Shown here piece by piece: positions 1-64,000 of a stretch of 64,000 nucleotides of DNA. The translations under genes and the position numbers were made by a program. The notes under the pieces are model-generated. The model had not been told where the DNA came from. It saw only the letters and a list, made by a program, of their open reading frames with translations, and made no database searches. This DNA is from Saccharopolyspora galaxeae (lineage in GTDB: Bacteria > Actinomycetota > Actinomycetes > Mycobacteriales > Pseudonocardiaceae). Numbering within the stretch: the stretch's first letter is position 1; each line of letters begins with the position of its first letter. Location of the stretch: contig NZ_JADDUE010000009.1 of the NCBI RefSeq assembly GCF_016526145.1, positions 186,001-250,000 on the forward strand, read 5' to 3'.

Positions 1-1509
1 CACGGTCGCCTGCGGGTTGATCCGCTCGATCGCCTGCTTGACGCCTTCTAGCCCGTTGACGCTGTTGGCCCGGCCGGACGGCCCCTGCTCGCTCGAATAG
101 CCGCCCAGGTACATCTGCTCCGGGGCGGCGTAGTCGCCGATGACGGCGACTCGGAACGGCCCGCTGCGCGGCACATCGAGCGGTAATAGCTGCTTTCCAG
201 CGCTGGTCGAGCCGTTCTTGAGCAGCACGAGAGCTTCGCTGCCCGCGCGCCGGGCGAGGTCGAGTCGCTCGCCGGTCTGCGTGACGGCCTTGTTGGCCTC
301 GGAGTTCTCCCAGCTGCCGCGGGGGACACGTTCCCGGGCCTGCTGCACCCATGGGTTGTTCGCATCGTCGTCGAACTCGCCCAGCCGGATGCGGTTGGTG
401 AACAGCCGCACCAGCGAGGCGTCCAGGAAATCCTCGGTGTAGGTGCCGTTCGCGGTGGGTGTGCCGAGTTCGACGGCGGTGGGCAGCGTGTTGCCGTAGT
501 GGTGCTCGTCGTGCAGGCCCTGGTTGCAGTTCAGATCAACACCGGCCGCGTTGGCGTAGGCGTTGCGTTCCACGGGGCCGACGGGCTCGTCGTGGCCTGG
601 CGGCTGCCAGTGGTGCCCGTGCTGCATCTCCCGCGCCGAATCGCAGTCGGTCGTCAGGAAGCCGCGGAATCCGAACGTCTTGCGCGCCAGCGTGTCGATC
701 AGGTGCGTGCTGGCCGTGGCGGGCACGTTGTTGACACGGTTGTAGGCGGTCATGATCGACGCTGGGCGGGTTTGTTCGAGCACCTGCTCGAAGGGTTTCG
801 CGTAGTACTCCCGCAGCGTGCTCTCGTCCATGTCGGACGATCCGGTGGTGCGGTTGTACTCGCTGTTGTTCGCCGCGAAGTGCTTGATCGTGGTGCTGGT
901 CTTGAGGTAGCCGCCGCTGTCCGGCCGCGGCTCGCCGTCGCGGCCCCTGCCCTCCATGCCGTTGATGTACTGGGTGGCCAGTGCGGCGGTGAGTTTCGGG
1001 TCCTCGCCGTAGGTCTCGTCGTTTCGCCCCCATCGCGGGTCGCGGCCGAGGTTGATCGTCGGCGAGTAGAAGTTGAGGTCGTAGCGGTTGTCCCGCACCA
1101 CCTCCCTTGCTTCGTCGGACACCTGGTCGGCGACCTCGTGCACGAGTTCCGGATCCCAGGTGGATCCCATCGACAGGCTCACCGGGTAGGACGTGGTGTT
1201 GACCAGGTCCGCTGGAGCGGCGCCGTCCTCGGTCTGCTCGCGCGAGACGCCGTGGATGGCCTCGTTCCACCAGCCGTAGGCCTTGACGCCCAGGCGCGGG
1301 ATCGCGGGCGCTCGGCTGGAGGTGAGCTGCTGGGCCTTCTCCTGGACGGTCATGCGGGAGACGAGGTCGGCAGCGCGTTCGGCGGGTGCGTACGACGGGT
1401 CGCGATACACCGGCGCCGCAGCGGTAGCCGAGGCGTTCGCCCCAGCGCACGCGATGCACAGGCCCAGGGCCGTGGCGAGCAGGAGTGGTCGTCTTCTTCG
1501 GGTGCGCAC
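1..1509 (-). CDS. Secreted glycoside hydrolase family 3 (beta-xylosidase/beta-glucosidase-like), 3' part cut off
   Basis: Hydrolyses terminal beta-linked sugars from oligosaccharides outside the cell. The first 503 codons are visible; the C-terminal part lies beyond the left edge (family members usually have 750-900 residues). The GTG start at 1509 is preceded by GGAGG at about 8 nt. The N-terminus is a classical export signal: MRTRRRR, then a hydrophobic stretch ending near CAGANASA. GH3 landmarks follow: KHFAANN (about residue 209) and GFLTTDCDS, whose Asp (about residue 288) is the nucleophile position. The TDCDS form resembles the beta-xylosidase branch more than the typical beta-glucosidase SDW form; this subfamily call is inference. 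It is divergent from a ROK repressor, so sugar-responsive control is likely. Confidence 0.9.
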   Translation of the reverse strand, partial: MRTRRRRPLLLATALGLCIACAGANASATAAAPVYRDPSYAPAERAADLVSRMTVQEKAQQLTSSRAPAIPRLGVKAYGWWNEAIHGVSREQTEDGAAPADLVNTTSYPVSLSMGSTWDPELVHEVADQVSDEAREVVRDNRYDLNFYSPTINLGRDPRWGRNDETYGEDPKLTAALATQYINGMEGRGRDGEPRPDSGGYLKTSTTIKHFAANNSEYNRTTGSSDMDESTLREYYAKPFEQVLEQTRPASIMTAYNRVNNVPATASTHLIDTLARKTFGFRGFLTTDCDSAREMQHGHHWQPPGHDEPVGPVERNAYANAAGVDLNCNQGLHDEHHYGNTLPTAVELGTPTANGTYTEDFLDASLVRLFTNRIRLGEFDDDANNPWVQQARERVPRGSWENSEANKAVTQTGERLDLARRAGSEALVLLKNGSTSAGKQLLPLDVPRSGPFRVAVIGDYAAPEQMYLGGYSSEQGPSGRANSVNGLEGVKQAIERINPQATV

Positions 1510-1654
1510 GATGACCTCCAGGTGGTCCGTCACGTCGGTGGGACGGGCTGATCGGTCGATTATTATTTTACCGAGGAAAAAACAAAATGCCCCGGCCGTC
1601 AACCCCCGGCCGATCAGCAATACTGACCTGGGATCCCGCCGAAACGAGGAACGA
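1510..1654. promoter_or_regulatory. Divergent promoter/operator region between GH3 and ROK genes
   Basis: This 145-bp gap is much more AT-rich than its surroundings around 1558-1590. It holds the near-palindrome TTTTACCGAGGAAAA (about 1565-1579; tttt and aaaa arms around ACCGAGG). ROK repressors usually bind AT-rich palindromes beside their own gene, so this is the best operator candidate. The assignment is inference from position and symmetry. Confidence 0.4.
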
Positions 1655-2833
1655 GTGACTGCTTCGACCACCTCGGGCCGTGCCCCGGCCGGCCTGCGAC
1701 GCCACAACCTCCGCACGATTCTGGAGCAGCTGCACTTGCACGGACCCACCAGCCGCGCGGATCTTTGCGAGGTCACCGGGCTGACCCGCAGCGCCGTGGC
1801 CGACCTCGTCGCCGACCTCGCCAACCGCGGTCTGGCCGCCGAAGGCGAAGCCGCAGGCTCGCAGAGCGGGCGCGGACGCCCGCCCCGGATCGTCTCCCCG
1901 AGCACCGACCGCGCCCAGGTGCTGGCCGTGGCGATCGAAGTGGACACGATCCGCATCAGCCGCGTGGGCTTCGGCGGCACATTGCTCGACGAGGAGCACG
2001 TGCCGCACGAGTCGGAACCCGGTGCGCCGGGGCGCAGCCTCGCCCAGATCACCGAGCTGATCGTTGACCGCGCGCGCCGAGGCGACGGCGAGCCGCTCGC
2101 GCTCGGCATCGCCGTGGCCGGCCTCGTACGCGGTGCCGACGGCCAGGTCACGCACGCGCCGAACCTGGCATGGCGCGACCTGGACCTCAGCGCGGAATTG
2201 CGCCGATCCACGGAGCTGCGGCTGCCGATCGTCGTCGGCAACGAAGCCCGGCTAGCGGCGTTGGCCGAGCAGCGCCGCGGCGCCGGCCGCTACTGCGGCG
2301 AACTCGTCTACGTCTCCGCCGAAGTCGGTGTCGGTGGCGGCATCATCACCAGCGACCGGGTGCTCACCGGGCACACCGGCTACGCGGGCGAGATTGGGCA
2401 CATGATCACCGACCCCGGTGGGCGGCGGTGCCGCTGCGGCGGGCGCGGCTGCTGGGAGACCGAAATCGGCGCCGATGCACTGCTGCGCCACGCCGGCGTG
2501 CACGCCCCGGCGAATCGGCACGCGGCGCTGAACGACTTGCTCGCCCGCTCCGCCACCGACACCGACGCCAGCGAGGCGTTGCGCGCGCTGTGCACCCCGG
2601 TCGCCAAGGGGCTGGCCAGCCTGGCCAACATCTTCAACCCGGAGCGCATCATCCTTGGTGGTCTGCTTTCCCCGCTGTTGCAGCACGCCCGCGCGGACCT
2701 CGACACCGCGCTGGCCGAATTCCGCGGCCCGGGCGTACCGCTGCAGCTGTGCCCGGCAGAGCTGGGTGAGCGCGGCGGACTGCTCGGCGCGGCCGAAGCG
2801 GCCGTCGACCAGTACCTGACCCGCTTCGACTGA
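1655..2833 (+). CDS. ROK-family transcriptional repressor
   Basis: Sugar-responsive regulator with an N-terminal winged helix-turn-helix and a C-terminal sugar-kinase-like (ROK) domain, 392 residues. The HTH covers about residues 15-70 (HLHGPTSRADLCEVTGLTRS). The ROK signature GYAGEIGH is followed by the zinc-site motif CRCGGRGCWE, and a C-terminal glycine-rich element reads ILGGLLS. The GTG at 1655 was chosen because it follows GAGGA and places the HTH at the N-terminus; the frame stays open upstream but that stretch overlaps the GH3 promoter. Divergent placement to the GH3 gene suggests it represses glycoside uptake or hydrolysis until the sugar ligand binds. Confidence 0.9.
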   Translation: MTASTTSGRAPAGLRRHNLRTILEQLHLHGPTSRADLCEVTGLTRSAVADLVADLANRGLAAEGEAAGSQSGRGRPPRIVSPSTDRAQVLAVAIEVDTIRISRVGFGGTLLDEEHVPHESEPGAPGRSLAQITELIVDRARRGDGEPLALGIAVAGLVRGADGQVTHAPNLAWRDLDLSAELRRSTELRLPIVVGNEARLAALAEQRRGAGRYCGELVYVSAEVGVGGGIITSDRVLTGHTGYAGEIGHMITDPGGRRCRCGGRGCWETEIGADALLRHAGVHAPANRHAALNDLLARSATDTDASEALRALCTPVAKGLASLANIFNPERIILGGLLSPLLQHARADLDTALAEFRGPGVPLQLCPAELGERGGLLGAAEAAVDQYLTRFD

Positions 2834-3103
2834 TCCTCCGGACAACCGCGCACCAGGTCGTCGCCCCGGTCTGAAGCCGGTTCTCGGTCACGTGGCACGT
2901 CGATCTCGTCGATGCGGTTCACTCATGCGCGGAACCAACCCACCGACCGTCACCCGCAGCCACCTCGAGCCTGCAGATCGGATCCCACCTGGCGGCCGAC
3001 GTCTTCGAGCGTTCGGGCGAAGACGATTTCGCACGTACTGCTCGCGCGGCAACCGCAGCCGGACAGCGTCGACACCGCCGGGGGCATCTCAAGGAGACAT
3101 CCA
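2834..3103. other. Intergenic region upstream of the Ldh-type dehydrogenase
   Basis: No convincing gene. A short inverted repeat, GTCTTCG at 3001-3007 and CGAAGAC at 3018-3024, could be a hairpin or regulator site. The downstream gene has a clear AAGGAG ribosome site at 3091-3096. Confidence 0.4.
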
Positions 3104-4183
3104 ATGCGCATTTCTGCTGATCGGATTCATCGGCTCATCACCGACGTGCTCACCGCGTGGGGTATGGACGCCGATTTGGCCGAGACCACGGCCAACGTCA
3201 TGACAGCCACTGATCTGGCCGGAACCGATTCCCATGGCGTGTCCATGTTGATGACGTACGAGAAGCTCCGGGAATCCGGGCGCCTCGACCTCCGTGCGCG
3301 GCCCACGGCGACGCGGGAGAACGCGTCGGTGGCGCTGGTCGACGCAGGGGGCGGGATCGGACACCCCGCGAGCGTGTTCGCGATGCGCAAGGCCATCGAG
3401 AAAGCTCGCACCAACGCGGTCGGTGTGGCGTCGGTCGTGAACTCCCATCATTTCGGTGCTGCCGGCCACTATGCCGAGATGGCAGCCGCCGAAGGCTTAA
3501 TCGGGCTGGTCACCAGCTCGGCGAGCCTTCCGTCCGTGGCGCCGACCGGCTCGGCCGCACCCAGGCTTGCGACCAACCCGCTCGCTTTCGCCGCTTCTGC
3601 GCGCCGGAATCCCAACTTCATGCTGGATATCGCCACGAGCACGGCCGCGGTGAACAAGGTCAAGGTCTACGACTACCACCGGGCGCCGTTGCCGACCGGC
3701 TGGGTCACGGACGCTGACGGCACGCCGGTCGACGACGCGGGGACGGCGTTGCGCATCCTTCGGGAGGACGATCTCGGCGGGCTCACACCGCTGGGCGGAA
3801 CACCGGAGATGTCGAGCCACAAGGGCTACGGCCTCGCCATGATGGCGCACATTCTCGGAGCGACCCTCTGCGGTGGAGCTTTTCCCGCTCTGCGCGAACC
3901 CGAGGACCCCCACAACATCGGGCACTTCTTCCTCGCGCTCGATCCTGAGTTCTTCCGCCCGCAAGGCATGTTCGAGGACGACCTGGACGACGCGATCGAT
4001 CTGTTGCACGAGACGCCGCCACTCGACCCGTCCGCTCCCGTGCTTGTCGCGGGTGATGCGGAGGCCGCCACCCGCGACGAACGCAACGGATCCGGAATTC
4101 CGATCCCGGACACGTTGGCCGAGCAGTTGCGCGCCGTGGCCGAGCGGGCGGGGGTGGCGTCCGATGTGGACGACTGGACCTGA
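3104..4183 (+). CDS. Ldh-family NAD(P)-dependent oxidoreductase (malate/L-lactate/ureidoglycolate dehydrogenase type)
   Basis: Cytosolic dehydrogenase of the Ldh_2 family (YiaK, AllD, ComC relatives), which interconverts 2-hydroxy acids and 2-oxo acids with NAD(P)H and lacks a Rossmann fold. The 359-residue length fits the family. Visible family motifs are TDSHGV near residue 43, NSHHFGAAGHYA near residue 108, the cofactor-loop region PRLATNPLAFA, and DIATST. The ATG at 3104 follows AAGGAG at 8 nt. It converges on the IclR gene and probably belongs to the same catabolic island as the downstream fusion enzyme and transporter. The exact substrate cannot be read from sequence. Confidence 0.87.
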   Translation: MRISADRIHRLITDVLTAWGMDADLAETTANVMTATDLAGTDSHGVSMLMTYEKLRESGRLDLRARPTATRENASVALVDAGGGIGHPASVFAMRKAIEKARTNAVGVASVVNSHHFGAAGHYAEMAAAEGLIGLVTSSASLPSVAPTGSAAPRLATNPLAFAASARRNPNFMLDIATSTAAVNKVKVYDYHRAPLPTGWVTDADGTPVDDAGTALRILREDDLGGLTPLGGTPEMSSHKGYGLAMMAHILGATLCGGAFPALREPEDPHNIGHFFLALDPEFFRPQGMFEDDLDDAIDLLHETPPLDPSAPVLVAGDAEAATRDERNGSGIPIPDTLAEQLRAVAERAGVASDVDDWT

Positions 4184-4215
4184 GCGCCGGACCTGATGGA
4201 GCCGCAGCGGCGTCG

Positions 4216-4983
4216 TCAGCCGATGGCAGGCACACGAGTGCCGATGGCTTGCGCGGCGCGGCGGACATCGGCGGGCAGCGTGCTCGACTCCACGTCGCGG
4301 AGTTCACTGCTTGCGCCGCTGATGCCGATCGCGCCGAGCAGCTGGCCGGTGGAGTCGGTGATGAGCGCGGCGACCGAAGTGGTGTCGAATTGCCGTTCGT
4401 CCACCGAGATCGCGAAGCCGCGGGCGCGGATGTGCTCGAGGTCGGCGCGGATCGTGGCTTCGTCGAGGACGGTGCCATCAGCCAGTGTGACCGATGGCAG
4501 TTCGGCCGCTACGTGCTCGAGTTCGGCGTCGTGCTCGCAGGCGAGGAACACTTTGCCCGCCGCTCCCGGGTAGAGCGCAAGTCGTTCCCCGATGGGCAGC
4601 GAGTAGAGCGGCCGTCGTCCGCCTTCAACGCGGTCAATGAGCACGCGGCTGTCCTGAACCCGGACGTAGAGCGAAGCGGTGAGCCCGGTCGCGGTAGCGA
4701 GTTCTTCCAGCACGGGGCGTGCCACCAGCCGCAACGGGCTCGTCGTGGCGAACGCGTGCGCGGTGGACAGCGCGGCAGGCCCTGCGGTGTAGCCGTTGGC
4801 ATGCCTGCTGGCGTAGCCGTGCTCAGCGAGGACGCTGACGAGGCGTTGTGTGGTAGCGACATGGAGTCCGGCGCGTTGTGCGATGTCGGTCAGCCGCAGC
4901 GGCTGCTGGGCGAGCTCGAGGACTGACAGCACCTCGAACGCACGATGTACCGAGCGCATGGGGCTCTGTTTCGGGGCAGTCAT
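4216..4983 (-). CDS. IclR-family transcriptional regulator
   Basis: Dimeric regulator of catabolic genes, 255 residues from the ATG at 4983. The winged HTH lies at about residues 10-70 (LRLTDIAQRAGLHVATTQRL). The C-terminal IclR effector domain runs from about residue 80 to the end, with GRRPLYSLPIGERLALYPGAAG at its ligand-pocket start and FAISVDER further on. The frame is open for 31 more codons upstream, but those would overlap the operator repeats described at 4996-5101. It is divergent from the dehydrogenase-aldolase fusion and convergent with the Ldh-type gene, so it probably controls both this promoter region and the island's use of an organic acid. Confidence 0.9.
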   Translation of the reverse strand: MTAPKQSPMRSVHRAFEVLSVLELAQQPLRLTDIAQRAGLHVATTQRLVSVLAEHGYASRHANGYTAGPAALSTAHAFATTSPLRLVARPVLEELATATGLTASLYVRVQDSRVLIDRVEGGRRPLYSLPIGERLALYPGAAGKVFLACEHDAELEHVAAELPSVTLADGTVLDEATIRADLEHIRARGFAISVDERQFDTTSVAALITDSTGQLLGAIGISGASSELRDVESSTLPADVRRAAQAIGTRVPAIG

Positions 4984-4995
4984 CGCCACCGAGCC

Positions 4996-5101
4996 TATCA
5001 CTGTATGAGAACTTTCCTCGCTTCGTGCTGCGATGTATTGACTGCCGTTCATCTCATGACCAACAATCTCACTCATTGAGTGTAAATATCATTCTATGAT
5101 A
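4996..5101. promoter_or_regulatory. Operator cluster for the IclR regulator: two related 6-3-6 inverted repeats and one 6-1-6 palindrome
   Basis: Three symmetric elements lie in the divergent promoter region. 5087-5101 is TATCAT-tct-ATGATA, a perfect inverted repeat. 4996-5010 is TATCAC-tgt-ATGAGA, the same pattern with two changes. 5070-5082 is CACTCA-t-TGAGTG, a perfect palindrome. One of the related sites lies next to each gene start, as expected for a regulator controlling itself and the divergent operon. Symmetry is seen directly; binding by this IclR protein is inference. Confidence 0.6.
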
Positions 5102-5115
5102 AAGAGGTTGGATCG

Positions 5116-6471
5116 ATGAGGATCGCAGTGCTGGGCCTCGGCGAAGCCGGAACCATCTACGCGACGGCGTTCGCCGCCATCGGCGCCAGCGTCAACGGGT
5201 ACGACCCCAGTGACGTGCCGACGCCTGACGGCGTCTCCCGGATGCCCAGCGGCGCGGACGCCGTGCGCCACGCGGACGTGGTGCTGAGCCTGGTCACTGC
5301 CGCGCACGCGGTCACGGTTGCCGGCGACGTCGCCGGGCATCTGGAGCCCAGCGCGGTCTACGCCGACCTCAACGCGGCGGCTCCGGAATGCAAGCAGGAC
5401 GTTGCCGCGGCGCTCGGGGACGCAGGCGACCGCTTCGCCGACGTCGCGGTGATCGGGTCCGTGCCACAGTTCGGTGCCGGGACGGCGCTCGTGGTGTCGG
5501 GTCCCGCTGCCGAAAGAGCCGCCGCATCATTTCGGGCACTCGGCGCCGACGTCGAGGTGGTCGGAGTGCGGCCCGGCGCTGCGTCCCGGCGCAAAATCCT
5601 CCGGACCGTGTTCATGAAGGGCCTGGGCGCGGTGATCACCGAGGCGATGGACGCCGGCGTGGCAGCGGACGAGACCGAGTGGGTCCGGGCGCAGATCTCG
5701 GCCGCGCTCACCGGCGGCGAGCAGGCACTCGACCGGCTCGACCAAGGGACCCGCAAACACGCCCTGCGACGCGCCCACGAATCCGAGGCCGCCGTCGACC
5801 TACTGGCTTCGTTGGGGGTCTCGCCCTTCGTCACGACCGGAGTGGCCAGCCGGCACAGCGCGTTGAGCAGGGGGCCTGCGCAGGACCTCGAGGCATTGAT
5901 CACCGCTTTCGCCGAGCTTCCGACGGCGGCGATCGGCGACGCCCGCGACCGCCTGGGCATGGTCGCTCCCCGGGTCCGGTCGGTCTGGCCCGGCCCGCGC
6001 CTCGCCGGTCGAGTCGTGACGGTGCTCTGCCGTCCGGGTGACAACAAGGGCATCCATGAAGCGCTCACCCGCGCCCGTCGCGGCGACATCCTCGTCGTCG
6101 ACGGGGGCGGCCACTCCTCCCGTGCACTGATCGGTGAACTGATCGCGCACCGAGCGATCAACCGCGGCATCCGGGGCATGATCATCGATGGCGCCGTGCG
6201 GGACGCCGCCGCGCTGCAGGGGGCCGGTTTCCCCGTGTGGGCCGTGGGTGTTTCGCCCGCCGGCCCCTACAAGTCCGGTCCATACCGGATCGGAACCGAC
6301 ATCTCGCTCGGCGGAGTCGTCGTGCACCACGGCGACATCGTGGTGGCGGACGACGATGGCGTCGCCGTCGTCCCGCTCGCCGACGCCGAACGCGTACTCG
6401 CCGACTCCCGTGCCGTCGTAGCCGACGAATCCGCTCGATACCAGCGGATCCTCGCCGACCGCGCTTCCTGA
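5116..6471 (+). CDS. Two-domain fusion: NAD-binding hydroxyacid dehydrogenase (6PGDH/DUF1932 type) + RraA-like aldolase domain
   Basis: A 451-residue protein with two enzymes that are usually separate. Residues 1 to about 245 form a 3-hydroxyisobutyrate dehydrogenase-like module: Rossmann motif VLGLGEAGTIYA and catalytic-lysine region RTVFMKGLGAV, followed by a DUF1932-type helical domain. Residues about 250-451 match the RraA/4-hydroxy-4-methyl-2-oxoglutarate aldolase fold, with GDILVVDGGG and the metal-site motif RGMIIDGAVRD. Together they could oxidise a hydroxy acid and cleave the product in a retro-aldol step, commonly yielding pyruvate; this is inference. The ATG at 5116 follows AGAGG. 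It leads the divergent operon with a TRAP-type permease 45 bp downstream. Confidence 0.85.
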   Translation: MRIAVLGLGEAGTIYATAFAAIGASVNGYDPSDVPTPDGVSRMPSGADAVRHADVVLSLVTAAHAVTVAGDVAGHLEPSAVYADLNAAAPECKQDVAAALGDAGDRFADVAVIGSVPQFGAGTALVVSGPAAERAAASFRALGADVEVVGVRPGAASRRKILRTVFMKGLGAVITEAMDAGVAADETEWVRAQISAALTGGEQALDRLDQGTRKHALRRAHESEAAVDLLASLGVSPFVTTGVASRHSALSRGPAQDLEALITAFAELPTAAIGDARDRLGMVAPRVRSVWPGPRLAGRVVTVLCRPGDNKGIHEALTRARRGDILVVDGGGHSSRALIGELIAHRAINRGIRGMIIDGAVRDAAALQGAGFPVWAVGVSPAGPYKSGPYRIGTDISLGGVVVHHGDIVVADDDGVAVVPLADAERVLADSRAVVADESARYQRILADRAS

Positions 6472-6516
6472 CCGTCGCCCGCCGACCCCACTTCACCGTC
6501 GCAGAGGGGACTTCCC

Positions 6517-7860
6517 GTGCCCGCCGGACTCATCGCGCTCGGCGCATTCATCGTCGTCATCATCGTCTGGAACGTCGTCTTCAAACGGAACATGGGCGAG
6601 GCCATGCTGTTCGGCCTGCTCACCACCGCAGCGTTCGCCGGAACCGGCGCCCCCGAGGCGCTGCTCGGCGGCCTGCGTGACGCGCTCAACGAGGAAGTGC
6701 TCTACGCAGCGTTGGCGTTCGTGTTCATGGCCTACGTCGTCGACCGCACCGGTCTCATCCACAAGCTGCTGGCCATCCTGAACTCGCTCATCGGCAGGGT
6801 GCGCGGAGGCCCGGCGCTCGTCGACACCGCAGGCTCGGCCGTCATGGGCGCACTGTCCGGGTCGAACTCCGGCAACACCGCTGCGACCGGAGCTTTCACC
6901 GGACCTTGGATGGTGCGCACCGGGTGGAGTCCGGAGCGCAGCGCCACCGTCATGGCCGGCAACGGTGGCCTCGGGGCCGCGCTTCCGCCGAGCGCCTCCA
7001 TGGTCATCATGATCGGCTTCGCCGGCTCGATGGTCACCACCGGCCAGATCTACCTCGCCCTGCTGTGCGCGGGCCTCTATCAGCTCGTCTGGCGTTTTCT
7101 GCTCGTCGCCTACTTCGTGCGCCGGGACGGCATCCAGCGCGCACCCGACGAAGACCTCCAGCCGCTCCGCCGCGCGCTCAGGGACGGTGGAACCGCGCTG
7201 ATCATCGTGCTCGGCGCACTCGTTCCCATCTTGGTCACCGTCGGTCCGCTGGCGAATCTGCTGACCAACTCGACGCCGCTCGGAGAGTCCATCGAGGACA
7301 TCTCCATCCTCACCTGGATTCCCCTCCTGGTCACCGCGCTTGCGCTGATCGTCGGCCGGCGCACCCTTCCGCGCGGTGCGCGGAACTGGGCGACGTGGAT
7401 CACCGACGCCATGCCGCGGTTCGCCAGCATCGGGGCGCTGCTGTACTTCGCCGTCGCCTCCAGTGAGGTGCTCAGTGGACTCGGGCTGGCCGCGGACATC
7501 GACGCCCTCCTGACCGACTTCCAGTTGAACAAGTACGTGATGGCGGTGCTGGTCGGTGTTCTGGTGGCGGTCGTCGCGGGTCCGCTGTCGTCGACGGCGA
7601 CCCTCACCGCGGTCGGTCAGGTCTCGCTGCTCGCGCTCGTCTCCGTCGGCGTCGACCCCGTGCTGGCCGTCACGGCGATCCTCGTGTTCGCCTCGACCGA
7701 GGGTGCGTCCCCGCCCGCCTCCGGCTCGATCTTCGTCGCGGCAGGTCTCACCGGAGCGAAACCGGAGAAGACCTTTCTGCCGCTGGTCACCTACTACATG
7801 GTGCCGATCACGCTCATCGGCTGCCTGATCGCCTGGGGCGTTCTGCCCGTCCTGTCCTGA
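6517..7860 (+). CDS. TRAP-type large permease (DctM-like)
   Basis: Polytopic membrane protein of 447 residues, about 11-12 predicted membrane segments, related to the DctM subunit of ion-coupled TRAP transporters for organic acids. The DctM-like signature is visible at about residues 110-170: GALSGSNSGNTAATGAFT, then the GWSPERSATVMAGNGGLG and LPPSASMVIMIG stretch; a second repeat half carries TEGASPPASGSIFVAAG. The GTG start at 6517 follows GAGGGGA. No solute-binding protein (DctP/TAXI) gene lies in the cluster, and the only partner is the small membrane protein downstream. Import of the substrate of the neighbouring dehydrogenase-aldolase is the likely job. Confidence 0.8.
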   Translation: MPAGLIALGAFIVVIIVWNVVFKRNMGEAMLFGLLTTAAFAGTGAPEALLGGLRDALNEEVLYAALAFVFMAYVVDRTGLIHKLLAILNSLIGRVRGGPALVDTAGSAVMGALSGSNSGNTAATGAFTGPWMVRTGWSPERSATVMAGNGGLGAALPPSASMVIMIGFAGSMVTTGQIYLALLCAGLYQLVWRFLLVAYFVRRDGIQRAPDEDLQPLRRALRDGGTALIIVLGALVPILVTVGPLANLLTNSTPLGESIEDISILTWIPLLVTALALIVGRRTLPRGARNWATWITDAMPRFASIGALLYFAVASSEVLSGLGLAADIDALLTDFQLNKYVMAVLVGVLVAVVAGPLSSTATLTAVGQVSLLALVSVGVDPVLAVTAILVFASTEGASPPASGSIFVAAGLTGAKPEKTFLPLVTYYMVPITLIGCLIAWGVLPVLS

Positions 7861-7886
7861 GCCACCCCCGACCGGAAAGGAACCCC

Positions 7887-8135
7887 ATGACCGCCGCTCT
7901 GCAACGCTCGCAGGTCATCTGCCGTGCCGCGTTCATCGTTACCCTGCTGGTTTTCCTCACCATGGCCGCGGTCCTGGTCGGCACCCAGCTCGCCGGTGTC
8001 GTGTTCATGCAGCCCGACTGGGTCACGTGGGCCGCCGATCACCTGCTCACACCGAGCATCACCGCCGGCGTCGCTTTTGGACTCGTGGGATTCATCAGCG
8101 GCTACGTCATGCCGACCAAGGACGGTGGCGAGTAG
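7887..8135 (+). CDS. Small two-helix membrane protein, possible TRAP accessory subunit
   Basis: An 82-residue protein with two hydrophobic segments, about residues 14-38 and 58-76 (for example LLVFLTMAAVLVGTQLAGVV). I do not recognise a family. It starts at an ATG 26 bp after the permease stop with an AAAGGA ribosome site, so it is co-transcribed. By position it could replace the small DctQ membrane subunit, although it is much shorter than usual DctQ proteins with four helices. That role is inference. Confidence 0.65.
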   Translation: MTAALQRSQVICRAAFIVTLLVFLTMAAVLVGTQLAGVVFMQPDWVTWAADHLLTPSITAGVAFGLVGFISGYVMPTKDGGE

Positions 8136-8454
8136 TAATGGAGACCGTCGAGATCAGCCACTCGCGGATGATCGTGAGCGGCATCGTCTGACCGACGATC
8201 GAGTCTGCGTCGAAAGCGCCGTTTTCGAACTGGACGGGCGCGCACCGGGTCGGCCATGTTCAGGGCCAAGGTATCGCGCTGCTGTTGCGGGAGGAAGCGC
8301 TCGGTACCGAGCCCGACTCAGCGCAATGGTGATCCTGCGGGCGCCCATTGGGCGCAGCCAGCCGCAGAAGCCCGGGGGCAACCGCAGAGGGGATCGGTGC
8401 GGTCTTTCACGCGAAATGCCTGGTGAGAGGCCGCGCCGACCAGGTGAGAAAGGG
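8136..8454. other. Intergenic stretch with a possible gene remnant
   Basis: No supported gene in about 320 bp. Directly after the small membrane protein an ATG at 8139 opens a 17-codon frame ending at a TGA near 8190 (METVEISHSRMIVSGIV). It could be the broken start of a further operon gene or chance. The remainder is high GC without recognisable reading frames of typical codon use. Confidence 0.3.
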
Positions 8455-8528
8455 TGCCCCCGGTCCGATTCGAACGGACACTGTACGGATTTTGAGTCCG
8501 CCGCCTCTGCCGGTTGGGCTACGGGGGC
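8455..8528 (-). tRNA. tRNA with CAA anticodon (nominal tRNA-Leu) and a short variable loop
   Basis: A full cloverleaf is visible on the minus strand. The acceptor GCCCCCG pairs perfectly with CGGGGGC. There is a short D-stem with a GG-containing loop, anticodon stem GCGGA/TCCGT with loop CTCAAAA (anticodon CAA, U33 kept), a five-base variable loop ACAGT, and T-arm GTCCG-TTCGAAT-CGGAC. The discriminator is A and CCA is not encoded. Leucine tRNAs are normally class II with a long variable arm, so the class I shape is anomalous. Its real amino acid cannot be decided from sequence. Confidence 0.88.
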
Positions 8529-8813
8529 TTGAGGGAACAGCCTAGCGTGGGCTTGATCAAAGGTTGTGGGCGGGGTTCGCTTGTGGCCTGCGCAGGACGT
8601 CTACGAGCCCCTGGCTTCGGCTGGGCGCGCTCTCGGCGGGACGGTCCGGTCCGCAGTGATCGCCGACCAGGCGCCGATCGGGTGATGTCGGTGCATTCGC
8701 CGGAGGCGGCGTCGATCGTCTGCTGTAGTGCCCGGTGGCCGTGCCGCGTCGCGTTACCGGGGCTGTCGCCCGCGGTCGTGCGGCGCCGGTGAGCTCCGCA
8801 CCGAGGAGACCGC
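8529..8813. other. Intergenic region between tRNA and helicase gene
   Basis: About 285 bp without a supported gene. It must hold the tRNA promoter on the minus strand and the helicase promoter on the plus strand. I see no strong consensus boxes, no attachment-site repeat of the tRNA 3' end, and no integrase. Confidence 0.35.
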
Positions 8814-11576
8814 GTGATCGATCCACGTTGCGAAGCCGTCCTGATCCAAGATCAGTCCGGGCGGTTCCAGGACCAGACGCGAGATGTGTCCGGACACGAT
8901 TCGGCCGACGGGAAGGTCGGCATCGTGTTCAACGGTGGCCGCCGGTACGCGTACCGCCCGGAGCGCGTTTCGATCCTCGCCGGTCCGGAGCAGGTAGTCG
9001 TCGGTGAACACGAGCGGGTCGAGGTGAACGGCGCCGTGTGGTCGAGCGCCGGGGAGGTCTGCACGTTCTCCGGATCGGAAGGTGCGTGGTCTCGGGTCTT
9101 CTACCGGACGCAGCGGGGTGAGGACCACCGCTGCTATCCGGCGGCCCAGGTACGGGTGCTGAACTGCCCTCCGCCGACGGGACTCGAGGCCGGGGTGCGC
9201 GACTACTGGAACGCGGTCGTGGCGGGGCTCCCCGCGGGTGATCCGTTGCGGCGCCCGTACGAAAGGTTGGAGTTCATCCATCCGGAGAGCGTGCTGCGTT
9301 CCTACCTCTCGGCCGCCCCGATCCGGACCCGGCAGGCGGGCACCGCCCCGATCTTTCCGTTCCGCTGCAACCTCAGCCAGCGCGCGGCGGTGGATGGGGC
9401 GCTCACCCACGACCTGTCGGTCATCGAAGGCCCGCCAGGGACCGGCAAGACCGAGACGATCCTGAACCTGATCGCGAACATCGTCGTCCGGCGCGAAACC
9501 GTGGCAGTGGTCTCGCACACCAACGCCGCCGTGGACAACGTGCAGGAGAAGCTCGCCGAGCTCGGCTTCGGGCACGTGCTCGCCAACCTCGGAAACAAGG
9601 ACAAGCAAGCGAAGTTCTTCGCCGGCCAGACCACCCGCAACGAGCAGGTTCGCGCATTCGCCGCCGAGACCCCGGAAAACCCCGATCCCGCGCGGCTGGC
9701 CGAAGTGGACGATCGGCTGCGCCGGTTGCAGCGGGACGAGCGGCGCAGCGCCGAGCTCCGCCAGGAGGTCGAGGCGTACCGGCTGGAACTGCGGCACTTC
9801 GAGCAGCACCTGCGCCGCGAGGAGCTACCCGACCTGGAAGGGCTGCCGCTGCTGCGCCGCTCGTCCGCCCGCGTCCTGGACTACCTGGCCGAAAGCGACC
9901 TGGAACGCAACGGTGCCCGGCCGGGGCTGCTGCGGCGGATCCGGAAGTACTTCAAATACGGATCGCTGCGCGGGATCGACCCCGGGGACACCGACGTGGT
10001 CGTGCGGCTCCAGCGGGCGTACTACGAAAAGCGGATCGCCGAGTTGGACGAACAGCTCCGCCGACTCGACGACGGCCTGGAGCGGGCGGAATTCGGGGCG
10101 CTCGCGGAGGAGCACCGGGATCTTTCGATCCGGGCCCTGCGCGCCGAACTCGGTTCTCGGTACCGGAACCGTCCGCGCAAGACCTATCGGCAGGACAAGT
10201 ACAAGCGGGGCAACGAGTTCCAGGACTTCCTCGCGGACTACCCGGTCGTGCTGAGCACCTGCCACTCGCTCGCGGACAGCATCGCGAGCGGAGTCCTGCT
10301 CGACTACCTGATCATCGACGAGGCTTCGCAGGTCGACCCGATCGTCGCCGGGCTGGCGCTGGCGTGCTGCCGCAATCTCGTCGTGGTGGGAGACGCGCGG
10401 CAGCTGGCCCCGATCGCACCGAAGCCGGCGGAGGACCTCCAACCGCCGAGTCCCGCTTACGACTGCCGCAACAGCCTCCTGGACTCGCTGCGGGAAATCC
10501 ACGGCGACGACGCGCTCCCGCGAACGCTGCTACGCGAGCACTACCGGTGTTCCCCGACGATCATCGGTTTTTGCAACAAGAAGTTCTACGACAACGAGCT
10601 CATCCCGTACACCAGCGGCGGCGCCGAGCGCTCGATGCTCGTGTGGCGCACTGCCGAGGGCAACCACATGCGCAAGCACCGCGAAGGGGGCCGCTCGAAC
10701 CAGCGCGAGGTGGACGTCATCGAAGCCGAGGTGATCCCGCAGCACCGCGGCGGAATCGCGGATGCGGACATCGGCGTCACGACCCCGTACCGGCTGCAGA
10801 GCGACAAGGCGGGTGACGTCCTCGACGGGATCGACGTCAACACCGTGCACAAGTTCCAGGGCAGGCAGAAGGAGATGGTCGTGCTGACCACGGTCCTCGA
10901 CGAGACCCGGTACGGCCGGACCGGGCTGCCGTTCGTGGACGAGCCGAAGCTGATCAACGTGGCGGTGTCCCGGGCGAAGCAGCGGTTCGTCCTGGTCACC
11001 AACCACGACATGATGCCGCGCAGCCGCCACATCCGGGATCTGGTCGGCTACATCCGCTACCAGGACCTCGGCGATGGCGTGGCGGACAGCTCGATCATCT
11101 CGATCTTCGACCTGCTCTACCAGGATTTCTCGCAGCGGTTGGAGGCGTTGAGAAAACGAATCCTGCGCCGGACCGAGTACCCCTCCGAGAACATCGCGTG
11201 GACGGTGCTCGGCGAAATCCTCGGGGAGGAGGGAAACGAGCACCTCACCGCGGTGCCCCAGGTCCTGCTGAAGAACCTGTTCCCCGACCAGAGCCGCCTC
11301 ACGCAGCGGCAACGGACACTCGTCAAGCACCGTTCCTCGGTCGACTTCGTCGTCTACAACCGCGTGACGAACCAGGCGCTGCTGGCGATCGAGGTCGACG
11401 GCTTCAAGTACCACGAGGACAACCCGGCCCAACTGGAGCGGGACGGGGTCAAGGACGCGATCTTCCGGGAGCACGACATGCCGATCCTGCGGCTGCCGAC
11501 CACGGGAAGCCGGGAGCAGGAACGGATCCGGCGGGCCCTGGCGGACGCCGCGGACCACTGGGCGACTCGCGGATGA
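8814..11576 (+). CDS. SF1-type (UPF1/DNA2-like) helicase with C-terminal PD-(D/E)xK nuclease-like domain
   Basis: A 920-residue nucleic-acid motor protein. Residues 1 to about 185 form an unrecognised, beta-rich N-terminal region. The AAA_11/AAA_12 helicase core follows: Walker A EGPPGTGKTET near residue 205, a long charged coiled-coil insertion at about 290-350, Walker B LIIDEAS near 505, motif III VVGDARQLAP, an LLREHYRC motif, and the late SF1 motifs VNTVHKFQGRQKEMV and LINVAVSRAK. The last 120 residues resemble DUF2726-type restriction folds: SSVDFVVYN, LLAIEVDGFKYHED and PILRLP (D...ExD instead of ExK). GAGGAGA precedes the GTG start. It stands alone beside a tRNA. An anti-phage or DNA-repair role is plausible but unproven. 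Confidence 0.85.
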   Translation: MIDPRCEAVLIQDQSGRFQDQTRDVSGHDSADGKVGIVFNGGRRYAYRPERVSILAGPEQVVVGEHERVEVNGAVWSSAGEVCTFSGSEGAWSRVFYRTQRGEDHRCYPAAQVRVLNCPPPTGLEAGVRDYWNAVVAGLPAGDPLRRPYERLEFIHPESVLRSYLSAAPIRTRQAGTAPIFPFRCNLSQRAAVDGALTHDLSVIEGPPGTGKTETILNLIANIVVRRETVAVVSHTNAAVDNVQEKLAELGFGHVLANLGNKDKQAKFFAGQTTRNEQVRAFAAETPENPDPARLAEVDDRLRRLQRDERRSAELRQEVEAYRLELRHFEQHLRREELPDLEGLPLLRRSSARVLDYLAESDLERNGARPGLLRRIRKYFKYGSLRGIDPGDTDVVVRLQRAYYEKRIAELDEQLRRLDDGLERAEFGALAEEHRDLSIRALRAELGSRYRNRPRKTYRQDKYKRGNEFQDFLADYPVVLSTCHSLADSIASGVLLDYLIIDEASQVDPIVAGLALACCRNLVVVGDARQLAPIAPKPAEDLQPPSPAYDCRNSLLDSLREIHGDDALPRTLLREHYRCSPTIIGFCNKKFYDNELIPYTSGGAERSMLVWRTAEGNHMRKHREGGRSNQREVDVIEAEVIPQHRGGIADADIGVTTPYRLQSDKAGDVLDGIDVNTVHKFQGRQKEMVVLTTVLDETRYGRTGLPFVDEPKLINVAVSRAKQRFVLVTNHDMMPRSRHIRDLVGYIRYQDLGDGVADSSIISIFDLLYQDFSQRLEALRKRILRRTEYPSENIAWTVLGEILGEEGNEHLTAVPQVLLKNLFPDQSRLTQRQRTLVKHRSSVDFVVYNRVTNQALLAIEVDGFKYHEDNPAQLERDGVKDAIFREHDMPILRLPTTGSREQERIRRALADAADHWATRG

Positions 11577-11723
11577 TCACGCAGGTCGGGCCGGGCGGAT
11601 GGTCGAACCGGTGTCGGCATGGTCACCCTCCCTGGTCATCTCGGCCTTCGGGTGTGGCCGGTAAGCTGAACTTTCCGGTGACCAACGCACTGGACCGTGT
11701 CAGAACTACCCCAGGAGGACCCG

Positions 11724-12335
11724 GTGACCACGCCGGCTGCCGAGGACCCACGCGAGGCCAAGCCCGTCGAACGTCGCGTACTCGTGGCCGAGGACGAGGC
11801 GTTGATCAGACTCGATCTGGTGGAGATGCTCAAAGAAGAGGGATACCAGGTCGTCGGCGAGGCCGGGGACGGGCAGGAAGCCGTGCGGCTGGCCGAGGAG
11901 CTGCGGCCGGACCTGGTGATCCTGGACATCAAGATGCCGAAGATGGACGGGATCGAGGCCGCATCGAACATCGCGGGGGAGCGGATCGCGCCGGTGGTGA
12001 TCCTCACCGCGTTCAGCCAGCGCGACCTGGTCGAGCGCGCCCGCGACGCGGGGGCGATGGCCTACCTCGTCAAGCCGTTCGCGAAGCGGGACCTGGTGCC
12101 CGCGGTCGAACTCGCGGTGTCCCGGTTCACCGAAGTGCAGGCGCTGGAGGCCGAGGTCGCCGACCTCAGCGAGCGGCTGGAGGCGCGCAAGACCATCGAG
12201 CGCGCCAAGGGCCTGCTGATGAGCAAGCACAACCTCTCCGAGCCGGAATCCTTCCGCTGGCTGCAGCGCACCGCCATGGACCGCCGGACCACGATGAAGG
12301 CCGTGGCCCAGGCGGTGCTGGACAACCTCGAGTGA
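11724..12335 (+). CDS. pdtaR: ANTAR-domain response regulator PdtaR
   Basis: Cytosolic RNA-binding response regulator of 203 residues, partner of the histidine kinase PdtaS in actinobacteria; it acts on transcripts by antitermination. The receiver domain covers about residues 18-135: acidic pocket VLVAEDEALIRLDL, phospho-acceptor Asp in LVILDIKMPKMDG, Thr in VVILTAFS and Lys in YLVKPF. The C-terminal ANTAR domain (about 145-200) contains KTIERAKGLLMSKHNLSEPES. The GTG at 11724 follows a perfect AGGAGG at 7-8 nt; a start 9 codons earlier is open but has no ribosome site. The kinase gene is not in the window. The position upstream of polA is common in related genomes. Confidence 0.93.
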   Translation: MTTPAAEDPREAKPVERRVLVAEDEALIRLDLVEMLKEEGYQVVGEAGDGQEAVRLAEELRPDLVILDIKMPKMDGIEAASNIAGERIAPVVILTAFSQRDLVERARDAGAMAYLVKPFAKRDLVPAVELAVSRFTEVQALEAEVADLSERLEARKTIERAKGLLMSKHNLSEPESFRWLQRTAMDRRTTMKAVAQAVLDNLE

Positions 12336-12351
12336 TCAGCGCCGGTCGTGA

Positions 12352-12783
12352 TCAGGGCCGGTCGCGCAGCACGCAGGTCAGCCGCGCCGTGCAGGTCCGC
12401 TTGTCCCGCTCGTCGACGATCGCGATCTCGTAAGTCGCGGTGCTGCGGCCCCGATGCAGCGGGGTCGCGGTACCGGTCACGACTCCTTCGGTGACGCCGC
12501 GGTGGTGCGTGCAGGACAGCTCCAGGCCCATCGCGATCCGGTCCTCGCCCGCGTGCAGCGCGGCCGCGATGGAACCGACCGACTCGGCCAGCACCGCGTT
12601 CGCCCCGCCGTGCAGCAGGCCGTAGGGCTGGCGGTTGCCCTCCACCGGCATCGTCGCCACCACACGTTCCGGTGACCATTCGACGAATTCGATGCCCATC
12701 CGCCGCTGCAACTGGCCGCTGTCCGGGGCCTGCACCTGGTCCATCCCGGCGTTGCCCGCCTGCTCATCCTCGGTCGCGGTCAC
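12352..12783 (-). CDS. PaaI-family hotdog-fold thioesterase
   Basis: Cytosolic acyl-CoA (probably aryl- or 2-ketoacyl-CoA) thioesterase, 143 residues, single hotdog domain. The family motif PYGLLHGGANAVLAESVGS holds the HGG turn and the catalytic acidic residue in AES; the strand ELSCTHHRGV and C-terminal TARLTCVLRD complete the fold. It is convergent with pdtaR, 16 bp from its stop, and divergent from polA. The place between a response regulator and polA is a conserved actinobacterial arrangement and says little about the substrate. Confidence 0.9.
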   Translation of the reverse strand: MTATEDEQAGNAGMDQVQAPDSGQLQRRMGIEFVEWSPERVVATMPVEGNRQPYGLLHGGANAVLAESVGSIAAALHAGEDRIAMGLELSCTHHRGVTEGVVTGTATPLHRGRSTATYEIAIVDERDKRTCTARLTCVLRDRP

Positions 12784-12815
12784 GCTGCACCTCTCCTCGC
12801 GCCTCGCCGCACGTG

Positions 12816-12838
12816 CTGTCGGTGGCTCAGCCTAGACT
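12816..12838 (+). promoter_or_regulatory. RecA-NDp/PafBC-type DNA-damage promoter of polA
   Basis: The sequence CTGTCGGTGG (12816-12825), a seven-base spacer and TAGACT (12833-12838) matches the actinobacterial RecA-independent damage promoter pattern TTGTCRGTGG-N7-TAnnnT, bound by PafBC. The first base of the GTG start lies 9 nt after the -10 box, which predicts a leaderless polA mRNA. The consensus is established for mycobacterial damage genes; use here is inference. Confidence 0.7.
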
Positions 12839-12846
12839 TCGGCGGC

Positions 12847-15540
12847 GTGATGGCTTCCGAAGACCGACGTTTGCTGCTGATCGACGGCCACTCCATGGCC
12901 TACCGAGCGTTCTACGCCCTGCCGAAGGAGAACTTCCAAACCGGCACGGGCCAGCACACCAACGCGGTCTACGGCTTCACCTCGATGCTGATCAACCTGC
13001 TGCGCGACGAGCAGCCCACGCACTTCGCGGTCGCCTTCGACGTGTCCCGGAAAACCTTCCGCAGCGAGAAGTTCGCCGACTACAAGGCGAATCGCAGCAC
13101 CACTCCGGACGAGTTCCGCGGGCAGGTCAGCCTGATCCAGGACGTGCTGGGCGCGCTGTCGGTGCCGGTGCTGAGCATGGACGGCTACGAAGCCGACGAC
13201 GTGATCGCGACGCTGACCGAGCAGGCCACCGCGGAAGGCTTCCGGGTTTCCATCTGCACCGGCGACCGCGACTCCCTGCAGCTGGTCGACGACCAGGTCA
13301 CGGTGCTGTACCCGACCAAGGGCGTTTCCGAGCTCACCCGCTTCACCCCGCAGGCCGTGCAGGACAAGTACGGCCTCTCGCCGCAGCAGTACCCGGATTT
13401 CGCCGCGCTGCGCGGGGACCCCTCGGACAACCTGCCGAAGATCCCCGGAGTCGGGGAGAAGACCGTGACCAAGTGGATCCAGCAGTTCGGTTCGCTGGAC
13501 GAGCTGGTCGACCGGGTCGACGAGGTCAAGGGCAAAGCCGGCGACGCGCTGCGGGAACACCTCGCGGCCGTGCAGCTGAACCGGGAACTGACCGAGCTGG
13601 TCAAGGAGGTGCCGCTGGGAGTGGCGTCGGACGAGCTGGTGCTGGCCCAGTGGGACCGGGACGCGGTGCACCGGCTGTTCGACGACCTGGAGTTCCGGGT
13701 GCTGCGGGATCGGCTGTTCGCGACGCTCTCGTCGGCCGAACCGGAAGTCGAGGAAGGCTTCGAGGTCACCGGCGGTCCGGTGGAGCCCGGTGCGCTGGCC
13801 GGATGGCTCGGCGAGCACGCCGCCGACGGCGCACGCGTCGGGATGACCTGCACCGGTACCTGGAGCACCGGCGGCGGTGACCTGCGCACCCTGGCGCTGG
13901 TCAACCAGCACGGAGCCGGTGTGCACGCCGACGTCACCGAGCTCACCCCGGACGACGAGAAGGCGCTGGTGGACTGGCTGGCCGACCCGGCGTTGCCGAA
14001 GGCCGCGCACGACGTCAAAGGCCCGCTGCACGCGATCCGCAACCGCGGCTGGGAACTGGCGGGCCTGACCAGCGACACCGCGCTGGCCGCCTACCTGGTG
14101 CGGCCCGGGCAGCGGTCGTTCGACCTGCCCGATCTGGTGGTGCGCTACCTGCAGCGCGAGCTGCGGGCCGAGCAGGACGGCGGCGATGGTCAGCTGTCCC
14201 TGCTCGCCGACGAGGAGCAGGAGAAGGCGAACGCGGCGGCCGCCGAGCTGGTCCGGGCGCGCGCGGTGGGCGAACTGGCGGACGCGCTGGACTCCGAGCT
14301 CTCCGCGATCGACAGCGCCGGGCTGCTCACCGACCTGGAACTGCCGCTGCTGGAGGTGATCGGCGAGCTGGAGGCCGCGGGCATCGCGGTCGACGCGTGG
14401 CGGCTCGACGAGCTCGGCGCGCACTTCGCCGGGCGGGTCAAGCAGGCCGCGCAGGAGGCCTACGCGGTGATCGGCAAGGAGATCAACCTCGGCTCGCCGA
14501 AGCAGCTGCAGGTGGTGCTGTTCGACGAACTCGGGATGCCGAAGACCAAGCGCACCAAGACCGGCTACACCACCGACGCCGAAGCGCTGCAAGGGCTCTA
14601 CGAGAAGACCGAGCACCCGTTCCTGCAGCACCTGCTGGAGCACCGGGACGCCACCCGGCTCAAGACCACGGTGGAAGGGCTGGTCAAGTCCATCGCCGCG
14701 GACGGCCGCATCCACACCACGCTGAACCAGACCATCGCCGCGACCGGCCGGTTGTCCTCGACCGAGCCGAACCTGCAGAACATCCCGATCCGCACCGAGG
14801 AAGGCCGCCGGATCCGGGAGGTCTTCGTGGTCGGCGGCGACTACGCGCAGCTGATGACCGCCGACTACAGCCAGATCGAGATGCGGATCATGGCGCACCT
14901 GTCCGGCGACGAAGGTCTCATCGAGGCGTTTCGCACCGGTGAGGACCTGCACAGCTTCGTGGCCTCGCAGGCGTTCGGGGTGCCGATCGGGGAGGTCGAC
15001 CAGGAGCTGCGGCGCCGGGTGAAGGCCATGTCCTACGGGCTGGCCTACGGGCTCTCCGCGTACGGGCTCGCGCAGCAGCTGCGGATCTCGGCGGAGGAGG
15101 CGAAGGCGCAGATGGACGCCTACTTCGCCCGCTTCGGCCGGGTGCGGGACTACCTGCACGAGGTGGTGGCGAAGGCGCGGGAGGACGGCTACACCGCGAC
15201 GATCCTGGGCCGCCGCCGCTACCTGCCGGACCTGCTCAGCGACAACCGGCAGCGCCGGGAAATGGCGGAGCGCATGGCGCTGAACGCGCCGATCCAGGGC
15301 AGTGCGGCCGACATCATCAAGGTGGCGATGCTGGGCGTGCACCGCGCGCTGGCGGAGTCGGGGCTGCGCTCGCGGATGCTGCTGCAGGTGCACGACGAGC
15401 TGATCATCGAACTGGCCGAGGGCGAGCGGGCCGAGGTGGAGCGGATCGTGCGGGAGCAGATGGGGGCGGCGCATCCGCTGGACGTTCCGCTGGAGGTCTC
15501 GGTCGGTGTCGGCGGATCCTGGGACGCCGCGGCGCACTGA
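12847..15540 (+). CDS. polA: DNA polymerase I
   Basis: Repair and Okazaki-fragment processing polymerase, 897 residues. The 5'-3' exonuclease/flap domain covers about residues 1-300 (LLIDGHSMAYRAFYALP, YEADDVIAT, GDRDSLQL, GDPSDNLPKIPGVGEKTA-like helix-hairpin-helix). The 3'-5' exonuclease fold at about 315-480 lacks the acidic DEDD residues: the first motif reads TCTGTW and the second HDVKGPL. Proofreading is therefore presumably lost, as in mycobacterial PolA. Polymerase motifs are A TADYSQIEMRIMAHLSGD, B RRRVKAMSYGLAYGLSAYG and C LLQVHDELIIEL. Starts GTG at 12847 and ATG at 12850 are adjacent; the promoter spacing favours leaderless initiation there. Confidence 0.97.
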   Translation: MMASEDRRLLLIDGHSMAYRAFYALPKENFQTGTGQHTNAVYGFTSMLINLLRDEQPTHFAVAFDVSRKTFRSEKFADYKANRSTTPDEFRGQVSLIQDVLGALSVPVLSMDGYEADDVIATLTEQATAEGFRVSICTGDRDSLQLVDDQVTVLYPTKGVSELTRFTPQAVQDKYGLSPQQYPDFAALRGDPSDNLPKIPGVGEKTVTKWIQQFGSLDELVDRVDEVKGKAGDALREHLAAVQLNRELTELVKEVPLGVASDELVLAQWDRDAVHRLFDDLEFRVLRDRLFATLSSAEPEVEEGFEVTGGPVEPGALAGWLGEHAADGARVGMTCTGTWSTGGGDLRTLALVNQHGAGVHADVTELTPDDEKALVDWLADPALPKAAHDVKGPLHAIRNRGWELAGLTSDTALAAYLVRPGQRSFDLPDLVVRYLQRELRAEQDGGDGQLSLLADEEQEKANAAAAELVRARAVGELADALDSELSAIDSAGLLTDLELPLLEVIGELEAAGIAVDAWRLDELGAHFAGRVKQAAQEAYAVIGKEINLGSPKQLQVVLFDELGMPKTKRTKTGYTTDAEALQGLYEKTEHPFLQHLLEHRDATRLKTTVEGLVKSIAADGRIHTTLNQTIAATGRLSSTEPNLQNIPIRTEEGRRIREVFVVGGDYAQLMTADYSQIEMRIMAHLSGDEGLIEAFRTGEDLHSFVASQAFGVPIGEVDQELRRRVKAMSYGLAYGLSAYGLAQQLRISAEEAKAQMDAYFARFGRVRDYLHEVVAKAREDGYTATILGRRRYLPDLLSDNRQRREMAERMALNAPIQGSAADIIKVAMLGVHRALAESGLRSRMLLQVHDELIIELAEGERAEVERIVREQMGAAHPLDVPLEVSVGVGGSWDAAAH

Positions 15541-15792
15541 GCCGGGCGGACCCGGGTTCCGCGGAACCGGTGGGCCGGTCGGCGGATTTCGGGTCGATCA
15601 CGAAACGATCATTCGCCCGCGCCGGGCGCGTCCCAGCCATTGAGATGGCGGGACGCGAGCAGGCGGGCCCCAGCTGAGCCTTTCGGGTGATACGGGGGAT
15701 AGCCTGCCTCCTTTGCGGAACAACGGATGCCGACGACTGCGGTGCGCGGTGCGCGCCCGGCGAACCGGGGCTCGACGCCCCGGAGGAGGAAA
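15541..15792. other. polA downstream region and VOC gene promoter
   Basis: No gene. The palindrome GGTTCCGCGGAACC at 15553-15566 follows the polA stop closely and may form part of a weak terminator. The rest leads to the VOC gene with a GGAGGAGGA ribosome site at 15782-15790. Confidence 0.4.
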
Positions 15793-16206
15793 ATGATCAA
15801 CATCGACAGAGTGGACCACCTGGTGCTCACCGTGGCCGATGTCGATCGGGCTGCGGAGTTCTACGAGCGGATCCTCGGGATGCGGACGGTGACCTTCCCC
15901 GGCGACCGCCGCGCGGTGAGCTTCGGCGACCAGACCATCAAGCTGCACGCGGCCAGCGAACTGGTGGAACCCACCGCCACGCACCCGGTTCCCGGCTCGG
16001 CGAACCTGTGCCTGGTCACCGAGCAGCCGATCAGCGAGGTGCAGGAGCACCTGCGCGCCAACGACGTCCGGATCGAGGAAGGCCCGGTGGGGCGCACCGG
16101 TGCGGCCGGTCCGATCACGTCGCTGTACCTGCGGGACCCGGACGGCAACCTGCTCGAGGTCGCCCGCTACGACGAAGAAGCCGAGGCGTCCGCCGTCACC
16201 GATTGA
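15793..16206 (+). CDS. VOC-family (glyoxalase/bleomycin-resistance fold) metalloprotein
   Basis: Small cytosolic protein of 137 residues with two beta-alpha-beta-beta-beta modules. The first opens with VDHLVLTVADVDRAAEFYER, whose His is a typical metal ligand; the second ends with the classic LYLRDPDGNLLEVARY, whose Glu is another ligand. It belongs to the YaeR/biphenyl-diol-dioxygenase-like group, but the substrate is unknown. GGAGGAGGA sits 5 nt before the ATG at 15793; an upstream in-frame start at 15727 lacks a ribosome site. It ends at a strong bidirectional hairpin shared with the YhgE gene. Confidence 0.88.
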   Translation: MINIDRVDHLVLTVADVDRAAEFYERILGMRTVTFPGDRRAVSFGDQTIKLHAASELVEPTATHPVPGSANLCLVTEQPISEVQEHLRANDVRIEEGPVGRTGAAGPITSLYLRDPDGNLLEVARYDEEAEASAVTD

Positions 16207-16218
16207 GGCGCGCGGAAA

Positions 16219-16250
16219 AAGGGGCCGGAGGTGCGCACCTCCGGCCCCTT
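16219..16250. terminator. Bidirectional hairpin terminator between VOC and YhgE genes
   Basis: A perfect 32-base palindrome from AAGGGGCCGGAGGTGC to its complement ending CCCCTT. It lies between the stops of two convergent genes. Confidence 0.88.
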
Positions 16251-16261
16251 CCTCGTCCGGT

Positions 16262-18328
16262 TCACAAGGACAGTTCCGGCTTCAACCGGGCTGGTGTCCA
16301 CACCCGCTGGCGCCACGCGGCCGCGGTGCTCAGCAGCAGGCCCGCCGCCAAGTAAGCCACCAGCACCCACGCCGACGTGCCCGCCGCGGCCAGATCTTGG
16401 CCGCCGTAGAGCAGATGCCGCAGGCCGGTCACCACGTAGCTCAGCGGCAGCACGTTGTGCAGCGGGTGCAGCGGTGCCGGCGTGGTCTGCCACGGGAACG
16501 TGCCGCCCGCGGTGACCAGTTGCAGCACCAGGATCACCAGCGCGATGAACTTCCCGCGCGCCCCGAACGCCGCGTTCAGCGCGTGCACCACCGCGGTGAA
16601 CGCGAACGACGTGAGCAGCAGGAATCCGACCGTCAGCCACGGGTGCGCGGGCTGCACGCCGACTCCGAACACCACCACGAGGTAGAGCAGCACCGCCTGC
16701 GCCGCACCCACGATCGCCGCGGGCAGCCAGCCGCCGAAGGCGATCTTCCACGGCGCCACCCCGCCTGCCAGCGCGCGCTGCGACAGCGGACGCATGATCA
16801 GGAACAGCACGAACCCGCCGATCCACAACGCCAGGCCCATGAAGAACGGGGCGAGCCCCGCGCCGTAGGTGGCCGCCTTGACCTGCGCCTGGTTGTCCAC
16901 CGCGACCGGGTCGCCGATGGTCCGCGCGGTGTCCGTCCTGGTCTTGTCGTCGAGGTCCGGGATGTCCTTGGCGCCCTTGCCGAGTTCGTCGGCGAGGGTG
17001 TGCGAACCGTTCTCGAGCTTCCCGGAGCCGTCGGCGAGCTGCTGCGCACCGCCATCGAGCCGGTCCGCGCCGTCGGTGAGCGCACCGGTTCCGTCGAGCG
17101 CCTGCTGCTGCCCGGTGTGCAACCGCTGGGCACCGGAGCCCAGCTGGGCGGCACCGCCGGAGAGCGTTCCGGACCCGTCGGTGAGCTGCCCGATGGCGCC
17201 GGTGAGCGCGGGCGTCGATTCGGCGAGCTTCCGGTTGCCGTCGGCGACCTGGCGGGAACCGTCGGCGAGCGCGTCCAGCTGCCCGATCTGGCCCTGCACC
17301 TGGTCGTTCGTGTCGGTGATCGGCTGGTTCAGCTGGTCCAGGCCGTCCAGCACGCGCTGCACGGTCTGTTCGTCGGCGCCGGTGGAGCGCAATTGGTTCG
17401 CGATGCGGGTCTTGTTCTGCTCCAGGTTGTCGACGAACCGCTGCGAGGCTTCGCCGAGCTCGTCCGCGGTGCCCGCGAGCTTCTCGTTGCCGTCGGCGAC
17501 CTTGTCGGCGCCGTCGGCGAGCTTCGCGGTCTGCTCCGGCAGCGGTGCGGTGCGCTGCTGCAGTTGCTGCAGCCCGTTGTGCAGCTGATCGGCTCCGGCG
17601 CTGAGCCGCCCGGTGCCGTCGACGAGCTGCCCTGATCCGTCTACCAGCTGCTGCTGGCCATCCAGCAGCCGGTGCGCCCCGGCGGAGAGCTGACCGGTGC
17701 CCTGCTCGGCGGTGCCGATGCCGTCGCGCAGCTGCGTCGCGCCGTCGGCGAGCTTCCCGGCACCGTCGGCGGCCTGCACGGTCTTGTCGTGCACCGTGCC
17801 GAAGCCGAGCAGCAGCTGGTCGGCGGCTTCGGTGCCCGCGTCGCCGGCCACGGCCTTGCGCACCTCACCGGCGACCTTGTCGGCGATGGTGGAGATCAAG
17901 TAGTTGTTCGTGTCGTTGGTGACCAGCCGCAGCTGCGCCTGCCGCGGCTCGAACTCCCCCGGCGAGAGCAGCGCGGCCGAGAAGTCCTTCGGCACCACCA
18001 GCGCGAACGTGTAGCGGCCCTGCTGCACGCCCTGCTCGGCGTCGCGTTCGCCGGTGCGGTGCCAGTCGAAGGAACCGGAACCGGCCAGTTCGTCGTAAAC
18101 CCGGTCACCGGCGTTGAGCGTGCTGCCGTCCTGGCGCTGCCCGCCCGCGTCGTCGATCACGACGGCGGCGGGCACCGAGTCGAGCCGGTTGTAGGGGTCC
18201 CAGTTGGCGTAGAGGTACATCGCGCCGTACAGCAGCGGCACCAGCGTGATGGCGACCAGGGCCAGTCGCGGCAACCTGCCGGAGGTGAGCCTGCGCAGCT
18301 CGGTCATGGTCAGGCGGAACGTGGTCAT
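16262..18328 (-). CDS. YhgE/Pip-domain membrane protein with long glycine-heptad repeat region
   Basis: Integral membrane protein of 688 residues related to YhgE/Pip and ABC-2-type permeases. One membrane helix lies at about residues 20-42. A large extracellular region of about 450 residues follows, built from many repeats of the type LADGAxQLxDG, predicted to form a long helical rod. The C-terminus holds about five or six membrane helices (FFMGLALWIGGFVLFLIM onward). The ATG at 18328 overlaps the end of the upstream gene by 4 bp (ATGA), so both are translationally coupled. The partner is an ABC-like ATPase with broken motifs. Export or cell-envelope function is likely; the substrate is unknown. 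Confidence 0.88.
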   Translation of the reverse strand: MTTFRLTMTELRRLTSGRLPRLALVAITLVPLLYGAMYLYANWDPYNRLDSVPAAVVIDDAGGQRQDGSTLNAGDRVYDELAGSGSFDWHRTGERDAEQGVQQGRYTFALVVPKDFSAALLSPGEFEPRQAQLRLVTNDTNNYLISTIADKVAGEVRKAVAGDAGTEAADQLLLGFGTVHDKTVQAADGAGKLADGATQLRDGIGTAEQGTGQLSAGAHRLLDGQQQLVDGSGQLVDGTGRLSAGADQLHNGLQQLQQRTAPLPEQTAKLADGADKVADGNEKLAGTADELGEASQRFVDNLEQNKTRIANQLRSTGADEQTVQRVLDGLDQLNQPITDTNDQVQGQIGQLDALADGSRQVADGNRKLAESTPALTGAIGQLTDGSGTLSGGAAQLGSGAQRLHTGQQQALDGTGALTDGADRLDGGAQQLADGSGKLENGSHTLADELGKGAKDIPDLDDKTRTDTARTIGDPVAVDNQAQVKAATYGAGLAPFFMGLALWIGGFVLFLIMRPLSQRALAGGVAPWKIAFGGWLPAAIVGAAQAVLLYLVVVFGVGVQPAHPWLTVGFLLLTSFAFTAVVHALNAAFGARGKFIALVILVLQLVTAGGTFPWQTTPAPLHPLHNVLPLSYVVTGLRHLLYGGQDLAAAGTSAWVLVAYLAAGLLLSTAAAWRQRVWTPARLKPELSL

Positions 18329-18969
18329 CGGGCACCTTCTTCGGCGGCGCGGCCGTCCGCGCCGATGCGAGCTTGGGGGACGAGGGCGAGCCGGTCGGCG
18401 GAATGCGCGGAGCACAGCACGACCACCGCGCGCTGCCTGCGGCTTTCCCGCCGCGCGAGCTCGTACCAGGCGTGCGGGTCGCCGCCGTGCCGGTCCGGGC
18501 TGTCCAGCACCAGCGCGGTGGTGCGCTTCGCGGCGCACGCCAGGTCGATCAGCAGCCGGGTGCGTTCGGCGGCGGGCAGGTTCTCCATCCGGGTCGAGGT
18601 GTGCTCGGCCAGCTCGTGCGCGGCCAGCCAGGAACGCACCGCGGCGCGCCCGGCGCGGCGGCCGGCGAGGCTGAGCCCCTCGGCGACCACGGTCCGCACC
18701 GGCACGCTCGGCTCCGGTTCGGTGATCTCCGGCGCGTCGACGACCGCGACGGCGCGGCGCAGCGCCTTCGGGTCGGCGCGGCCGTCGATCCGCACCGAAC
18801 CGCGGGCGGGACGCAGCCTGCCGGACAGCGCCAGTGCCAATGCGGTGTGCCCGGAGTTCGGTTCACCGGTCACGACCAGCAGTTCTCCGCTGGACACGCG
18901 CATCGAGGTGGGCGCGAGCAAGGTGCTGTGCGCGCCGACGACTTCGACTGCTTCTGCGGCGATCTCCAC
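18325..18969 (-). CDS. Degenerate ABC-type ATPase-like partner of YhgE
   Basis: A 214-residue protein with the shape of an ABC nucleotide-binding domain but damaged catalytic motifs. Walker A reads GEPNSGHTA, with His in place of the essential Lys; the signature region reads NLPAAERTRLLIDLAC rather than LSGGQ; Walker B reads ALVLDSPD, without the catalytic Glu. The overall order (GELLVVTGE, LSGRLRPARGSVRIDG) still fits the family. Its stop overlaps the YhgE start by 4 bp. It probably no longer hydrolyses ATP efficiently and may serve as a structural or regulatory subunit; that is inference. Confidence 0.82.
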   Translation of the reverse strand: MEIAAEAVEVVGAHSTLLAPTSMRVSSGELLVVTGEPNSGHTALALALSGRLRPARGSVRIDGRADPKALRRAVAVVDAPEITEPEPSVPVRTVVAEGLSLAGRRAGRAAVRSWLAAHELAEHTSTRMENLPAAERTRLLIDLACAAKRTTALVLDSPDRHGGDPHAWYELARRESRRQRAVVVLCSAHSADRLALVPQARIGADGRAAEEGAR

Positions 18970-19002
18970 GACGTCGTCTCGACTCCTTCTCGGCGTGGGA
19001 GA

Positions 19003-19935
19003 TCAGCGCAGCGCGGTCGCGGGGCGCACCTCCCACATGGTCCACAGCGGCCGGTAGCCCTGGCGCGGCCAGAACACCGAGGACAGCGGATTCGGCGGGT
19101 TGTAGTAGAGGAAGCTGCCGACGGCTCCGGCGCGGACGAACTCCTCGTGCGCCACGGCCATCAGCCGCTGCCCCACGCCGTCCCCGCGGGCCTGCTCGTG
19201 CACCGACAAGCAGTTCACGTAGGCCCACAGCCCCCGGCGCAACCGGTGCCCGCCGGGCTGGCGGGCGGTGTCGACCCAGCCGCATTCGGCGAGCGCGATC
19301 GGCGTCCCGTCCTGTTCGGCCAGCCACACCGGGTCGGTGCCGGAGTGCAGCCGCTGGCGCGCGGCGATGCGCTTGAGGTCACCGGCTCCCGGGCGGGGCA
19401 CCGACGTGCCGACGAGGGCGGCGTAATCGTGCTCGGCGATCGCGAGTTCGACGACGGCGTCCAGATCGGCCCGTCCGGCGCGGCGCACTTTTACGGTACC
19501 AGGTAGTTCCGTAACGGTGTCCGGGGTCGGCGGGCGGATCGCCATGCAGGACAGCGGCGCGAAACCGTGATCCAGCAGCGCCCGGGTGGCCTGCACGTCC
19601 CGGCTGGGCCAAGTGACCACGCAGGACGAGTCCTCGGCGGGGATCGAACGAGCCGCCAGCCACTCCCGCCAGGCCCCCAGCACGCCGTCCATGCCGGCGC
19701 GCGGGTGATCACCCAGCAGCGGGAAGAGCTCGAAGACGTCCGACGCCTGCCACAGGCTCTGCGCCGAGCCGGGCGGATTGCGGGTGTGCGCCACCAAGCC
19801 CGCCACCGGCTCGCCACCGGGCAAGCGGGCCATCAGCGGGTCGCCCTTGGGCAGCAGGTAGTCGTCCGGCAGCTGCGGATCCAGCTCGCGGAACCGCGCG
19901 CACTGCCGGTCCATCAGATCCTGCGCGCCGCCCAC
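19003..19935 (-). CDS. GNAT-family N-acetyltransferase, two-part protein
   Basis: Cytosolic 310-residue protein. The C-terminal half (about 148-300) is a GNAT acetyltransferase with the acetyl-CoA motif VNCLSVHEQARGDGVGQRLM and the following YNPPNPLSSVFWPRQGYRP strand-helix. The N-terminal half (about 1-145) looks like a second, degenerate GNAT repeat (WREWLAARSIP, ALLDHGFAPLSCMAIRPP). Acceptor substrate unknown. The gene lies 33 bp upstream of the ABC-like gene on the same strand and may be co-transcribed with it. Confidence 0.85.
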   Translation of the reverse strand: MGGAQDLMDRQCARFRELDPQLPDDYLLPKGDPLMARLPGGEPVAGLVAHTRNPPGSAQSLWQASDVFELFPLLGDHPRAGMDGVLGAWREWLAARSIPAEDSSCVVTWPSRDVQATRALLDHGFAPLSCMAIRPPTPDTVTELPGTVKVRRAGRADLDAVVELAIAEHDYAALVGTSVPRPGAGDLKRIAARQRLHSGTDPVWLAEQDGTPIALAECGWVDTARQPGGHRLRRGLWAYVNCLSVHEQARGDGVGQRLMAVAHEEFVRAGAVGSFLYYNPPNPLSSVFWPRQGYRPLWTMWEVRPATALR

Positions 19936-19998
19936 GTCCGCCGAACCTCCTCCGTGCCGGGGTGACCCGGATTCTGGCAGCCGCGGCGCGGGACCGGG

Positions 19999-20901
19999 CT
20001 ACTGCTCGTCGAGCGTGCAGCAGAAGATCGCGGTGCCGGGGAAGAGCTTGCCGCGCAGCGGGCTCCACTGGCCCCAGGTGTGCGTGGCGCCCTTCGGCCA
20101 CTCCGGCTCGATCAGATCCACCAGCCGCAAGCCGGCTGCGGCGAGCTGGCGCACGTAGTCGCCGAGCGTGCGGTGGTGCTCCACGTAGGTGGCCTGCCCG
20201 AGTCCGTTGACCTCCAGATACGGAGTGCGGTCGAAGTAGGGCTGGGTGACGGTGAGCCCGCCGGGGCCGGGATCGTCCGGGAAGATCCACCGCATCGGAT
20301 GAGTCACCGAGAACACCCAGCGCCCGCCGGGCCGCAGTACCCGCGCGACCTCGCCGAACACCGCGCCGGAGTCCGCCACGAACGGCACCCCGCCGAACGC
20401 GGAGCACGCCAGGTCGAAGCTGCCCGCGGCGAACGGCAGCAGGTCCGCGCTGGCCTGCACCAGCGGCACTTCCACGCCGGTGGCCGCTGCGCCGTCGCGC
20501 GCGTGCCGCAACATGCCGGCGGAAATGTCCAACGCCACCGGTTCCGCACCTCGGCGGGCCAGCCAGCGCGAACACGACGCCGAGCCGCAGCCGACCTCCA
20601 GGACGCGCTTTCCCGCGACGTCGCCGAGCAGGCCCGCATCGGCTTCCCGGAGGCGCTCCGGGCACCAGACGAAGTCTTCGGCGCCGAGGAATTCGCCGTG
20701 CTCGGCCTGGTAATCGTCCGCGTCGGCGTCCCACCACGCACGGCTCGCCAAGCGGGATTCGACCGTGCCCGCGGTGCGCTTGCTCACACCCGTGGTGCCC
20801 AGCGCGAGTTCCGCGGCAGCGTGCTCTGAACCGCCGTCCGGCGGTTCGTTGCGCGCCGGGCCGGTCGGAGATCCGGCGGCATCGGGTTCCTGGTTCGGCA
20901 T
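19999..20901 (-). CDS. Class I SAM-dependent methyltransferase
   Basis: Cytosolic methyltransferase of 300 residues. SAM motif I is RVLEVGCGSASCSRWLA (about residue 100), motif II VALDIS, and the later PFAAGSFDLACSAFGGVPF and RVLRPGGRWVFSVTHP elements are typical of the Methyltransf_11 family. The ATG at 20901 gives MPNQEP; 42 further open codons upstream lack support and contain no motif. The first 70 residues are low complexity. It lies upstream of the GNAT gene on the same strand with a 63-bp gap. Acceptor unknown. Confidence 0.87.
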   Translation of the reverse strand: MPNQEPDAAGSPTGPARNEPPDGGSEHAAAELALGTTGVSKRTAGTVESRLASRAWWDADADDYQAEHGEFLGAEDFVWCPERLREADAGLLGDVAGKRVLEVGCGSASCSRWLARRGAEPVALDISAGMLRHARDGAAATGVEVPLVQASADLLPFAAGSFDLACSAFGGVPFVADSGAVFGEVARVLRPGGRWVFSVTHPMRWIFPDDPGPGGLTVTQPYFDRTPYLEVNGLGQATYVEHHRTLGDYVRQLAAAGLRLVDLIEPEWPKGATHTWGQWSPLRGKLFPGTAIFCCTLDEQ

Positions 20902-21502
20902 CGCCAGTCCTGTGATTCGCCAACTGCGCCGGTATGTGGTTTGCCCGGCGATCGCACGGCCGCGTACGATACCGCCCGCGCCGTGGGTCTTAACGTCTCC
21001 GTGCATTCCGGCTGGGAAACCCGCCACGGCCCGGTCCGCCGCTGATCCGACCGAGCGATCACCGCCACGACCGGGACGGACGGAACTACCAGGTCGGGAG
21101 CCGTGCCCTGATCGGGATTACCGGTGGGGGGTTCAGCGTTCGACCAGAGGCGGCCCGCGCGGAACCGGCACCGGCTGCCCGGAATCGGACTCCCGGAACC
21201 GGACTGGGCGGGCCGCAGCGACCAGGGATCGTCGGCGGAGACCCGCCGAAGCAGCGAACTGGGGCCGATCAGCAAGGCTGAGCCGTACCGGGGACGTGGT
21301 TCTCGCCGGTTCCGCTCGTCGCGGTGTCGGCTCCGGAGTCTAAGATCCAGGGCGCAACCCCGAAGGGGTCGGTGCCGGTGCGCGCCGGGTGGTCTGCCAG
21401 GCTGGAAGGTCTGCCGGATCGGCCGGTGGCGAGCCGCCGGCCGCTGCGGGGTGAACCGCACAGGCAACCGACAAAACTATCCGTACCGGAGCAACCCACC
21501 TG
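20902..21502. promoter_or_regulatory. Divergent promoter region and long leader of rpsA
   Basis: About 600 bp without a supported gene. TAAGAT at 21341-21346 is a reasonable -10 box on the plus strand and would give an rpsA leader of about 150 nt; no convincing -35 is seen. A long leader fits S1 autoregulation known in other bacteria. Only a weak GGAG 12 nt before the rpsA ATG is present. The left part should hold the methyltransferase promoter; I see no clear boxes. Confidence 0.45.
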
Positions 21503-23038
21503 ATGTCCACCGACACCACCACCGTCCCGGCTGCAGCCGCTACCAAGCCGCAGGTCGCGGTCAACGACGTCGGGACGGAGGAGGACTTCCTCGCCGCCGT
21601 CGACCAAACCATCAAGTACTTCAACGACGGCGACATCGTCGAGGGCACCATCGTCAAGGTCGACCGCGACGAGGTGCTGCTCGACATCGGTTACAAGACC
21701 GAGGGCGTCATCCCGTCCCGGGAACTGTCGATCAAGCACGACGTGGACCCGGCCGAGGTCGTCGCGGTCGGCGACTTCGTCGAGGCCCTGGTCCTCCAGA
21801 AGGAGGACAAGGAAGGCCGCCTGATCCTGTCCAAGAAGCGCGCCCAGTACGAGCGCGCCTGGGGCACGATCGAGGAGCTCAAGGAGAAGGACGAGCCGGT
21901 GCGCGGCACCGTCATCGAGGTCGTCAAGGGCGGCCTCATCCTCGACATCGGGCTGCGCGGCTTCCTGCCCGCGTCGCTGGTCGAGATGCGCCGCGTCCGG
22001 GACCTGCAGCCCTACGTCGGCCGCGAGCTCGAAGCCAAGATCATCGAGCTGGACAAGAACCGCAACAACGTGGTGCTGTCCCGTCGCGCCTGGCTGGAGC
22101 AGACGCAGTCCGAGGTGCGCAGCGAGTTCCTCAACCAGCTGCAGAACGGCCAGGTCCGCAAGGGCGTGGTGTCCTCCATCGTCAACTTCGGTGCGTTCGT
22201 GGACCTCGGTGGTGTCGACGGTCTGGTGCACGTCTCCGAGCTGTCCTGGAAGCACATCGACCACCCGAGCGAGGTCGTCGAGGTCGGCCAGGAGGTCACG
22301 GTCGAGGTCCTCAACGTCGAGATGGACCGCGAGCGCGTCTCGCTGTCGCTGAAGGCGACGCAGGAAGACCCGTGGCGGCAGTTCGCCCGCACCCACGCGA
22401 TCGGCCAGATCGTGCCGGGCAAGGTCACCAAGCTGGTGCCGTTCGGCGCGTTCGTCCGGGTCGACGAGGGCATCGAGGGCCTGGTGCACATCTCCGAGCT
22501 GGCCGAGCGCCACGTGGAGATCCCGGAGCAGGTCGTGCAGGTCGGCGACGACGTGATGATCAAGGTCATCGACATCGACCTGGACCGCCGCCGGATCTCG
22601 CTGTCGCTGAAGCAGGCCAACGAGGGCTTCACGCCGGACTCCGAGTTCGACCCCACGCAGTACGGCATGGCCGCCGAGTACGACAACGAGGGCAACTACA
22701 TCTACCCCGAGGGCTTCGACCCGGAGACCGCGGAGTGGCAGGAGGGCTACGAGACCCAGCGCGAGGAGTGGGAGCGGCAGTACTCCGAGGCGCTGTCCCG
22801 CTACGAGCAGCACATGAAGCAGGTCCAGAAGGCCGCCGAGGCCGACGCGGAAGCTGCTGCCGAGAGTGCCTCCGGCGGGGGTGGCGGCGGCGGTGCCGCT
22901 GCCGGCTCCGGCGAGGCGCAGGGCGGCGGGAACTACTCGTCCGCGGCCTCCTCGTCCGAGCAGCAGGAGGACGCGGGCTCGCTGGCCAGCGACGCGCAGC
23001 TCGCCGCGCTGCGGGAGAAGCTCTCCGGCGGCGCCTGA
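21503..23038 (+). CDS. rpsA: 30S ribosomal protein S1
   Basis: mRNA-binding ribosomal protein, 511 residues, four S1 (OB-fold) domains as usual in actinobacteria. Domain starts are near residues 42 (GDIVEGTIVKVDRDEVLLDIG), 130 (VRGTVIEVVKGGLILDIG), 215 (GVVSSIVNFGAFVDLGGVDG) and 300 (GKVTKLVPFGAFVRVDEGIEG). The acidic tail after residue 390 contains QYGMAAEYDNEGNYIYPEGFD, a seven-glycine run and a Ser/Ala/Glu-rich end, and is probably disordered. Standard housekeeping gene placed between polA and coaE. Confidence 0.97.
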   Translation: MSTDTTTVPAAAATKPQVAVNDVGTEEDFLAAVDQTIKYFNDGDIVEGTIVKVDRDEVLLDIGYKTEGVIPSRELSIKHDVDPAEVVAVGDFVEALVLQKEDKEGRLILSKKRAQYERAWGTIEELKEKDEPVRGTVIEVVKGGLILDIGLRGFLPASLVEMRRVRDLQPYVGRELEAKIIELDKNRNNVVLSRRAWLEQTQSEVRSEFLNQLQNGQVRKGVVSSIVNFGAFVDLGGVDGLVHVSELSWKHIDHPSEVVEVGQEVTVEVLNVEMDRERVSLSLKATQEDPWRQFARTHAIGQIVPGKVTKLVPFGAFVRVDEGIEGLVHISELAERHVEIPEQVVQVGDDVMIKVIDIDLDRRRISLSLKQANEGFTPDSEFDPTQYGMAAEYDNEGNYIYPEGFDPETAEWQEGYETQREEWERQYSEALSRYEQHMKQVQKAAEADAEAAAESASGGGGGGGAAAGSGEAQGGGNYSSAASSSEQQEDAGSLASDAQLAALREKLSGGA

Positions 23039-23071
23039 TCCGCGCAGACCGGTCGACCCGGTACGGATAGC

Positions 23072-23105
23072 GCACGGCCCCGCACCTGTTCGCAGGTGCG
23101 GGGCC
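23072..23105 (+). terminator. Strong hairpin terminator of rpsA
   Basis: Perfect 15-bp stem ACGGCCCCGCACCTG / CAGGTGCGGGGCCGT closed by a TTCG tetraloop and followed by TTTCG. It lies 34 bp after the rpsA stop. Confidence 0.92.
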
Positions 23106-23222
23106 GTTTCGCGTCCGGCCGTTGTCGAGCTCGTGCTGCGCGGGTGGTCGCGCAGCGGAGCCCGCAACCGCGTGGGCTGAAGTGCGAACTTCGGGGCCGC
23201 AAGGACTGGCAGGATGGGCCGC

Positions 23223-24419
23223 ATGTTGCGGGTGGGTCTCAGCGGCGGGATCGGATCGGGCAAGTCGACGGTGGCGGCGCGGCTGGTGCAGTGCGGTGCG
23301 GTGCTCATCGACGCGGACAAGCTGGCGCGGCAAGTGGTCGAGCCGGGCAGTGCGGGCCTGGCCGAGCTGGTGGATCGCTTCGGGCCGGACATCGTGACGC
23401 CGGAAGGCGCGCTGGACCGGCCGGCGATGGCGAAGAAGGTGTTCGGCGACGAGCAGGCGCGGGCCGACCTGAACGCGATCACGCACCCCAGGATCGGCGC
23501 GTTGACCGCCGAGCGGATGGCGCAGGCGCCCGCGGACGCGGTCGTGGTGCACGACGTTCCGCTGCTGGTCGAGAACGGTTACGCGCCGAACTACCACCTC
23601 GTGCTCATCGTGGACGCTCCCGAACAGGACCGGGTGCGGCGGTTGGTCGACCGCGGCTTGGACGTCGAGGACGCGCGGGCGCGGATCCGCTCGCAGGCGA
23701 CCGACGAGCAACGCCGCGAGGCGGCCGACGTGTGGCTGGACAACTCCGGGCCGGTGCAGGACCTGGTGGCCGAGGTGGACCGGTTGTGGTCGCAGCGGCT
23801 GGTTCCCTTCGAGCAGAACGTGCGCGCGGGGCGGCGCGCCCCGCAACGGCCGCCGCGGATCGTCGAGCCGGACCCGGAGTGGCCGCGGACCGCGCGTCGG
23901 CTCGGTGCCCGGATCCGGCAGGCGGCGGGGGACAACGCGGTGCGGGTCGACCACATCGGTTCGACCGCGGTCCCCGGGCTTCCCGCGAAGGACGTCATCG
24001 ATCTGCAGCTGACCGTCCGGTCGCTGGACGACGCCGACGCCATCGCGGAAGCCTTGGGGGAGGCGGGATTCCCGCTCGACGACGGGATCCGGCGGGACCA
24101 CCCGCACTCGTTCGCCCCCGACCCGGACCAGTGGCTCAAGCGCTACCACAACGCGGCGGACCCGGGCTCCCCGGTGAACCTGCACCTGCGGGTCCAGGGA
24201 TCCCCGGGGCAGCGGGTCGCGCTGCTGTTCCGCGACTGGTTGCGGGACGACGAGGCGGCTCGGGCGGACTACTCGAGGGTCAAGCGGGAGCTGGCCCAGC
24301 GGTTCGCCGAAGACCCGGATCACGAGCGCTACGCGGCGGCGAAGGAACCGTGGTTCGTCGAAGCCTTGCCGAGCGCGCAGGAATGGGCCTCGCGCGTCGG
24401 CTGGGTGGCACCGGACTGA
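23223..24419 (+). CDS. coaE: Dephospho-CoA kinase fused to a GrpB (UPF0157) domain
   Basis: Last step of coenzyme A synthesis: ATP-dependent phosphorylation of dephospho-CoA. Residues 1 to about 200 are CoaE: P-loop VGLSGGIGSGKST, IDADKLAR and ITHPRI, and the lid around DRVRRLVDRGLD. Residues about 210-398 form a GrpB/nucleotidyltransferase-like domain with DHIGSTAVPGLPAKDVIDLQL and the FAPDPDQW...NLHLRV part. This fusion is common in actinobacteria. I favour the ATG at 23223 (MLRVGLSGG): CAGGAT ends 8 nt before it, which fits a leaderless start; an in-frame ATG lies 9 bp earlier. Confidence 0.95.
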   Translation: MLRVGLSGGIGSGKSTVAARLVQCGAVLIDADKLARQVVEPGSAGLAELVDRFGPDIVTPEGALDRPAMAKKVFGDEQARADLNAITHPRIGALTAERMAQAPADAVVVHDVPLLVENGYAPNYHLVLIVDAPEQDRVRRLVDRGLDVEDARARIRSQATDEQRREAADVWLDNSGPVQDLVAEVDRLWSQRLVPFEQNVRAGRRAPQRPPRIVEPDPEWPRTARRLGARIRQAAGDNAVRVDHIGSTAVPGLPAKDVIDLQLTVRSLDDADAIAEALGEAGFPLDDGIRRDHPHSFAPDPDQWLKRYHNAADPGSPVNLHLRVQGSPGQRVALLFRDWLRDDEAARADYSRVKRELAQRFAEDPDHERYAAAKEPWFVEALPSAQEWASRVGWVAPD

Positions 24420-24429
24420 CCGGCGCGGC

Positions 24430-24936
24430 TCACCAAAGGTCGAAGATCCCGAGGTGCGCGAGCCACCGGCTGACGTCCCGGTGCCTGCTCAGCTCGACGA
24501 AGAGCCGGTACACCGTGTGCAGCGCATAATCGGCCTGGTTGAGCCGGATCATGCCCGCCGAGACCGCGGTGGCGAACTCCTCGGCATGCACGATGCGGGC
24601 CGAACCGTGGTCCGGCACCTGCAGCCCGAGCAGCAGGTCCGTGGTGACCCACGAGCGCGTGTCGTGCTCGATCAGCGCGGCGGTGATCGTGCTGGGCTCG
24701 CGCCGGGTGGTCCAGTGCCGGGCGCGGCGCCGCGTGAGCCGCAGGCCGTGGTCCGGCAGCAGCCAGCTCACCTCGCCCTCGTGCACCGGGTCCGCCGGCG
24801 TCGCGCACTCCACCGACAAGCCCCACGGCTCCACTTGGCAGCGATTCAGCGGGACGCTGGAACCGGAGGAATGGGAACGTTGCGCACTGAACAGGTCGAT
24901 CACGTCGACCAACTGAGGAGTGACTGCGGTACCCAC
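24430..24936 (-). CDS. DUF402-domain protein, diverged paralogue
   Basis: A 168-residue protein of the DUF402/FomD-like fold, some members of which hydrolyse nucleoside di- and triphosphates with metal. The core line SWLLPDHGLRLTRRR is nearly the same as in the next gene (SWLLPDHRLRITR). However, the aromatic/acidic metal-site stretch is altered: the neighbour has YVDVAA and DHYLDVQV, while here the matching part reads ITAALIEHD and TDLLLGLQV. It may therefore have lost catalysis. It sits tail-to-tail with coaE, 10 bp apart, and 139 bp downstream of its paralogue. Confidence 0.72.
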   Translation of the reverse strand: MGTAVTPQLVDVIDLFSAQRSHSSGSSVPLNRCQVEPWGLSVECATPADPVHEGEVSWLLPDHGLRLTRRRARHWTTRREPSTITAALIEHDTRSWVTTDLLLGLQVPDHGSARIVHAEEFATAVSAGMIRLNQADYALHTVYRLFVELSRHRDVSRWLAHLGIFDLW

Positions 24937-25075
24937 GGCCTCAGACAGTAACGTCGATTCGCGCCGATGTGATCCTCAGTACCGTTCTTTAACATAACTT
25001 TCGCGCGTTCGCCGGGTACCGATTCGGCCGCCCGCGCGATGATCACCGGTTCAGCGGTAGTGCGATCGGCCGAAA

Positions 25076-25639
25076 TCAGGTTCCTTGCGACGGCTGCCCG
25101 CGCCAGCTCAGCGCGACGCCTTCGGAGCGGAGCCAGTCGGCGAGCCGGTAGCCGTACCGGGCCAGCCCGTCCATCGCCGCGCACGCCGCGCGCATCGCGT
25201 GCTCCGCGGTCCGCTCGTCGAGCAGTTCCGCCCGCACCGCGAGCAGGTACTCGTCCACGTCCAGCAGCTCCGCGGTCCGGCCCTCCGCGACCTGCACGTC
25301 CAGGTAGTGGTCGACGGTGCGCCAGTGGTCCGGGCCCGGTTCGATGGCTGCGACGTCGACGTAGAAGTCCCAGCCGTTCGATTGGCCGGGCAGGAAGTTC
25401 CAGCGGGTGATCCGCAGGCGGTGGTCCGGCAGCAGCCAGGATTCCAGCGCCCGCAGCTTCGGGTGGTCGGGGACCGGCCGGGCGAGGTAGAGCCCGAACG
25501 GCTCCACCCGGTATTCGGCCACGTGACGAACGATCTGCTTGGGGTCGGTGTTGGTGCCCCGCACCAGGTCGAACAGCTCGACCTTCGGCGGGTGCACCGG
25601 CAGCCCGAGGTTTTCCGCGATCTCGCGTTGCGTGGTCAC
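25076..25639 (-). CDS. DUF402-domain (FomD-like) putative nucleotide phosphatase
   Basis: A 187-residue cytosolic protein from the GTG at 25639. DUF402 runs from about residue 45 to 160, with WLLPDHRLRITRWNF, GWDFYVDVAAIEPGPDHW and DHYLDVQVAEGR; the Asp residues in YVDV and YLDV are the expected metal ligands in characterised relatives. The C-terminal helix (AMRAACAAMDGLARYGYRLADWL) completes the family shape. It is divergent from uvrB; the intergenic space carries the uvrB damage promoter on the other strand. Substrate unknown; nucleoside diphosphate hydrolysis is a family-based guess. Confidence 0.8.
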   Translation of the reverse strand: MTTQREIAENLGLPVHPPKVELFDLVRGTNTDPKQIVRHVAEYRVEPFGLYLARPVPDHPKLRALESWLLPDHRLRITRWNFLPGQSNGWDFYVDVAAIEPGPDHWRTVDHYLDVQVAEGRTAELLDVDEYLLAVRAELLDERTAEHAMRAACAAMDGLARYGYRLADWLRSEGVALSWRGQPSQGT

Positions 25640-25701
25640 GTGGCAACCATAAGTCGCGAGACGCCTCTCACGGGAGGGGTGAACATCGGGTCCGGGCGTC
25701 G

Positions 25702-25723
25702 TGTCGGTGGGGGCTCGTACCCT
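25702..25723 (+). promoter_or_regulatory. RecA-NDp/PafBC-type promoter of uvrB
   Basis: TGTCGGTGG (25702-25710), a seven-base spacer and TACCCT (25718-25723) match the TTGTCRGTGG-N7-TAnnnT pattern. The GTG at 25731 starts 8 nt after the -10 box, so a leaderless transcript is predicted. The layout is the same as at polA. Confidence 0.72.
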
Positions 25724-25730
25724 CGGACAC

Positions 25731-27887
<2,157 letters not shown>

Positions 27888-27892
27888 GGTCG

Positions 27893-27923
27893 GCGCGGCG
27901 GAGGCCACGGGCGTCCGCCGCGC
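27893..27923 (+). terminator. Hairpin terminator after uvrB
   Basis: A 10-bp stem GCGCGGCGGA / TCCGCCGCGC with an 11-base loop, starting 5 bp after the uvrB stop and followed by GGTTCT. Confidence 0.7.
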
Positions 27924-28069
27924 GGTTCTAGGGTGCAGCGGCATTTCGCGTTACGTGTGATCCGGCCGGACAACCGCGGCATATTCCCGTCCGTCCCACT
28001 AATGCCGCAGTGCGCGATGGTTATTTCAACAAGCCGCTGGGCCGAACGGTTCTTTCTGCTGATTAATCG

Positions 28070-28099
28070 TTGACCGCGGTTTTGCGCGGTCAGTACGCT
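28070..28099 (+). promoter_or_regulatory. Promoter with overlapping palindrome before the ATPase/receptor gene pair
   Basis: TTGACC (28070-28075), an 18-base spacer and TACGCT (28094-28099) form a good sigma-70-type promoter. An 8-bp inverted repeat TGACCGCG / CGCGGTCA (28071-28078, 28085-28092) covers the -35 box and spacer, so a repressor could block it. The rest of the region from 27924 to 28176 is AT-richer than its surroundings and holds no gene. Confidence 0.55.
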
Positions 28100-28176
28100 C
28101 CCACTTCTTCTTCCGCCGGGTCGGTTTCTGGGGAATCGGTGGACCCGGAATTCGGTGCTACCGCAGGGGGGTGGGC

Positions 28177-30183
28177 ATGGCTCGGGATGCTGAGCGCTAC
28201 GCCACGCAGGTGCCGTTGCACGGCAGGGATCGGGAGATCGCCCTCGTCCGGGAGATGCTGGAGCGGCCGGAGCACGACGGTCGGCCCGCGAGCAGGCGGG
28301 TGCCGGTGCTGGTGTTCACCGGCGCGCGGGGCAGCGGGAAGACCGCATTGCTCGCGGATCTCGCGAACCGGTGCCGCGAGCGGATCCCGTTCGCCCGGCT
28401 GGACTGCGCGCGGCTCGAACGCGACCACCCGGACGGCGAGGAGCGCGGAGCGGCCAGGATGCCGCAGGTGCTGGCCGCGCTGGCCTTCCAGCTCAGCAGG
28501 CCGTGCCCGCGCTACGGCGCGGTGGAGTTCGCCCGGCTCATCACCGGGCAGCTGGCGCTGGAGCCGCAGATCGAGGTCGCGCAGTGGGAGAAGGCCCGCA
28601 ATCAGATCGACGAGGCGCTGCGGACCTATTCGCGGATCCCGGACCCGCCCGACTACCTGGGCGAGCTGGCCGGAGAACTGCTGACCACGGTGCCGGGCCT
28701 GCAGGACGCACCCGTCCAGACCGTCGCGCAGCGACTGCCCGGTTGGATCGTGTCCGCGGTGAACTCCGTCCGCAGCAGCCGCGGGAATCCCGCGGTGGGC
28801 CGGGACTGGTACGGCGAGCAGGACCGCGGGTTGAGCCTGCGCCCGATCGACGTGCTGGTCGACCTCAACCACAAAGCGCACGAGCCCGCCGCCGAGGGCG
28901 GTGACGAGGTCGGCGAGCTGCTGTGGGCGGCGTTCCTGGCGGACCTGCGGGAGGGCTTCGCCCGCGGACGGCGGGCCGAGGCCCGCACGCTCAATTGCAC
29001 GGTGCTGCTGGACAACGTGGACACGCCTGCCGGGCTGGCGCTGCTGGACGGGCTCACCGGAGCCCGTGAGCGGCGAGCGCACGGCATCGAGCCCGACCCG
29101 CTCACCGTGGTGGCGACCAGCCGCACGGACCTGTCCGCGCGCGGTCCCGGTGCCGCGGTCGCCTCGATCGAGTCGGCCTGCTACGCCGACGCGGTGCGCG
29201 GGGGAGTGCGGGCGCCGAGCCGGTATTCGGTGCGGCTGGACGACCTCTCGCAAGGCGCGGTGGGGAACATGGTCGCCGCGCTCGGGCCGAAGGTGCGGCA
29301 GCGGCAGGTCACCGCGGCGGTGCACCGGTTCACCGGCGGGCACGCGCTGTCCACCCGGCGGGTGCTGGACGCCCTGGCCGAGCAGGGGCTCGCGGAGGCG
29401 CAGCTGGGCTCGCTGCTGCCCTGCCCGGTCCGCCCGTCATCCCGGGAGGAACCGGTACCGCTGGAGGAGCTGCTGCTGGCCGAGCTGCTCGCCGGTTCCG
29501 AGGAAGCGGCCGCCGCGCTGATCACCACATCCGCGGCCCGCGATCTGGAGCAGGCGCTGCAGCTGGTCAACCAGAGCGCGCTGGCGCCGGAGGTGCAGAA
29601 CCGGCAGCAGGAGGTCTTCAGCGCGGCGCTGTGGAGCAGCGTCGACGCGGCTGCTCACCGCACCATGCCGCGGGTTCAGCGCACCCTGCTGCTGCGGCGG
29701 CTCGCTGCGCGCACCGAAGCGGACGCCGCGGACTGGTCGTCGGTGCACGGCTGGCTGCGCCGGTACTGCGAGAACCACGGCGACGAGGTCGGCGCGCTGC
29801 ACCACCGGCTGGCGGCAGGCGAGGTGCGGCCGGTCGCGGAGCGGATGACCGCGTTGCTGAAGGAGGTCGACGCGCACGAGTGGCTGCGCCGGCTGCACGC
29901 GGTCTGCGCGGCGCCGAACGAGCTCGAACCGGGCGGCTCGCCGGTCGGGAGGGTGCGCGAGCTGACCAGGTGGGCCGATGCGGCGAACGGGTCCGACTCC
30001 CATCCCGGTGCGCTGTTGGCGGCCGTGGCCCGCCTGGTGGTGGCGGTGTGGACGGCCGCGGACCCGCTGCTGGTGCCGGGTCGCGAGCTGCGCGGCGAGA
30101 TCGCCGCCGACCTGGACCAGATCGCGCCCCGTTCCGGGGAGGGCCTGGAGGCGTTCCGCGCGGAAGCGGACCGATACCGGTGA
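28177..30183 (+). CDS. Large P-loop NTPase (STAND/AAA-like), first gene of a two-gene cassette
   Basis: A 668-residue cytosolic protein with an N-terminal NTPase. Walker A VLVFTGARGSGKTALLADLA lies near residue 45 after HGRDREIALVREML, typical of AAA_16/STAND ATPases; Walker B-like TVLLDNVD and the sensor-like VVATSRTDL are near residues 280 and 310. A helical domain follows (TGGHALSTRRVLDALAEQGL, similar to STAND winged-helix parts), then an alpha-rich C-terminal half of unknown family. The ATG at 28177 is preceded by a GGGGG ribosome site; a GTG 6 bp upstream is also open. The next gene starts 15 bp after its stop. Function unknown; signal coupling to the membrane receptor is inference. Confidence 0.72.
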   Translation: MARDAERYATQVPLHGRDREIALVREMLERPEHDGRPASRRVPVLVFTGARGSGKTALLADLANRCRERIPFARLDCARLERDHPDGEERGAARMPQVLAALAFQLSRPCPRYGAVEFARLITGQLALEPQIEVAQWEKARNQIDEALRTYSRIPDPPDYLGELAGELLTTVPGLQDAPVQTVAQRLPGWIVSAVNSVRSSRGNPAVGRDWYGEQDRGLSLRPIDVLVDLNHKAHEPAAEGGDEVGELLWAAFLADLREGFARGRRAEARTLNCTVLLDNVDTPAGLALLDGLTGARERRAHGIEPDPLTVVATSRTDLSARGPGAAVASIESACYADAVRGGVRAPSRYSVRLDDLSQGAVGNMVAALGPKVRQRQVTAAVHRFTGGHALSTRRVLDALAEQGLAEAQLGSLLPCPVRPSSREEPVPLEELLLAELLAGSEEAAAALITTSAARDLEQALQLVNQSALAPEVQNRQQEVFSAALWSSVDAAAHRTMPRVQRTLLLRRLAARTEADAADWSSVHGWLRRYCENHGDEVGALHHRLAAGEVRPVAERMTALLKEVDAHEWLRRLHAVCAAPNELEPGGSPVGRVRELTRWADAANGSDSHPGALLAAVARLVVAVWTAADPLLVPGRELRGEIAADLDQIAPRSGEGLEAFRAEADRYR

Positions 30184-30198
30184 ATCAGGGGGAAGCTG

Positions 30199-31719
30199 AT
30201 GGCGCACGACGGATTCACTCCGCCGCAGCCGCGGACGGAGACCCGCAGACGGCGGAACCGCCGAATCGTGGCTGCGGCCGCGGTGGTGGTGCTGGTCCTG
30301 GCCGCGGGGATCGGCTGGTACGCGCGCGGGTGGGCGCTGGCCGCCCGGGTGCATTGCGGCAGCGGCTGGTGGGTCGATCCTGACCAGGTCGATCACGAGC
30401 ACGTGGAGCGGTGCATCGGAATCTCCGACTCCTCCACGTTCGGCAACGAGCGGCTCCGGGATGCCGTCGACCTGATCGGCGAGCAGAACGCCTTGGCGAC
30501 GGGCGATCCGGATCGTTCGGCGGTCACGGTCGCGGTGCTGATTCCCGTGCCGCGCCCCGACCAGGAATTCAGCCCGGCCTCGCAGGACCAGGTGGCGGCG
30601 CTGGCCGAAGGCGCCGCCAAGGCGCAGGAACACCTGAACGCGGCCAGGAGCGGCCCGGCGCTGCGCGTCGTGCTGGCCAACGAGGGCTCCGGTGAACAGG
30701 GCTGGCAGGCGGTGACCGGGCAGCTGGTGCGGATGAAGGACGATCGGCACCCGCTCGTCGCGGTGACCGGACTCGGGGTGAGCGTGGTCGAGACGTTGCA
30801 GGGCGCGCGGGCGCTGGACCGCGCGGAGCTGCCGATGGTGGGCGCGGTGCTCACCGCCAACGGCCTCGACGCGACCGGGCAGGTGGAGGGCGTGGATTCC
30901 ACCGTGTCCGGCGGCGGCCGGATCGAGGGGCTGTTCCGGGCGAGCCCGAGCAACGGAGCGGAGGCGCAGAAGCTGGACGAATACCTCGACGCGGCGCAGC
31001 CCGGCGGAGAGTACGCGCTGGTGCGGGACGCCAACCGCGCGGACTTCTACACCTACGGTCTGGCGAACTCGCTGCGGGATGCGTTCGCGGGGAAGGTCCA
31101 GCAGGGGCCGCCGGTGGTGTTCGGCGGCGACTCGGACCCCGGGTCGATCCGCAACCAGCTGAATCTGGTGGCCCGGCAGGTGTGCGGTCGCGGTGGGCTG
31201 CTCTACGGCGGACGCGCTTCGCTGCTGCCGGACTTCCTGGAGCGGGTGAGCGAACTCGAGTGCGGCAGCGGTCTCACCGTGGTCACCGGCTCCGACGCGG
31301 CCGGCCTGCGCCCGGCCGAGGTGCCGGAGGGCGTCAAGGTGGTCTACGCGGCGCTGGCCGACCCGGACGCGTTGCGCGCCTCGCCCGACCCGCTCGGGCA
31401 GAACTACCGGGACTTCGAGGGATCGTTCCTCCGCGACTTCCCGAAAGCCGACCTGGCCAACGGTTGGGCGATCATGGAGTACGACGCGATGCTCGCGGCG
31501 GGCACCGCCATCACCAACGCCACGGGCGGCAAGCTCACCGGCGCGCCGCCGTCGTCGCGCAGCGTGCTGAACAGCCTCCGCCAGCTCGGGCCGGACAACG
31601 AGGTGACCGGCGCGGGCGGGCTGTTCTGGTTCGACGCCGAGACCGGGGAGCCGCGGAACCACCCGGTCCACGTCGTGGAGGTCTCCGAGGGGCAGCGCAG
31701 GCCCGTCCCGGCGAACTGA
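30199..31719 (+). CDS. Membrane-anchored periplasmic-binding-protein-like receptor
   Basis: A 506-residue protein with a basic cytosolic N-terminus (TRRRRNRRIV), one membrane helix at about residues 27-48, and a large extracellular domain. That domain resembles type I periplasmic binding proteins (Peripla_BP_6, leucine-binding fold): VTVAVLIPVP, LNAARSGPALRVVLANEGS, HPLVAVTGLGVS, LPMVGAVLTANGLD and FRASPSNGAEAQKLDEYL are in the usual order. No lipobox is present and no ABC permease follows, so it is unlikely to be a simple importer component. GGGGGAA sits before the ATG. It is co-transcribed with the upstream P-loop NTPase and probably senses an extracellular ligand (inference). Confidence 0.75.
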   Translation: MAHDGFTPPQPRTETRRRRNRRIVAAAAVVVLVLAAGIGWYARGWALAARVHCGSGWWVDPDQVDHEHVERCIGISDSSTFGNERLRDAVDLIGEQNALATGDPDRSAVTVAVLIPVPRPDQEFSPASQDQVAALAEGAAKAQEHLNAARSGPALRVVLANEGSGEQGWQAVTGQLVRMKDDRHPLVAVTGLGVSVVETLQGARALDRAELPMVGAVLTANGLDATGQVEGVDSTVSGGGRIEGLFRASPSNGAEAQKLDEYLDAAQPGGEYALVRDANRADFYTYGLANSLRDAFAGKVQQGPPVVFGGDSDPGSIRNQLNLVARQVCGRGGLLYGGRASLLPDFLERVSELECGSGLTVVTGSDAAGLRPAEVPEGVKVVYAALADPDALRASPDPLGQNYRDFEGSFLRDFPKADLANGWAIMEYDAMLAAGTAITNATGGKLTGAPPSSRSVLNSLRQLGPDNEVTGAGGLFWFDAETGEPRNHPVHVVEVSEGQRRPVPAN

Positions 31720-31795
31720 TCACCGCTTCGGCAGGCGGGGACGGCGGGCCGCTACCGTGGCTCGCGACGTCGCTGATCGCCTTGGGGGAGTCGCC

Positions 31796-32908
31796 GTGGA
31801 GGCCGTTGTAGTCGGAGGTGGCGTCGCGGGTGCGGCCGCGGCGCTGGCGTTGGATGCGGCCGGGATCGGCGTCCGGGTGCTCGAAGCGGCGCCGCAGGAC
31901 GCGGTCGACGCCGGGGCGTTCCTCGTGCTGGCGGGCAACGGGATGCGGGCGCTGCATCAGCTCGGGGTTTCGCCGACGGCCGGATTCCGGCTGGAGACGG
32001 CGCGTTTCCTCAGCGCCGACGGAGTGGAACGCGCGGTGTCGGCGCTGGACGGTCACCTGTGTCTGCGGCGGGCCGAGCTGGTCGCGGAACTGCGGGCCGA
32101 GATGCTGCGGCGCGGGCTTCGGGTGGAGCACGACGCTCGGTTCGCCGCCGCCGAGCAGGACGGCGAGCGGGTTTCGGTGCGGCTGGCCGACGGACGGGAG
32201 GTGCACGGGGATCTGCTGCTCGGCGCGGACGGGCTGAACTCCGCCGTGCGGGCGCAGATCGATCCGGGTCCGCCGCGTTACGTGGGGCAGCAAGTCTTCT
32301 ACGGGACCGGCGCGGAAGTGCCGCACGAGCCGGGGCGCATCGAGATGATCACCGGGAGCGCGGTGAACTTCGGTTACGCCGTTTCGCCGCAGCGCCGGAC
32401 GTTCTGGTTCGCACGGCTGGCCGCGCCGCCGCTGGACCCCGGCGAGCCGGCGGCTTCGCGGCGTGCTCGGCTGCTCGCCGCGCTGCGGCCGGACGCGACG
32501 CCTGCGGCGGACGTCGTCGAGGCCGCGGACGAAGTGCTGGCCACCAACGCCCGGGACCTGGTGCCGCTTCCGAGGTGGCGCGCCGGCCGGATGCTGCTGC
32601 TGGGCGACGCCGCGCACGCGGCCTCACCGGCGACCGGGCAGGGCGCCGCGATGGCGCTGGAGGACGCGGTGCTGCTGGGCAAAGCACTGCGCGACCGCGA
32701 TCTCGACGTCTACGAGCGGTTGCGGCGGCCCCGCATGGAGCGCAACGCGGCGCGCAGCGCCCGCATGTCCATGGCGATCGACGCCGGCCACGCCGAGCGT
32801 CCGGAAGACGTCGAGCGGCTGCACCAGCGGCACATCGACGCACCGGACGACGATCCCGGCGAACTGCTGCGCTGGGACGTCGAGCTGCCGGACGTGGAAA
32901 CCGCCTGA
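31796..32908 (+). CDS. FAD-dependent aromatic monooxygenase-like protein
   Basis: Flavoprotein hydroxylase of the PHBH/UbiH class, 370 residues. The FAD-binding dinucleotide motif VVVGGGVAGAAAALAL is at the N-terminus, the LLLGADGLNSAVR part around residue 145, and the second FAD motif MLLLGDAAHAASPATGQG near residue 265, followed by ALEDAVLLGKAL. The GTG at 31796 follows GGGGGAG; 13 upstream codons are open but have no ribosome site. Substrate unknown; urate-, salicylate- and polyketide-type hydroxylases share this architecture. It ends at a strong hairpin. Confidence 0.85.
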   Translation: MEAVVVGGGVAGAAAALALDAAGIGVRVLEAAPQDAVDAGAFLVLAGNGMRALHQLGVSPTAGFRLETARFLSADGVERAVSALDGHLCLRRAELVAELRAEMLRRGLRVEHDARFAAAEQDGERVSVRLADGREVHGDLLLGADGLNSAVRAQIDPGPPRYVGQQVFYGTGAEVPHEPGRIEMITGSAVNFGYAVSPQRRTFWFARLAAPPLDPGEPAASRRARLLAALRPDATPAADVVEAADEVLATNARDLVPLPRWRAGRMLLLGDAAHAASPATGQGAAMALEDAVLLGKALRDRDLDVYERLRRPRMERNAARSARMSMAIDAGHAERPEDVERLHQRHIDAPDDDPGELLRWDVELPDVETA

Positions 32909-33060
32909 GCGTCCGCGGTTTCCGGAACCTTGTCGCCGGAGTCCGTGTCCGGACACTGTGGACGGTGGGCCGCCTGCGGAGACCGCCGGGGCACGGCACC
33001 CGCGTCCGGCCCGCTGACCGCACATCCTCGCGGTGAACGACCGGAAGCGAACAGCCCGCT

Positions 33061-33096
33061 CGTGACGGGCTGCCGGTTCAGCGGCAGCCCGTCACG
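33061..33096. terminator. Bidirectional hairpin terminator
   Basis: Perfect 15-bp stem CGTGACGGGCTGCCG / CGGCAGCCCGTCACG with a six-base loop, between the convergent monooxygenase and acyl-CoA dehydrogenase genes. Confidence 0.9.
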
Positions 33097-33103
33097 GAGT
33101 ACC

Positions 33104-34288
33104 TCACGTGAAAGCGCTCAGCCCGGTGATGGACTTGCCGACGATGAGCGTGTTCATCTCGCGGCTGCCCTCGAAGGAGTAGATCGCCTCGGCGTCGGCG
33201 AAGAACTTCGCGACCTCGTAGTCCAGCACGATCCCGTTGCCACCGAACAATTCCCGCGCCCACGCCACGACTTCGCGCATCCGCGTGGTGGTGAACGCCT
33301 TGGCCAGCGCGGCCTGATCCGCACCCGCCTTGCCTTCGGCGGTGAGCTGGTTGAGCCGCACCACCATGCCGAACATCGCGGTGACGTTGCCGAGCATCTT
33401 CACCAGCAGGTCCTGGATCATCTGGAAGCCGCCGATGGGTTTGCCGAACTGCTCGCGGCCGACCGCGTACTCGCGGGCCAGTTCGTAGGCCCGCAGCGCC
33501 ACCCCGAGCGCCTGCCACGCCACGCCGCCGCGGGTGCGGGCGAGGACCTTCGCGGTGTCCCGGAAGCTGTCGATGTTCTGCAGCCGGTCGGCCTCCGGAA
33601 CCCGGGCGCCGTCCAGCACGATGTCGGCGTTCTGCACGGTGCGCAGCGCGACCTTGCCTTCGATCTTGGTGGCGGTGACGCCGGGGGTGTCGTGGCCGAC
33701 GACGAAGCCCTTCACCTGGTCGTCGGCGACATCGCGGGCCCAGACCACGATCACGTCGGCGAAGGTGCCGTTGCCGATCCAGCGCTTGGCGCCGTCGAGC
33801 ACCCACTCGTCGCCGTCGCGGCGGGCGGTGGTGCGCATCCCGCCTGCGACGTCCGAGCCGCCCTCGGGTTCGGTCAGCGCGAACGCGCCGATCTTGTCCA
33901 TGCCGACCAGCTGCGGCATCCAGCGGTCCCGCTGCGCCTGGTCACCGCCGCCGTAGATGCTGCCCATGGCGAGGTTGTTGTGCACACCGGCGAAAACCGC
34001 CAGCGACGGATCGACGCGGTTGAGCTCGATGCTCAGGAAACCGGGGAACAGCGGGCTGCGCTGCTTGCCGTCGCCGAACTCCGGGTACGAGTAGCCCGCC
34101 AGCCGCAGCTTGGCGAACTTGCCGATCGCCTCGGGCGGGAATTCGGCGCGTTCCCATGCGCCATTGGCGATCGGGGCGATCTCGCGCTGCAGGTAGTCGC
34201 GGATCTCGGCGAGCTCGGCCCGCTCGGCGTCGCTGAGCAGCTCGGCGTAGCCGAAGAAGTCGGGTTCGGAGTTGGCCTTTCTGGGCAT
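33104..34288 (-). CDS. Acyl-CoA dehydrogenase, glutaryl-CoA dehydrogenase-like
   Basis: FAD enzyme of 394 residues that oxidises the alpha-beta bond of an acyl-CoA. N-terminal helical domain, then the middle-domain flavin motifs FALTEPEGGSD and KRWIGNGTFAD, then the C-terminal domain with AREYAVGREQFGKPIGGFQ. The catalytic Glu lies in YSFEGSREMNTLIVGKSITG, a placement and context matching the glutaryl-CoA/isovaleryl-type group, especially glutaryl-CoA dehydrogenase (xYEG...LILGRAITG). Last gene of a four-gene operon, 2 bp after the preceding stop. The natural substrate may be a dicarboxylic or branched acyl-CoA. Confidence 0.9.
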   Translation of the reverse strand: MPRKANSEPDFFGYAELLSDAERAELAEIRDYLQREIAPIANGAWERAEFPPEAIGKFAKLRLAGYSYPEFGDGKQRSPLFPGFLSIELNRVDPSLAVFAGVHNNLAMGSIYGGGDQAQRDRWMPQLVGMDKIGAFALTEPEGGSDVAGGMRTTARRDGDEWVLDGAKRWIGNGTFADVIVVWARDVADDQVKGFVVGHDTPGVTATKIEGKVALRTVQNADIVLDGARVPEADRLQNIDSFRDTAKVLARTRGGVAWQALGVALRAYELAREYAVGREQFGKPIGGFQMIQDLLVKMLGNVTAMFGMVVRLNQLTAEGKAGADQAALAKAFTTTRMREVVAWARELFGGNGIVLDYEVAKFFADAEAIYSFEGSREMNTLIVGKSITGLSAFT

Positions 34289-34290
34289 TG

Positions 34291-35241
34291 TTACCTCGCA
34301 GATTCGTCGTGCAGCGCTGCGCGCAGCGCCAGGTGCTTGCGGTCGCGCCGCTGGGAACGCGCCCGGTACGCCTCCGGGCCGGAGCCGTAGGCGGACTCGG
34401 TCTGCCCGGCGATCTCCTCGATCGCGCCGGAGGTCAGCGCCGGGTGGCCGAGATCGCCCCAGCGCCGGGCCATGCCGTGGCCGAGGTGCTGCATCATGTG
34501 CCGGATGCCGCCGGGGCCGCCGCCGAGGTGGAAGCTCTCGAACGGGCCGACGGTCGCGTAGCGGCCGCCGAGCGAGGACTTCATCACGGTGTCCAGCTCG
34601 TCGGCGCTGACCACGCCGTCCAGCACCAGCGAGATCGCCTCCTGCATCAGCGCGCTCTGCAACCGGTTGGCGACGAAACCGGAGACCTCCTTGTGCTCGC
34701 GCACCGGGGTCTTCCCGAGCGTGCGGTAGAACTCGATCGCCCGGGTGATCACCGGCTCCGCGGTGCGCTCGCCCGGCACGATCTCCACCAGCGGCACCAC
34801 GTGCGGCGGGTTGAAGGGGTGCGCGATCAACACGCGGGCAGCGTCCTGTTCGGACAGTTTCGCGGCGATCTCGGAGGCGACGATGCCGGAGCTGGACGAG
34901 GCCAGCACCGCTTCATCCGGTGCCAGCCGGGCGATTTCGGCGAAAAGGTCCTGTTTGGACTCGAGTCGCTCCGGTCCGTTCTCCTGCACCAGGTCCGCGT
35001 CGGCGACGGCCTCGGCGAGGTCGTGCACGGGGCGGACCCGGCTGCGCAGGTCTTCCGGGTCGGAGTCCGGTATTCCGGCCGACAGCGACGGAATCGCGTC
35101 GGCCACCAGCTGCTCCAGATCTTCGCGCGGGTCGGTGATCCGCACGTCGTGGCCGTGCGCGGCGAACAAGGCGGCCCACGACAGGCCGATGGTGCCCGCC
35201 CCGACCACCGCCACGTTCGTCCATTGTGGATCGCTCGGCAT
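34291..35241 (-). CDS. 3-hydroxyacyl-CoA dehydrogenase-type NAD oxidoreductase (carnitine dehydrogenase/lambda-crystallin-like)
   Basis: Cytosolic NAD-dependent dehydrogenase of 316 residues. The N-terminal Rossmann motif is VAVVGAGTIGLSWAALFAAHG, the catalytic-domain motifs are ASSSSGIVASEIA and AHPFNPPHVVPLVEIV, and GFVANRLQSALMQEAISLV belongs to the C-terminal helical domain. The single-module form resembles L-carnitine dehydrogenase and lambda-crystallin more than FadB. GAGGGA lies 5 nt before the ATG at 35241; a second ATG at 35253 overlaps the upstream stop as ATGA, so coupling is likely either way. It acts with the CoA-transferase and acyl-CoA dehydrogenase of the operon. Confidence 0.85.
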   Translation of the reverse strand: MPSDPQWTNVAVVGAGTIGLSWAALFAAHGHDVRITDPREDLEQLVADAIPSLSAGIPDSDPEDLRSRVRPVHDLAEAVADADLVQENGPERLESKQDLFAEIARLAPDEAVLASSSSGIVASEIAAKLSEQDAARVLIAHPFNPPHVVPLVEIVPGERTAEPVITRAIEFYRTLGKTPVREHKEVSGFVANRLQSALMQEAISLVLDGVVSADELDTVMKSSLGGRYATVGPFESFHLGGGPGGIRHMMQHLGHGMARRWGDLGHPALTSGAIEEIAGQTESAYGSGPEAYRARSQRRDRKHLALRAALHDESAR

Positions 35242-35249
35242 TTCTTCCC

Positions 35250-35987
35250 TCATTCGGCGAGGTAATCGTGGACCGGGCGCGCCGGACCCAGGGTGAGATC
35301 GGTGACGATGTGGCTGGCCGAGACGACCTCGCGCACCGGCAGATCCGCCAGCGGCGCCAGCGCGTGCTCGAACAGCTGCAGCCGAGCCGGGCCGGTGTAG
35401 GCCTCCTTGACCACGATGTCGGTGATCTGGGTGCGCACCAGCTCGGCGATCCGCGGCGCGGCGTCGTAGCCGGGCACCAGCTTGAGCATGAACGTGGGCA
35501 CCGTGATCTGCGCCTTCGCTTCGTCCAGGTCCAGCGCGTGGTGCTTGTAGCCCATCGTCGCGGTCGCCACCCGTTGCGAGCCGTAGTCCAACGTGCCCAC
35601 CAGAGCGGCGTGGTCGGCGAACAGCGCAGGCGAACCCATCACCTTCGGGTAGGCGCTGAGCTCCCGTCCCGCGGCGGTGGCGGGGAAGTTGTTCAGGTAC
35701 ATGGCGTGCAGGTACTCGCCGTGCTCGGAGCCGTGCCGCACCGGGATCGCCTGCCCGGACTCGACGTACGGGCCGAACGAGGTCACCTCGCCCATCTTCA
35801 TGATCTCGAAGCGCACCAGCGGCTCGTCGAACTCCAGCGGCTCCGGCACCACCGCCCGCAGCGCGTCCGGGTCGGTCCGGTACACGACGTTGAGGTACTC
35901 GCGGTCGGTGAACCGGGCCGCGGTGGGTGCGTACGCGGGGGCGCCGAGCGGGGTGGTGAAGCTGCGCAGGACTTCGTCACGCTTCAC
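35250..35987 (-). CDS. Acetoacetate decarboxylase-family protein
   Basis: A 245-residue member of the ADC family, whose characterised enzymes decarboxylate acetoacetate through a Schiff base, while ADC-like relatives are aldolases or dehydratases. The lysine expected to form the Schiff base lies in RELSAYPKVMGSP (about residue 115), matching the GYPK context. The beta-cone strands YLHAMYLNNFP and IVVKEAYTGPARLQLFEHA follow the family. It overlaps the upstream CoA-transferase stop by 4 bp (ATGA) and is tightly coupled to both neighbours. The presence of CoA enzymes suggests a keto acid or its lactone rather than free acetoacetate; this is inference. Confidence 0.85.
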   Translation of the reverse strand: MKRDEVLRSFTTPLGAPAYAPTAARFTDREYLNVVYRTDPDALRAVVPEPLEFDEPLVRFEIMKMGEVTSFGPYVESGQAIPVRHGSEHGEYLHAMYLNNFPATAAGRELSAYPKVMGSPALFADHAALVGTLDYGSQRVATATMGYKHHALDLDEAKAQITVPTFMLKLVPGYDAAPRIAELVRTQITDIVVKEAYTGPARLQLFEHALAPLADLPVREVVSASHIVTDLTLGPARPVHDYLAE

Positions 35988-37180
35988 CGCTGACCTCCCT
36001 GGCCCAGCTCGTCGAGGACTTCGTCGGTGTGCTGGCCGGGAATCGGCGCGTGCTCGCGCACCGAGGCCGGCGTCGCGGAGAAGTTCATCGGCACCCCGAC
36101 GACGCGGTAGGAGCCCTCGCTGGGGTGCTCACCGAGGTCCAGCAGGTGTCCTTGCCGGACGTAGGGGTCCTCGGCGGCTTCGTCCAGCTTGAGCACCGGG
36201 CCGACCGGGATGCTGTTCTTGGTGCAAACCTCGATCCACTCGTCGGTGGTCAGGTTCGGCGTGACCGACTCGATCAGCTCGGCGATCGCCGCGCCGTGCG
36301 CGCGGGCGTCCAGCACCTCGCCGTTGACCCGCGGATCCTCGGCCAGTTCCGGGTGGCCACCGGCGCGGAAGAGGTCCCGGCAGTTCTGCGGGGTGTACGG
36401 CATGATCATGACCTGGCCGTCCTTGGTGGGCCGCGCCCGGTGCCCCTTGTTCATCGACAGCGGGAAACCGGTGCCGCTCATCGGCGGCTCGAACACCGCT
36501 CCCTGCAAGTGCTCGACCATGTTGAACGCCAGCAGCGTGTCGGTCATCGGGACCTCGACGAGCTGCCCCTGCCCGGTGGCGCGCTGGTGGTGCAGCGCAG
36601 CCAGCGTGCTGTAGGCGATGGTCAGCGCGGCGACCTTGTCGCCGAAGATGCTCGGCAGCACCGCGGGCGAGCCGATGTCCCCGGCGCGCTCGGCCAGGTC
36701 GAGCAAGCCGGAGGCGGCCTGCACGGTCTCGTCGTAGGCGGCGAGGTCGGCGCGTTCGGAATCGGGGCGGAATCCCTGCGCGTGCGCGTAGATCAGGTGC
36801 GGGTGCTCGGCCGCGAGGCTGTCGTAGTCCATCCCGAGGCGGCGCAGCGCACCGATCCGCATGTTCGTGATCAGGATGTCGGCGCCGCTGATGAGCCGCA
36901 GCGCTTGATCGTGGCCGGCCTCGTCCTTGAGGTTCAGCGACACGCTGCGCTTGTTCCGGTTCACGTTGAGGTGCAGCGGTGTCATGCCCGGTGTGTTCCG
37001 GTATTGCGTGCTGTTGCGCACGGTGTCCTTCGGTGACTCGATCTTGATGACGTCGGCACCGAGGTCGCCGAGGATCTGGGCCGCGTACGGCCCCATGACC
37101 ACAGTGGACATGTCGATGACGCGCACCCCGGCCAGCGGGCCCTCCCGGCCCGAGGTCGCGGTGGTGGCAGGGGCGTTCAT
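35984..37180 (-). CDS. Family III CoA-transferase (CaiB/BaiF)
   Basis: Transfers CoA between acyl groups, activating the operon's substrate; 398 residues. The N-terminal GPLAGVRVIDMSTVVMGPYA and LGDLGADVIKIESP are hallmark CaiB stretches, and the catalytic Asp is in AAYDETVQAASGL. The central NRNKRSVSLNLKDEAG also fits. The ATG at 37180 is preceded by GGGAG; upstream extension by 16 codons has no ribosome site. First gene of the operon CoA-transferase - ADC - hydroxyacyl dehydrogenase - acyl-CoA dehydrogenase; the LysR gene lies upstream on the same strand. Confidence 0.9.
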   Translation of the reverse strand: MNAPATTATSGREGPLAGVRVIDMSTVVMGPYAAQILGDLGADVIKIESPKDTVRNSTQYRNTPGMTPLHLNVNRNKRSVSLNLKDEAGHDQALRLISGADILITNMRIGALRRLGMDYDSLAAEHPHLIYAHAQGFRPDSERADLAAYDETVQAASGLLDLAERAGDIGSPAVLPSIFGDKVAALTIAYSTLAALHHQRATGQGQLVEVPMTDTLLAFNMVEHLQGAVFEPPMSGTGFPLSMNKGHRARPTKDGQVMIMPYTPQNCRDLFRAGGHPELAEDPRVNGEVLDARAHGAAIAELIESVTPNLTTDEWIEVCTKNSIPVGPVLKLDEAAEDPYVRQGHLLDLGEHPSEGSYRVVGVPMNFSATPASVREHAPIPGQHTDEVLDELGQGGQR

Positions 37181-37428
37181 GCAGGGCACTCCCGGACGAG
37201 GCGATTTCGTTTGCTTCACTAACGACATTAGGAGCGGGTCGCGCGCAGCGGCAATCGATCGGTGCGCCCGATCGGAGAACGACGGCGTGACCGCAGCGGT
37301 CCAGCGGGATGCGGTATTTCAGCGGGTAGCTCGGCGGTCGCGGATTTCCGCTGCACCGCCCGGTGTTCGTGGACGCCCGCCACCTCGAATTACCCGGGGC
37401 CGCCCGGCAGCACACCGCCGGGCGCGCC
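37181..37428. promoter_or_regulatory. Promoter region of the CoA-transferase operon
   Basis: About 250 bp between the LysR stop and the CoA-transferase start. It must hold the operon promoter. I see no clear sigma boxes or T-N11-A LysR site that I would defend. Confidence 0.35.
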
Positions 37429-38319
37429 TCAGCCCAGCGCCGTGATCGCTTCGGTGAGCAGTTCGTGCAGGTCACCGCCGCGTGCGGCCCGGTCGCAGCG
37501 GTAGATCAGCCCGGTGGACAGCGCCGGTTCGAAATCGGCGAACGGCAGCGCCACCACGTCGTCCCGGCGCGGGCCGCTCAAGGACTCGCCGCTGCCGAGG
37601 ATGGTGACCGCGAACGCGCCGCCGCTGGCCACGAACTCCGCGGTGCCCGAGTAGTCCAGCGAGTTCAACGTCGTCCAGCGGTGCACCCCGGCAGCGGCCA
37701 TCCGCACCTCGAGCTGCTCGAAGTACGTGGGGTTCATGCCCGAACCCGGGCGCACGAAGACGTGGTCGGCCAACTCGGCCAGCGACACCGAGCTGCGCCC
37801 CGCGAACTCCGCGGCGGGCAGCACCGCGCCCACCGGTTCCCGCATGACCTCCCGGACCTGCACGTCCGCCACGTGCACCGGCAGGTGCACCAGCGCCAGC
37901 TCCAGTTCCTGGCGGCGCACCTGACCGGCCAGGTCCAGGCTGCCGCCCGGCCAGCGGCGCACCTCGAACCGCTGGGCGGCTTCGAACTCCTTGAGCAGGT
38001 TCCGCAGCCGCTCGTTCAAGGCGGGAGCGATGCCGATGTGCACCACGGCGGGCTGCGCGCCCAGCTCCTGGCGCAGCCGCCGCGGAATCTCGTCGAACCG
38101 CGCCAACGCCTCGCGCGCCAGCGGGAGCAACGCCGATCCGGCCGGGGTCAGCGCAACGTTGTGCGAATCCCGCTCGAACAGGCGCACGTCGAGCTCGCGC
38201 TCGAGGTCCCGCACCCGGCGGCTCAACGGCGACACCGCCATGTGCAGTTCGCGGGCCGCCCGGGAGAAGCTCAGGTTCTCCGCGACGGCCGCGAAGTAGC
38301 GCAGGTGGAAGACCTCCAT
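37429..38319 (-). CDS. LysR-family transcriptional regulator
   Basis: A 296-residue LysR regulator. The winged HTH is at residues 1-60 (LRYFAAVAENLSFSRAARELH, then VSPLSRRVRDLERELDVRLFER). The effector domain covers about 90-290, with VHIGIAPALNERL, LALVHLPV and a pocket region HVFVRPGSGMNPTY. It lies upstream of, and in the same direction as, the CoA-transferase operon, separated by 248 bp, and downstream of the ABC permease gene by 70 bp. Control of the acyl-CoA operon is likely from position; LysR genes are more often divergent from their targets, so this is inference. Confidence 0.88.
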   Translation of the reverse strand: MEVFHLRYFAAVAENLSFSRAARELHMAVSPLSRRVRDLERELDVRLFERDSHNVALTPAGSALLPLAREALARFDEIPRRLRQELGAQPAVVHIGIAPALNERLRNLLKEFEAAQRFEVRRWPGGSLDLAGQVRRQELELALVHLPVHVADVQVREVMREPVGAVLPAAEFAGRSSVSLAELADHVFVRPGSGMNPTYFEQLEVRMAAAGVHRWTTLNSLDYSGTAEFVASGGAFAVTILGSGESLSGPRRDDVVALPFADFEPALSTGLIYRCDRAARGGDLHELLTEAITALG

Positions 38320-38389
38320 CGCGGAGCAGCTTATGCGCCCGTGTTCGAACTCGTCTCGCGCAGGGCCCGGCAGCGGGCCGCCGAACGCG

Positions 38390-39349
38390 TCAGCTGGTGA
38401 CGTCCTTGTGGTGGAAGTGCCACAGCGCCAGCGCGGTGAACACCGCCGCGTAGATCACGCCCGAGCACGCGCCGTGGACCACACCGGCCCATTCCGGACC
38501 CTCGCCCAGCAGTCCCGTCCACGACGTCGCGTAGTGCGTCGGCAAGTACGCGCGCAGGCCGCCGAGCGCGGAGATCTGGTCGAGGATCTGCGACAGGATG
38601 GACAGCACCACAGCGCCGCCGACCGCGCCCAGCGGCGCGTCGGTGCGCACGCTCAGGCACAGCGCCAGACCGGCGACCCAGCTCAGGTGCACGGCCAGGA
38701 ACGCCACCGCCAGCGCCAGGTCGAGCGCGCCCAGCGGGAACGGCACCACGCTGCCCGAAGGACTCACCAGGTCTCCCGGGCCGTACCAGAACACCCCGAC
38801 CGCCAGCGCGATCGCGGGCAGCAGCACCAGCCCGCACAGCGACAGCAACGCCGCGACCAGCGCCTTCTGCCGCAGCAGGCGGGCCCGCGGCACCGGCGCG
38901 GCCAGCAGGTACTTCAGGCTCCTCCAGGAAGCTTCGCTGGCGACGGTGTCGCCGAAGAACAGCGCGACGATCACCACCAGCAAGAACGGGGCCGAGGAGT
39001 ACAGCGCGTACATCGCGAAGTTCAGCCCGCTGCCGGTGGCCAGATCCACCAGTTCACCGGAGGCGCGGCGGGCGGAACCGGCGTCGCCGATCTCGAACGC
39101 GGCCAGCAGCAGCAACGGCAGCAACGCCAGGAAACCCAGCGCGAACCGGGTGCGCCTGCGCTTGAGCTGCCTGGCCAGCTCCACCCGGACCGGCAACGTC
39201 CGGGACGCGCGGTAGCCGCGCACGCTGCCGTCCGGCTGGGTCGCGTCCAGGCCGCTGACCGGTAGCAACGCTGCGTCGGTTTCCGCTGCGTGCTGCGACG
39301 GCTCCTGCTGGGTGGCCCGCTCCTGCTGAGTGGCCGGTTCCTGCGTCAT
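38390..39349 (-). CDS. ABC-2-type transporter permease
   Basis: Membrane protein of 319 residues with six predicted helices: about residues 68-88, 112-135 (FLLVVIVALFFG), 165-190, 205-230, 240-260 and 290-310. The N-terminal 50 residues are Gln/Glu-rich and cytosolic. The motif SEASWRSLKYLLAAPVPRARLL after the second helix is typical of ABC-2 permeases. Its ATG overlaps the last base of the upstream stop (TGATG), so it is translated together with the hydrolase-ABC fusion and surely forms the membrane half of that transporter. Export substrate unknown. Confidence 0.87.
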   Translation of the reverse strand: MTQEPATQQERATQQEPSQHAAETDAALLPVSGLDATQPDGSVRGYRASRTLPVRVELARQLKRRRTRFALGFLALLPLLLLAAFEIGDAGSARRASGELVDLATGSGLNFAMYALYSSAPFLLVVIVALFFGDTVASEASWRSLKYLLAAPVPRARLLRQKALVAALLSLCGLVLLPAIALAVGVFWYGPGDLVSPSGSVVPFPLGALDLALAVAFLAVHLSWVAGLALCLSVRTDAPLGAVGGAVVLSILSQILDQISALGGLRAYLPTHYATSWTGLLGEGPEWAGVVHGACSGVIYAAVFTALALWHFHHKDVTS

Positions 39350-42165
39350 CAGCGTCGCTCCTCTCCGACCAGGTCCAGGAAGGCGTCTTCCAGCCGGCGA
39401 CGCGGGCCGACCTGGCTGATCGCCACTCCCGAAGCCACCAGCACGTTCACCGCCACCGACCGGGGCTGCCCGGCCAGGTCGGCGTGCAGCAGATCGCCGT
39501 CGACCTCCACCGCGCCGAGTCCCTCCAGCCGGCGCAGCGACTCGGCGGCCTGCTCCGGATCGTCGACCCGGAAGGTCGCCTGCCCGTCGAGCGCGACGAC
39601 GTCGTCCACCGCGCCCGCGGTGACCACCTCACCGCGGTGCAGGACGACCACGTGCGTGCAGGTCTGCTCGATCTCGGACAGCAGGTGGCTGGAGATCAGC
39701 ACGCTGCGGCCGGTCTCGGCGTAGCGGCGGAGGATCTCGCGCAGCCGGTGGATCTGCGGCGGATCCAGCCCGTTCAACGGTTCGTCCAGCACCAGCAGGT
39801 CCGGCAGCCCGAGCATGGCCTGCGCGATGGCCAGCCGCTGCCGCATGCCCCGGCTCAGCGTCGCCGTGCGGCGGTCGGCGTGCTCGTCCAACCCGGTCAT
39901 CTGCAGCACCTCGTCGAAGCGGGCCTGCAGCGCGGGGCGGCCGGTGGCGGCCCAGTGGTTCTTCAGGTTCTCCAACCCGGACAGGTGCGGCAGGAACCCG
40001 GGCGACTCCACCAGCGAACCCACCCGGGACAGCACCGGCGCGCCGGGGCGCACGGGATGGCCGAAGACCCGCACCGAGCCGGAATCCGGCCGCAACAGGC
40101 CGAGCAGCGTGCGCAGCGTCGTCGTCTTGCCCGCTCCGTTCGGCCCGAGCAGCCCGACGACCTGGCCGCGCTGCACCTGCAGCGACAACCCGGACAGCGC
40201 GGTGATCCGGTGCGGATAAGTCTTGTGCAGCTCGCTGATCTGCAACGGCACCTCGGCCAGCGCTTCGTCCGGAGCCTGCGCCCGGCCGCGCAGCCGGGAC
40301 GCGCCCCAGGCCAGCAACGCCAGCAGCACGACGGCTCCGGCGCCTGCGAGCGGAGCGAACGGGAAAGTCGCCGCGGACACGGTCGTCCCGCGCACCGAAG
40401 GCACCGACACGGCGTTGTTCCCGGTCAGGGCAACCCGATGCACGGAAGGCTCCACCGGCGTCGCGTACGCCTGATCGGTCGTGGTCACCGCCAGTTCCAG
40501 GCGGTGGCCCGGCTCCAGCGAGTGCACGACACCGGGCAGCGAAACGTTCACCTCGGAAGGCTTGCCATCGGGGGAAAGCCCGGTCACGTGCATCGGCGCG
40601 GCCGAGTCGCCCAGCAGGTCGCGCCTGCCCGCCGGATCGATGTCGTAGAGCTTCGCGAACAGCACGGCGTCGCCCGTCGCGGGCTGGCCGGGCACCGAGG
40701 ACACCGACAACCGGGTCTGCGCGGCACCGGAGATCAACGTCCGGGACGAGGCCGGATCGGTGCGGAACGCCGCGACCTGGCCGGGCAGATCGCGCGCGGC
40801 GGACTCGTCGCCGTGCTGAGCGGCTCCGGCCGCAGGCAGCGAACTCGTGGAACCGGGCGAGCCACCGGGTGGGTTCACCACCGTCGCCGCCGCACCGCGC
40901 AGCGGCAGCGAAAAGCGCGGAGTGCGCTCGGCGGCCAGCCCGGGATAGGCGGGCGCCGCGACCGTTCGCACCGGAATCTCGCCGTCGCGCCGCGGCGTCC
41001 CGGGAACGTCGTACTCGAACCCGCTGCCCGGGTCGCGCTGCGGGCCGGGCAGCCCGAGGTGGAACGCGAACCAGTCCGCCACCTTGGCATGCACCCGAGG
41101 TCCCGGCGGGTCGCCGTCGTGACCACCGGCGAACCACACGAGCTTGACCAGGCCGCCCGCGTCGGTGATCTGCCGCGCGTTCGCCTCCGCCTGGTCCAGG
41201 CCGAACAGGGTGTCGCGCTCGCCCTGGACCAGCAGCGTCGGCACCCGGATCGGCCCGGTGGACTTCGGCGATGCCGCGGCCAGCAGGTCGAGCGTGCGCT
41301 GCGAAGCGCGGCCGGTGCGGGCGAGCTCGGTGTAGGCCGCGCACACGTCCGCCTGGAAGTTCCCGCAGGTCGCGGGCGGTGTGGGGGTGGCTCTGGCCTG
41401 GCTCGGCCCGGCGGAACCACCGGAGTCGGCGCCTTGCCGGGTGGCGCCGGCGGAGAACAGCAGCTCCGCCCAGGCCCGTTTGAACACGCCCTGCGGGGAG
41501 GAAGCGCTGCGCGCCGGACTGTCCGCGGGAATCGGGGCGCGCGACGCGGAGTTCGGCAGCAGCGCCTGACCGAGGTCGTTGTAGGTCATCACCGGCGCGA
41601 TCGAGTCCACCCGCGGATCCGTGCCCGCCAGCAGCAGGCTCAACGCCCCGCCGTAGGAATCGCCCGTGACGCCCACCCGGGGATCGCCGTCGGCGTCGCG
41701 CAGCACCTCGGGCTGGCGCGCGAGCCAGTCCACGATCTGGCGCGCGTCGGTGACTTCGTATTCCGGCGAGTTCAGCGCGATGCGGCCCGTGCTGGCGCCG
41801 AACCCTCGCGCCGAGTACGTGAGCACCGCGAACCCGCGGCGAGCCAGCTCGCGGGCCTGCGCGGCGGAAGTGTTCTTGTCCCCGCCGATGCCGTGCGCGA
41901 GCACCACCGCCGGGGCCGGTGTGTCGGCGGGCGCGTAGAGCGTGGCGTCGAGCTGGGCGCGCTGCTGCCCGCCCGGCCCGTCGGCCACGTCGATCAGCAC
42001 TTGCCGCGGTTGCGGCAGCGCTGGTGCGGCGGTCCGGCCCGGCCACAGCGCGACGCTCGCGGCCAATGCCACGACGACGAGAACCACGAGCAGCAGCAGG
42101 CCATTGCGGCGGGAGGTCGGGGACACGGTCCGGACATTAGGGGAACGAGGCGGCAACGGTTTCAT
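39349..42165 (-). CDS. Fusion of extracytoplasmic alpha/beta-hydrolase (S15/CocE-like) with an ABC ATPase
   Basis: A 938-residue membrane protein. After a short cytosolic leader, a first membrane helix is at about residues 20-42. The outside-facing region holds an alpha/beta hydrolase of the X-Pro dipeptidyl-peptidase/CocE group: HGIGGDK, nucleophile elbow VGVTGDSYGGALS, Asp region LLVQGERDTLFG and WFAGGHDGD with the probable catalytic His, then an XPP C-terminal jelly-roll-like part. A second helix near 595-620 (AGAVVLLALLAWGA) returns the chain to the cytosol. The end is a complete ABC ATPase: GLLGPNGAGKTTT, signature TLSRGMRQRL, Walker B LLVLDEPLNGLDPP. The permease gene is coupled. Likely an exporter tied to an outer hydrolase. 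Confidence 0.87.
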   Translation of the reverse strand: MKPLPPRSPNVRTVSPTSRRNGLLLLVVLVVVALAASVALWPGRTAAPALPQPRQVLIDVADGPGGQQRAQLDATLYAPADTPAPAVVLAHGIGGDKNTSAAQARELARRGFAVLTYSARGFGASTGRIALNSPEYEVTDARQIVDWLARQPEVLRDADGDPRVGVTGDSYGGALSLLLAGTDPRVDSIAPVMTYNDLGQALLPNSASRAPIPADSPARSASSPQGVFKRAWAELLFSAGATRQGADSGGSAGPSQARATPTPPATCGNFQADVCAAYTELARTGRASQRTLDLLAAASPKSTGPIRVPTLLVQGERDTLFGLDQAEANARQITDAGGLVKLVWFAGGHDGDPPGPRVHAKVADWFAFHLGLPGPQRDPGSGFEYDVPGTPRRDGEIPVRTVAAPAYPGLAAERTPRFSLPLRGAAATVVNPPGGSPGSTSSLPAAGAAQHGDESAARDLPGQVAAFRTDPASSRTLISGAAQTRLSVSSVPGQPATGDAVLFAKLYDIDPAGRRDLLGDSAAPMHVTGLSPDGKPSEVNVSLPGVVHSLEPGHRLELAVTTTDQAYATPVEPSVHRVALTGNNAVSVPSVRGTTVSAATFPFAPLAGAGAVVLLALLAWGASRLRGRAQAPDEALAEVPLQISELHKTYPHRITALSGLSLQVQRGQVVGLLGPNGAGKTTTLRTLLGLLRPDSGSVRVFGHPVRPGAPVLSRVGSLVESPGFLPHLSGLENLKNHWAATGRPALQARFDEVLQMTGLDEHADRRTATLSRGMRQRLAIAQAMLGLPDLLVLDEPLNGLDPPQIHRLREILRRYAETGRSVLISSHLLSEIEQTCTHVVVLHRGEVVTAGAVDDVVALDGQATFRVDDPEQAAESLRRLEGLGAVEVDGDLLHADLAGQPRSVAVNVLVASGVAISQVGPRRRLEDAFLDLVGEERR

Positions 42166-42549
42166 CCTGGAGCGGGTGAAGGCGAAGACGCTATGAAGCA
42201 GCAACCGAACAGCAATCGGCCGCCTGCCGCGCCGCCACCTTCACGGTCGTCGAGTCGTCGGTGCACGGCCGCATCCCCGAGTGCGGTCCCGCCACGTGGG
42301 CCTGGGGCGGGCGCGGTGATCGTAGCGACGCGACGCGCCGAGTCCATCCCCCGATGGTCGGTTCAACGCTGGTTCGATCGAATGTGATTGGTCACAGCGC
42401 GACGTCGCTGCGCCCACTTCGAGTGAGCCGATGACCAGGAAGTTGCCGGTGGAGAATCTGCAGTCGTAACGTTCCGCGTGCACTCGTGCCGATCATCACC
42501 CCGACTGGTGGTCGGGACCGCGCATAAGTGACAATCTTGGCAACGTTGT
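42166..42549. other. Intergenic region upstream of the terC riboswitch
   Basis: No gene seen. It must contain the promoters of the ABC fusion (minus) and of terC (plus). A short palindrome GTGATTGGTCAC is at about 42387-42398. Confidence 0.35.
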
Positions 42550-42688
42550 GGAGGGGAGTATTCCTTCGCGGCGGCATCGTCATCACGGTCACGTTCTCCC
42601 GGCGCGTCGCCGGGAGGGGCCCGGTGCCGCCGGCCGGTTCGCCGGTGGAAGAGACCTCCGGTCCCGGCGCATGCCCTGAACCGGAGGT
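42550..42688 (+). promoter_or_regulatory. yybP-ykoY-type (Mn2+) riboswitch with ribosome-site-masking hairpin
   Basis: The conserved entry GGAGGGGAGTA (from 42550) and the closing GGAAGAGACCTCC (to 42659) bracket a hairpin-rich 100-nt core with CATCGTCATCACGGTCACG, as in yybP-ykoY aptamers. GGAGG (42550-42554) can pair with CCTCC (42655-42659) to close P1. The same CCTCC belongs to ACCTCCGGT (42654-42662), which pairs perfectly with ACCGGAGGT (42680-42688), masking the terC ribosome site. The two stems exclude each other, so metal binding should switch translation on. TerC genes are known targets of this class. Confidence 0.75.
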
Positions 42689-42693
42689 GATCC

Positions 42694-43725
42694 ATGGGTG
42701 TCCAGCTGATGGCGGCCGCACCCCAGGCCCAAGCAGCGGACACGCTGCACGCGCATTGGTGGGTGTGGGCGGCCACGCTAGGCGGGCTGGCATTGCTGCT
42801 GCTGCTCGACCTGGTCATCGTGGACCGCAAACCGCACGAGGTGACCACCGGCGAAGCGGCCCGCTGGGTGGTGTTCTACATCGCGTGCGCGATCGCCTTC
42901 GGCATCGGCGTGTGGATCTTCGGTGATGCGCACTTCGCGATCGAGTACTTCACCGGCTACATAACGGAGTACTCGCTGAGCGTGGACAACCTGTTCATCT
43001 TCATGGTGATCATGTCCAGCTTCGCGGTACCCACCATCCACCAGCACCGGGTGCTGCTGATCGGCATTCTGCTCGCGCTGGTCATGCGCGGTGCGTTCAT
43101 CGCCGTCGGCGCGGCGCTGATCCAGCAGTTCGTGTGGGTGTTCTTCATCTTCGGCGGTTTCCTGATCTGGACCGCGTTCGGCATGATCCGGAACAAGGAC
43201 GAGGACGAGGAGTACAAAGAGAACATCGTGGTGCGCTGGGTGCGCAAGGTCTTCCCGGTCACCGAGGACTACCACGAGACCAAATCGATCATCAAGATCG
43301 ACGGCAAGCGCTACCTGACGCCGATGTTCGTGGTGATCGTCGCGATCGGCAGCGCCGACCTGCTGTTCGCGGTCGACTCCATCCCGGCCATCTTCGGCAT
43401 CACGCAGGACCCGTTCCTGGTGTTCACCGCGAACGCCTTCGCGCTGATGGGGTTGCGGCAGCTGTACTTCCTGCTCGGCGGGCTGGTGGACCGGCTGGTC
43501 TACCTGAACGTGGGGCTTTCGGTGATCCTCGGGTTCATCGGCATCAAGCTGGTGCTGCACGCATTCCACGAGTACCACCTGGTGCCGACCTGGCTGGAGA
43601 TCAACAACTGGATGTCGCTCGGCGTGATCGTGGTGGTGCTGGTGATCACCACCGTCGCGAGCCTCGCGAAATCCCGGAAGGACGAAGAAGAGCAGAAGGC
43701 GCATCAGCCGGAAAGCTCCTCGTGA
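42694..43725 (+). CDS. TerC/Alx-family integral membrane protein (probable Mn2+ exporter)
   Basis: Membrane protein of 343 residues with about nine helices. TerC family members export manganese or metallate proteins. Family motifs: LLLLLDLVIVDRKPHEVT in the first helix region, YITEYSLSVDNLFIFMVIMS (acidic residues within a helix) and SADLLFAVDSIPAIFGITQDP, whose Asp residues form the likely metal path. The C-terminus is charged and cytosolic (KSRKDEEEQKAHQPE). The ATG at 42694 follows the near-perfect GGAGGTGATCC site that is masked in the riboswitch hairpin. Manganese-dependent induction is strongly suggested by the leader. Confidence 0.92.
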   Translation: MGVQLMAAAPQAQAADTLHAHWWVWAATLGGLALLLLLDLVIVDRKPHEVTTGEAARWVVFYIACAIAFGIGVWIFGDAHFAIEYFTGYITEYSLSVDNLFIFMVIMSSFAVPTIHQHRVLLIGILLALVMRGAFIAVGAALIQQFVWVFFIFGGFLIWTAFGMIRNKDEDEEYKENIVVRWVRKVFPVTEDYHETKSIIKIDGKRYLTPMFVVIVAIGSADLLFAVDSIPAIFGITQDPFLVFTANAFALMGLRQLYFLLGGLVDRLVYLNVGLSVILGFIGIKLVLHAFHEYHLVPTWLEINNWMSLGVIVVVLVITTVASLAKSRKDEEEQKAHQPESSS

Positions 43726-43775
43726 AATTTCCGCGCCGTGCCCGGTGATTAGCGGGCGGCGCATCCGGAGGCACC

Positions 43776-43812
43776 GGAAAGGTCGCGCGGCTGCAGGTCG
43801 CGCGCCCTTTCC
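43776..43812. terminator. Bidirectional hairpin terminator between terC and the RES gene
   Basis: Stem GGAAAGG-t-CGCGCG / CGCGCG-c-CCTTTCC with one internal mismatch and a nine-base loop, between two convergent stops. Confidence 0.75.
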
Positions 43813-43817
43813 GCGAC

Positions 43818-44474
43818 TCAGTCCAGCAGCGTGTAGTTCAACTCCTTGCAGACCCGCCCCAGCGGGACGTCTAGGCCCGGGTGGTCCAGCGGCAGCAGCA
43901 CGTCCGGCGAATCCGGCAGCGCGGTCGCCGACGGCGGATCCCACAGGCACAGCGACGGGTTCCCCGCGTCCATCGCCGAGCGGTACCAAAGCCCGTCCAG
44001 CTCCGGGTACGCCGCGCGGATGCTGCGCGCCCACGCCTGCGTGCGCTCCTTCGGGCCGTTGCTGATGGCCTGCGACGCTCCGGCGCGGGTCGGCCACAGC
44101 CCGCCGAGGTCCAGCAGCCGCAGCGTGCGCCGCGGCCTGCAGAGCACCAGGTGCGGCTTGCGGGTGCGCCGATCGACCGTCGAGGTCGCTTGGAACACCT
44201 CTGCCACGCAGGTCCGCACCGACAGCGAGAAGTAGAGGACCCCGTGCTCCCGGGTCACCGTCGGCCCACCTTGGGTGTTCGGCAGGTGCGGGTCGAACCG
44301 GGCGTGCGGCAGCGGGCCCGCGTAGCGGAAGCTGTCCCACTGCTGCGGGTGGTTGCCGCCGGAGGTGAACACGCGCGAGAGCCGGGTTCCCGCGGGAACC
44401 GCGATCACGTCCTCGGTGCGCCGCAGCATCGCCTGCAGCACCGCCGGTGCCGGCGGCTGGGGAAGTCGTGCCAA
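43818..44474 (-). CDS. RES-domain protein (probable NAD+-consuming toxin)
   Basis: A 218-residue protein of the RES family. Characterised members (such as MbcT) break down NAD+ by phosphorolysis and stop growth. The three family landmarks are visible: Arg in GTRLSRVF (about residue 30), Glu in SVRTCVAEVFQ (about residue 92), and Ser in DGLWYRSAMD (about residue 165). The C-terminal NYTLLD matches the usual end. The likely antitoxin gene lies upstream on the same strand but 340 bp away, an unusually wide gap for a toxin-antitoxin pair. Confidence 0.85.
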   Translation of the reverse strand: MARLPQPPAPAVLQAMLRRTEDVIAVPAGTRLSRVFTSGGNHPQQWDSFRYAGPLPHARFDPHLPNTQGGPTVTREHGVLYFSLSVRTCVAEVFQATSTVDRRTRKPHLVLCRPRRTLRLLDLGGLWPTRAGASQAISNGPKERTQAWARSIRAAYPELDGLWYRSAMDAGNPSLCLWDPPSATALPDSPDVLLPLDHPGLDVPLGRVCKELNYTLLD

Positions 44475-44814
44475 CGGATGTCCTGGTCACTTCGGCGGCT
44501 TGAGGGATTTGTCCGGGCTGGATTTGCGTGGCGGTGCCGGTAGCGGAACCTCAGCGGCTTTGCCGCTGACAAGGCAAAGAACAAAAGCTCTCGTGAACGT
44601 CCTCTCCGAGTGTTGCAGAAGTGCTCCGCGTGGTGTTCGTCCAGCGGAACCCGCACGCCTGCGCGCCGTGTCGGCTGCACAGCCGGCGGGCCGTGCAGCG
44701 CGTCGTCGCACTGCGGTGGGCTACGCGCCGCGGCGCAGCGAGCCGGTGTAGTGGCAGACGCTCGGGGAACCGCTGCGGTTGCCGAATCACGCAACCGTTC
44801 GCCGACGACGGCCG
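44475..44814. repeat. Intergenic region with a hairpin repeat element
   Basis: No believable gene in 340 bp between antitoxin and toxin. It holds AGCGGAACCTCAG (44542-44554), a 13-mer also present in the MITE at 55755-55767. The hairpin TCAGCGGC-ttt-GCCGCTGA (44551-44569) overlaps it. Several short frames read through this block with atypical composition. It looks like a dispersed genomic repeat; that is inference from two copies. Confidence 0.5.
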
Positions 44815-45399
44815 TTAAGCGGGGGTGCCGATCGCCGAAGCCAGGTCGGCCACCCGGCGCGCGCCGCCACCGGCCAGCAGCCAGTCGCGCGGGCTGACCG
44901 GGCGGTCGCCGAGTTCCAGGTCGTCCTGCGCCGTGGTCATGAACTTCGCGAGCACCAGTGCGGGCTGGTCCTGCGGCATCGATGCCAGCACCGTTTCCAG
45001 ACCGGGCAGCACGTCGTCGTCGCTGAACTGCCACGCGGGCAACCGCCAGCCGCCGCGGTCCTTCCAGCCGATCAGCCGCCCGTCACCGATGCGGTGGCGG
45101 ATGCGGCTGGAGTCCACGCTGATGCGGTCCGCGGCCTGGCTCACCGAAAGCGCGGTATCGCGCAGCACGGCCTGCTCGGCTACGGTCCGGGCGCGCGGGT
45201 CCACCTCGCCGGTCCCCAGCGGGGACAGGTCCAGGCCGCTTTCGCCGAGGGCCTGGCGCTCGGCGGGGGTGAAGTGCGCGGACGGGTCGACCTGCGGCGT
45301 CGTGAGGCGCTTGGCGGCGTCCTCGACGAGGGAGAGGAACTCGGTGGCGGTGACCCGCAGTCCTGCCCGGGCCAGCACGGTCTCCAGCGCGACTGTCAT
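44815..45399 (-). CDS. DNA-binding protein, probable antitoxin of the RES toxin
   Basis: A 194-residue cytosolic protein. Its centre carries an excisionase/HTH-like segment, ALSVSQAADRISVDSSRIRHRI followed by GDGRLIGWKDRGGWRLPAWQF, and its C-terminal part (DDVLPGLETVLASMPQDQPALVLAKFMT) resembles the toxin-binding region found in antitoxins of RES toxins. The ATG at 45399 follows GGGGAC; longer frames upstream lack a ribosome site. Same strand as the RES gene, 340 bp upstream of it. Neutralisation of the RES toxin and self-regulation are expected from related pairs. Confidence 0.75.
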   Translation of the reverse strand: MTVALETVLARAGLRVTATEFLSLVEDAAKRLTTPQVDPSAHFTPAERQALGESGLDLSPLGTGEVDPRARTVAEQAVLRDTALSVSQAADRISVDSSRIRHRIGDGRLIGWKDRGGWRLPAWQFSDDDVLPGLETVLASMPQDQPALVLAKFMTTAQDDLELGDRPVSPRDWLLAGGGARRVADLASAIGTPA

Positions 45400-45817
45400 G
45401 TCCCCAGCGTAGCGCGTCCTGGGCCAAAAGTGTGCGCAAACGTGCGCGCCAGCGTGAGGAATCACTGGACGTAGCATTCCCGTCGCACAGCGTGCCGCGT
45501 CCGTCCGGCTGACGGAGGACACCTGCCGGTTCGACCAGGTGACCGGCCGCGGACCGCCTCCGCGCGGCGGGATGATCTTCGTCGTCGCTGGCGAGTGCGC
45601 AGTGGATCAGCTCCGGCGGCGCCGCGTTGCGCGGCGCCGCCAGGTGCGTGGGGTGACGGCGGTGCGCTGCGAGTGGTCCGCTCGGGTGTTGCTCCGGTCG
45701 GAGCAGCTGGGCCGGGCGTGTCCGGCGCGCCGGTCCGGGAGGGTTGACGCGGCACCGCTCGACGCCGTTGACTGGGCCGTACCGACTGGTCGGTCTTTCG
45801 AGTGGGAGTAGCAGCGC
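45400..45817. other. Divergent intergenic region between antitoxin and SDR cluster
   Basis: About 420 bp with no supported gene. It should contain the antitoxin promoter on the left. On the right are TTGACT at 45768-45773 as a possible -35 and the operator at 45781-45794 before the SDR gene. Confidence 0.4.
45781..45794. promoter_or_regulatory. TetR-type operator ACCGACTGGTCGGT before the SDR/TetR cluster
   Basis: Perfect inverted repeat ACCGAC-tg-GTCGGT, 24 bp before the first SDR start and just downstream of a possible TTGACT -35 box. A nearly identical site precedes the HAD operon at 57689-57702. The TetR gene at 47393 in this cluster is the obvious candidate ligand-binding repressor (inference). 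Confidence 0.65.
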
Positions 45818-46573
45818 ATGAGCAAGCGTTTCGACGGACGGGTCGCCGTCCTGACCGGCGCCAGCCGCGGGATCGGCCTCGGCATCGCCGCCAGGCTGGT
45901 GTCCGAGGGCGCGAAGGTCGTGATCACCGCCCGCAAACCGGAACCGCTGGAGGAGGCCGTCGAGTCGCTCGGCGGCTCCGAGCACGCCATCGGCGTGGCG
46001 GGCAAGGCCGACGACGTCGAGCACCAGGCCGAGGTCGTCGACCGCGCCGTGAAGGACTTCGGCGGCGTGCACATGCTGGTCAACAACACCGGCATCAACC
46101 CCGCCTACGGCCCGGTGATCGACGTGGACCACTCGGTCGCCCGCAAGACCTTCGAGGTCAACGTGCTCGCCGCGCTGTCCTGGACGCAGCAGGTGTACCG
46201 GGGGTGGATGCAGCAGCACGGGGGATCGGTCCTCAACGTCTCCTCCGTCGCCGGGCAACGGCCCTCGCCGGGCATCGGCTACTACGGCGGCACGAAGGCG
46301 ATGCTGTCGCTGCTGACCCAGCAGCTCGGCGTGGAACTGGCGCCGGACGTGCGGGTGAACGCGGTCGCTCCGGCCGTGGTGAAGACGAAGTTCGCCACGG
46401 CGCTCTACGCGGAGGACGAAGAGGGCGTTTCCGCGAGCTACCCGCTCAAGCGGCTCGGCGTGCCAGAGGACATCGGCGGCGCGGCGGCGTACCTGCTGTC
46501 CGACGAAGCGTCGTGGGTGACCGGGCAGATCCTCACCCTCGACGGCGGCCTGACCCTCACGGGAGGTGTGTGA
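45818..46573 (+). CDS. SDR-family oxidoreductase (FabG-like)
   Basis: Cytosolic NAD(P)-dependent short-chain dehydrogenase of 251 residues. The cofactor motif TGASRGIGLGIA is at residue 13, NNTG replaces the usual NNAG near residue 87, the Ser is in VSSVAG, and the catalytic YxxxK is YGGTK. The C-terminal LSDEASWVTGQILTLDGG is typical of FabG-like reductases. It begins a cluster with a second SDR 3 bp downstream, a TetR regulator and a quinone reductase. A 3-hydroxyacyl-CoA or related hydroxy compound is a likely substrate. Confidence 0.9.
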   Translation: MSKRFDGRVAVLTGASRGIGLGIAARLVSEGAKVVITARKPEPLEEAVESLGGSEHAIGVAGKADDVEHQAEVVDRAVKDFGGVHMLVNNTGINPAYGPVIDVDHSVARKTFEVNVLAALSWTQQVYRGWMQQHGGSVLNVSSVAGQRPSPGIGYYGGTKAMLSLLTQQLGVELAPDVRVNAVAPAVVKTKFATALYAEDEEGVSASYPLKRLGVPEDIGGAAAYLLSDEASWVTGQILTLDGGLTLTGGV

Positions 46574-46576
46574 GCG

Positions 46577-47341
46577 GTGCAGCTGTCGGACTCGGTGGTC
46601 GTGGTGACCGGTGGCGGCAACGGCATCGGTGCCGCGCTGTGCCGCCGGTTCGCCGCGCACGGCGCGGCGGTGGTGGTCAACGACCTCGACGCGGAAGCGG
46701 CGCGGTCGGTGGCCGATGAGATCGGCGGACTGGCCGCGCCCGGAGACGCGGCGACCGAGGACGGCGTCGCGGAACTCGTCGGGGCCGCGAACGAGCGCCA
46801 CGGGCGGATCGACATGTTCTGCGCCAACGCGGGCATCGGCGAGTCCGGCGGACCGGAAGCCGCGGAGTCGGCTTGGGAGCGGTCCTGGGAGATCAACGTG
46901 ATGGCGCACGTGCGGGCCGCGCGGGCGGTGCTGCCGCAGTGGCTGGAGCGCGGGCAAGGCCGGTTCCTGTCCACGGTGTCCGCTGCGGGGCTGCTGACCA
47001 TGCTCGGCTCGGCGCCGTACTCGGTGAGCAAGCACGCGGCGCTGGGATTCGCCGAATGGCTCGCGATCACCTACGCCGACCGCGGGGTGACCGTGCAGGC
47101 GCTGTGCCCGCAGGGCGTGCGCACGAACCTGCTCGACGACACCGGCGAGACCGGCAAGTTGCTGCTCGGCGACTCGGCGATCGAACCGGAACAGGTCGCC
47201 GACGAAGTGCTGGCCGCGCTCGGCGACGACCGGTTCCTGATCCTGCCGCACCCGGAGGTCGCCGGGTACTACGCGCTGCGCGCGGCAGAACCCGGCAAGT
47301 GGCAGGGCGGCATGCGCAAGCTCCAGCGCGGTCTGCCCTGA
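46577..47341 (+). CDS. SDR-family oxidoreductase
   Basis: NAD(P)-dependent short-chain dehydrogenase of 254 residues, a different branch from its neighbour. The cofactor motif TGGGNGIGAALC, an acidic residue after strand two (VVNDLD) that favours NAD, ANAG near residue 85, Ser in STVSAAG and the active site YSVSK are all present. The C-terminus is longer and carries HPEVAGYYALRAAEPGKWQGGM, often seen in SDRs of lipid catabolism operons. GGGAGG is 8-10 nt before the GTG start. Co-transcribed with the preceding SDR. Confidence 0.88.
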   Translation: MQLSDSVVVVTGGGNGIGAALCRRFAAHGAAVVVNDLDAEAARSVADEIGGLAAPGDAATEDGVAELVGAANERHGRIDMFCANAGIGESGGPEAAESAWERSWEINVMAHVRAARAVLPQWLERGQGRFLSTVSAAGLLTMLGSAPYSVSKHAALGFAEWLAITYADRGVTVQALCPQGVRTNLLDDTGETGKLLLGDSAIEPEQVADEVLAALGDDRFLILPHPEVAGYYALRAAEPGKWQGGMRKLQRGLP

Positions 47342-47392
47342 TCAACGCCCGATAACCTGGGGTGTCAGGCGTAGCGACAGGGAGGCGTGGAG

Positions 47393-47998
47393 ATGGGTGG
47401 CGCGGATCTGCGCACGGCACCGGAAGTGGCCGAGACGGTGCCGCAGCGATTGCTGGCGGCGGCGACGCGGCTGTTCGCCGAGCACGGTTTCGAGACGACC
47501 TCGGTGCAGCAGATCGTGGACGCCGCCGGCGTCACCAAAGGCGCCATGTACCACTACTTCGGCTCCAAGGACGATCTGCTCTACGAGATCTACGCGCGGC
47601 TGCTGCGGGTGCAGACCGCCCGGATGGAACGCGACGCCGAGAGCTCCGCACCGGTCCAGGACCGGCTGCACGCGGTGGCCGCCGACGTGGTGGCGACGAC
47701 CGCGGCGAACCTGGACGACACGGTGATCTTCTTCCGGTCGATGCACCTGCTGCACGCGGACAAGCGCGCCGAGGTCCGCGCGCAGCGCCGCCGCTACCAC
47801 GAGCGGGTGCGGGCGTTGATCGAAGAAGGGCAGGCCGCCGGGACGTTCCGCGGGGACAAATCGGCGGAGCTGGTCGTGGACTACTTCTTCGGGGCGGTGC
47901 ACCACCTGGGCACCTGGTTCCGCGAAGACGGGCAGCTGACCGGAGAACAGGTCGGTTCGCACTTCGCGGACCTGTTGATCGCGTCGCTGCGGCCGTAG
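47393..47998 (+). CDS. TetR-family transcriptional repressor
   Basis: Regulator of 201 residues. The HTH at about 15-65 reads LLAAATRLFAEHGFETTSVQ, then AAGVTKGAMYHYFGSKDDLL. The C-terminal domain is all-helical, with features of the TetR_C group found in acyl-CoA-responsive repressors (RRRYHERVRALIEEGQAAGTF). The ATG at 47393 is 8 nt after AGGGAGG. It lies within the SDR cluster and probably represses it through the ACCGACTGGTCGGT palindrome, and perhaps the HAD-APH operon through its near copy. Confidence 0.9.
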   Translation: MGGADLRTAPEVAETVPQRLLAAATRLFAEHGFETTSVQQIVDAAGVTKGAMYHYFGSKDDLLYEIYARLLRVQTARMERDAESSAPVQDRLHAVAADVVATTAANLDDTVIFFRSMHLLHADKRAEVRAQRRRYHERVRALIEEGQAAGTFRGDKSAELVVDYFFGAVHHLGTWFREDGQLTGEQVGSHFADLLIASLRP

Positions 47999-48048
47999 CC
48001 GCTCCTGCAACGGAATTTCCGGCTTTTCGAGTTTTTCGGAGGTGGCGT

Positions 48049-49032
48049 GTGAAGGCGTGGCAGCTCGAGGCGAACGGCGAGCCGCGGGACGTGCTCGGGC
48101 AGGCCGACGTGGCCGACCCGAGCCCCGGGGAAGGGCAACTGCTGGTGCGGGTGCTGGCGTGCCCGGTGAACTTCCCGGACGTGCTGCTTTGCCGCGGGCA
48201 GTACCAGATCACGCCGGACCTGCCGTTCACACCGGGCGTCGAACTGTGCGGTGAGGTCGTCGAAGTCGGTGCCGGCGTGACCGGTTTCGCGCCCGGAGAC
48301 CGGGTGCTCGGCTCCTCGGCGCTGCCCACGGGCGGATTCGCGGAACTGGCGCTGATGGATGCACCGCGGGCGTTCCCGGCACCGAAAGCGCTGTCCGACG
48401 CGGAAGCGTCCGCGCTGTTCATCGGCTACCAGACCGGCTACTTCGGACTGCACCGCCGCGCGGGGTTGCGCGAAGGGGAGACGCTGCTGGTGCACGCCGC
48501 CGCGGGCGGTGTCGGCAGCGCGGCCGTGCAGCTCGGCAAAGCCGCGGGCGCGAACGTGATCGGCGTGGTCGGCGGGCCGAAGAAGGCCGAAGTCGCGCGG
48601 GAACTCGGCGCGGACGTGGTCGTCGACCGGCACAGCGAGGACTTCGTGCCGATCGTCAAGGAGTTCACCGGCGGCCGGGGTGCGGACGTGGTGTACGACT
48701 CGGTCGGCGGGGACACCTACAAGCGCTCCACGAAGTGCATCGCGTTCGAAGGGCGAATCCTGATCATCGGGTTCGCCGGCGGCAGCATCCCGACGCCCGG
48801 GCTGAACCACGCCCTGATCAAGAACTACTCGATCGTCGGGTTGCACTGGGGCCTGTACAACGAGCGGAGCCCGCAGCTGGTCGCCGACGCGCACGAGGCG
48901 CTGACCGGACTGGCCGATCAGGGCCTGATCCGGCCGCTGATCAGCGAGGAGCTCGGGTTCGACGCGGTCGCCGACGGGGTGCAGCGGGTCGGCGAGGGCA
49001 GCACCGTCGGGCGCGTGGCCTACGTGCGGTGA
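48049..49032 (+). CDS. NADPH:quinone oxidoreductase-family zinc-independent MDR
   Basis: Medium-chain reductase of 327 residues from the GTG at 48049 (ribosome site CGGAGG). N-terminal GroES-like domain: CPVNFPDVLLCRGQYQ, FTPGVELCGEVVEVG. Rossmann part: LLVHAAAGGVGSAAVQLGKAAGA and GADVVVDRH; the AAGGVG motif is typical of quinone oxidoreductases and enoyl reductases. No structural zinc cysteines are seen. It follows the TetR gene by 50 bp on the same strand. It could reduce an enoyl-CoA or a quinone; the acyl-CoA context favours the former, which is inference. Confidence 0.88.
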   Translation: MKAWQLEANGEPRDVLGQADVADPSPGEGQLLVRVLACPVNFPDVLLCRGQYQITPDLPFTPGVELCGEVVEVGAGVTGFAPGDRVLGSSALPTGGFAELALMDAPRAFPAPKALSDAEASALFIGYQTGYFGLHRRAGLREGETLLVHAAAGGVGSAAVQLGKAAGANVIGVVGGPKKAEVARELGADVVVDRHSEDFVPIVKEFTGGRGADVVYDSVGGDTYKRSTKCIAFEGRILIIGFAGGSIPTPGLNHALIKNYSIVGLHWGLYNERSPQLVADAHEALTGLADQGLIRPLISEELGFDAVADGVQRVGEGSTVGRVAYVR

Positions 49033-49198
49033 GGCGCACCTGCTCGACTCCACCCGCGGAGCGGCGGCATCGGCTGCGGCGGATCTCGGAGGATTCCGTG
49101 GCCTGGCGTCGATTTCGTCGGCTCAGGGGTTAGGTTTCCGGCGGTTCCCCTGGTAGGGATGCGGAGACCGCGCCCGAGCTGTCCACGCAGGAGACCGC

Positions 49199-50773
49199 AT
49201 GGCCGAGACCGCAGCCTCGCCGAAACCGTCCAGGCTGGATCGCGCACTAGCTGCCCTGGAACGGGTGGGCAACAAGCTGCCCCAGCCGTTCCTGCTGTTC
49301 GCGCTGCTGTTCCTGGTCGTCGCCATTGTGTCCACAGTGGTCGCGGCGGCCGGTGTCACGGTGCAGATCCCCGGCGCCGCGCAGCCGACTCCGGTTCGGG
49401 CGGCGCTGTCCGGACCGGGGCTGGCCTTCCTGCTCACCGAGATGCCCGGCAACTTCATCGGGTTTCCGCCGCTGGAGACGGTGGTCACGATCATGCTGGC
49501 GGTGGGGCTGGCGGAGCGGGCCGGGCTGCTGACCGCCATGATCCGGGCCGCGTTCGGGCGAGCGCCGCGCTGGGTGCTGCCCTACGCGGTGGGCTTCGTC
49601 GGCATCAGCTCCAGCGTGATGGCCGACTCCGCGATGATCGTCATCCCGCCGCTGGCGGCGCTGGTGTTCAAAGCCGCGGGCAGGCATCCGGTGGCCGGGC
49701 TGCTCGGCGGGTTCGCCGCGTCCGGCGCGGGATACTCCACCGCTCCGGTGGTGACCAGTTTGGACGCGCTGTTCTCCGGGATCAGCAACAAGGTCGCCGG
49801 GGTGCTGCCGGATCCGGGCACGACGGTGACGCCGGTGTCGAACTTCTACTTCAACCTCGTGTCGTCGGTGGCGCTGGCGTTGCTGGCGGGTTTCCTCATC
49901 GACCGCGTCATCGAGCCGCGCATGGTGCGCAGCGGTGTGCCCCGGGAGGAATCGGAGTCCGCCGCGGACGCAGAGCAGTCCACAGCGGACAGTGCGATTT
50001 CGGCTTCGCTGACCGGTTCGGAACGGCGTGGGTTGCGCTGGGCCGGAGTGGCGGCGCTGGTCACCACCGGGCTGGTGCTCGCGCTGGTGCTGTGGCCGGG
50101 TTCGGCGATGCGCAACGAATCCGGCGCGTTCCTGCCGGAATCGCCGCTGCTCGACTCGGTCACCACGCTGATCTTCGTGGCGTTCCTGGTGCCCGGCATC
50201 GCCTTCGGGATCCCGGCTCGGACGATCACCACGCCCGGTGACGTGCCGAAGCTGATGGGCGGCGTGCTGCGGGACATGACCGGATTCCTGGTGCTGGCGT
50301 TCATGCTCGGGCAGTTCATCGCGCTGTTCAACTGGACGAACCTGGGTTCCGCGCTGGCCGTCGGCGGCGCCGACCTGCTGCGCGTGCTGGGCCTGGCCGG
50401 CTATCCCGCGTTCCTCGGCTTCATGGTGCTGGCCTCGGTGCTGAACCTGTTCATCATCTCCGGATCCAGCCTGTGGACGCTGATGGCCTCGGTGTTCGTG
50501 CCGATGTTCGTGCTGCTGGGTTTCGAGCCGGGGTTCGCGCAGGCCGCGTTCCGGGTGGGCGACTCGGCCACCCAGATCATGACTCCGCTGAACCCCTACA
50601 TGATCATTATCTTGGGTTACCTGCGGCGTTACGAGCCGTCCGCGGGACTCGGCACCCTGGTGGCGCGGATGACGCCGTTCGTGGTGCCGTTCTGGTTGCT
50701 GTGGGCGCTGATCCTGACCGTGTTCTACTTCGCCGACCTGCCACTCGGACCCGGCATGGGCATCCACCTGTGA
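49199..50773 (+). CDS. AbgT-family transporter
   Basis: Membrane protein of 524 residues with about 12 helices, homologous to AbgT (p-aminobenzoyl-glutamate uptake) and to MtrF-type sulfonamide exporters. Helix starts include QPFLLFALLFLVVAIVSTVV and FPPLETVVTIMLAVGLAERAG. Family stretches: GFVGISSSVMADSAMIVIPPLA, FAASGAGYSTAPVVTSLDALFSG and NPYMIIILGYLRRYEPSAG. AGGAGA precedes the ATG at 49199. It converges on the MaoC gene. Folate-breakdown import or antimetabolite export are both possible. Confidence 0.92.
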   Translation: MAETAASPKPSRLDRALAALERVGNKLPQPFLLFALLFLVVAIVSTVVAAAGVTVQIPGAAQPTPVRAALSGPGLAFLLTEMPGNFIGFPPLETVVTIMLAVGLAERAGLLTAMIRAAFGRAPRWVLPYAVGFVGISSSVMADSAMIVIPPLAALVFKAAGRHPVAGLLGGFAASGAGYSTAPVVTSLDALFSGISNKVAGVLPDPGTTVTPVSNFYFNLVSSVALALLAGFLIDRVIEPRMVRSGVPREESESAADAEQSTADSAISASLTGSERRGLRWAGVAALVTTGLVLALVLWPGSAMRNESGAFLPESPLLDSVTTLIFVAFLVPGIAFGIPARTITTPGDVPKLMGGVLRDMTGFLVLAFMLGQFIALFNWTNLGSALAVGGADLLRVLGLAGYPAFLGFMVLASVLNLFIISGSSLWTLMASVFVPMFVLLGFEPGFAQAAFRVGDSATQIMTPLNPYMIIILGYLRRYEPSAGLGTLVARMTPFVVPFWLLWALILTVFYFADLPLGPGMGIHL

Positions 50774-50812
50774 GCGTCCGTCGTTGAACTAGTTCGCACT
50801 CGGACCGCGGAA

Positions 50813-50856
50813 CGCGAGAACGCCCGCCCTGCGCGGCACGGGCGGGCGTTCTCGCG
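50813..50856. terminator. Bidirectional hairpin terminator between AbgT and MaoC genes
   Basis: Perfect 17-bp stem CGCGAGAACGCCCGCCC / GGGCGGGCGTTCTCGCG with a 10-base loop, between convergent stops. Confidence 0.9.
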
Positions 50857-50863
50857 GGGTGCT

Positions 50864-51316
50864 TCAGAACAGCACGCGGGTCAGACCTTCGGAAACGCAG
50901 GCCGGCTTCGACTCGCCCTCGATTTCCACAGTGGACTCGACGGTGAGCTGCAGGCCGCCGTCGATCTCGGTGACCTCGACGAGCCGGGTGTGCGAGCGGA
51001 CCCGCGAACCCACCCGCACCGGGCTGGGGAAGCGCACCTTGTTCAGGCCGTAGTTGATGCCCATCTTGACGTTCTCGAACCGGTAGGTCTGCGCGTTGAG
51101 CGCGGAAAGCAGGCTCAACGTCAGGAAACCGTGCGCGATGGTGGCGCCGAACGGGCCCTTCGCGGCGCGGTCGGGATCGACGTGGATCCACTGGTGGTCC
51201 AGCGTGGAATCGGCGAACTTGTCGACCTGGTCCTGAGTGATCGTCAGCCAATCACTGGTCCCGAGCTCGCCGCCCGCGGCCTCGCGAACCTCGTCGGGAC
51301 TGGTGAACACGCGCAT
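50864..51316 (-). CDS. MaoC-family (R)-specific enoyl-CoA hydratase
   Basis: Hotdog-fold hydratase of 150 residues that adds water to trans-2-enoyl-CoA. The hydratase-2 motif is present: DHQWIHVDPDRA with the catalytic Asp and His, followed by GPFGATIAHGFLTLSLLS. NYGLNKVRFPSPVRVGSRVR is typical of actinobacterial MaoC proteins. Last gene of the seven-gene operon, 24 bp after the preceding stop. It presumably hydrates the enoyl-CoA made by the acyl-CoA dehydrogenases upstream. Confidence 0.92.
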   Translation of the reverse strand: MRVFTSPDEVREAAGGELGTSDWLTITQDQVDKFADSTLDHQWIHVDPDRAAKGPFGATIAHGFLTLSLLSALNAQTYRFENVKMGINYGLNKVRFPSPVRVGSRVRSHTRLVEVTEIDGGLQLTVESTVEIEGESKPACVSEGLTRVLF

Positions 51317-51340
51317 GGAATTCCTTTCGGTCGGGACGGC

Positions 51341-52471
51341 TCAGGCCGGTGGGAGACCGGTGAGTTCGGCGATTCGGGCGCGGTGGCGTTCCGCGGTGCC
51401 GAAGGCCAGTTGCGCGCTCTTGGCCCGCCCGAGGTACAGGTGCACCGGGTGTTCCCAAGTCATGCCGATGCCGCCGTGCAATTGCAGCGAGTCCTCGGCG
51501 GCCCGCACCGCCAGGTCGGAGCAGTACGCCTGGGCCAGTGCCACGGCCAGCTCGGTCTCGGCAGGGTCGGTTTCGGCGGTGTCGGCTTCGGACCGCCCGG
51601 ACAACGCGTCCGCGGCGTTGCGGGCGGTGGCTCGCGCGGTGCTCAGCCCCGACCACAGGTCGGCCAGGCGGTGCTTGACGGCCTGGAACGAGCCGACCTG
51701 CCTGCCGAACTGGTAGCGGGTGAGCACGTACTCCACTGTGGAATCCAGGCAGTGCTGGGCGAGCCCGGTCTGCTCGGAGGCGAGCACCCCGGCCGCGATC
51801 CGCAACGCGTGGCGCAGCACTGCTTCGCCGTCGGAACTGACCTCGTGCGCCGGCGCGCCGGACAGCTCGAGCGTCCCGATCCTGCGGGTCAGGTCCAGGG
51901 AAGTCACCGGGGTGCACGTCACGCCGGGCGACGAAACGTCCACGCGGAACAGTGCTACACCGCCAGGGGTGCTGGCCGGGACGAGCACCGTGTCGGCCGC
52001 TTCCAGATCCACGACCGCTCGGACCGAACCGGTCAGCGTGTCGTTCTCCACCCGCACCGAAGGCGTCAACGGCGCTGACGGAGCCGTCGTCAGTCCAATG
52101 GCGACAGTGGCGATCCGGGATCCCGCGCCGATTTCGGCGATCAACTCCTTGTTCGCCGGTCCAGCGGCGCTCAGCGCGGATGTGGCGAGCACGGTGCCCA
52201 GGAACGGAACCGGAGCAACCGCGCGGCCGATCTCCTCGGCGACCACGGCGAGTTCCCGTGCGCTCGCGCCCGCACCACCGGACTCCTCCGGTACCGGCAA
52301 CGTCGCGACGCCGAGATCACCGGCCAACGTGCGCCACAGCGCGAAATCGTACGGTTCCTCGGATTCGCAGCGGGCCAGCACCGCGGAAGAATCGCACCGG
52401 TCGCGCAGCACGCGGCGCACCGTGCCGCGCAGGTCCTCCTCGACCTCTCCGTAGAGCAGATCGGCACTCAT
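51341..52471 (-). CDS. Acyl-CoA dehydrogenase, small/partner-type subunit
   Basis: A 376-residue acyl-CoA dehydrogenase homologue. The N-terminal helical domain and C-terminal domain are recognisable (YQFGRQVGSFQAVKHRLADLW; QLHGGIGMTWEHPVHLYLGRAK). The flavin-binding middle domain is poorly conserved, and the usual TEP/WIT motifs are missing. Such subunits pair with a complete partner to form alpha2beta2 FadE complexes known from actinobacterial steroid and branched-acid degradation. Its ATG overlaps the stop of the complete partner by 4 bp (ATGA), supporting the heteromer. Confidence 0.87.
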   Translation of the reverse strand: MSADLLYGEVEEDLRGTVRRVLRDRCDSSAVLARCESEEPYDFALWRTLAGDLGVATLPVPEESGGAGASARELAVVAEEIGRAVAPVPFLGTVLATSALSAAGPANKELIAEIGAGSRIATVAIGLTTAPSAPLTPSVRVENDTLTGSVRAVVDLEAADTVLVPASTPGGVALFRVDVSSPGVTCTPVTSLDLTRRIGTLELSGAPAHEVSSDGEAVLRHALRIAAGVLASEQTGLAQHCLDSTVEYVLTRYQFGRQVGSFQAVKHRLADLWSGLSTARATARNAADALSGRSEADTAETDPAETELAVALAQAYCSDLAVRAAEDSLQLHGGIGMTWEHPVHLYLGRAKSAQLAFGTAERHRARIAELTGLPPA

Positions 52472-53649
52472 CGCGGCAACTCCTTCCACGGGACGTCCTT
52501 GTCCGTGCGGATCTCCGGTGGCAGCCCAAGCACGCGCTCGGCGATCACGTTGCGCAGCACCTCGGAAGTGCCGCCCTCGATGGAATTCCCCTTCGCGCGC
52601 AGGTATCGGTAGCCGGGACCGCGTCCGGTGAACGCGACGTTCTCCGGCCGCCGCAACGTCCAGTCGTCGTACTCCAAGCCGCGCTCGCCGGCCAGCTCCA
52701 CCTCGAAACCGGAGATCTCCTGGTTCAGCCGGGCGAACGCCAGCTTCACCGCGGAACCTTCCGGGCCCGGGGTGCCCACCGCGAGCTGCTGGCGCAAGCG
52801 CTGGCCGGTGAGCCGGGTCGCCTCGGCCTCGACCCACAGCTGCAACAACCGATCGTGCGCGGCCGGGGTGCGGTTCTGCGGATTTTCCCGCCATTCCTGG
52901 GAAACCACGCCGATCATCCCGGACTCCCGGCCGGTGTTGCCGCCGCCGATGGCCACCCGCTCGTTCATCAGCGTGCCCATCGCGACCTGCCAGCCCTGGC
53001 CGACTTCGCCGAGGCGCTGCGAATCGGGGATGCGCACCCCGTTCAGGAAGACCTCGTTGAACTCGGCCTCACCGGTGATCTGGCGCAGCGGACGGACTTG
53101 CACGTTCGGGTCGGTCATGTCGCACACGAAGTACGACAACCCCTTGTGCTTGGGCGCGTCCGGGTCGCTGCGGGCGACCAAGATCGCCCACTTCGCCTTG
53201 TGCGCGAACGAGGTCCACACCTTCTGGCCCTCTACGACCCAGTCGTCGCCGTCCCGCACCGCCCGGGTCGCCAGCGCCGCCAGGTCCGAACCCGCTCCGG
53301 GTTCGCTGAACAGCTGGCACCAGATCTCCTCGCCCGTCCAGAGCGGACGGAGGTAGCGGTTGCGCTGCTCGTCGGTGCCGAACCGCAGGATGGTCGGAGC
53401 GGCCATGCCCAGGCCGATGCCGTTGCCTGCCGGGTCGTTGTCCGGTGCACCGGCCGCGGCGAACTCCGCGTCCACCACCTGCTGCAGCTCGCGCGGAGCG
53501 TCCAGGCCGCCGAGCCCGGCGGGGTAGTTCACCCACGCCAGCCCGGCGTCGAAACGCGCGCGCAAGAACTCCAGGCGGTCCGAAGTGGATGGATCGTGCT
53601 CGGTGAGGAACTCCCGGACCTCGTTGCGCAGTCGTGCTGCGTCGGTCAT
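52468..53649 (-). CDS. Acyl-CoA dehydrogenase, catalytic-type subunit
   Basis: A 393-residue FAD enzyme. Middle-domain motifs CQLFSEPGAGSDLA and GQKVWTSFAHKA are intact, and the C-terminal part has YRYLRAKGNSIEGGTSEVLRNVIAERVLGLP, whose Glu in SIEGGTSE is near the catalytic-base position of this clade. The gene partners with the overlapping downstream subunit. It is 38 bp downstream of the SDR gene in the same operon. The clade often handles branched or ring-derived acyl-CoA; the exact substrate is unknown. Confidence 0.9.
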   Translation of the reverse strand: MTDAARLRNEVREFLTEHDPSTSDRLEFLRARFDAGLAWVNYPAGLGGLDAPRELQQVVDAEFAAAGAPDNDPAGNGIGLGMAAPTILRFGTDEQRNRYLRPLWTGEEIWCQLFSEPGAGSDLAALATRAVRDGDDWVVEGQKVWTSFAHKAKWAILVARSDPDAPKHKGLSYFVCDMTDPNVQVRPLRQITGEAEFNEVFLNGVRIPDSQRLGEVGQGWQVAMGTLMNERVAIGGGNTGRESGMIGVVSQEWRENPQNRTPAAHDRLLQLWVEAEATRLTGQRLRQQLAVGTPGPEGSAVKLAFARLNQEISGFEVELAGERGLEYDDWTLRRPENVAFTGRGPGYRYLRAKGNSIEGGTSEVLRNVIAERVLGLPPEIRTDKDVPWKELPR

Positions 53650-53687
53650 AGCCGCACTCCTTCATGCTCCGGGTTCGTACTGCGGGC

Positions 53688-54440
53688 TCACGCCTTCGGA
53701 CCACCGGCGACGTAGAGCACCTGGCCGGAGACGAACCCGGAACGCTCATCCAGGAAGAACGACGCGGCGTTGGCGATGTCGTCCGGAGCACCGGCCCGGC
53801 CGACCGGGATCGTGGAAACCGCCGCGTTCGAGAAATCCTCGAAGCTGGCGCCGACCCGCTCCGCCGTCGCCTTCGTCATGTCGGTGGCGATGAAGCCCGG
53901 CGCGATGGCGTTGACCGTGACACCGAACTTGCCCAGCTCGATCGCCAACGTCTTGGTCAGGCCCTGCATGCCCGCCTTCGCCGTGGAGTAGTTGGCCTGG
54001 CCGCGGTTGCCCAGCGCCGAGGTGCTGGAGAGGTTCACGATCCGGCCCCACTTGGCCTCCACCATGAACTTCTGCACCGCGCGGCTCATCAGGAACGCAC
54101 CGCGCAGGTGCACCGACATCACCGTGTCCCAGTCCGAATCGGACATCTTGAACAGCATGTTGTCGCGCAGCACGCCGGCGTTGTTGACCAGCGCCAGCGG
54201 GGTGCCGAGCTCGGCGGAGACCCGATCGACGGCCGCGGTGACCTGATCGGAATCGCTCACGTCGGCACCGACGGCCAGCGCCTTGCCGCCCGCGGACTCG
54301 ATCGCGGACACGGTCTCGGCGCACTGCTGCTCGTCCAGGTCGATCACCGCGACGGCGTATCCGTCCGCGGCCAGGCGCTGCGCGGTGGCCGCGCCGATAC
54401 CGCGGGCGGCGCCGGTGACGATCGCGGTCTTTTCGGGCAT
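53688..54440 (-). CDS. SDR 3-oxoacyl reductase/3-hydroxyacyl-CoA dehydrogenase (FabG-like)
   Basis: NAD(P)-dependent SDR of 250 residues. TGAARGIGAATAQRL near residue 9, VIDLD (acidic residue after strand two, favouring NAD), NNAGVLRDNMLFKMSDSDWD, Ser in NLSSTSA, active site YSTAKAG, and FVSGQVLYVAGG at the end. The NNAGVLRDN line is typical of FabG-like enzymes. In this operon it probably oxidises the 3-hydroxyacyl-CoA produced after hydration, giving a beta-oxidation cycle with the MaoC hydratase. Confidence 0.92.
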   Translation of the reverse strand: MPEKTAIVTGAARGIGAATAQRLAADGYAVAVIDLDEQQCAETVSAIESAGGKALAVGADVSDSDQVTAAVDRVSAELGTPLALVNNAGVLRDNMLFKMSDSDWDTVMSVHLRGAFLMSRAVQKFMVEAKWGRIVNLSSTSALGNRGQANYSTAKAGMQGLTKTLAIELGKFGVTVNAIAPGFIATDMTKATAERVGASFEDFSNAAVSTIPVGRAGAPDDIANAASFFLDERSGFVSGQVLYVAGGPKA

Positions 54441-54495
54441 GATTCCTCACTTCTGTTACGAGGGGCGGAAAAACTCCGGTGGCGGGCCTGCCTGT

Positions 54496-55704
54496 TCACC
54501 GGTACTTCTTGAGCTCCCGGCGAGCCATCGAACGGCGGTGCACCTCGTCGGGGCCGTCGACGATGTGCAACGTGCGGGCGTGCGCGTACAGGCTCGCCAG
54601 CGGCGTGTCCTGGCTGACCCCGGCGGCGCCGTGCGCCTGGATGGCGCGGTCCACAATGGTCGTCACCATCTGCGGCACCGCCACCTTGATCGCCTGGATC
54701 TCGGTGTGCGCGCCCTTGTTGCCGACGGTGTCCATCAGCCACGCGGTCTTGAGCGTCAGCAGCCGGTTCGTCTCGATGCTGATGCGGGCATCGGCGATCC
54801 ACTGCTGCACCACGCCCTGATCGGCGATCGGTCCGCCGAACGCCCGGCGGCTCGTGACGCGGCGGCACATCAGCTCCAGCGCGCGCTCGGCCATCCCGAT
54901 CGCGCGCATGCAGTGGTGGATGCGGCCAGGGCCGAGGCGCGCCTGCGCGATGGCGAAACCCTCGCCCTCGCCGGAAATGATGTTCTCGGCCGGGACGCGG
55001 ACGTCGTCGAACACGATCTCGGCGTGCCCACCGTGGTCGCCGTCGTCGTAGCCGAACACGTGCATGCCGCGCTCGATGCGCACGCCAGGGGTGTCGACCG
55101 GCACCAGGATCTGGCTCTGCTGGCGGTGCCGCTCTGCCTCCGGGTCCGACTTGCCCATCACGATCAGCACCTTGCAGCGGGGGCTCATCGCGCCGGACGA
55201 CCACCACTTGCGGCCGTTGATCACGTAGGAGTCGCCGTCGCGCTCGATGCGGGTGCCGATGTTCGTCGCGTCCGAAGACGCCACCTCCGGCTCGGTCATG
55301 CAGAACGCCGAGCGGATCTCGCCGTCCAGCAGCGGTTTCAGCCACCGCTCGCGCTGCTGCGGGGTGCCGAACTCGGCCAGCACCTCCATGTTGCCGGTGT
55401 CCGGCGCCGAGCAGTTGAACACCTCCGGCGCCAACGTGGGACTGCGGCCCATGATCTCCGCCAGCGGGGCGTACTGCAGGTTCGTCAGCCCGGCGCCGTC
55501 CGCGCCCGGCAGGAACAGGTTCCACAGGCCGCGCTCGCGGGCCTTGGCCTTGAGCTCGTCGATGATCGGTGCGTGCGTCCACCGGCTGTCCGCGGCCGCG
55601 AGCTGCTCGTGCAGCACCGGCTCGGCCGGGTGGACGTGCTCGTCCATGAACTCGGTGAGCTGCGCGCGCAGCTGCTCGGTGCGGTCGTCGTACCCGAAGT
55701 CCAC
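54496..55704 (-). CDS. Acyl-CoA dehydrogenase, ACAD10/11-like
   Basis: A 402-residue acyl-CoA dehydrogenase of the branch that travels with APH-type kinases. Motifs: [16 protein letters not shown] and [15 protein letters not shown] for flavin and substrate, [21 protein letters not shown], and [21 protein letters not shown] near the end. The [12 protein letters not shown] and WWSSGA forms are characteristic of the ACAD10/ACAD11/LvaC group. The GTG at 55704 is preceded by GGAGG at 6 nt. That ribosome site directly abuts the MITE. With the upstream kinase it probably removes phosphate from a 4-phospho-acyl-CoA to give the enoyl-CoA (family-based inference). Confidence 0.9.
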
Positions 55705-55714
55705 GCCATGCCTC

Positions 55715-55919
55715 CTAGGGAGTGTTTTGAAAGGGTGTGCGTAGTGGGTCACCCAGCGGAACCTCAGACGTCTTCTGGCTCCGGGATCTCCTCCTTAAGT
55801 AGCGCCCTACTCGGCGTCTGAGCTGTCCTCGCCAGAAGACGCCTGAGAACCCGCCGGTGGTCCGGCTGAGTCCTGGGGCACCGGCAAGCGGCTGGCGCCG
55901 CTTATGAAACAGTTCCTAG
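55715..55919. mobile_element. MITE (197 bp) with CTAG target duplications, inserted in the acyl-CoA operon
   Basis: The element body is 55719-55915, flanked by CTAG at 55715-55718 and 55916-55919. The ends are imperfect terminal inverted repeats: left GGAGTGTTTTGAAAG, right (read inward) GAACTGTTTCATAAG, similar to ends of IS5-like elements. Inside is a longer inverted repeat, CTCAGACGTCTTCTGGC (55763-55779) and GCCAGAAGACGCCTGAG (55831-55847), 16 of 17 paired. No coding frame. Removing the element and one CTAG joins the kinase stop TAG directly to the GGAGG of the next gene. Confidence 0.85.
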
Positions 55920-56938
55920 TCGAGTGCGGACAAGCCCTGCGCGACCAAGTGCTCGACCAGGGCTCCGACGTGCTCGAAGCCCTCGCCGACCGTCTGGCCG
56001 TGCACGTAGCGGTAGTGGATGCCCTCGCTGATCACCGCGAGCTTGAAGAAGCCGAACGCCACGTACCAGTCCAAATCGGACAGATCGATGCCGCTGCGGG
56101 CGGCGTAGCGGTCCCACAGCTCGCGGACCGGCGGGAACCCGTACTCCGGGCCGATGCCCTTGGCGATCGGGTTGTACTCGACGCCGTCCATGCCTTCCCA
56201 GTACACCTTGAGCAGGCCCACGTCGGTGAGCGGATCGCCGAGCGTGGCCATCTCCCAGTCGAGCACCGCCGAGATGTTGCGCTGCTCGTCGACCAGCACG
56301 TTGTCCAGCCGGTAGTCGCCGTGCACGATGCCGGCGTGCCGGGTCGGCGGCACGCGCTCGCCCAACCGCTGCGCCAACCGGTCGATGCCCGGGATCTCCC
56401 GGCTGTGCGAGGCCGCGAGCTGCTTGCTCCAGCGGCGCACCTGCCGCTGGAGGAAGCCCTCCGGGCGGCCGAAATCGCCCAGCCCGACCTGCTCGGGATC
56501 CAGCGTGTGCAGGTCCGCGAGCACGTCCGCCAGCTGCATGGACAGATCACGGCGCTGCCCGGCGTCGAGCTGCGCGGTCTGCTCCGGCGAGCGGTACACC
56601 GTGCCCGGCACGAACTCCATCACGTAGAACGGCGCGCCGATGACGTCCTCGTCCTGGCACAGCAGGTAAGTCCGCGGCACCGGCACCGAAGTGCCCGCCA
56701 GCGCCGACATCACGCGGTGCTCGCGGCTCATGTCGTGCGCCGTGGCCAGCACGTGACCGAGCGGCGGGCGGCGCACCACCCAGCGGTTCGCGCCGTCGCC
56801 GACGATGTAGGTGAGGTTGGAGCGGCCGCCCTGCACCAGCTCCGCGGTCAATGGTCCCGCGGTCAGGCCCGGCAGCTGCGACTCCAAGTGTTCGCGCAAC
56901 CGGGACAGGTCCAGGCCGGGTGGGTCGCCAGCGCTCAT
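55916..56938 (-). CDS. Aminoglycoside-phosphotransferase-fold acyl-CoA kinase (ACAD10/11 kinase domain, LvaA-like)
   Basis: A 340-residue protein with the APH kinase fold. Nucleotide site LVQGGRSNLTYIV, Lys-containing strand WVVRRPP, then the catalytic loop IVHGDYRLDNVLVD (HGDxxxxN) and metal Asp in AVLDWEMATLGDPLTDVG. The combination fits the kinase part of ACAD10/ACAD11 and LvaA, which phosphorylate the 4-hydroxyl of 4-hydroxyacyl-CoA, rather than antibiotic kinases. The stop codon TAG lies within the CTAG duplicated by the MITE. It is 84 bp downstream of the HAD gene and upstream of the matching dehydrogenase. Confidence 0.9.
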   Translation of the reverse strand: MSAGDPPGLDLSRLREHLESQLPGLTAGPLTAELVQGGRSNLTYIVGDGANRWVVRRPPLGHVLATAHDMSREHRVMSALAGTSVPVPRTYLLCQDEDVIGAPFYVMEFVPGTVYRSPEQTAQLDAGQRRDLSMQLADVLADLHTLDPEQVGLGDFGRPEGFLQRQVRRWSKQLAASHSREIPGIDRLAQRLGERVPPTRHAGIVHGDYRLDNVLVDEQRNISAVLDWEMATLGDPLTDVGLLKVYWEGMDGVEYNPIAKGIGPEYGFPPVRELWDRYAARSGIDLSDLDWYVAFGFFKLAVISEGIHYRYVHGQTVGEGFEHVGALVEHLVAQGLSALD

Positions 56939-57022
56939 CGGATCTCCTCCGTCGGTGAACTCGTTCTGCCTGCGGGAGCGGCCGCGCTGCCGCGCGCCGG
57001 TGTCACGGGGTGGTGCAAGGGG

Positions 57023-57676
57023 TCACGGGAAGTGCCGCGTGGTCAGCTCGGGGAACCAGGTGGCCAGTTCGGCACGGGTCTTCGCGGCCTCCGAATGCAG
57101 TACGCTGCGCAGGCCCAAGCGCTCGGCCGCCTCGATGTTCGGTGCACCGTCGTCGACGAACACGGCCTGCTCCGCGGGCAGGTCGAGCCGCCGCAACGTG
57201 AGTTCGTAGATCCGCGGGTCGGGTTTGCGCAGGCCCACCTCGCTGGAAATGACCGCCAGCTCGAACAGGTCCCGCAACGACTCCCACGGGTAGTTGTTCC
57301 CCCAGCTGTTCGACAGCAGAGCGGTGCGCACCCCGCGATCGCGCAGGTCGCGCACCAGCTGCAGCATCGACTCGTCCGGGCGCATGTTCGCGAACAGCCG
57401 GGAGAGCAACCCCTCCGGTTCGACCGTGTCGCCGTCGACGGTGCGCAGCTTGGCCGCGAGCAGCCGGTCGAACTCCGCGGCGGAGAGTTCGCCGGTCTCC
57501 AGGCGATGGATCGGGGTGCCCGCCGGAGCGCTCCGGGACAGCCACTCCTTCAACGCGGTGGAGAACGACTCCGGCTCGATGCCTTCAGCTTCGGTCCACG
57601 CCGAGATGGCCAACCGGCCGGGCGTGGTGAGCACCCCGCCGTAGTCGAAGATCGCGACGCTGGGGTTGGCAGGCAT
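57023..57676 (-). CDS. HAD-superfamily hydrolase, ACAD10 N-terminal-domain-like
   Basis: A 217-residue HAD IA-type hydrolase. Motif I is VAIFDYGGVLT: the nucleophile Asp is kept but the second Asp is Gly, as in the DxGGVL group that includes the ACAD10 HAD part. Motif II is ALLSNSWG, motif III the Lys in GLRKPDP, motif IV FVDDGAPNIEAA. TACGGT ends 7-8 nt before the ATG at 57676, suggesting a leaderless start, and the shared operator overlaps that promoter. First gene of the operon HAD-APH-ACAD-SDR-ACAD-ACAD-MaoC. Its exact role beside the kinase is unknown. Confidence 0.88.
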   Translation of the reverse strand: MPANPSVAIFDYGGVLTTPGRLAISAWTEAEGIEPESFSTALKEWLSRSAPAGTPIHRLETGELSAAEFDRLLAAKLRTVDGDTVEPEGLLSRLFANMRPDESMLQLVRDLRDRGVRTALLSNSWGNNYPWESLRDLFELAVISSEVGLRKPDPRIYELTLRRLDLPAEQAVFVDDGAPNIEAAERLGLRSVLHSEAAKTRAELATWFPELTTRHFP

Positions 57677-57688
57677 GACAGGGACCGT

Positions 57689-57702
57689 ACCGACTAGCCG
57701 GT
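57689..57702. promoter_or_regulatory. TetR-type operator ACCGACTAGCCGGT before the HAD operon
   Basis: Near-palindrome TACCGaCTAGcCGGTA (57688-57703), 12 of 14 bases identical to the operator at 45781-45794. It overlaps the probable -10/spacer of the HAD operon (TACGGT, minus strand), fitting repression. Both sites are seen directly; the shared regulator is inference. Confidence 0.6.
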
Positions 57703-57764
57703 ATGTGCGCCAGGGTCTGGAACGTTCCGGAAATGACCGCGGCCGGGTTCGGCGGTCCGGGCGG

Positions 57765-58661
57765 TCAGGACGGGAAGGCTGAACGGAAGCGCGCTGCGGT
57801 GCGCAGCAACGACGGAACGTCCGGAGTCGTGAACTGGAGATCGACGAAGGCATCCTGCACACCGAGCTCGGCGACGGCGTGCAAGTAGTCGACGATGCGC
57901 TCCACCGGGCCCTGCACCGGCCGAGCACCGGGCGGGCCGAGCTCCACGTTGACCCGCAAAGCCGTGGCGACCGGGGCGCGACCGGCCTCGGCCGCGAACT
58001 CGCGCAGCATTCCGAGCACCCGCTCCAGCGCGGGCAAGGGCAAGGCCACGCCGAGCCAGCCGTCACCACGCGTGGCCGTGCGGCGCAAGGCGGCCTCGGA
58101 ACTGCCGCCGAGGTAGATCGGCGGGCTCGGCTGCACCGGCTTCGGCTGGAAATCACCCGGCGAGACGGTGCTGAAGCGGCCCTGATGCCGCACCGGATCC
58201 GGGCCCCACAACGCGCGCAACGCGGTCAGCGCGTCGTCCAGTCGAGCGGCGCGCTGGTGCCACGGGACGCCCGCTGCCTCGTACTCGTCGCGCATCCAGC
58301 CCAGCCCGAAGCCGGGGATCAGCCGGCCATTGCTCAGCCGATCGACGCCGGTGAGCGCGCGGGCCAGCGCGATCGGTGCGTACAGCGGCGCGTTGAGAGT
58401 GCTGGTGCCCAGCGCGGCGCGATTCGTGGCGGACGCGGCGACGGTCAGCACCAGCAGCGGATCCAGGCTCGCTCGCATCCGGTCGGGGAGCGAACCATCG
58501 GCGGAACCCGGGTATGGCGTACTGGGATTGCGGGGCGCGTGCAGGCGCTCTCCCGCCCACAAGCTCTCGAAACCCATCCCCTCGGCTTCGGTTGCGACCT
58601 CGTGCACGCAGGCCGGGTCGGCGAACGGGCCGAATTGGGGAAGTCCGAGTCCTAGGCGCAT
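57765..58661 (-). CDS. LLM-class (luciferase-like) oxidoreductase, probably F420-dependent
   Basis: A 298-residue TIM-barrel flavin/F420 enzyme. MRLGLGLPQFGPFA opens the barrel; GFESLWAGERLH, LGTSTLNAPLYAPIALARAL and RLIPGFGLGWMRDEYEAAGV match actinobacterial F420-dependent LLM proteins (TIGR03619-like). PIYLGGSSEAALRR near residue 180 is the phosphate-binding part. It lies upstream of the HAD operon on the same strand with an 88-bp gap containing the operator, so it is probably a separate unit. Substrate unknown. Confidence 0.88.
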   Translation of the reverse strand: MRLGLGLPQFGPFADPACVHEVATEAEGMGFESLWAGERLHAPRNPSTPYPGSADGSLPDRMRASLDPLLVLTVAASATNRAALGTSTLNAPLYAPIALARALTGVDRLSNGRLIPGFGLGWMRDEYEAAGVPWHQRAARLDDALTALRALWGPDPVRHQGRFSTVSPGDFQPKPVQPSPPIYLGGSSEAALRRTATRGDGWLGVALPLPALERVLGMLREFAAEAGRAPVATALRVNVELGPPGARPVQGPVERIVDYLHAVAELGVQDAFVDLQFTTPDVPSLLRTAARFRSAFPS

Positions 58662-58780
58662 GCGGGCAGCTTGGCATCGATCATTCGTGCTGCGCCACGG
58701 TTACCATGACCTCGTCGCGGCGCGCCGGTCGTGATCCGAGGGTTCCGGGCCGGGCGGACCGCGTCGAGCGATCAACGCGC

Positions 58781-59446
58781 TCAGCAGGTGGCCAGCATCT
58801 CCTGCAACGCCGACTTCTCCTGCTCGGTGACGGTGAGACCGTAGGAGTGCTTGACCGTGACCCAATCCGTCGAGTACTCGCACCAAGTCGCCTTCGCCGG
58901 CTTCCACTCGGACGGGTCCTTGTCGCCCTTGGCGCGATTCGACTTCGCATCGGCTGCGACCAGCTGCGGCAGGTTCATGTCGTTGGCGAACTGCTCGCGG
59001 CGCTGGTCGGTCCACTCGTCGGCACCGCTGCGCCAGGCATCGGCCAGCGGCACCATGTGATCGATGTCCACATCGGACCCGCTGCGGACGGTACCGCCGG
59101 TGTAGCTGCTCACCCACGATCCGGAGGTCGACTCGCACGCGTTGTTCACCGCCACGTCCTCGCCGTCGCGGCGCAGCACCGCCTCCCGGGTGTTGCAGTT
59201 CTTGCCCGCCTGCGGCGCCGGTTTCCAGTGCTCGAAGCGGTCGCGCGAGTAGCCGTCCATCGAACCTTCCGGCGCGACCTCGAGCTGGGCGAGCTGCGCG
59301 GCGGCCGGAGCGTCGGAGGACGCGGCGTCCGGGGCCAACCGGTCCAGCAACCCGGACTCGAACACCACCCACCCCGCGGCGATGATCAACGCGGAGAGCA
59401 CCGAGATCCACAGCGGGGTGCGCTTGCTCGATCGTGCAGTCGACAT
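58781..59446 (-). CDS. Membrane-anchored extracellular HNH nuclease-like protein (DUF1524)
   Basis: A 221-residue protein with a basic N-terminus and one hydrophobic segment at residues 12-30 (LWISVLSALIIAAGWVVF), i.e. a signal anchor; the rest is outside the cell. The DUF1524/GmrSD C-terminal-like nuclease core contains DVDIDHMVPLADAWRSGA (catalytic DH) and LVAADAKSNRAKGDKDPSEW (Asn and metal ligands). Two Cys pairs (CNTREA/NNACES and WCEYS/MLATC) may form disulfides. Such secreted proteins are frequent in actinomycetes and probably degrade environmental DNA. No partner gene is evident. Confidence 0.85.
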   Translation of the reverse strand: MSTARSSKRTPLWISVLSALIIAAGWVVFESGLLDRLAPDAASSDAPAAAQLAQLEVAPEGSMDGYSRDRFEHWKPAPQAGKNCNTREAVLRRDGEDVAVNNACESTSGSWVSSYTGGTVRSGSDVDIDHMVPLADAWRSGADEWTDQRREQFANDMNLPQLVAADAKSNRAKGDKDPSEWKPAKATWCEYSTDWVTVKHSYGLTVTEQEKSALQEMLATC

Positions 59447-59528
59447 GCTCGCTCCGGCTCGGGGTGTTCGGTGATCGCGGGCATTCGATCACGAAGCGGG
59501 TGCCGGAGGTACCGCTGTGCGCGCGAGA

Positions 59529-60065
59529 TCACCGCTGGAAGTGGGCGCCGCCCGAGGCGCGGTACAGGTCGCGGAGCAGGCTCACCTCGGCTCCGTGGTG
59601 GATCAGCTCGCGGTTGAGGTGCAGCACCAGTGCCAGGTAGGGGCGGTCGGCGAACGGTCCCTCGGCGGCACCGACCGGGCGGGACCAGGCCTCGGCGTCC
59701 ATTCCGCCGATGCAGTCGCGCCACTGGCGGTGCTGGTGGTCGAGGTGCTTGAGCGCGACGGTGGCGCTGGCGGGGTAGTGGGTGTGGTCGATCCGGTACG
59801 AGCCGTCGCCGAAGTGGTTGGACACGCGCATCGCCAGCACGTGATCGGCGATGTGGCACAGGCGCCAGGCGATCGTGGTGAACGGAGGAGGGGTGGGTTC
59901 GGGGAAGGCGAAGTCGAACTCGTGGCCCCGGTCGGTGGGCCGCACCGACCAGCAGCCGGGGACCGGTTCCCAGAAGTACTCCTCGTCGGTCAGGCCATCC
60001 AGGTGCGGGCGCCATTGGTCCCAGTAGAAGTCGAGCTGGTCCAGCACTTCCTCGCGTGCGTGCAT
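59529..60065 (-). CDS. DinB-family putative metal-dependent protein
   Basis: A 178-residue four-helix-bundle protein of the DinB/DfsB type (includes thiol-dependent transferases of actinobacteria). His ligands of the usual pattern are visible: WRLCHIADHVLAMR (about residue 70) and LHLNRELIHHGAEVSLLRDLY near the C-terminus. TDEEYFWEPVPGCWSVRP matches the family N-terminus. The ATG at 60065 lacks a clear ribosome site; upstream in-frame starts exist. It is divergent from the DUF222/HNH gene. Substrate unknown. Confidence 0.83.
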   Translation of the reverse strand: MHAREEVLDQLDFYWDQWRPHLDGLTDEEYFWEPVPGCWSVRPTDRGHEFDFAFPEPTPPPFTTIAWRLCHIADHVLAMRVSNHFGDGSYRIDHTHYPASATVALKHLDHQHRQWRDCIGGMDAEAWSRPVGAAEGPFADRPYLALVLHLNRELIHHGAEVSLLRDLYRASGGAHFQR

Positions 60066-60121
60066 GCGGCGGAGGTTACGGGCGAGGGCGGACGGTGCGG
60101 GCGTGATCACTCGGTCGTGTA

Positions 60122-61534
60122 GTGGTGAACGGGTGTTCGATCGTGGATCATGGGGTTGTGGTCGGGATTTCTGCGCGTCCGGGGCTCGCCGAGGAGGTCG
60201 GCGAGCTCGGTTCGCGCGTGCCTCGACCACGGGAGGACGGCGAGTCGGATCGCGGCGGTGTGGTGGCCGAATCCGACGACGAGCTCGTCGCGGAGATCCG
60301 GCGCGGTGAGCAAGTCATGCGGGATGCGCTGTTCGGTCAGCTGCTGCGGATCGCCGAAGCCGAGCGGCGTGGTCTGCACGGCACCAGCGGAGCGCGGTCG
60401 GTGCAGGCCTGGTTGCGGGAGATGCTGAACCTGGCCGCGGGCGAGGCGCGGCGGCGGGTGCAGGTGGCGAGGGAGGTCACCGAACGAGTCGGGCTCGGTG
60501 GAGAACAGCTGCCACCCGCCCTGCCGGAGACCGCTGGAGCCATGCGCAACGGCGAGATCACGCTGGCGCACGCAGGGACCATTGTGGACGGTGTTGCGGC
60601 GATGCCGCCGGGGGTCGACGCCACCGAGCGGCACGCGGCGGACGCCCTGCTGGCGCGGCAGGCGCGCGAGTTGCCGCCGCACGAGCTGCGCTCCGCGGGC
60701 GAGCACCTCCGGTACCTGCTCGACCAGGACGGCGCGTTGCGCACCGAGGAATACCAGGTCGAGCACCGCGAACTGCGGATCGCTACGGGGCGCGACGGCA
60801 TGACGGTCCTGAACGGACGCCTCGACCGGGAGTCGGGCGCCGAGTTGCGCGCGGCGTTGCAGCCGTTGGCCGCGCCGCGGCGGGAAGCCGACGGAGTGCC
60901 GGACACGCGCAGCCCGGCCAAGCGGAACGCCGATGCATTCGTCGACCTGCTCGAGCGCAAGCACGGCGATGCGCGTGCGCAGGTGCGCGTGACCATCGAT
61001 TACGACCAGCTCACCGAAGGGTTGGTCGCTGACGGAGCTTGCGAAGAACGGAATCCGCAGCCGGACGTCTTCGGGCGGGCACCCAGGACGGGCGGCACGG
61101 TCGACAACACCGAGCAGCCGATCACGGCGGCCGCCGCGCGACGGCTCGCGTGCGATGCCGAAGTGCTGCCGCTCGTGGTCGGCGGAGACGGGCAGCCGTT
61201 GGACGTCGGGCGGTCCGAACGGACAGCGCCCGCGCACATCAGGGCCGCGCTGTCGGCGCGTGACGGCTCCTGCGCGTTCCCCGACTGCGACCGGCCGCCA
61301 GGGACCTCGCAGGCGCACCACGTGCGGCACTGGGCGGACGGCGGCGCAACAGCGCTGCACAACATGGTCATGTTGTGCGGACACCACCACAGGCTGATCC
61401 ACCGTCAGCGGTGGGAAGTGACGATGGACGACGGGTGGCCTGCCTTCCTACCGCCGGTTTGGGTGGATCCGGCACGCAGCCCGCGGGGCCGGGCGAGAAC
61501 TCGACATCAGCGGACTCGGGAACCGCCCGGGTGA
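60122..61534 (+). CDS. DUF222 protein with C-terminal HNH endonuclease domain (13E12-like)
   Basis: A 470-residue protein of the actinobacterial DUF222-HNH (13E12 repeat) family, often present in many copies per genome and linked to mobile elements. DUF222 covers about residues 50-330 (GARSVQAWLREMLNLAAGEARRRV, MRNGEITLAHAGTIVDGV). The HNH part starts near 390: CAFPDCDRPPGTSQAHHVRHW, then LCGHHHRLIH, with four zinc or active-site Cys/His. The start is uncertain: GTG at 60122, 60143 and 60158 are in frame. Function in the cell is not established. Confidence 0.85.
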   Translation: MVNGCSIVDHGVVVGISARPGLAEEVGELGSRVPRPREDGESDRGGVVAESDDELVAEIRRGEQVMRDALFGQLLRIAEAERRGLHGTSGARSVQAWLREMLNLAAGEARRRVQVAREVTERVGLGGEQLPPALPETAGAMRNGEITLAHAGTIVDGVAAMPPGVDATERHAADALLARQARELPPHELRSAGEHLRYLLDQDGALRTEEYQVEHRELRIATGRDGMTVLNGRLDRESGAELRAALQPLAAPRREADGVPDTRSPAKRNADAFVDLLERKHGDARAQVRVTIDYDQLTEGLVADGACEERNPQPDVFGRAPRTGGTVDNTEQPITAAAARRLACDAEVLPLVVGGDGQPLDVGRSERTAPAHIRAALSARDGSCAFPDCDRPPGTSQAHHVRHWADGGATALHNMVMLCGHHHRLIHRQRWEVTMDDGWPAFLPPVWVDPARSPRGRARTRHQRTREPPG

Positions 61535-61627
61535 CTGCGGGACGCCCGCGGCGCACCATCCACCGGATGGTGCGCCATTCGGGATGTCCGCGGTCGTTGA
61601 CGTTCGCGGACTGGGCGATGGCAAGCA

Positions 61628-61664
61628 AGCGGTCCCTCCAGAACGGGGGGCTGGAGGGACCGCT
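61628..61664. terminator. Bidirectional hairpin terminator
   Basis: Stem AGCGGTCCCTCCAG / CTGGAGGGACCGCT (14 bp) with a 9-base loop, between convergent HNH and GMC genes. Confidence 0.88.
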
Positions 61665-61681
61665 GCAAGATCACCACGGGT

Positions 61682-63235
61682 TCAGCCGGCGTTGTCCTCC
61701 TTGAGCATGTCGGAGCACTTCTCGCCGATGGCCATCGTGGTGATGTTCGGGTTCACCGCGACCAGGAACGGCATCGCGGAGGCATCAGCGACGCGCAGGC
61801 CGTCGACGCCCTTGACCCGCAGGCGTGCGTCCAGCGGCGCGTTCTGGTCGTCGGCCGCGCCCATCGGGACCGAAGCCGCGGGGTGGTAGACGGTGTTGTG
61901 CGTCTTCCTGATGTAGTCAGCGATCTCGTCGTCGCTGCGTACATCGGGGCCTGGGTGCAGTTCGGCACCGGCCCATTCGTGCATCGCCTGCTGCGAGACG
62001 ATCTTCCGCGCGAGTTTGATGCCCTCGGTCATGACCCTGATGTCGTGCGGGTCGGTGAAGTACCGGGGGTCGACCTTCGGCTTGTCCCGGAAATCTCGAG
62101 TGCGCAACCGGACGTTGCCGATCGAGCGGCTGCGGGTGACGTTCGGCGTCAGGCAGAAGCCGTTCTCCGTCGTCGGGTATCCCTGCCGCATGGTGTGCAT
62201 GTCGAACGGCACCGAACCGTAGTGGAACATCAGGTCGGGCCGGTTCAGGCCGGCTTCGGTGGTGGTGAAGATGCCGATCTCCCACCATTGCGTGGATTCG
62301 GTGACCATCGGCTGCTTCGCGTCCCATCCGATGACGCCTTCGGGATGGTCCTGGAGGTTGGATCCGACACCGGGTGAGTCGACGAGCACGTCGATCCCGA
62401 CTTCCCGCAGGTGTTCGCCCGGCCCGATTCCGGACAGCATCAGCAGCTTGGGCGTGTCGATGGCCCCGGAGGACAGCACCACTTCTTGCCGGGCGCGCAC
62501 CGTGCGGGTGTGGACGAGGTCGGGGTCGAGGTAGGCGATCCCGGTCGCCCGCTTCCCATCGAACTCGACCTTTTTGGCCCGCACTTCGGTGCGCACCTCG
62601 AGGTTCGGCCGCCTGCCCATGATCGGGTGCAGGTAGGACACCGAGGACGACGACCGCGTGCCGTCTTCCCGCGCGTTGATCTGGAACCAGTTCGCGCCGT
62701 GCGTGACGGTGCGTCCCGAGTTGAATTCGGTCGTCGGGATGCCCGCTTGTTCGCAGGCTTGCAGCAGCGCAACCCCGGACGGGTCGTTGGGCGGAACGCT
62801 GCGAATGTTCACCGGCCCGCTGCGCCCGTGGTGGTCGCCTGGTCCGTCGTTGGTCTCGAGCCTCTTGTACAGCGGGAAGACGTCGCTGGCGCCCCATCCG
62901 GTGGCGCCCATCCGTTCCCATTCGTCTAGGTCTTCGGCGGGCGCCCAGAACGCGATGCACGAGTTGTGCGAGGAGCAGCCGCCGAGCACGCGGGCACGGG
63001 CGTGCCGCATGTAGGAGTTGCCTTGCTCTTGCGGTTCGACGAGGTAATCCCAGTCGTAGCCGGATTCGAGCAGCGCCATCCACCGGTCGAGTTCGAGGAT
63101 GGCTTTGTCCCCGACATCGGATGGTCCGGCTTCGAGCAGGCAAACAGTGGTGCCGGGGTCTTCGGAAAGGCGAGCCGCCAGCGCGGCGCCTGCGCTTCCG
63201 CCGCCCACCACGACGTAGTCGAATTCTTCGGCCAT
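61682..63235 (-). CDS. GMC-family FAD oxidoreductase (choline dehydrogenase-like)
   Basis: Flavin alcohol dehydrogenase/oxidase of 517 residues. FAD motif YVVVGGGSAGAALAARLSED at the N-terminus, GMC signature 1 around ARVLGGCSSHNSCIAFWAPA, signature 2 SSGAIDTPKLLMLSGIG. The C-terminal active site holds HPAASVPMG (catalytic His) and NPNITTMAIGEK. The sequence is close to BetA-type choline/alcohol dehydrogenases, but the substrate may be another primary alcohol. It is 20 bp downstream of the APC permease gene on the same strand, suggesting uptake and oxidation of one compound, such as an amine or amino alcohol. Confidence 0.92.
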   Translation of the reverse strand: MAEEFDYVVVGGGSAGAALAARLSEDPGTTVCLLEAGPSDVGDKAILELDRWMALLESGYDWDYLVEPQEQGNSYMRHARARVLGGCSSHNSCIAFWAPAEDLDEWERMGATGWGASDVFPLYKRLETNDGPGDHHGRSGPVNIRSVPPNDPSGVALLQACEQAGIPTTEFNSGRTVTHGANWFQINAREDGTRSSSSVSYLHPIMGRRPNLEVRTEVRAKKVEFDGKRATGIAYLDPDLVHTRTVRARQEVVLSSGAIDTPKLLMLSGIGPGEHLREVGIDVLVDSPGVGSNLQDHPEGVIGWDAKQPMVTESTQWWEIGIFTTTEAGLNRPDLMFHYGSVPFDMHTMRQGYPTTENGFCLTPNVTRSRSIGNVRLRTRDFRDKPKVDPRYFTDPHDIRVMTEGIKLARKIVSQQAMHEWAGAELHPGPDVRSDDEIADYIRKTHNTVYHPAASVPMGAADDQNAPLDARLRVKGVDGLRVADASAMPFLVAVNPNITTMAIGEKCSDMLKEDNAG

Positions 63236-63254
63236 GGTCTCAGCTCCGTTCCCT

Positions 63255-64000
63255 TCAGGACAGTGCGGACTTGGTCGTATCGGTGTCGCCCGTGGCCGCG
63301 TGGTCGGCGAGCACGCCGACGCGGTGTCGCTGCACGAACCAGTAGTAGGCGAATCCGCCGAGCGCGGCGATGCCGACGAACAGCACGGAGCTCCACTGCA
63401 GGTACCAGTGGTAGGGCGGTTCGGCGTTGTAGACGTCGCGCCGCGGCCAGGCGAGGTTGGTGGTCATCCCGATTCCCCACAGCACCGCGAGCACGTTCAC
63501 GGGCAGTCCCCACCGCCCGAGGGTGAATCGGCCTTCCTGCTTCCGGGAGGACCATTCGCCGCGCAGGCGGGCGACCAGCATGGGGATGGTCACCAGCAGG
63601 TACGACACGTAGATGAGGATGATCGCGAGGCTGGTGACGGCGGAGAAGATCTGCGGTTGCCCGATGTTGACGACCAGCAGTGCCACTGCGATGACGCCGA
63701 TGACGATGGCCGGTACGACCGGCGTCTGAAAGCGTGGGCTGACTCGTGCGAGTTTCGACCCGCCGGGCAGTGCGTTGTCCCGCGCCATGGCGAATGCGAT
63801 GCGGATGGCCGCGGTGTGCACCGCGAGCACGCACACGGTGATCGCCACGAACACCACGAGCAGGAACAGCCGTCCGATGAGTGGTCCGAGCGAGTCGGTG
63901 AGCACGAACTGGAGGCCGACTTCGGTCAGCTCCGGCGCGTTGAGGTCTCTGGCGGCCATCAGCGCCAGCAGGATGATCAACCCGCCGAGCACGAACGATG
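63255..64000 (-). CDS. APC-family amino acid/amine permease, 5' part cut off
   Basis: The C-terminal 248 residues of a polytopic transporter; the N-terminal half lies beyond the right edge. Six or seven membrane helices are seen (GRLFLLVVFVAITVCVLAVH; VVPAIVIGVIAVALLVVN; IILIYVSYLLVTIPMLVA). IRIAFAMARDNALPGGSKLARVSPRFQTPVVP is the classic APC loop between helices 8 and 9. It is close to the bacterial amino acid/choline/GABA permease group. Co-transcribed with the GMC oxidoreductase. Confidence 0.88.
   Translation of the reverse strand, partial: SFVLGGLIILLALMAARDLNAPELTEVGLQFVLTDSLGPLIGRLFLLVVFVAITVCVLAVHTAAIRIAFAMARDNALPGGSKLARVSPRFQTPVVPAIVIGVIAVALLVVNIGQPQIFSAVTSLAIILIYVSYLLVTIPMLVARLRGEWSSRKQEGRFTLGRWGLPVNVLAVLWGIGMTTNLAWPRRDVYNAEPPYHWYLQWSSVLFVGIAALGGFAYYWFVQRHRVGVLADHAATGDTDTTKSALS

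Follow-up and report, generated by a model that had tools for sequence, protein, structure and literature searches.

A mobile, probably IS5-type MITE family of the Pseudonocardiaceae, often docked at stop codons, with a hairpin that probably behaves as DNA

The insert that separates a kinase gene from an acyl-CoA dehydrogenase gene in Saccharopolyspora galaxeae is very probably an IS5-type non-autonomous MITE belonging to a family of the Pseudonocardiaceae, with a hairpin that is most likely a DNA palindrome and not a selected mRNA structure. The element is mobile, as filled and empty alleles occur both between species and within one species, and it has terminal inverted repeats and a TA/TNA-type duplication. 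New in this work are the MITE family, a partner IS for one of its subfamilies, its docking at stop codons and the signs that its hairpin behaves as DNA. The window, i.e. the whole stretch of 64,000 nucleotides that was analysed, lies within contig C34 of a genome of 6.40 Mb in 34 contigs (G000). The features around the insert are collected in Table 1.

Table 1. Features of the insertion site and of the window copy (positions within the window; A1, alignment of family copies; R1, covariance model of the family)
Feature	Position	Strand	Remarks
Upstream gene, APH-family phosphotransferase (kinase)	55916..56938	-	PF01636, 187 bits; ends at the right tip of the element
Downstream gene, acyl-CoA dehydrogenase	54496..55704	-	GTG start, intact Shine–Dalgarno
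MITE	55718..55916	+	199 bp if the target duplication is TA; 197 bp (55719-55915) if it is CTAG
Left CTAG, putative target duplication	55715..55718	.	Empty site of congeners: CGAG/CTCG
Right CTAG	55916..55919	.	Contains the kinase TAG stop on the minus strand
Left terminal repeat GGGAGTGTTTTGAAAG, subfamily A	55718..55733	+	Repeat also in other copies
Right terminal repeat GGAACTGTTTCATAAG, subfamily A (as reverse complement)	55901..55916	-	11/16 identical to left
Conserved core	55738..55906	+	Full match to R1, 174.9 bits
Main hairpin, 5' arm, helices 1 and 2	55756..55779	+	A1 columns 21-47
Main hairpin, 3' arm, helices 1 and 2	55831..55854	+	A1 columns 114-139
Small hairpin AAGCGGC-TGGC-GCCGCTT, helix 6, by the right tip	55886..55903	+	A1

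Positions 55715-55919 of the window consist of CTAG, 197 bp and a second CTAG. On the minus strand the kinase gene ends in GAC TAG and the start region of the dehydrogenase gene reads AGGAGGCATGGC-GTG. An earlier note on this DNA had proposed that taking the element out would restore an operon junction, and that relatives lacking the element could be aligned to check this. The stop codon, the Shine–Dalgarno sequence and the GTG start are indeed arranged as it described, and the alignment shows an insertion: all four of the other Saccharopolyspora congeners searched (G001-G004) have an empty junction, and another strain of the window's species, G041, carries the element there, at 99.6% identity. 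The exact form of the empty site was not as proposed, however. In the four congeners it reads GACGAGGAGGCATGACATG and not the predicted GACTAGGAGG, with GACGAGGAGG at the place of the inferred sequence; the congener kinase has three additional codons, and a single base separates its TGA from the dehydrogenase ATG. The CTAG found on both sides, which the earlier note took for a target duplication, is therefore present at the window copy but is not seen at the empty site of the congeners, and the duplication at this site depends on one assumed substitution. The gap between the two genes is 1 nt in the congeners versus 211 nt with the insertion, and since a 1-nt junction has been replaced by one of this length, an effect on the coupling of kinase and dehydrogenase is a reasonable prediction.

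The same acyl-CoA operon hosts copies at two more junctions in G001 (4418112 and 4419139) and also in G003, so copies within operons are evidently tolerated. A copy upstream of the kinase occupies one orthologous site in G001 (4414961), G003 (2170689) and G004 (4362142), and is missing from G000.

Genome-wide counts were made at E <= 1e-8 with the covariance model R1, which was built from 51 copies. These yield 37 copies in G000, 33 in G041, 126 in G004 and at least 150 each in G001, G002 and G003; the density in G001, 24 copies per 400 kb, extrapolates to ~400 per genome. Of 150 Pseudonocardiaceae genomes sampled, at least 39 have an R1 match under stricter filters, with up to 19 candidates scored for each genome; they cover at least 13 of 46 genera. 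A scan for an exact pattern that spans a portion of the 5' arm gave at least 108 named loci (L059-L166), with the organism shown for 80; the genera among the matches listed are Saccharopolyspora, Amycolatopsis, Halopolyspora, Sciscionella and Pseudonocardia. Alignment A1 leaves out the partial or disrupted copies L022, L024, L025, L042 and L043, as well as L031 and L048, which repeat L001 and L002. For the 24 copies of G001, matching-place copies were found for 10 in G003 and for 2 in G004, one of these only loosely. At three loci compared, G001 and Saccharopolyspora sp. NFXS83 are 93.6%, 94.3% and 89.4% identical.

Short (about 200 bp), non-coding and dispersed copies of this kind are what is expected of a MITE, as are the terminal inverted repeats, which are imperfect in the window copy and clear in subfamily B (see below). 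The earlier note had argued for a MITE from such repeats and from an inner inverted repeat, in which 55756-55779 pairs with 55831-55854; both are present, and the further copies in the same genome and the empty sites in congeners bear the proposal out. It had named two observations that would speak against a MITE, namely the same 200 bp as ordinary intergenic sequence in relatives, or a lack of other copies and related IS ends. Given the many copies and the empty sites, neither applies.

The tips of the element come in different forms. Subfamily A, which includes the window copy, has tips of the form GG-NNN-TGTTT, with the pattern GG(A/T)(G/T)NTGTTTNN(G/A)AA. The tips of subfamily B are like GGAGTCCTTTCAGAATG and GGAGTCGTTTCAGTATG; their pattern matches 13 times in G000 and 10 times in G041, and a reversed control gives 0 matches. 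A hairpin-less copy of 100 bp keeps both tips, with TTAG at both sides. A candidate partner for subfamily B is a 908-bp IS, present in four copies in G003, whose ends GGGGTCCTTGCAGAATG and GGGGTCCTTTCAGAATG agree with the subfamily B left tip at 15/17 and 16/17 bases. TTA stands on both sides of all four copies, and the transposase belongs to the IS5 family (NF033580, 231 bits against a cut-off of 110) with DUF4096 and DDE_Tnp_1 domains. Ends in common with an autonomous IS5-family IS (16/17 bases) were found for subfamily B only. For subfamily A, inverted tip pairs 700-1800 bp apart numbered 0 in the DNA stretches examined, and the nearest IS is an element of G041 with tips GGGCGTGTTGCTAAA (11/15) that lies between CTA and TAG. 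The suggestion of the earlier note, mobilisation in trans by an IS5-like transposase from a full-length IS with the same ends, thus gains a concrete candidate for subfamily B; for the window copy's own tips no exact partner was found in those stretches. Two other leads were set aside: the tips (AACGTTGTCTCGTAAC) of the single PF13359/PF01609 IS of G000 (885 bp) do not match, and PF13340 alone proved no guide to a partner IS, with 0 matches in G000 and 2 in G041.

The family also has dealings with further repeats. In genome G016, the copies L410, L414 and L418 (and L400, on one side only) carry a 950-bp IS with tips GTGCCTGTTTTTGATC that has entered the element hairpin at CGGAACCTCA and repeats TCA (or TGA) there; the flank of L406 is less clear. 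Other ISs therefore use the MITE repeat as a landing site. The right end of one subfamily merges into short repeats like CACGGCTTCGCCGCAAGGCA, resembling arrays of small palindromes (G001 4387621, 4395301 and 4440264; G003 2189597 and 2195078).

Ten sites were compared between the two strains of the window's species. Two of these, L168 and L173, are filled in G000, with CTAG and TAG repeated respectively, and cleanly empty in G041; together with C34:67521 they provide the target duplications and empty sites that are characteristic of MITEs. L341 is filled in G041 only, and L169, L177 and L188 are filled in G000 only, with untidy borders. The main hairpin has been lost from L189 and L192 in G041 and from L324 in G000, the loss at L189 being situated between GGAACC and GAACCC, and L323 is interrupted by another IS in G000.

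Some individual copies deserve mention. At L177 (G000 C21:28935) the insertion, judged by eye, apparently provides a gene with its TAG stop; in G041 the reading frame of this gene continues. The repeated flank at G001 site 4422184 is apparently longer (about 8 bp) than TNA. This flank and the untidy borders named above are points against the reading as an IS5-type MITE. Three G000 copies, L186 (end of C12), L196 (start of C10) and L365 (end of C8), are interrupted by another IS end at the same place, after GGGTAGC and before AGGTAGCGG. The assembly breaks there, the G041 alleles are intact, and the tail of the interrupting IS has a weak likeness to an integrase-core transposase (rve_3, 20.8 bits, under the cut-off).

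The position of the element relative to genes was analysed for 207 pooled full copies, each a distinct place, with site-inherited copies of sister species counted separately. Gene context was taken from our own codon-bias gene caller rather than from annotation, and 12 copies were dropped that had no called gene on both sides, leaving 195. With the left tip defined as 20 nt ahead of the core, and docking as a distance of -6 to +2 nt from the stop, the left tip lies at the stop codon of the upstream gene in 86 of 195 copies (44%), compared with expectations of 3.7% for random intergenic TNA sites and 7.0% for CTNAG sites. The left-hand gene is co-oriented with the element in 152 of the 195, and between co-directional genes there are 83 sense versus 31 antisense copies (p = 1e-6). 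The window copy belongs to the antisense minority, and here it is the right tip that adjoins the stop. As CTNAG is a palindrome, no orientation bias would follow from the target by itself. We think that docking and sense bias arise by selection among insertions, as gene ends would tolerate insertions and one orientation would be less harmful than the other.

The pairs of the hairpin core covary strongly. In the alignment behind R1, pairing holds in 94.9% of cells and double changes affect 16 of 37 pairs; these amount to 189 double-change cells, compared with a shuffle mean of 54 and 9-29 in slid controls. A further alignment, A3, holds 62 of the at least 108 named loci (18 loci of Saccharopolyspora sp. 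NFXS83 and 28 without shown names were left out), and its copies share no 115-base stretch with the R1 rows. Here 95.9% of cells pair, 20 pairs have double changes, and there are 317 double-change cells against a shuffle mean of 96 and 9-40 in slid controls. Since the selecting pattern fixed no more than a portion of the 5' arm, pairing by the 3' arm was unforced. The window insert itself folds better than 200 of 200 dinucleotide shuffles, both as RNA of the minus strand (z -4.56) and as DNA of the plus strand (z -4.57). A known RNA family is ruled out as its identity by the lack of an acceptable Rfam match: the window copy has 0 matches up to E 1, and 16 family loci have 2 up to E 5, both far under the gathering score. 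A search of the window copy for a sigma-70-like promoter and an intrinsic terminator found 0 of each.

The wobble pairs carry a different message from that of the covariation. The ratio of G-T to A-C is 23:36, 15:52 and 17:19 in three alignments (for A2, the first 51 of 73 rows were tallied); for comparison, nine tRNAs from this DNA have 13:0. Fisher tests of hairpin against tRNA give p-values from 1e-7 to 6e-4, with related copies treated as independent. This pattern speaks against RNA pairing as the force that preserves the hairpin, and so bears on the structured RNA that the earlier note placed between the two genes. The internal-loop letters CGGGATC and GCTGTCC are kept across genera, which makes it likely that some selection acts on the hairpin fold or the loop.

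Comparison of the two strains gives a view of recent change. Over 27 allele pairs, 53 of the 2764 hairpin columns differ. Of these, 33 are substitutions and 20 are gaps, which stem mostly from a single apical insertion (L196/L335). In the flanks 136 of 22081 columns differ, counted over stretches of at least 300 bases with no more than 40 differences. In the allele alignments the pairs L183/L327 and L028/L346 were mistakenly matched to coding sequence. There is thus no sign of strong locus-by-locus purifying selection. At the apex of L196, G000 has an extra TCATAGGTCCGGGC-like segment that is absent in G041 (L335); similar segments are found in other G000 copies. A scripted count finds 18 changed pairs between the strains, 5 changed on both arms and 13 on one. 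By rough arithmetic, about 0.1-0.2 double pairs would be expected if the arms changed independently (about 1.2% substitutions, very roughly 900 pairs).

The apex has flipped between GTATGCCCATAC-like and GTAG-CTAC states at L178, L182, L186 and, in a pair that the script misaligned, L191, and both states are found in other copies, so conversion between copies can explain these flips. At L336, a mid-stem G-C to A-T change has produced a 5' ten-mer, CTTCCTCACT, that is absent from the other loci examined (54 in G000, 30 in G041), and the 3' ten-mer also occurs in L199/L350; this case hints at arm-templated correction. That said, single-sided changes outnumber double ones (13 to 5), which counts against a hairpin whose arms change together, as does the conservation of the internal-loop letters, which arm correction alone would erode.

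Taken with G-T pairs that are not favoured over A-C, the pairs changed on both arms suggest a hairpin at the DNA level whose arms change in concert, not an mRNA structure kept by selection. In our preferred scenario the window copy would have been inserted in trans by an IS5-family transposase, its target being a CTAG where the kinase gene ends; owing to the target duplication, the kinase stop codon and the dehydrogenase Shine–Dalgarno would both have stayed intact. The arms of the hairpin could then change together by hairpin-templated correction or by conversion between copies. A host might instead keep the element as an mRNA structure after stops, e.g. as a 3'-end stabiliser, a processing site or a terminator, with selection on the RNA fold producing covariation, docking and sense orientation alike. 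The stop-codon docking with its sense bias, the strong covariation and the RNA fold score all fit such a role, and MITEs of this kind are described as altering mRNA in the relevant passages of PMC2229807. We nevertheless regard this as unlikely, as G-T is no commoner than A-C, which is not so in the tRNAs of this DNA, and the allele hairpins differ as they do when set against their flanks. Furthermore, the hairpin is lost at some loci, and the window copy is antisense and has no terminator-like site.

Hairpins maintained as DNA would also suit a single-strand Y1/HUH (REP/RAYT-like) transposase, which would recognise the hairpin and place the element beside a tetranucleotide; the repeated CTAG would then be no true target duplication. 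Several old copies do have unlike tetranucleotides on the left and right, and GTAG motifs lie ahead of the hairpin. This mechanism is highly improbable given the terminal inverted repeats in common with a DDE (IS5) IS that has TTA repeated at 4/4 copies, the hairpin-less copies that retain both tips and TTAG on both sides, and the repeats of CTAG or TAG on both sides of clean insertions within the species. As for the 200 bp being ordinary conserved intergenic sequence, its presence in both strains of the species is in keeping with this, but the absence from the junction in 4/4 other congeners and the 37 dispersed copies rule it out, leaving it practically no probability.

Beyond the reading as an IS5-type MITE with a DNA palindrome, a bolder picture can be offered tentatively, as possible but rather doubtful. 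The conserved core, and not the ends, would define the element; different IS5 lineages would have given it tips, and other ISs would enter the core. Strand fold-back in living cells would keep the arms complementary, such that copies record hairpin extrusion and templated arm repair, and the stop codons would be reached by directional target choice.

The family is of wider use for several reasons. By extrapolation, some relatives carry hundreds of copies at the gene ends of antibiotic-producing actinomycetes. The family offers within-species filled and empty allele pairs as well as a candidate transposase, and its copies document in nature how long DNA hairpins change. It also provides a warning, that strong covariation alone need not indicate a functional RNA.

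We found no earlier description of this MITE family in the open-licence PMC literature. Software-predicted MITEs in Pseudonocardia contigs cannot be matched to it, as the sections that report them give no sequences (PMC12542641). The closest known kind are MITEs of the YPAL/ERIC/NEMIS type. YPAL, or RU-2, of Yersinia (MITEs of about 168 bp) inserts just after stop codons. Like the present family it is high-copy, non-coding and hairpin-forming, with target duplications and with empty and filled sites (PMC2229807). Unlike YPAL, the present family has terminal repeats with TA at both ends, a TA/TNA duplication and IS5-type tips, and is a GC-rich family of the Pseudonocardiaceae; for YPAL, the passages that treat it describe termini without TA, internal inverted repeats and duplications of 3-26 bp (PMC2229807). 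ERIC/IRU and Correia/NEMIS are presented in the corresponding passages as small MITEs with TA at their termini, terminal repeats and hairpin transcripts (PMC2229807). When compared by description, the present family differs from these in a core that is conserved over subfamilies with differing tips, and in tips that match an IS5-family IS. RUP of Streptococcus pneumoniae is, in the part of the same source devoted to it, a MITE tied to the autonomous IS630-Spn1 via matching terminal repeats, with a TA target (PMC2229807); unlike RUP, our family has an IS5-family partner, a larger hairpin core and stop-codon docking. Finally, the GTAG-tagged REPs are palindromes found in high copy near genes, whose termini often supply a TAG stop in the account given by the relevant sections of PMC3733652. 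REPs measure 20-40 bp, in contrast to an element of about 200 bp with the terminal repeats of a DDE-type IS, and the DDE-type partner of subfamily B likewise sets the present family apart from the REP/RAYT systems.
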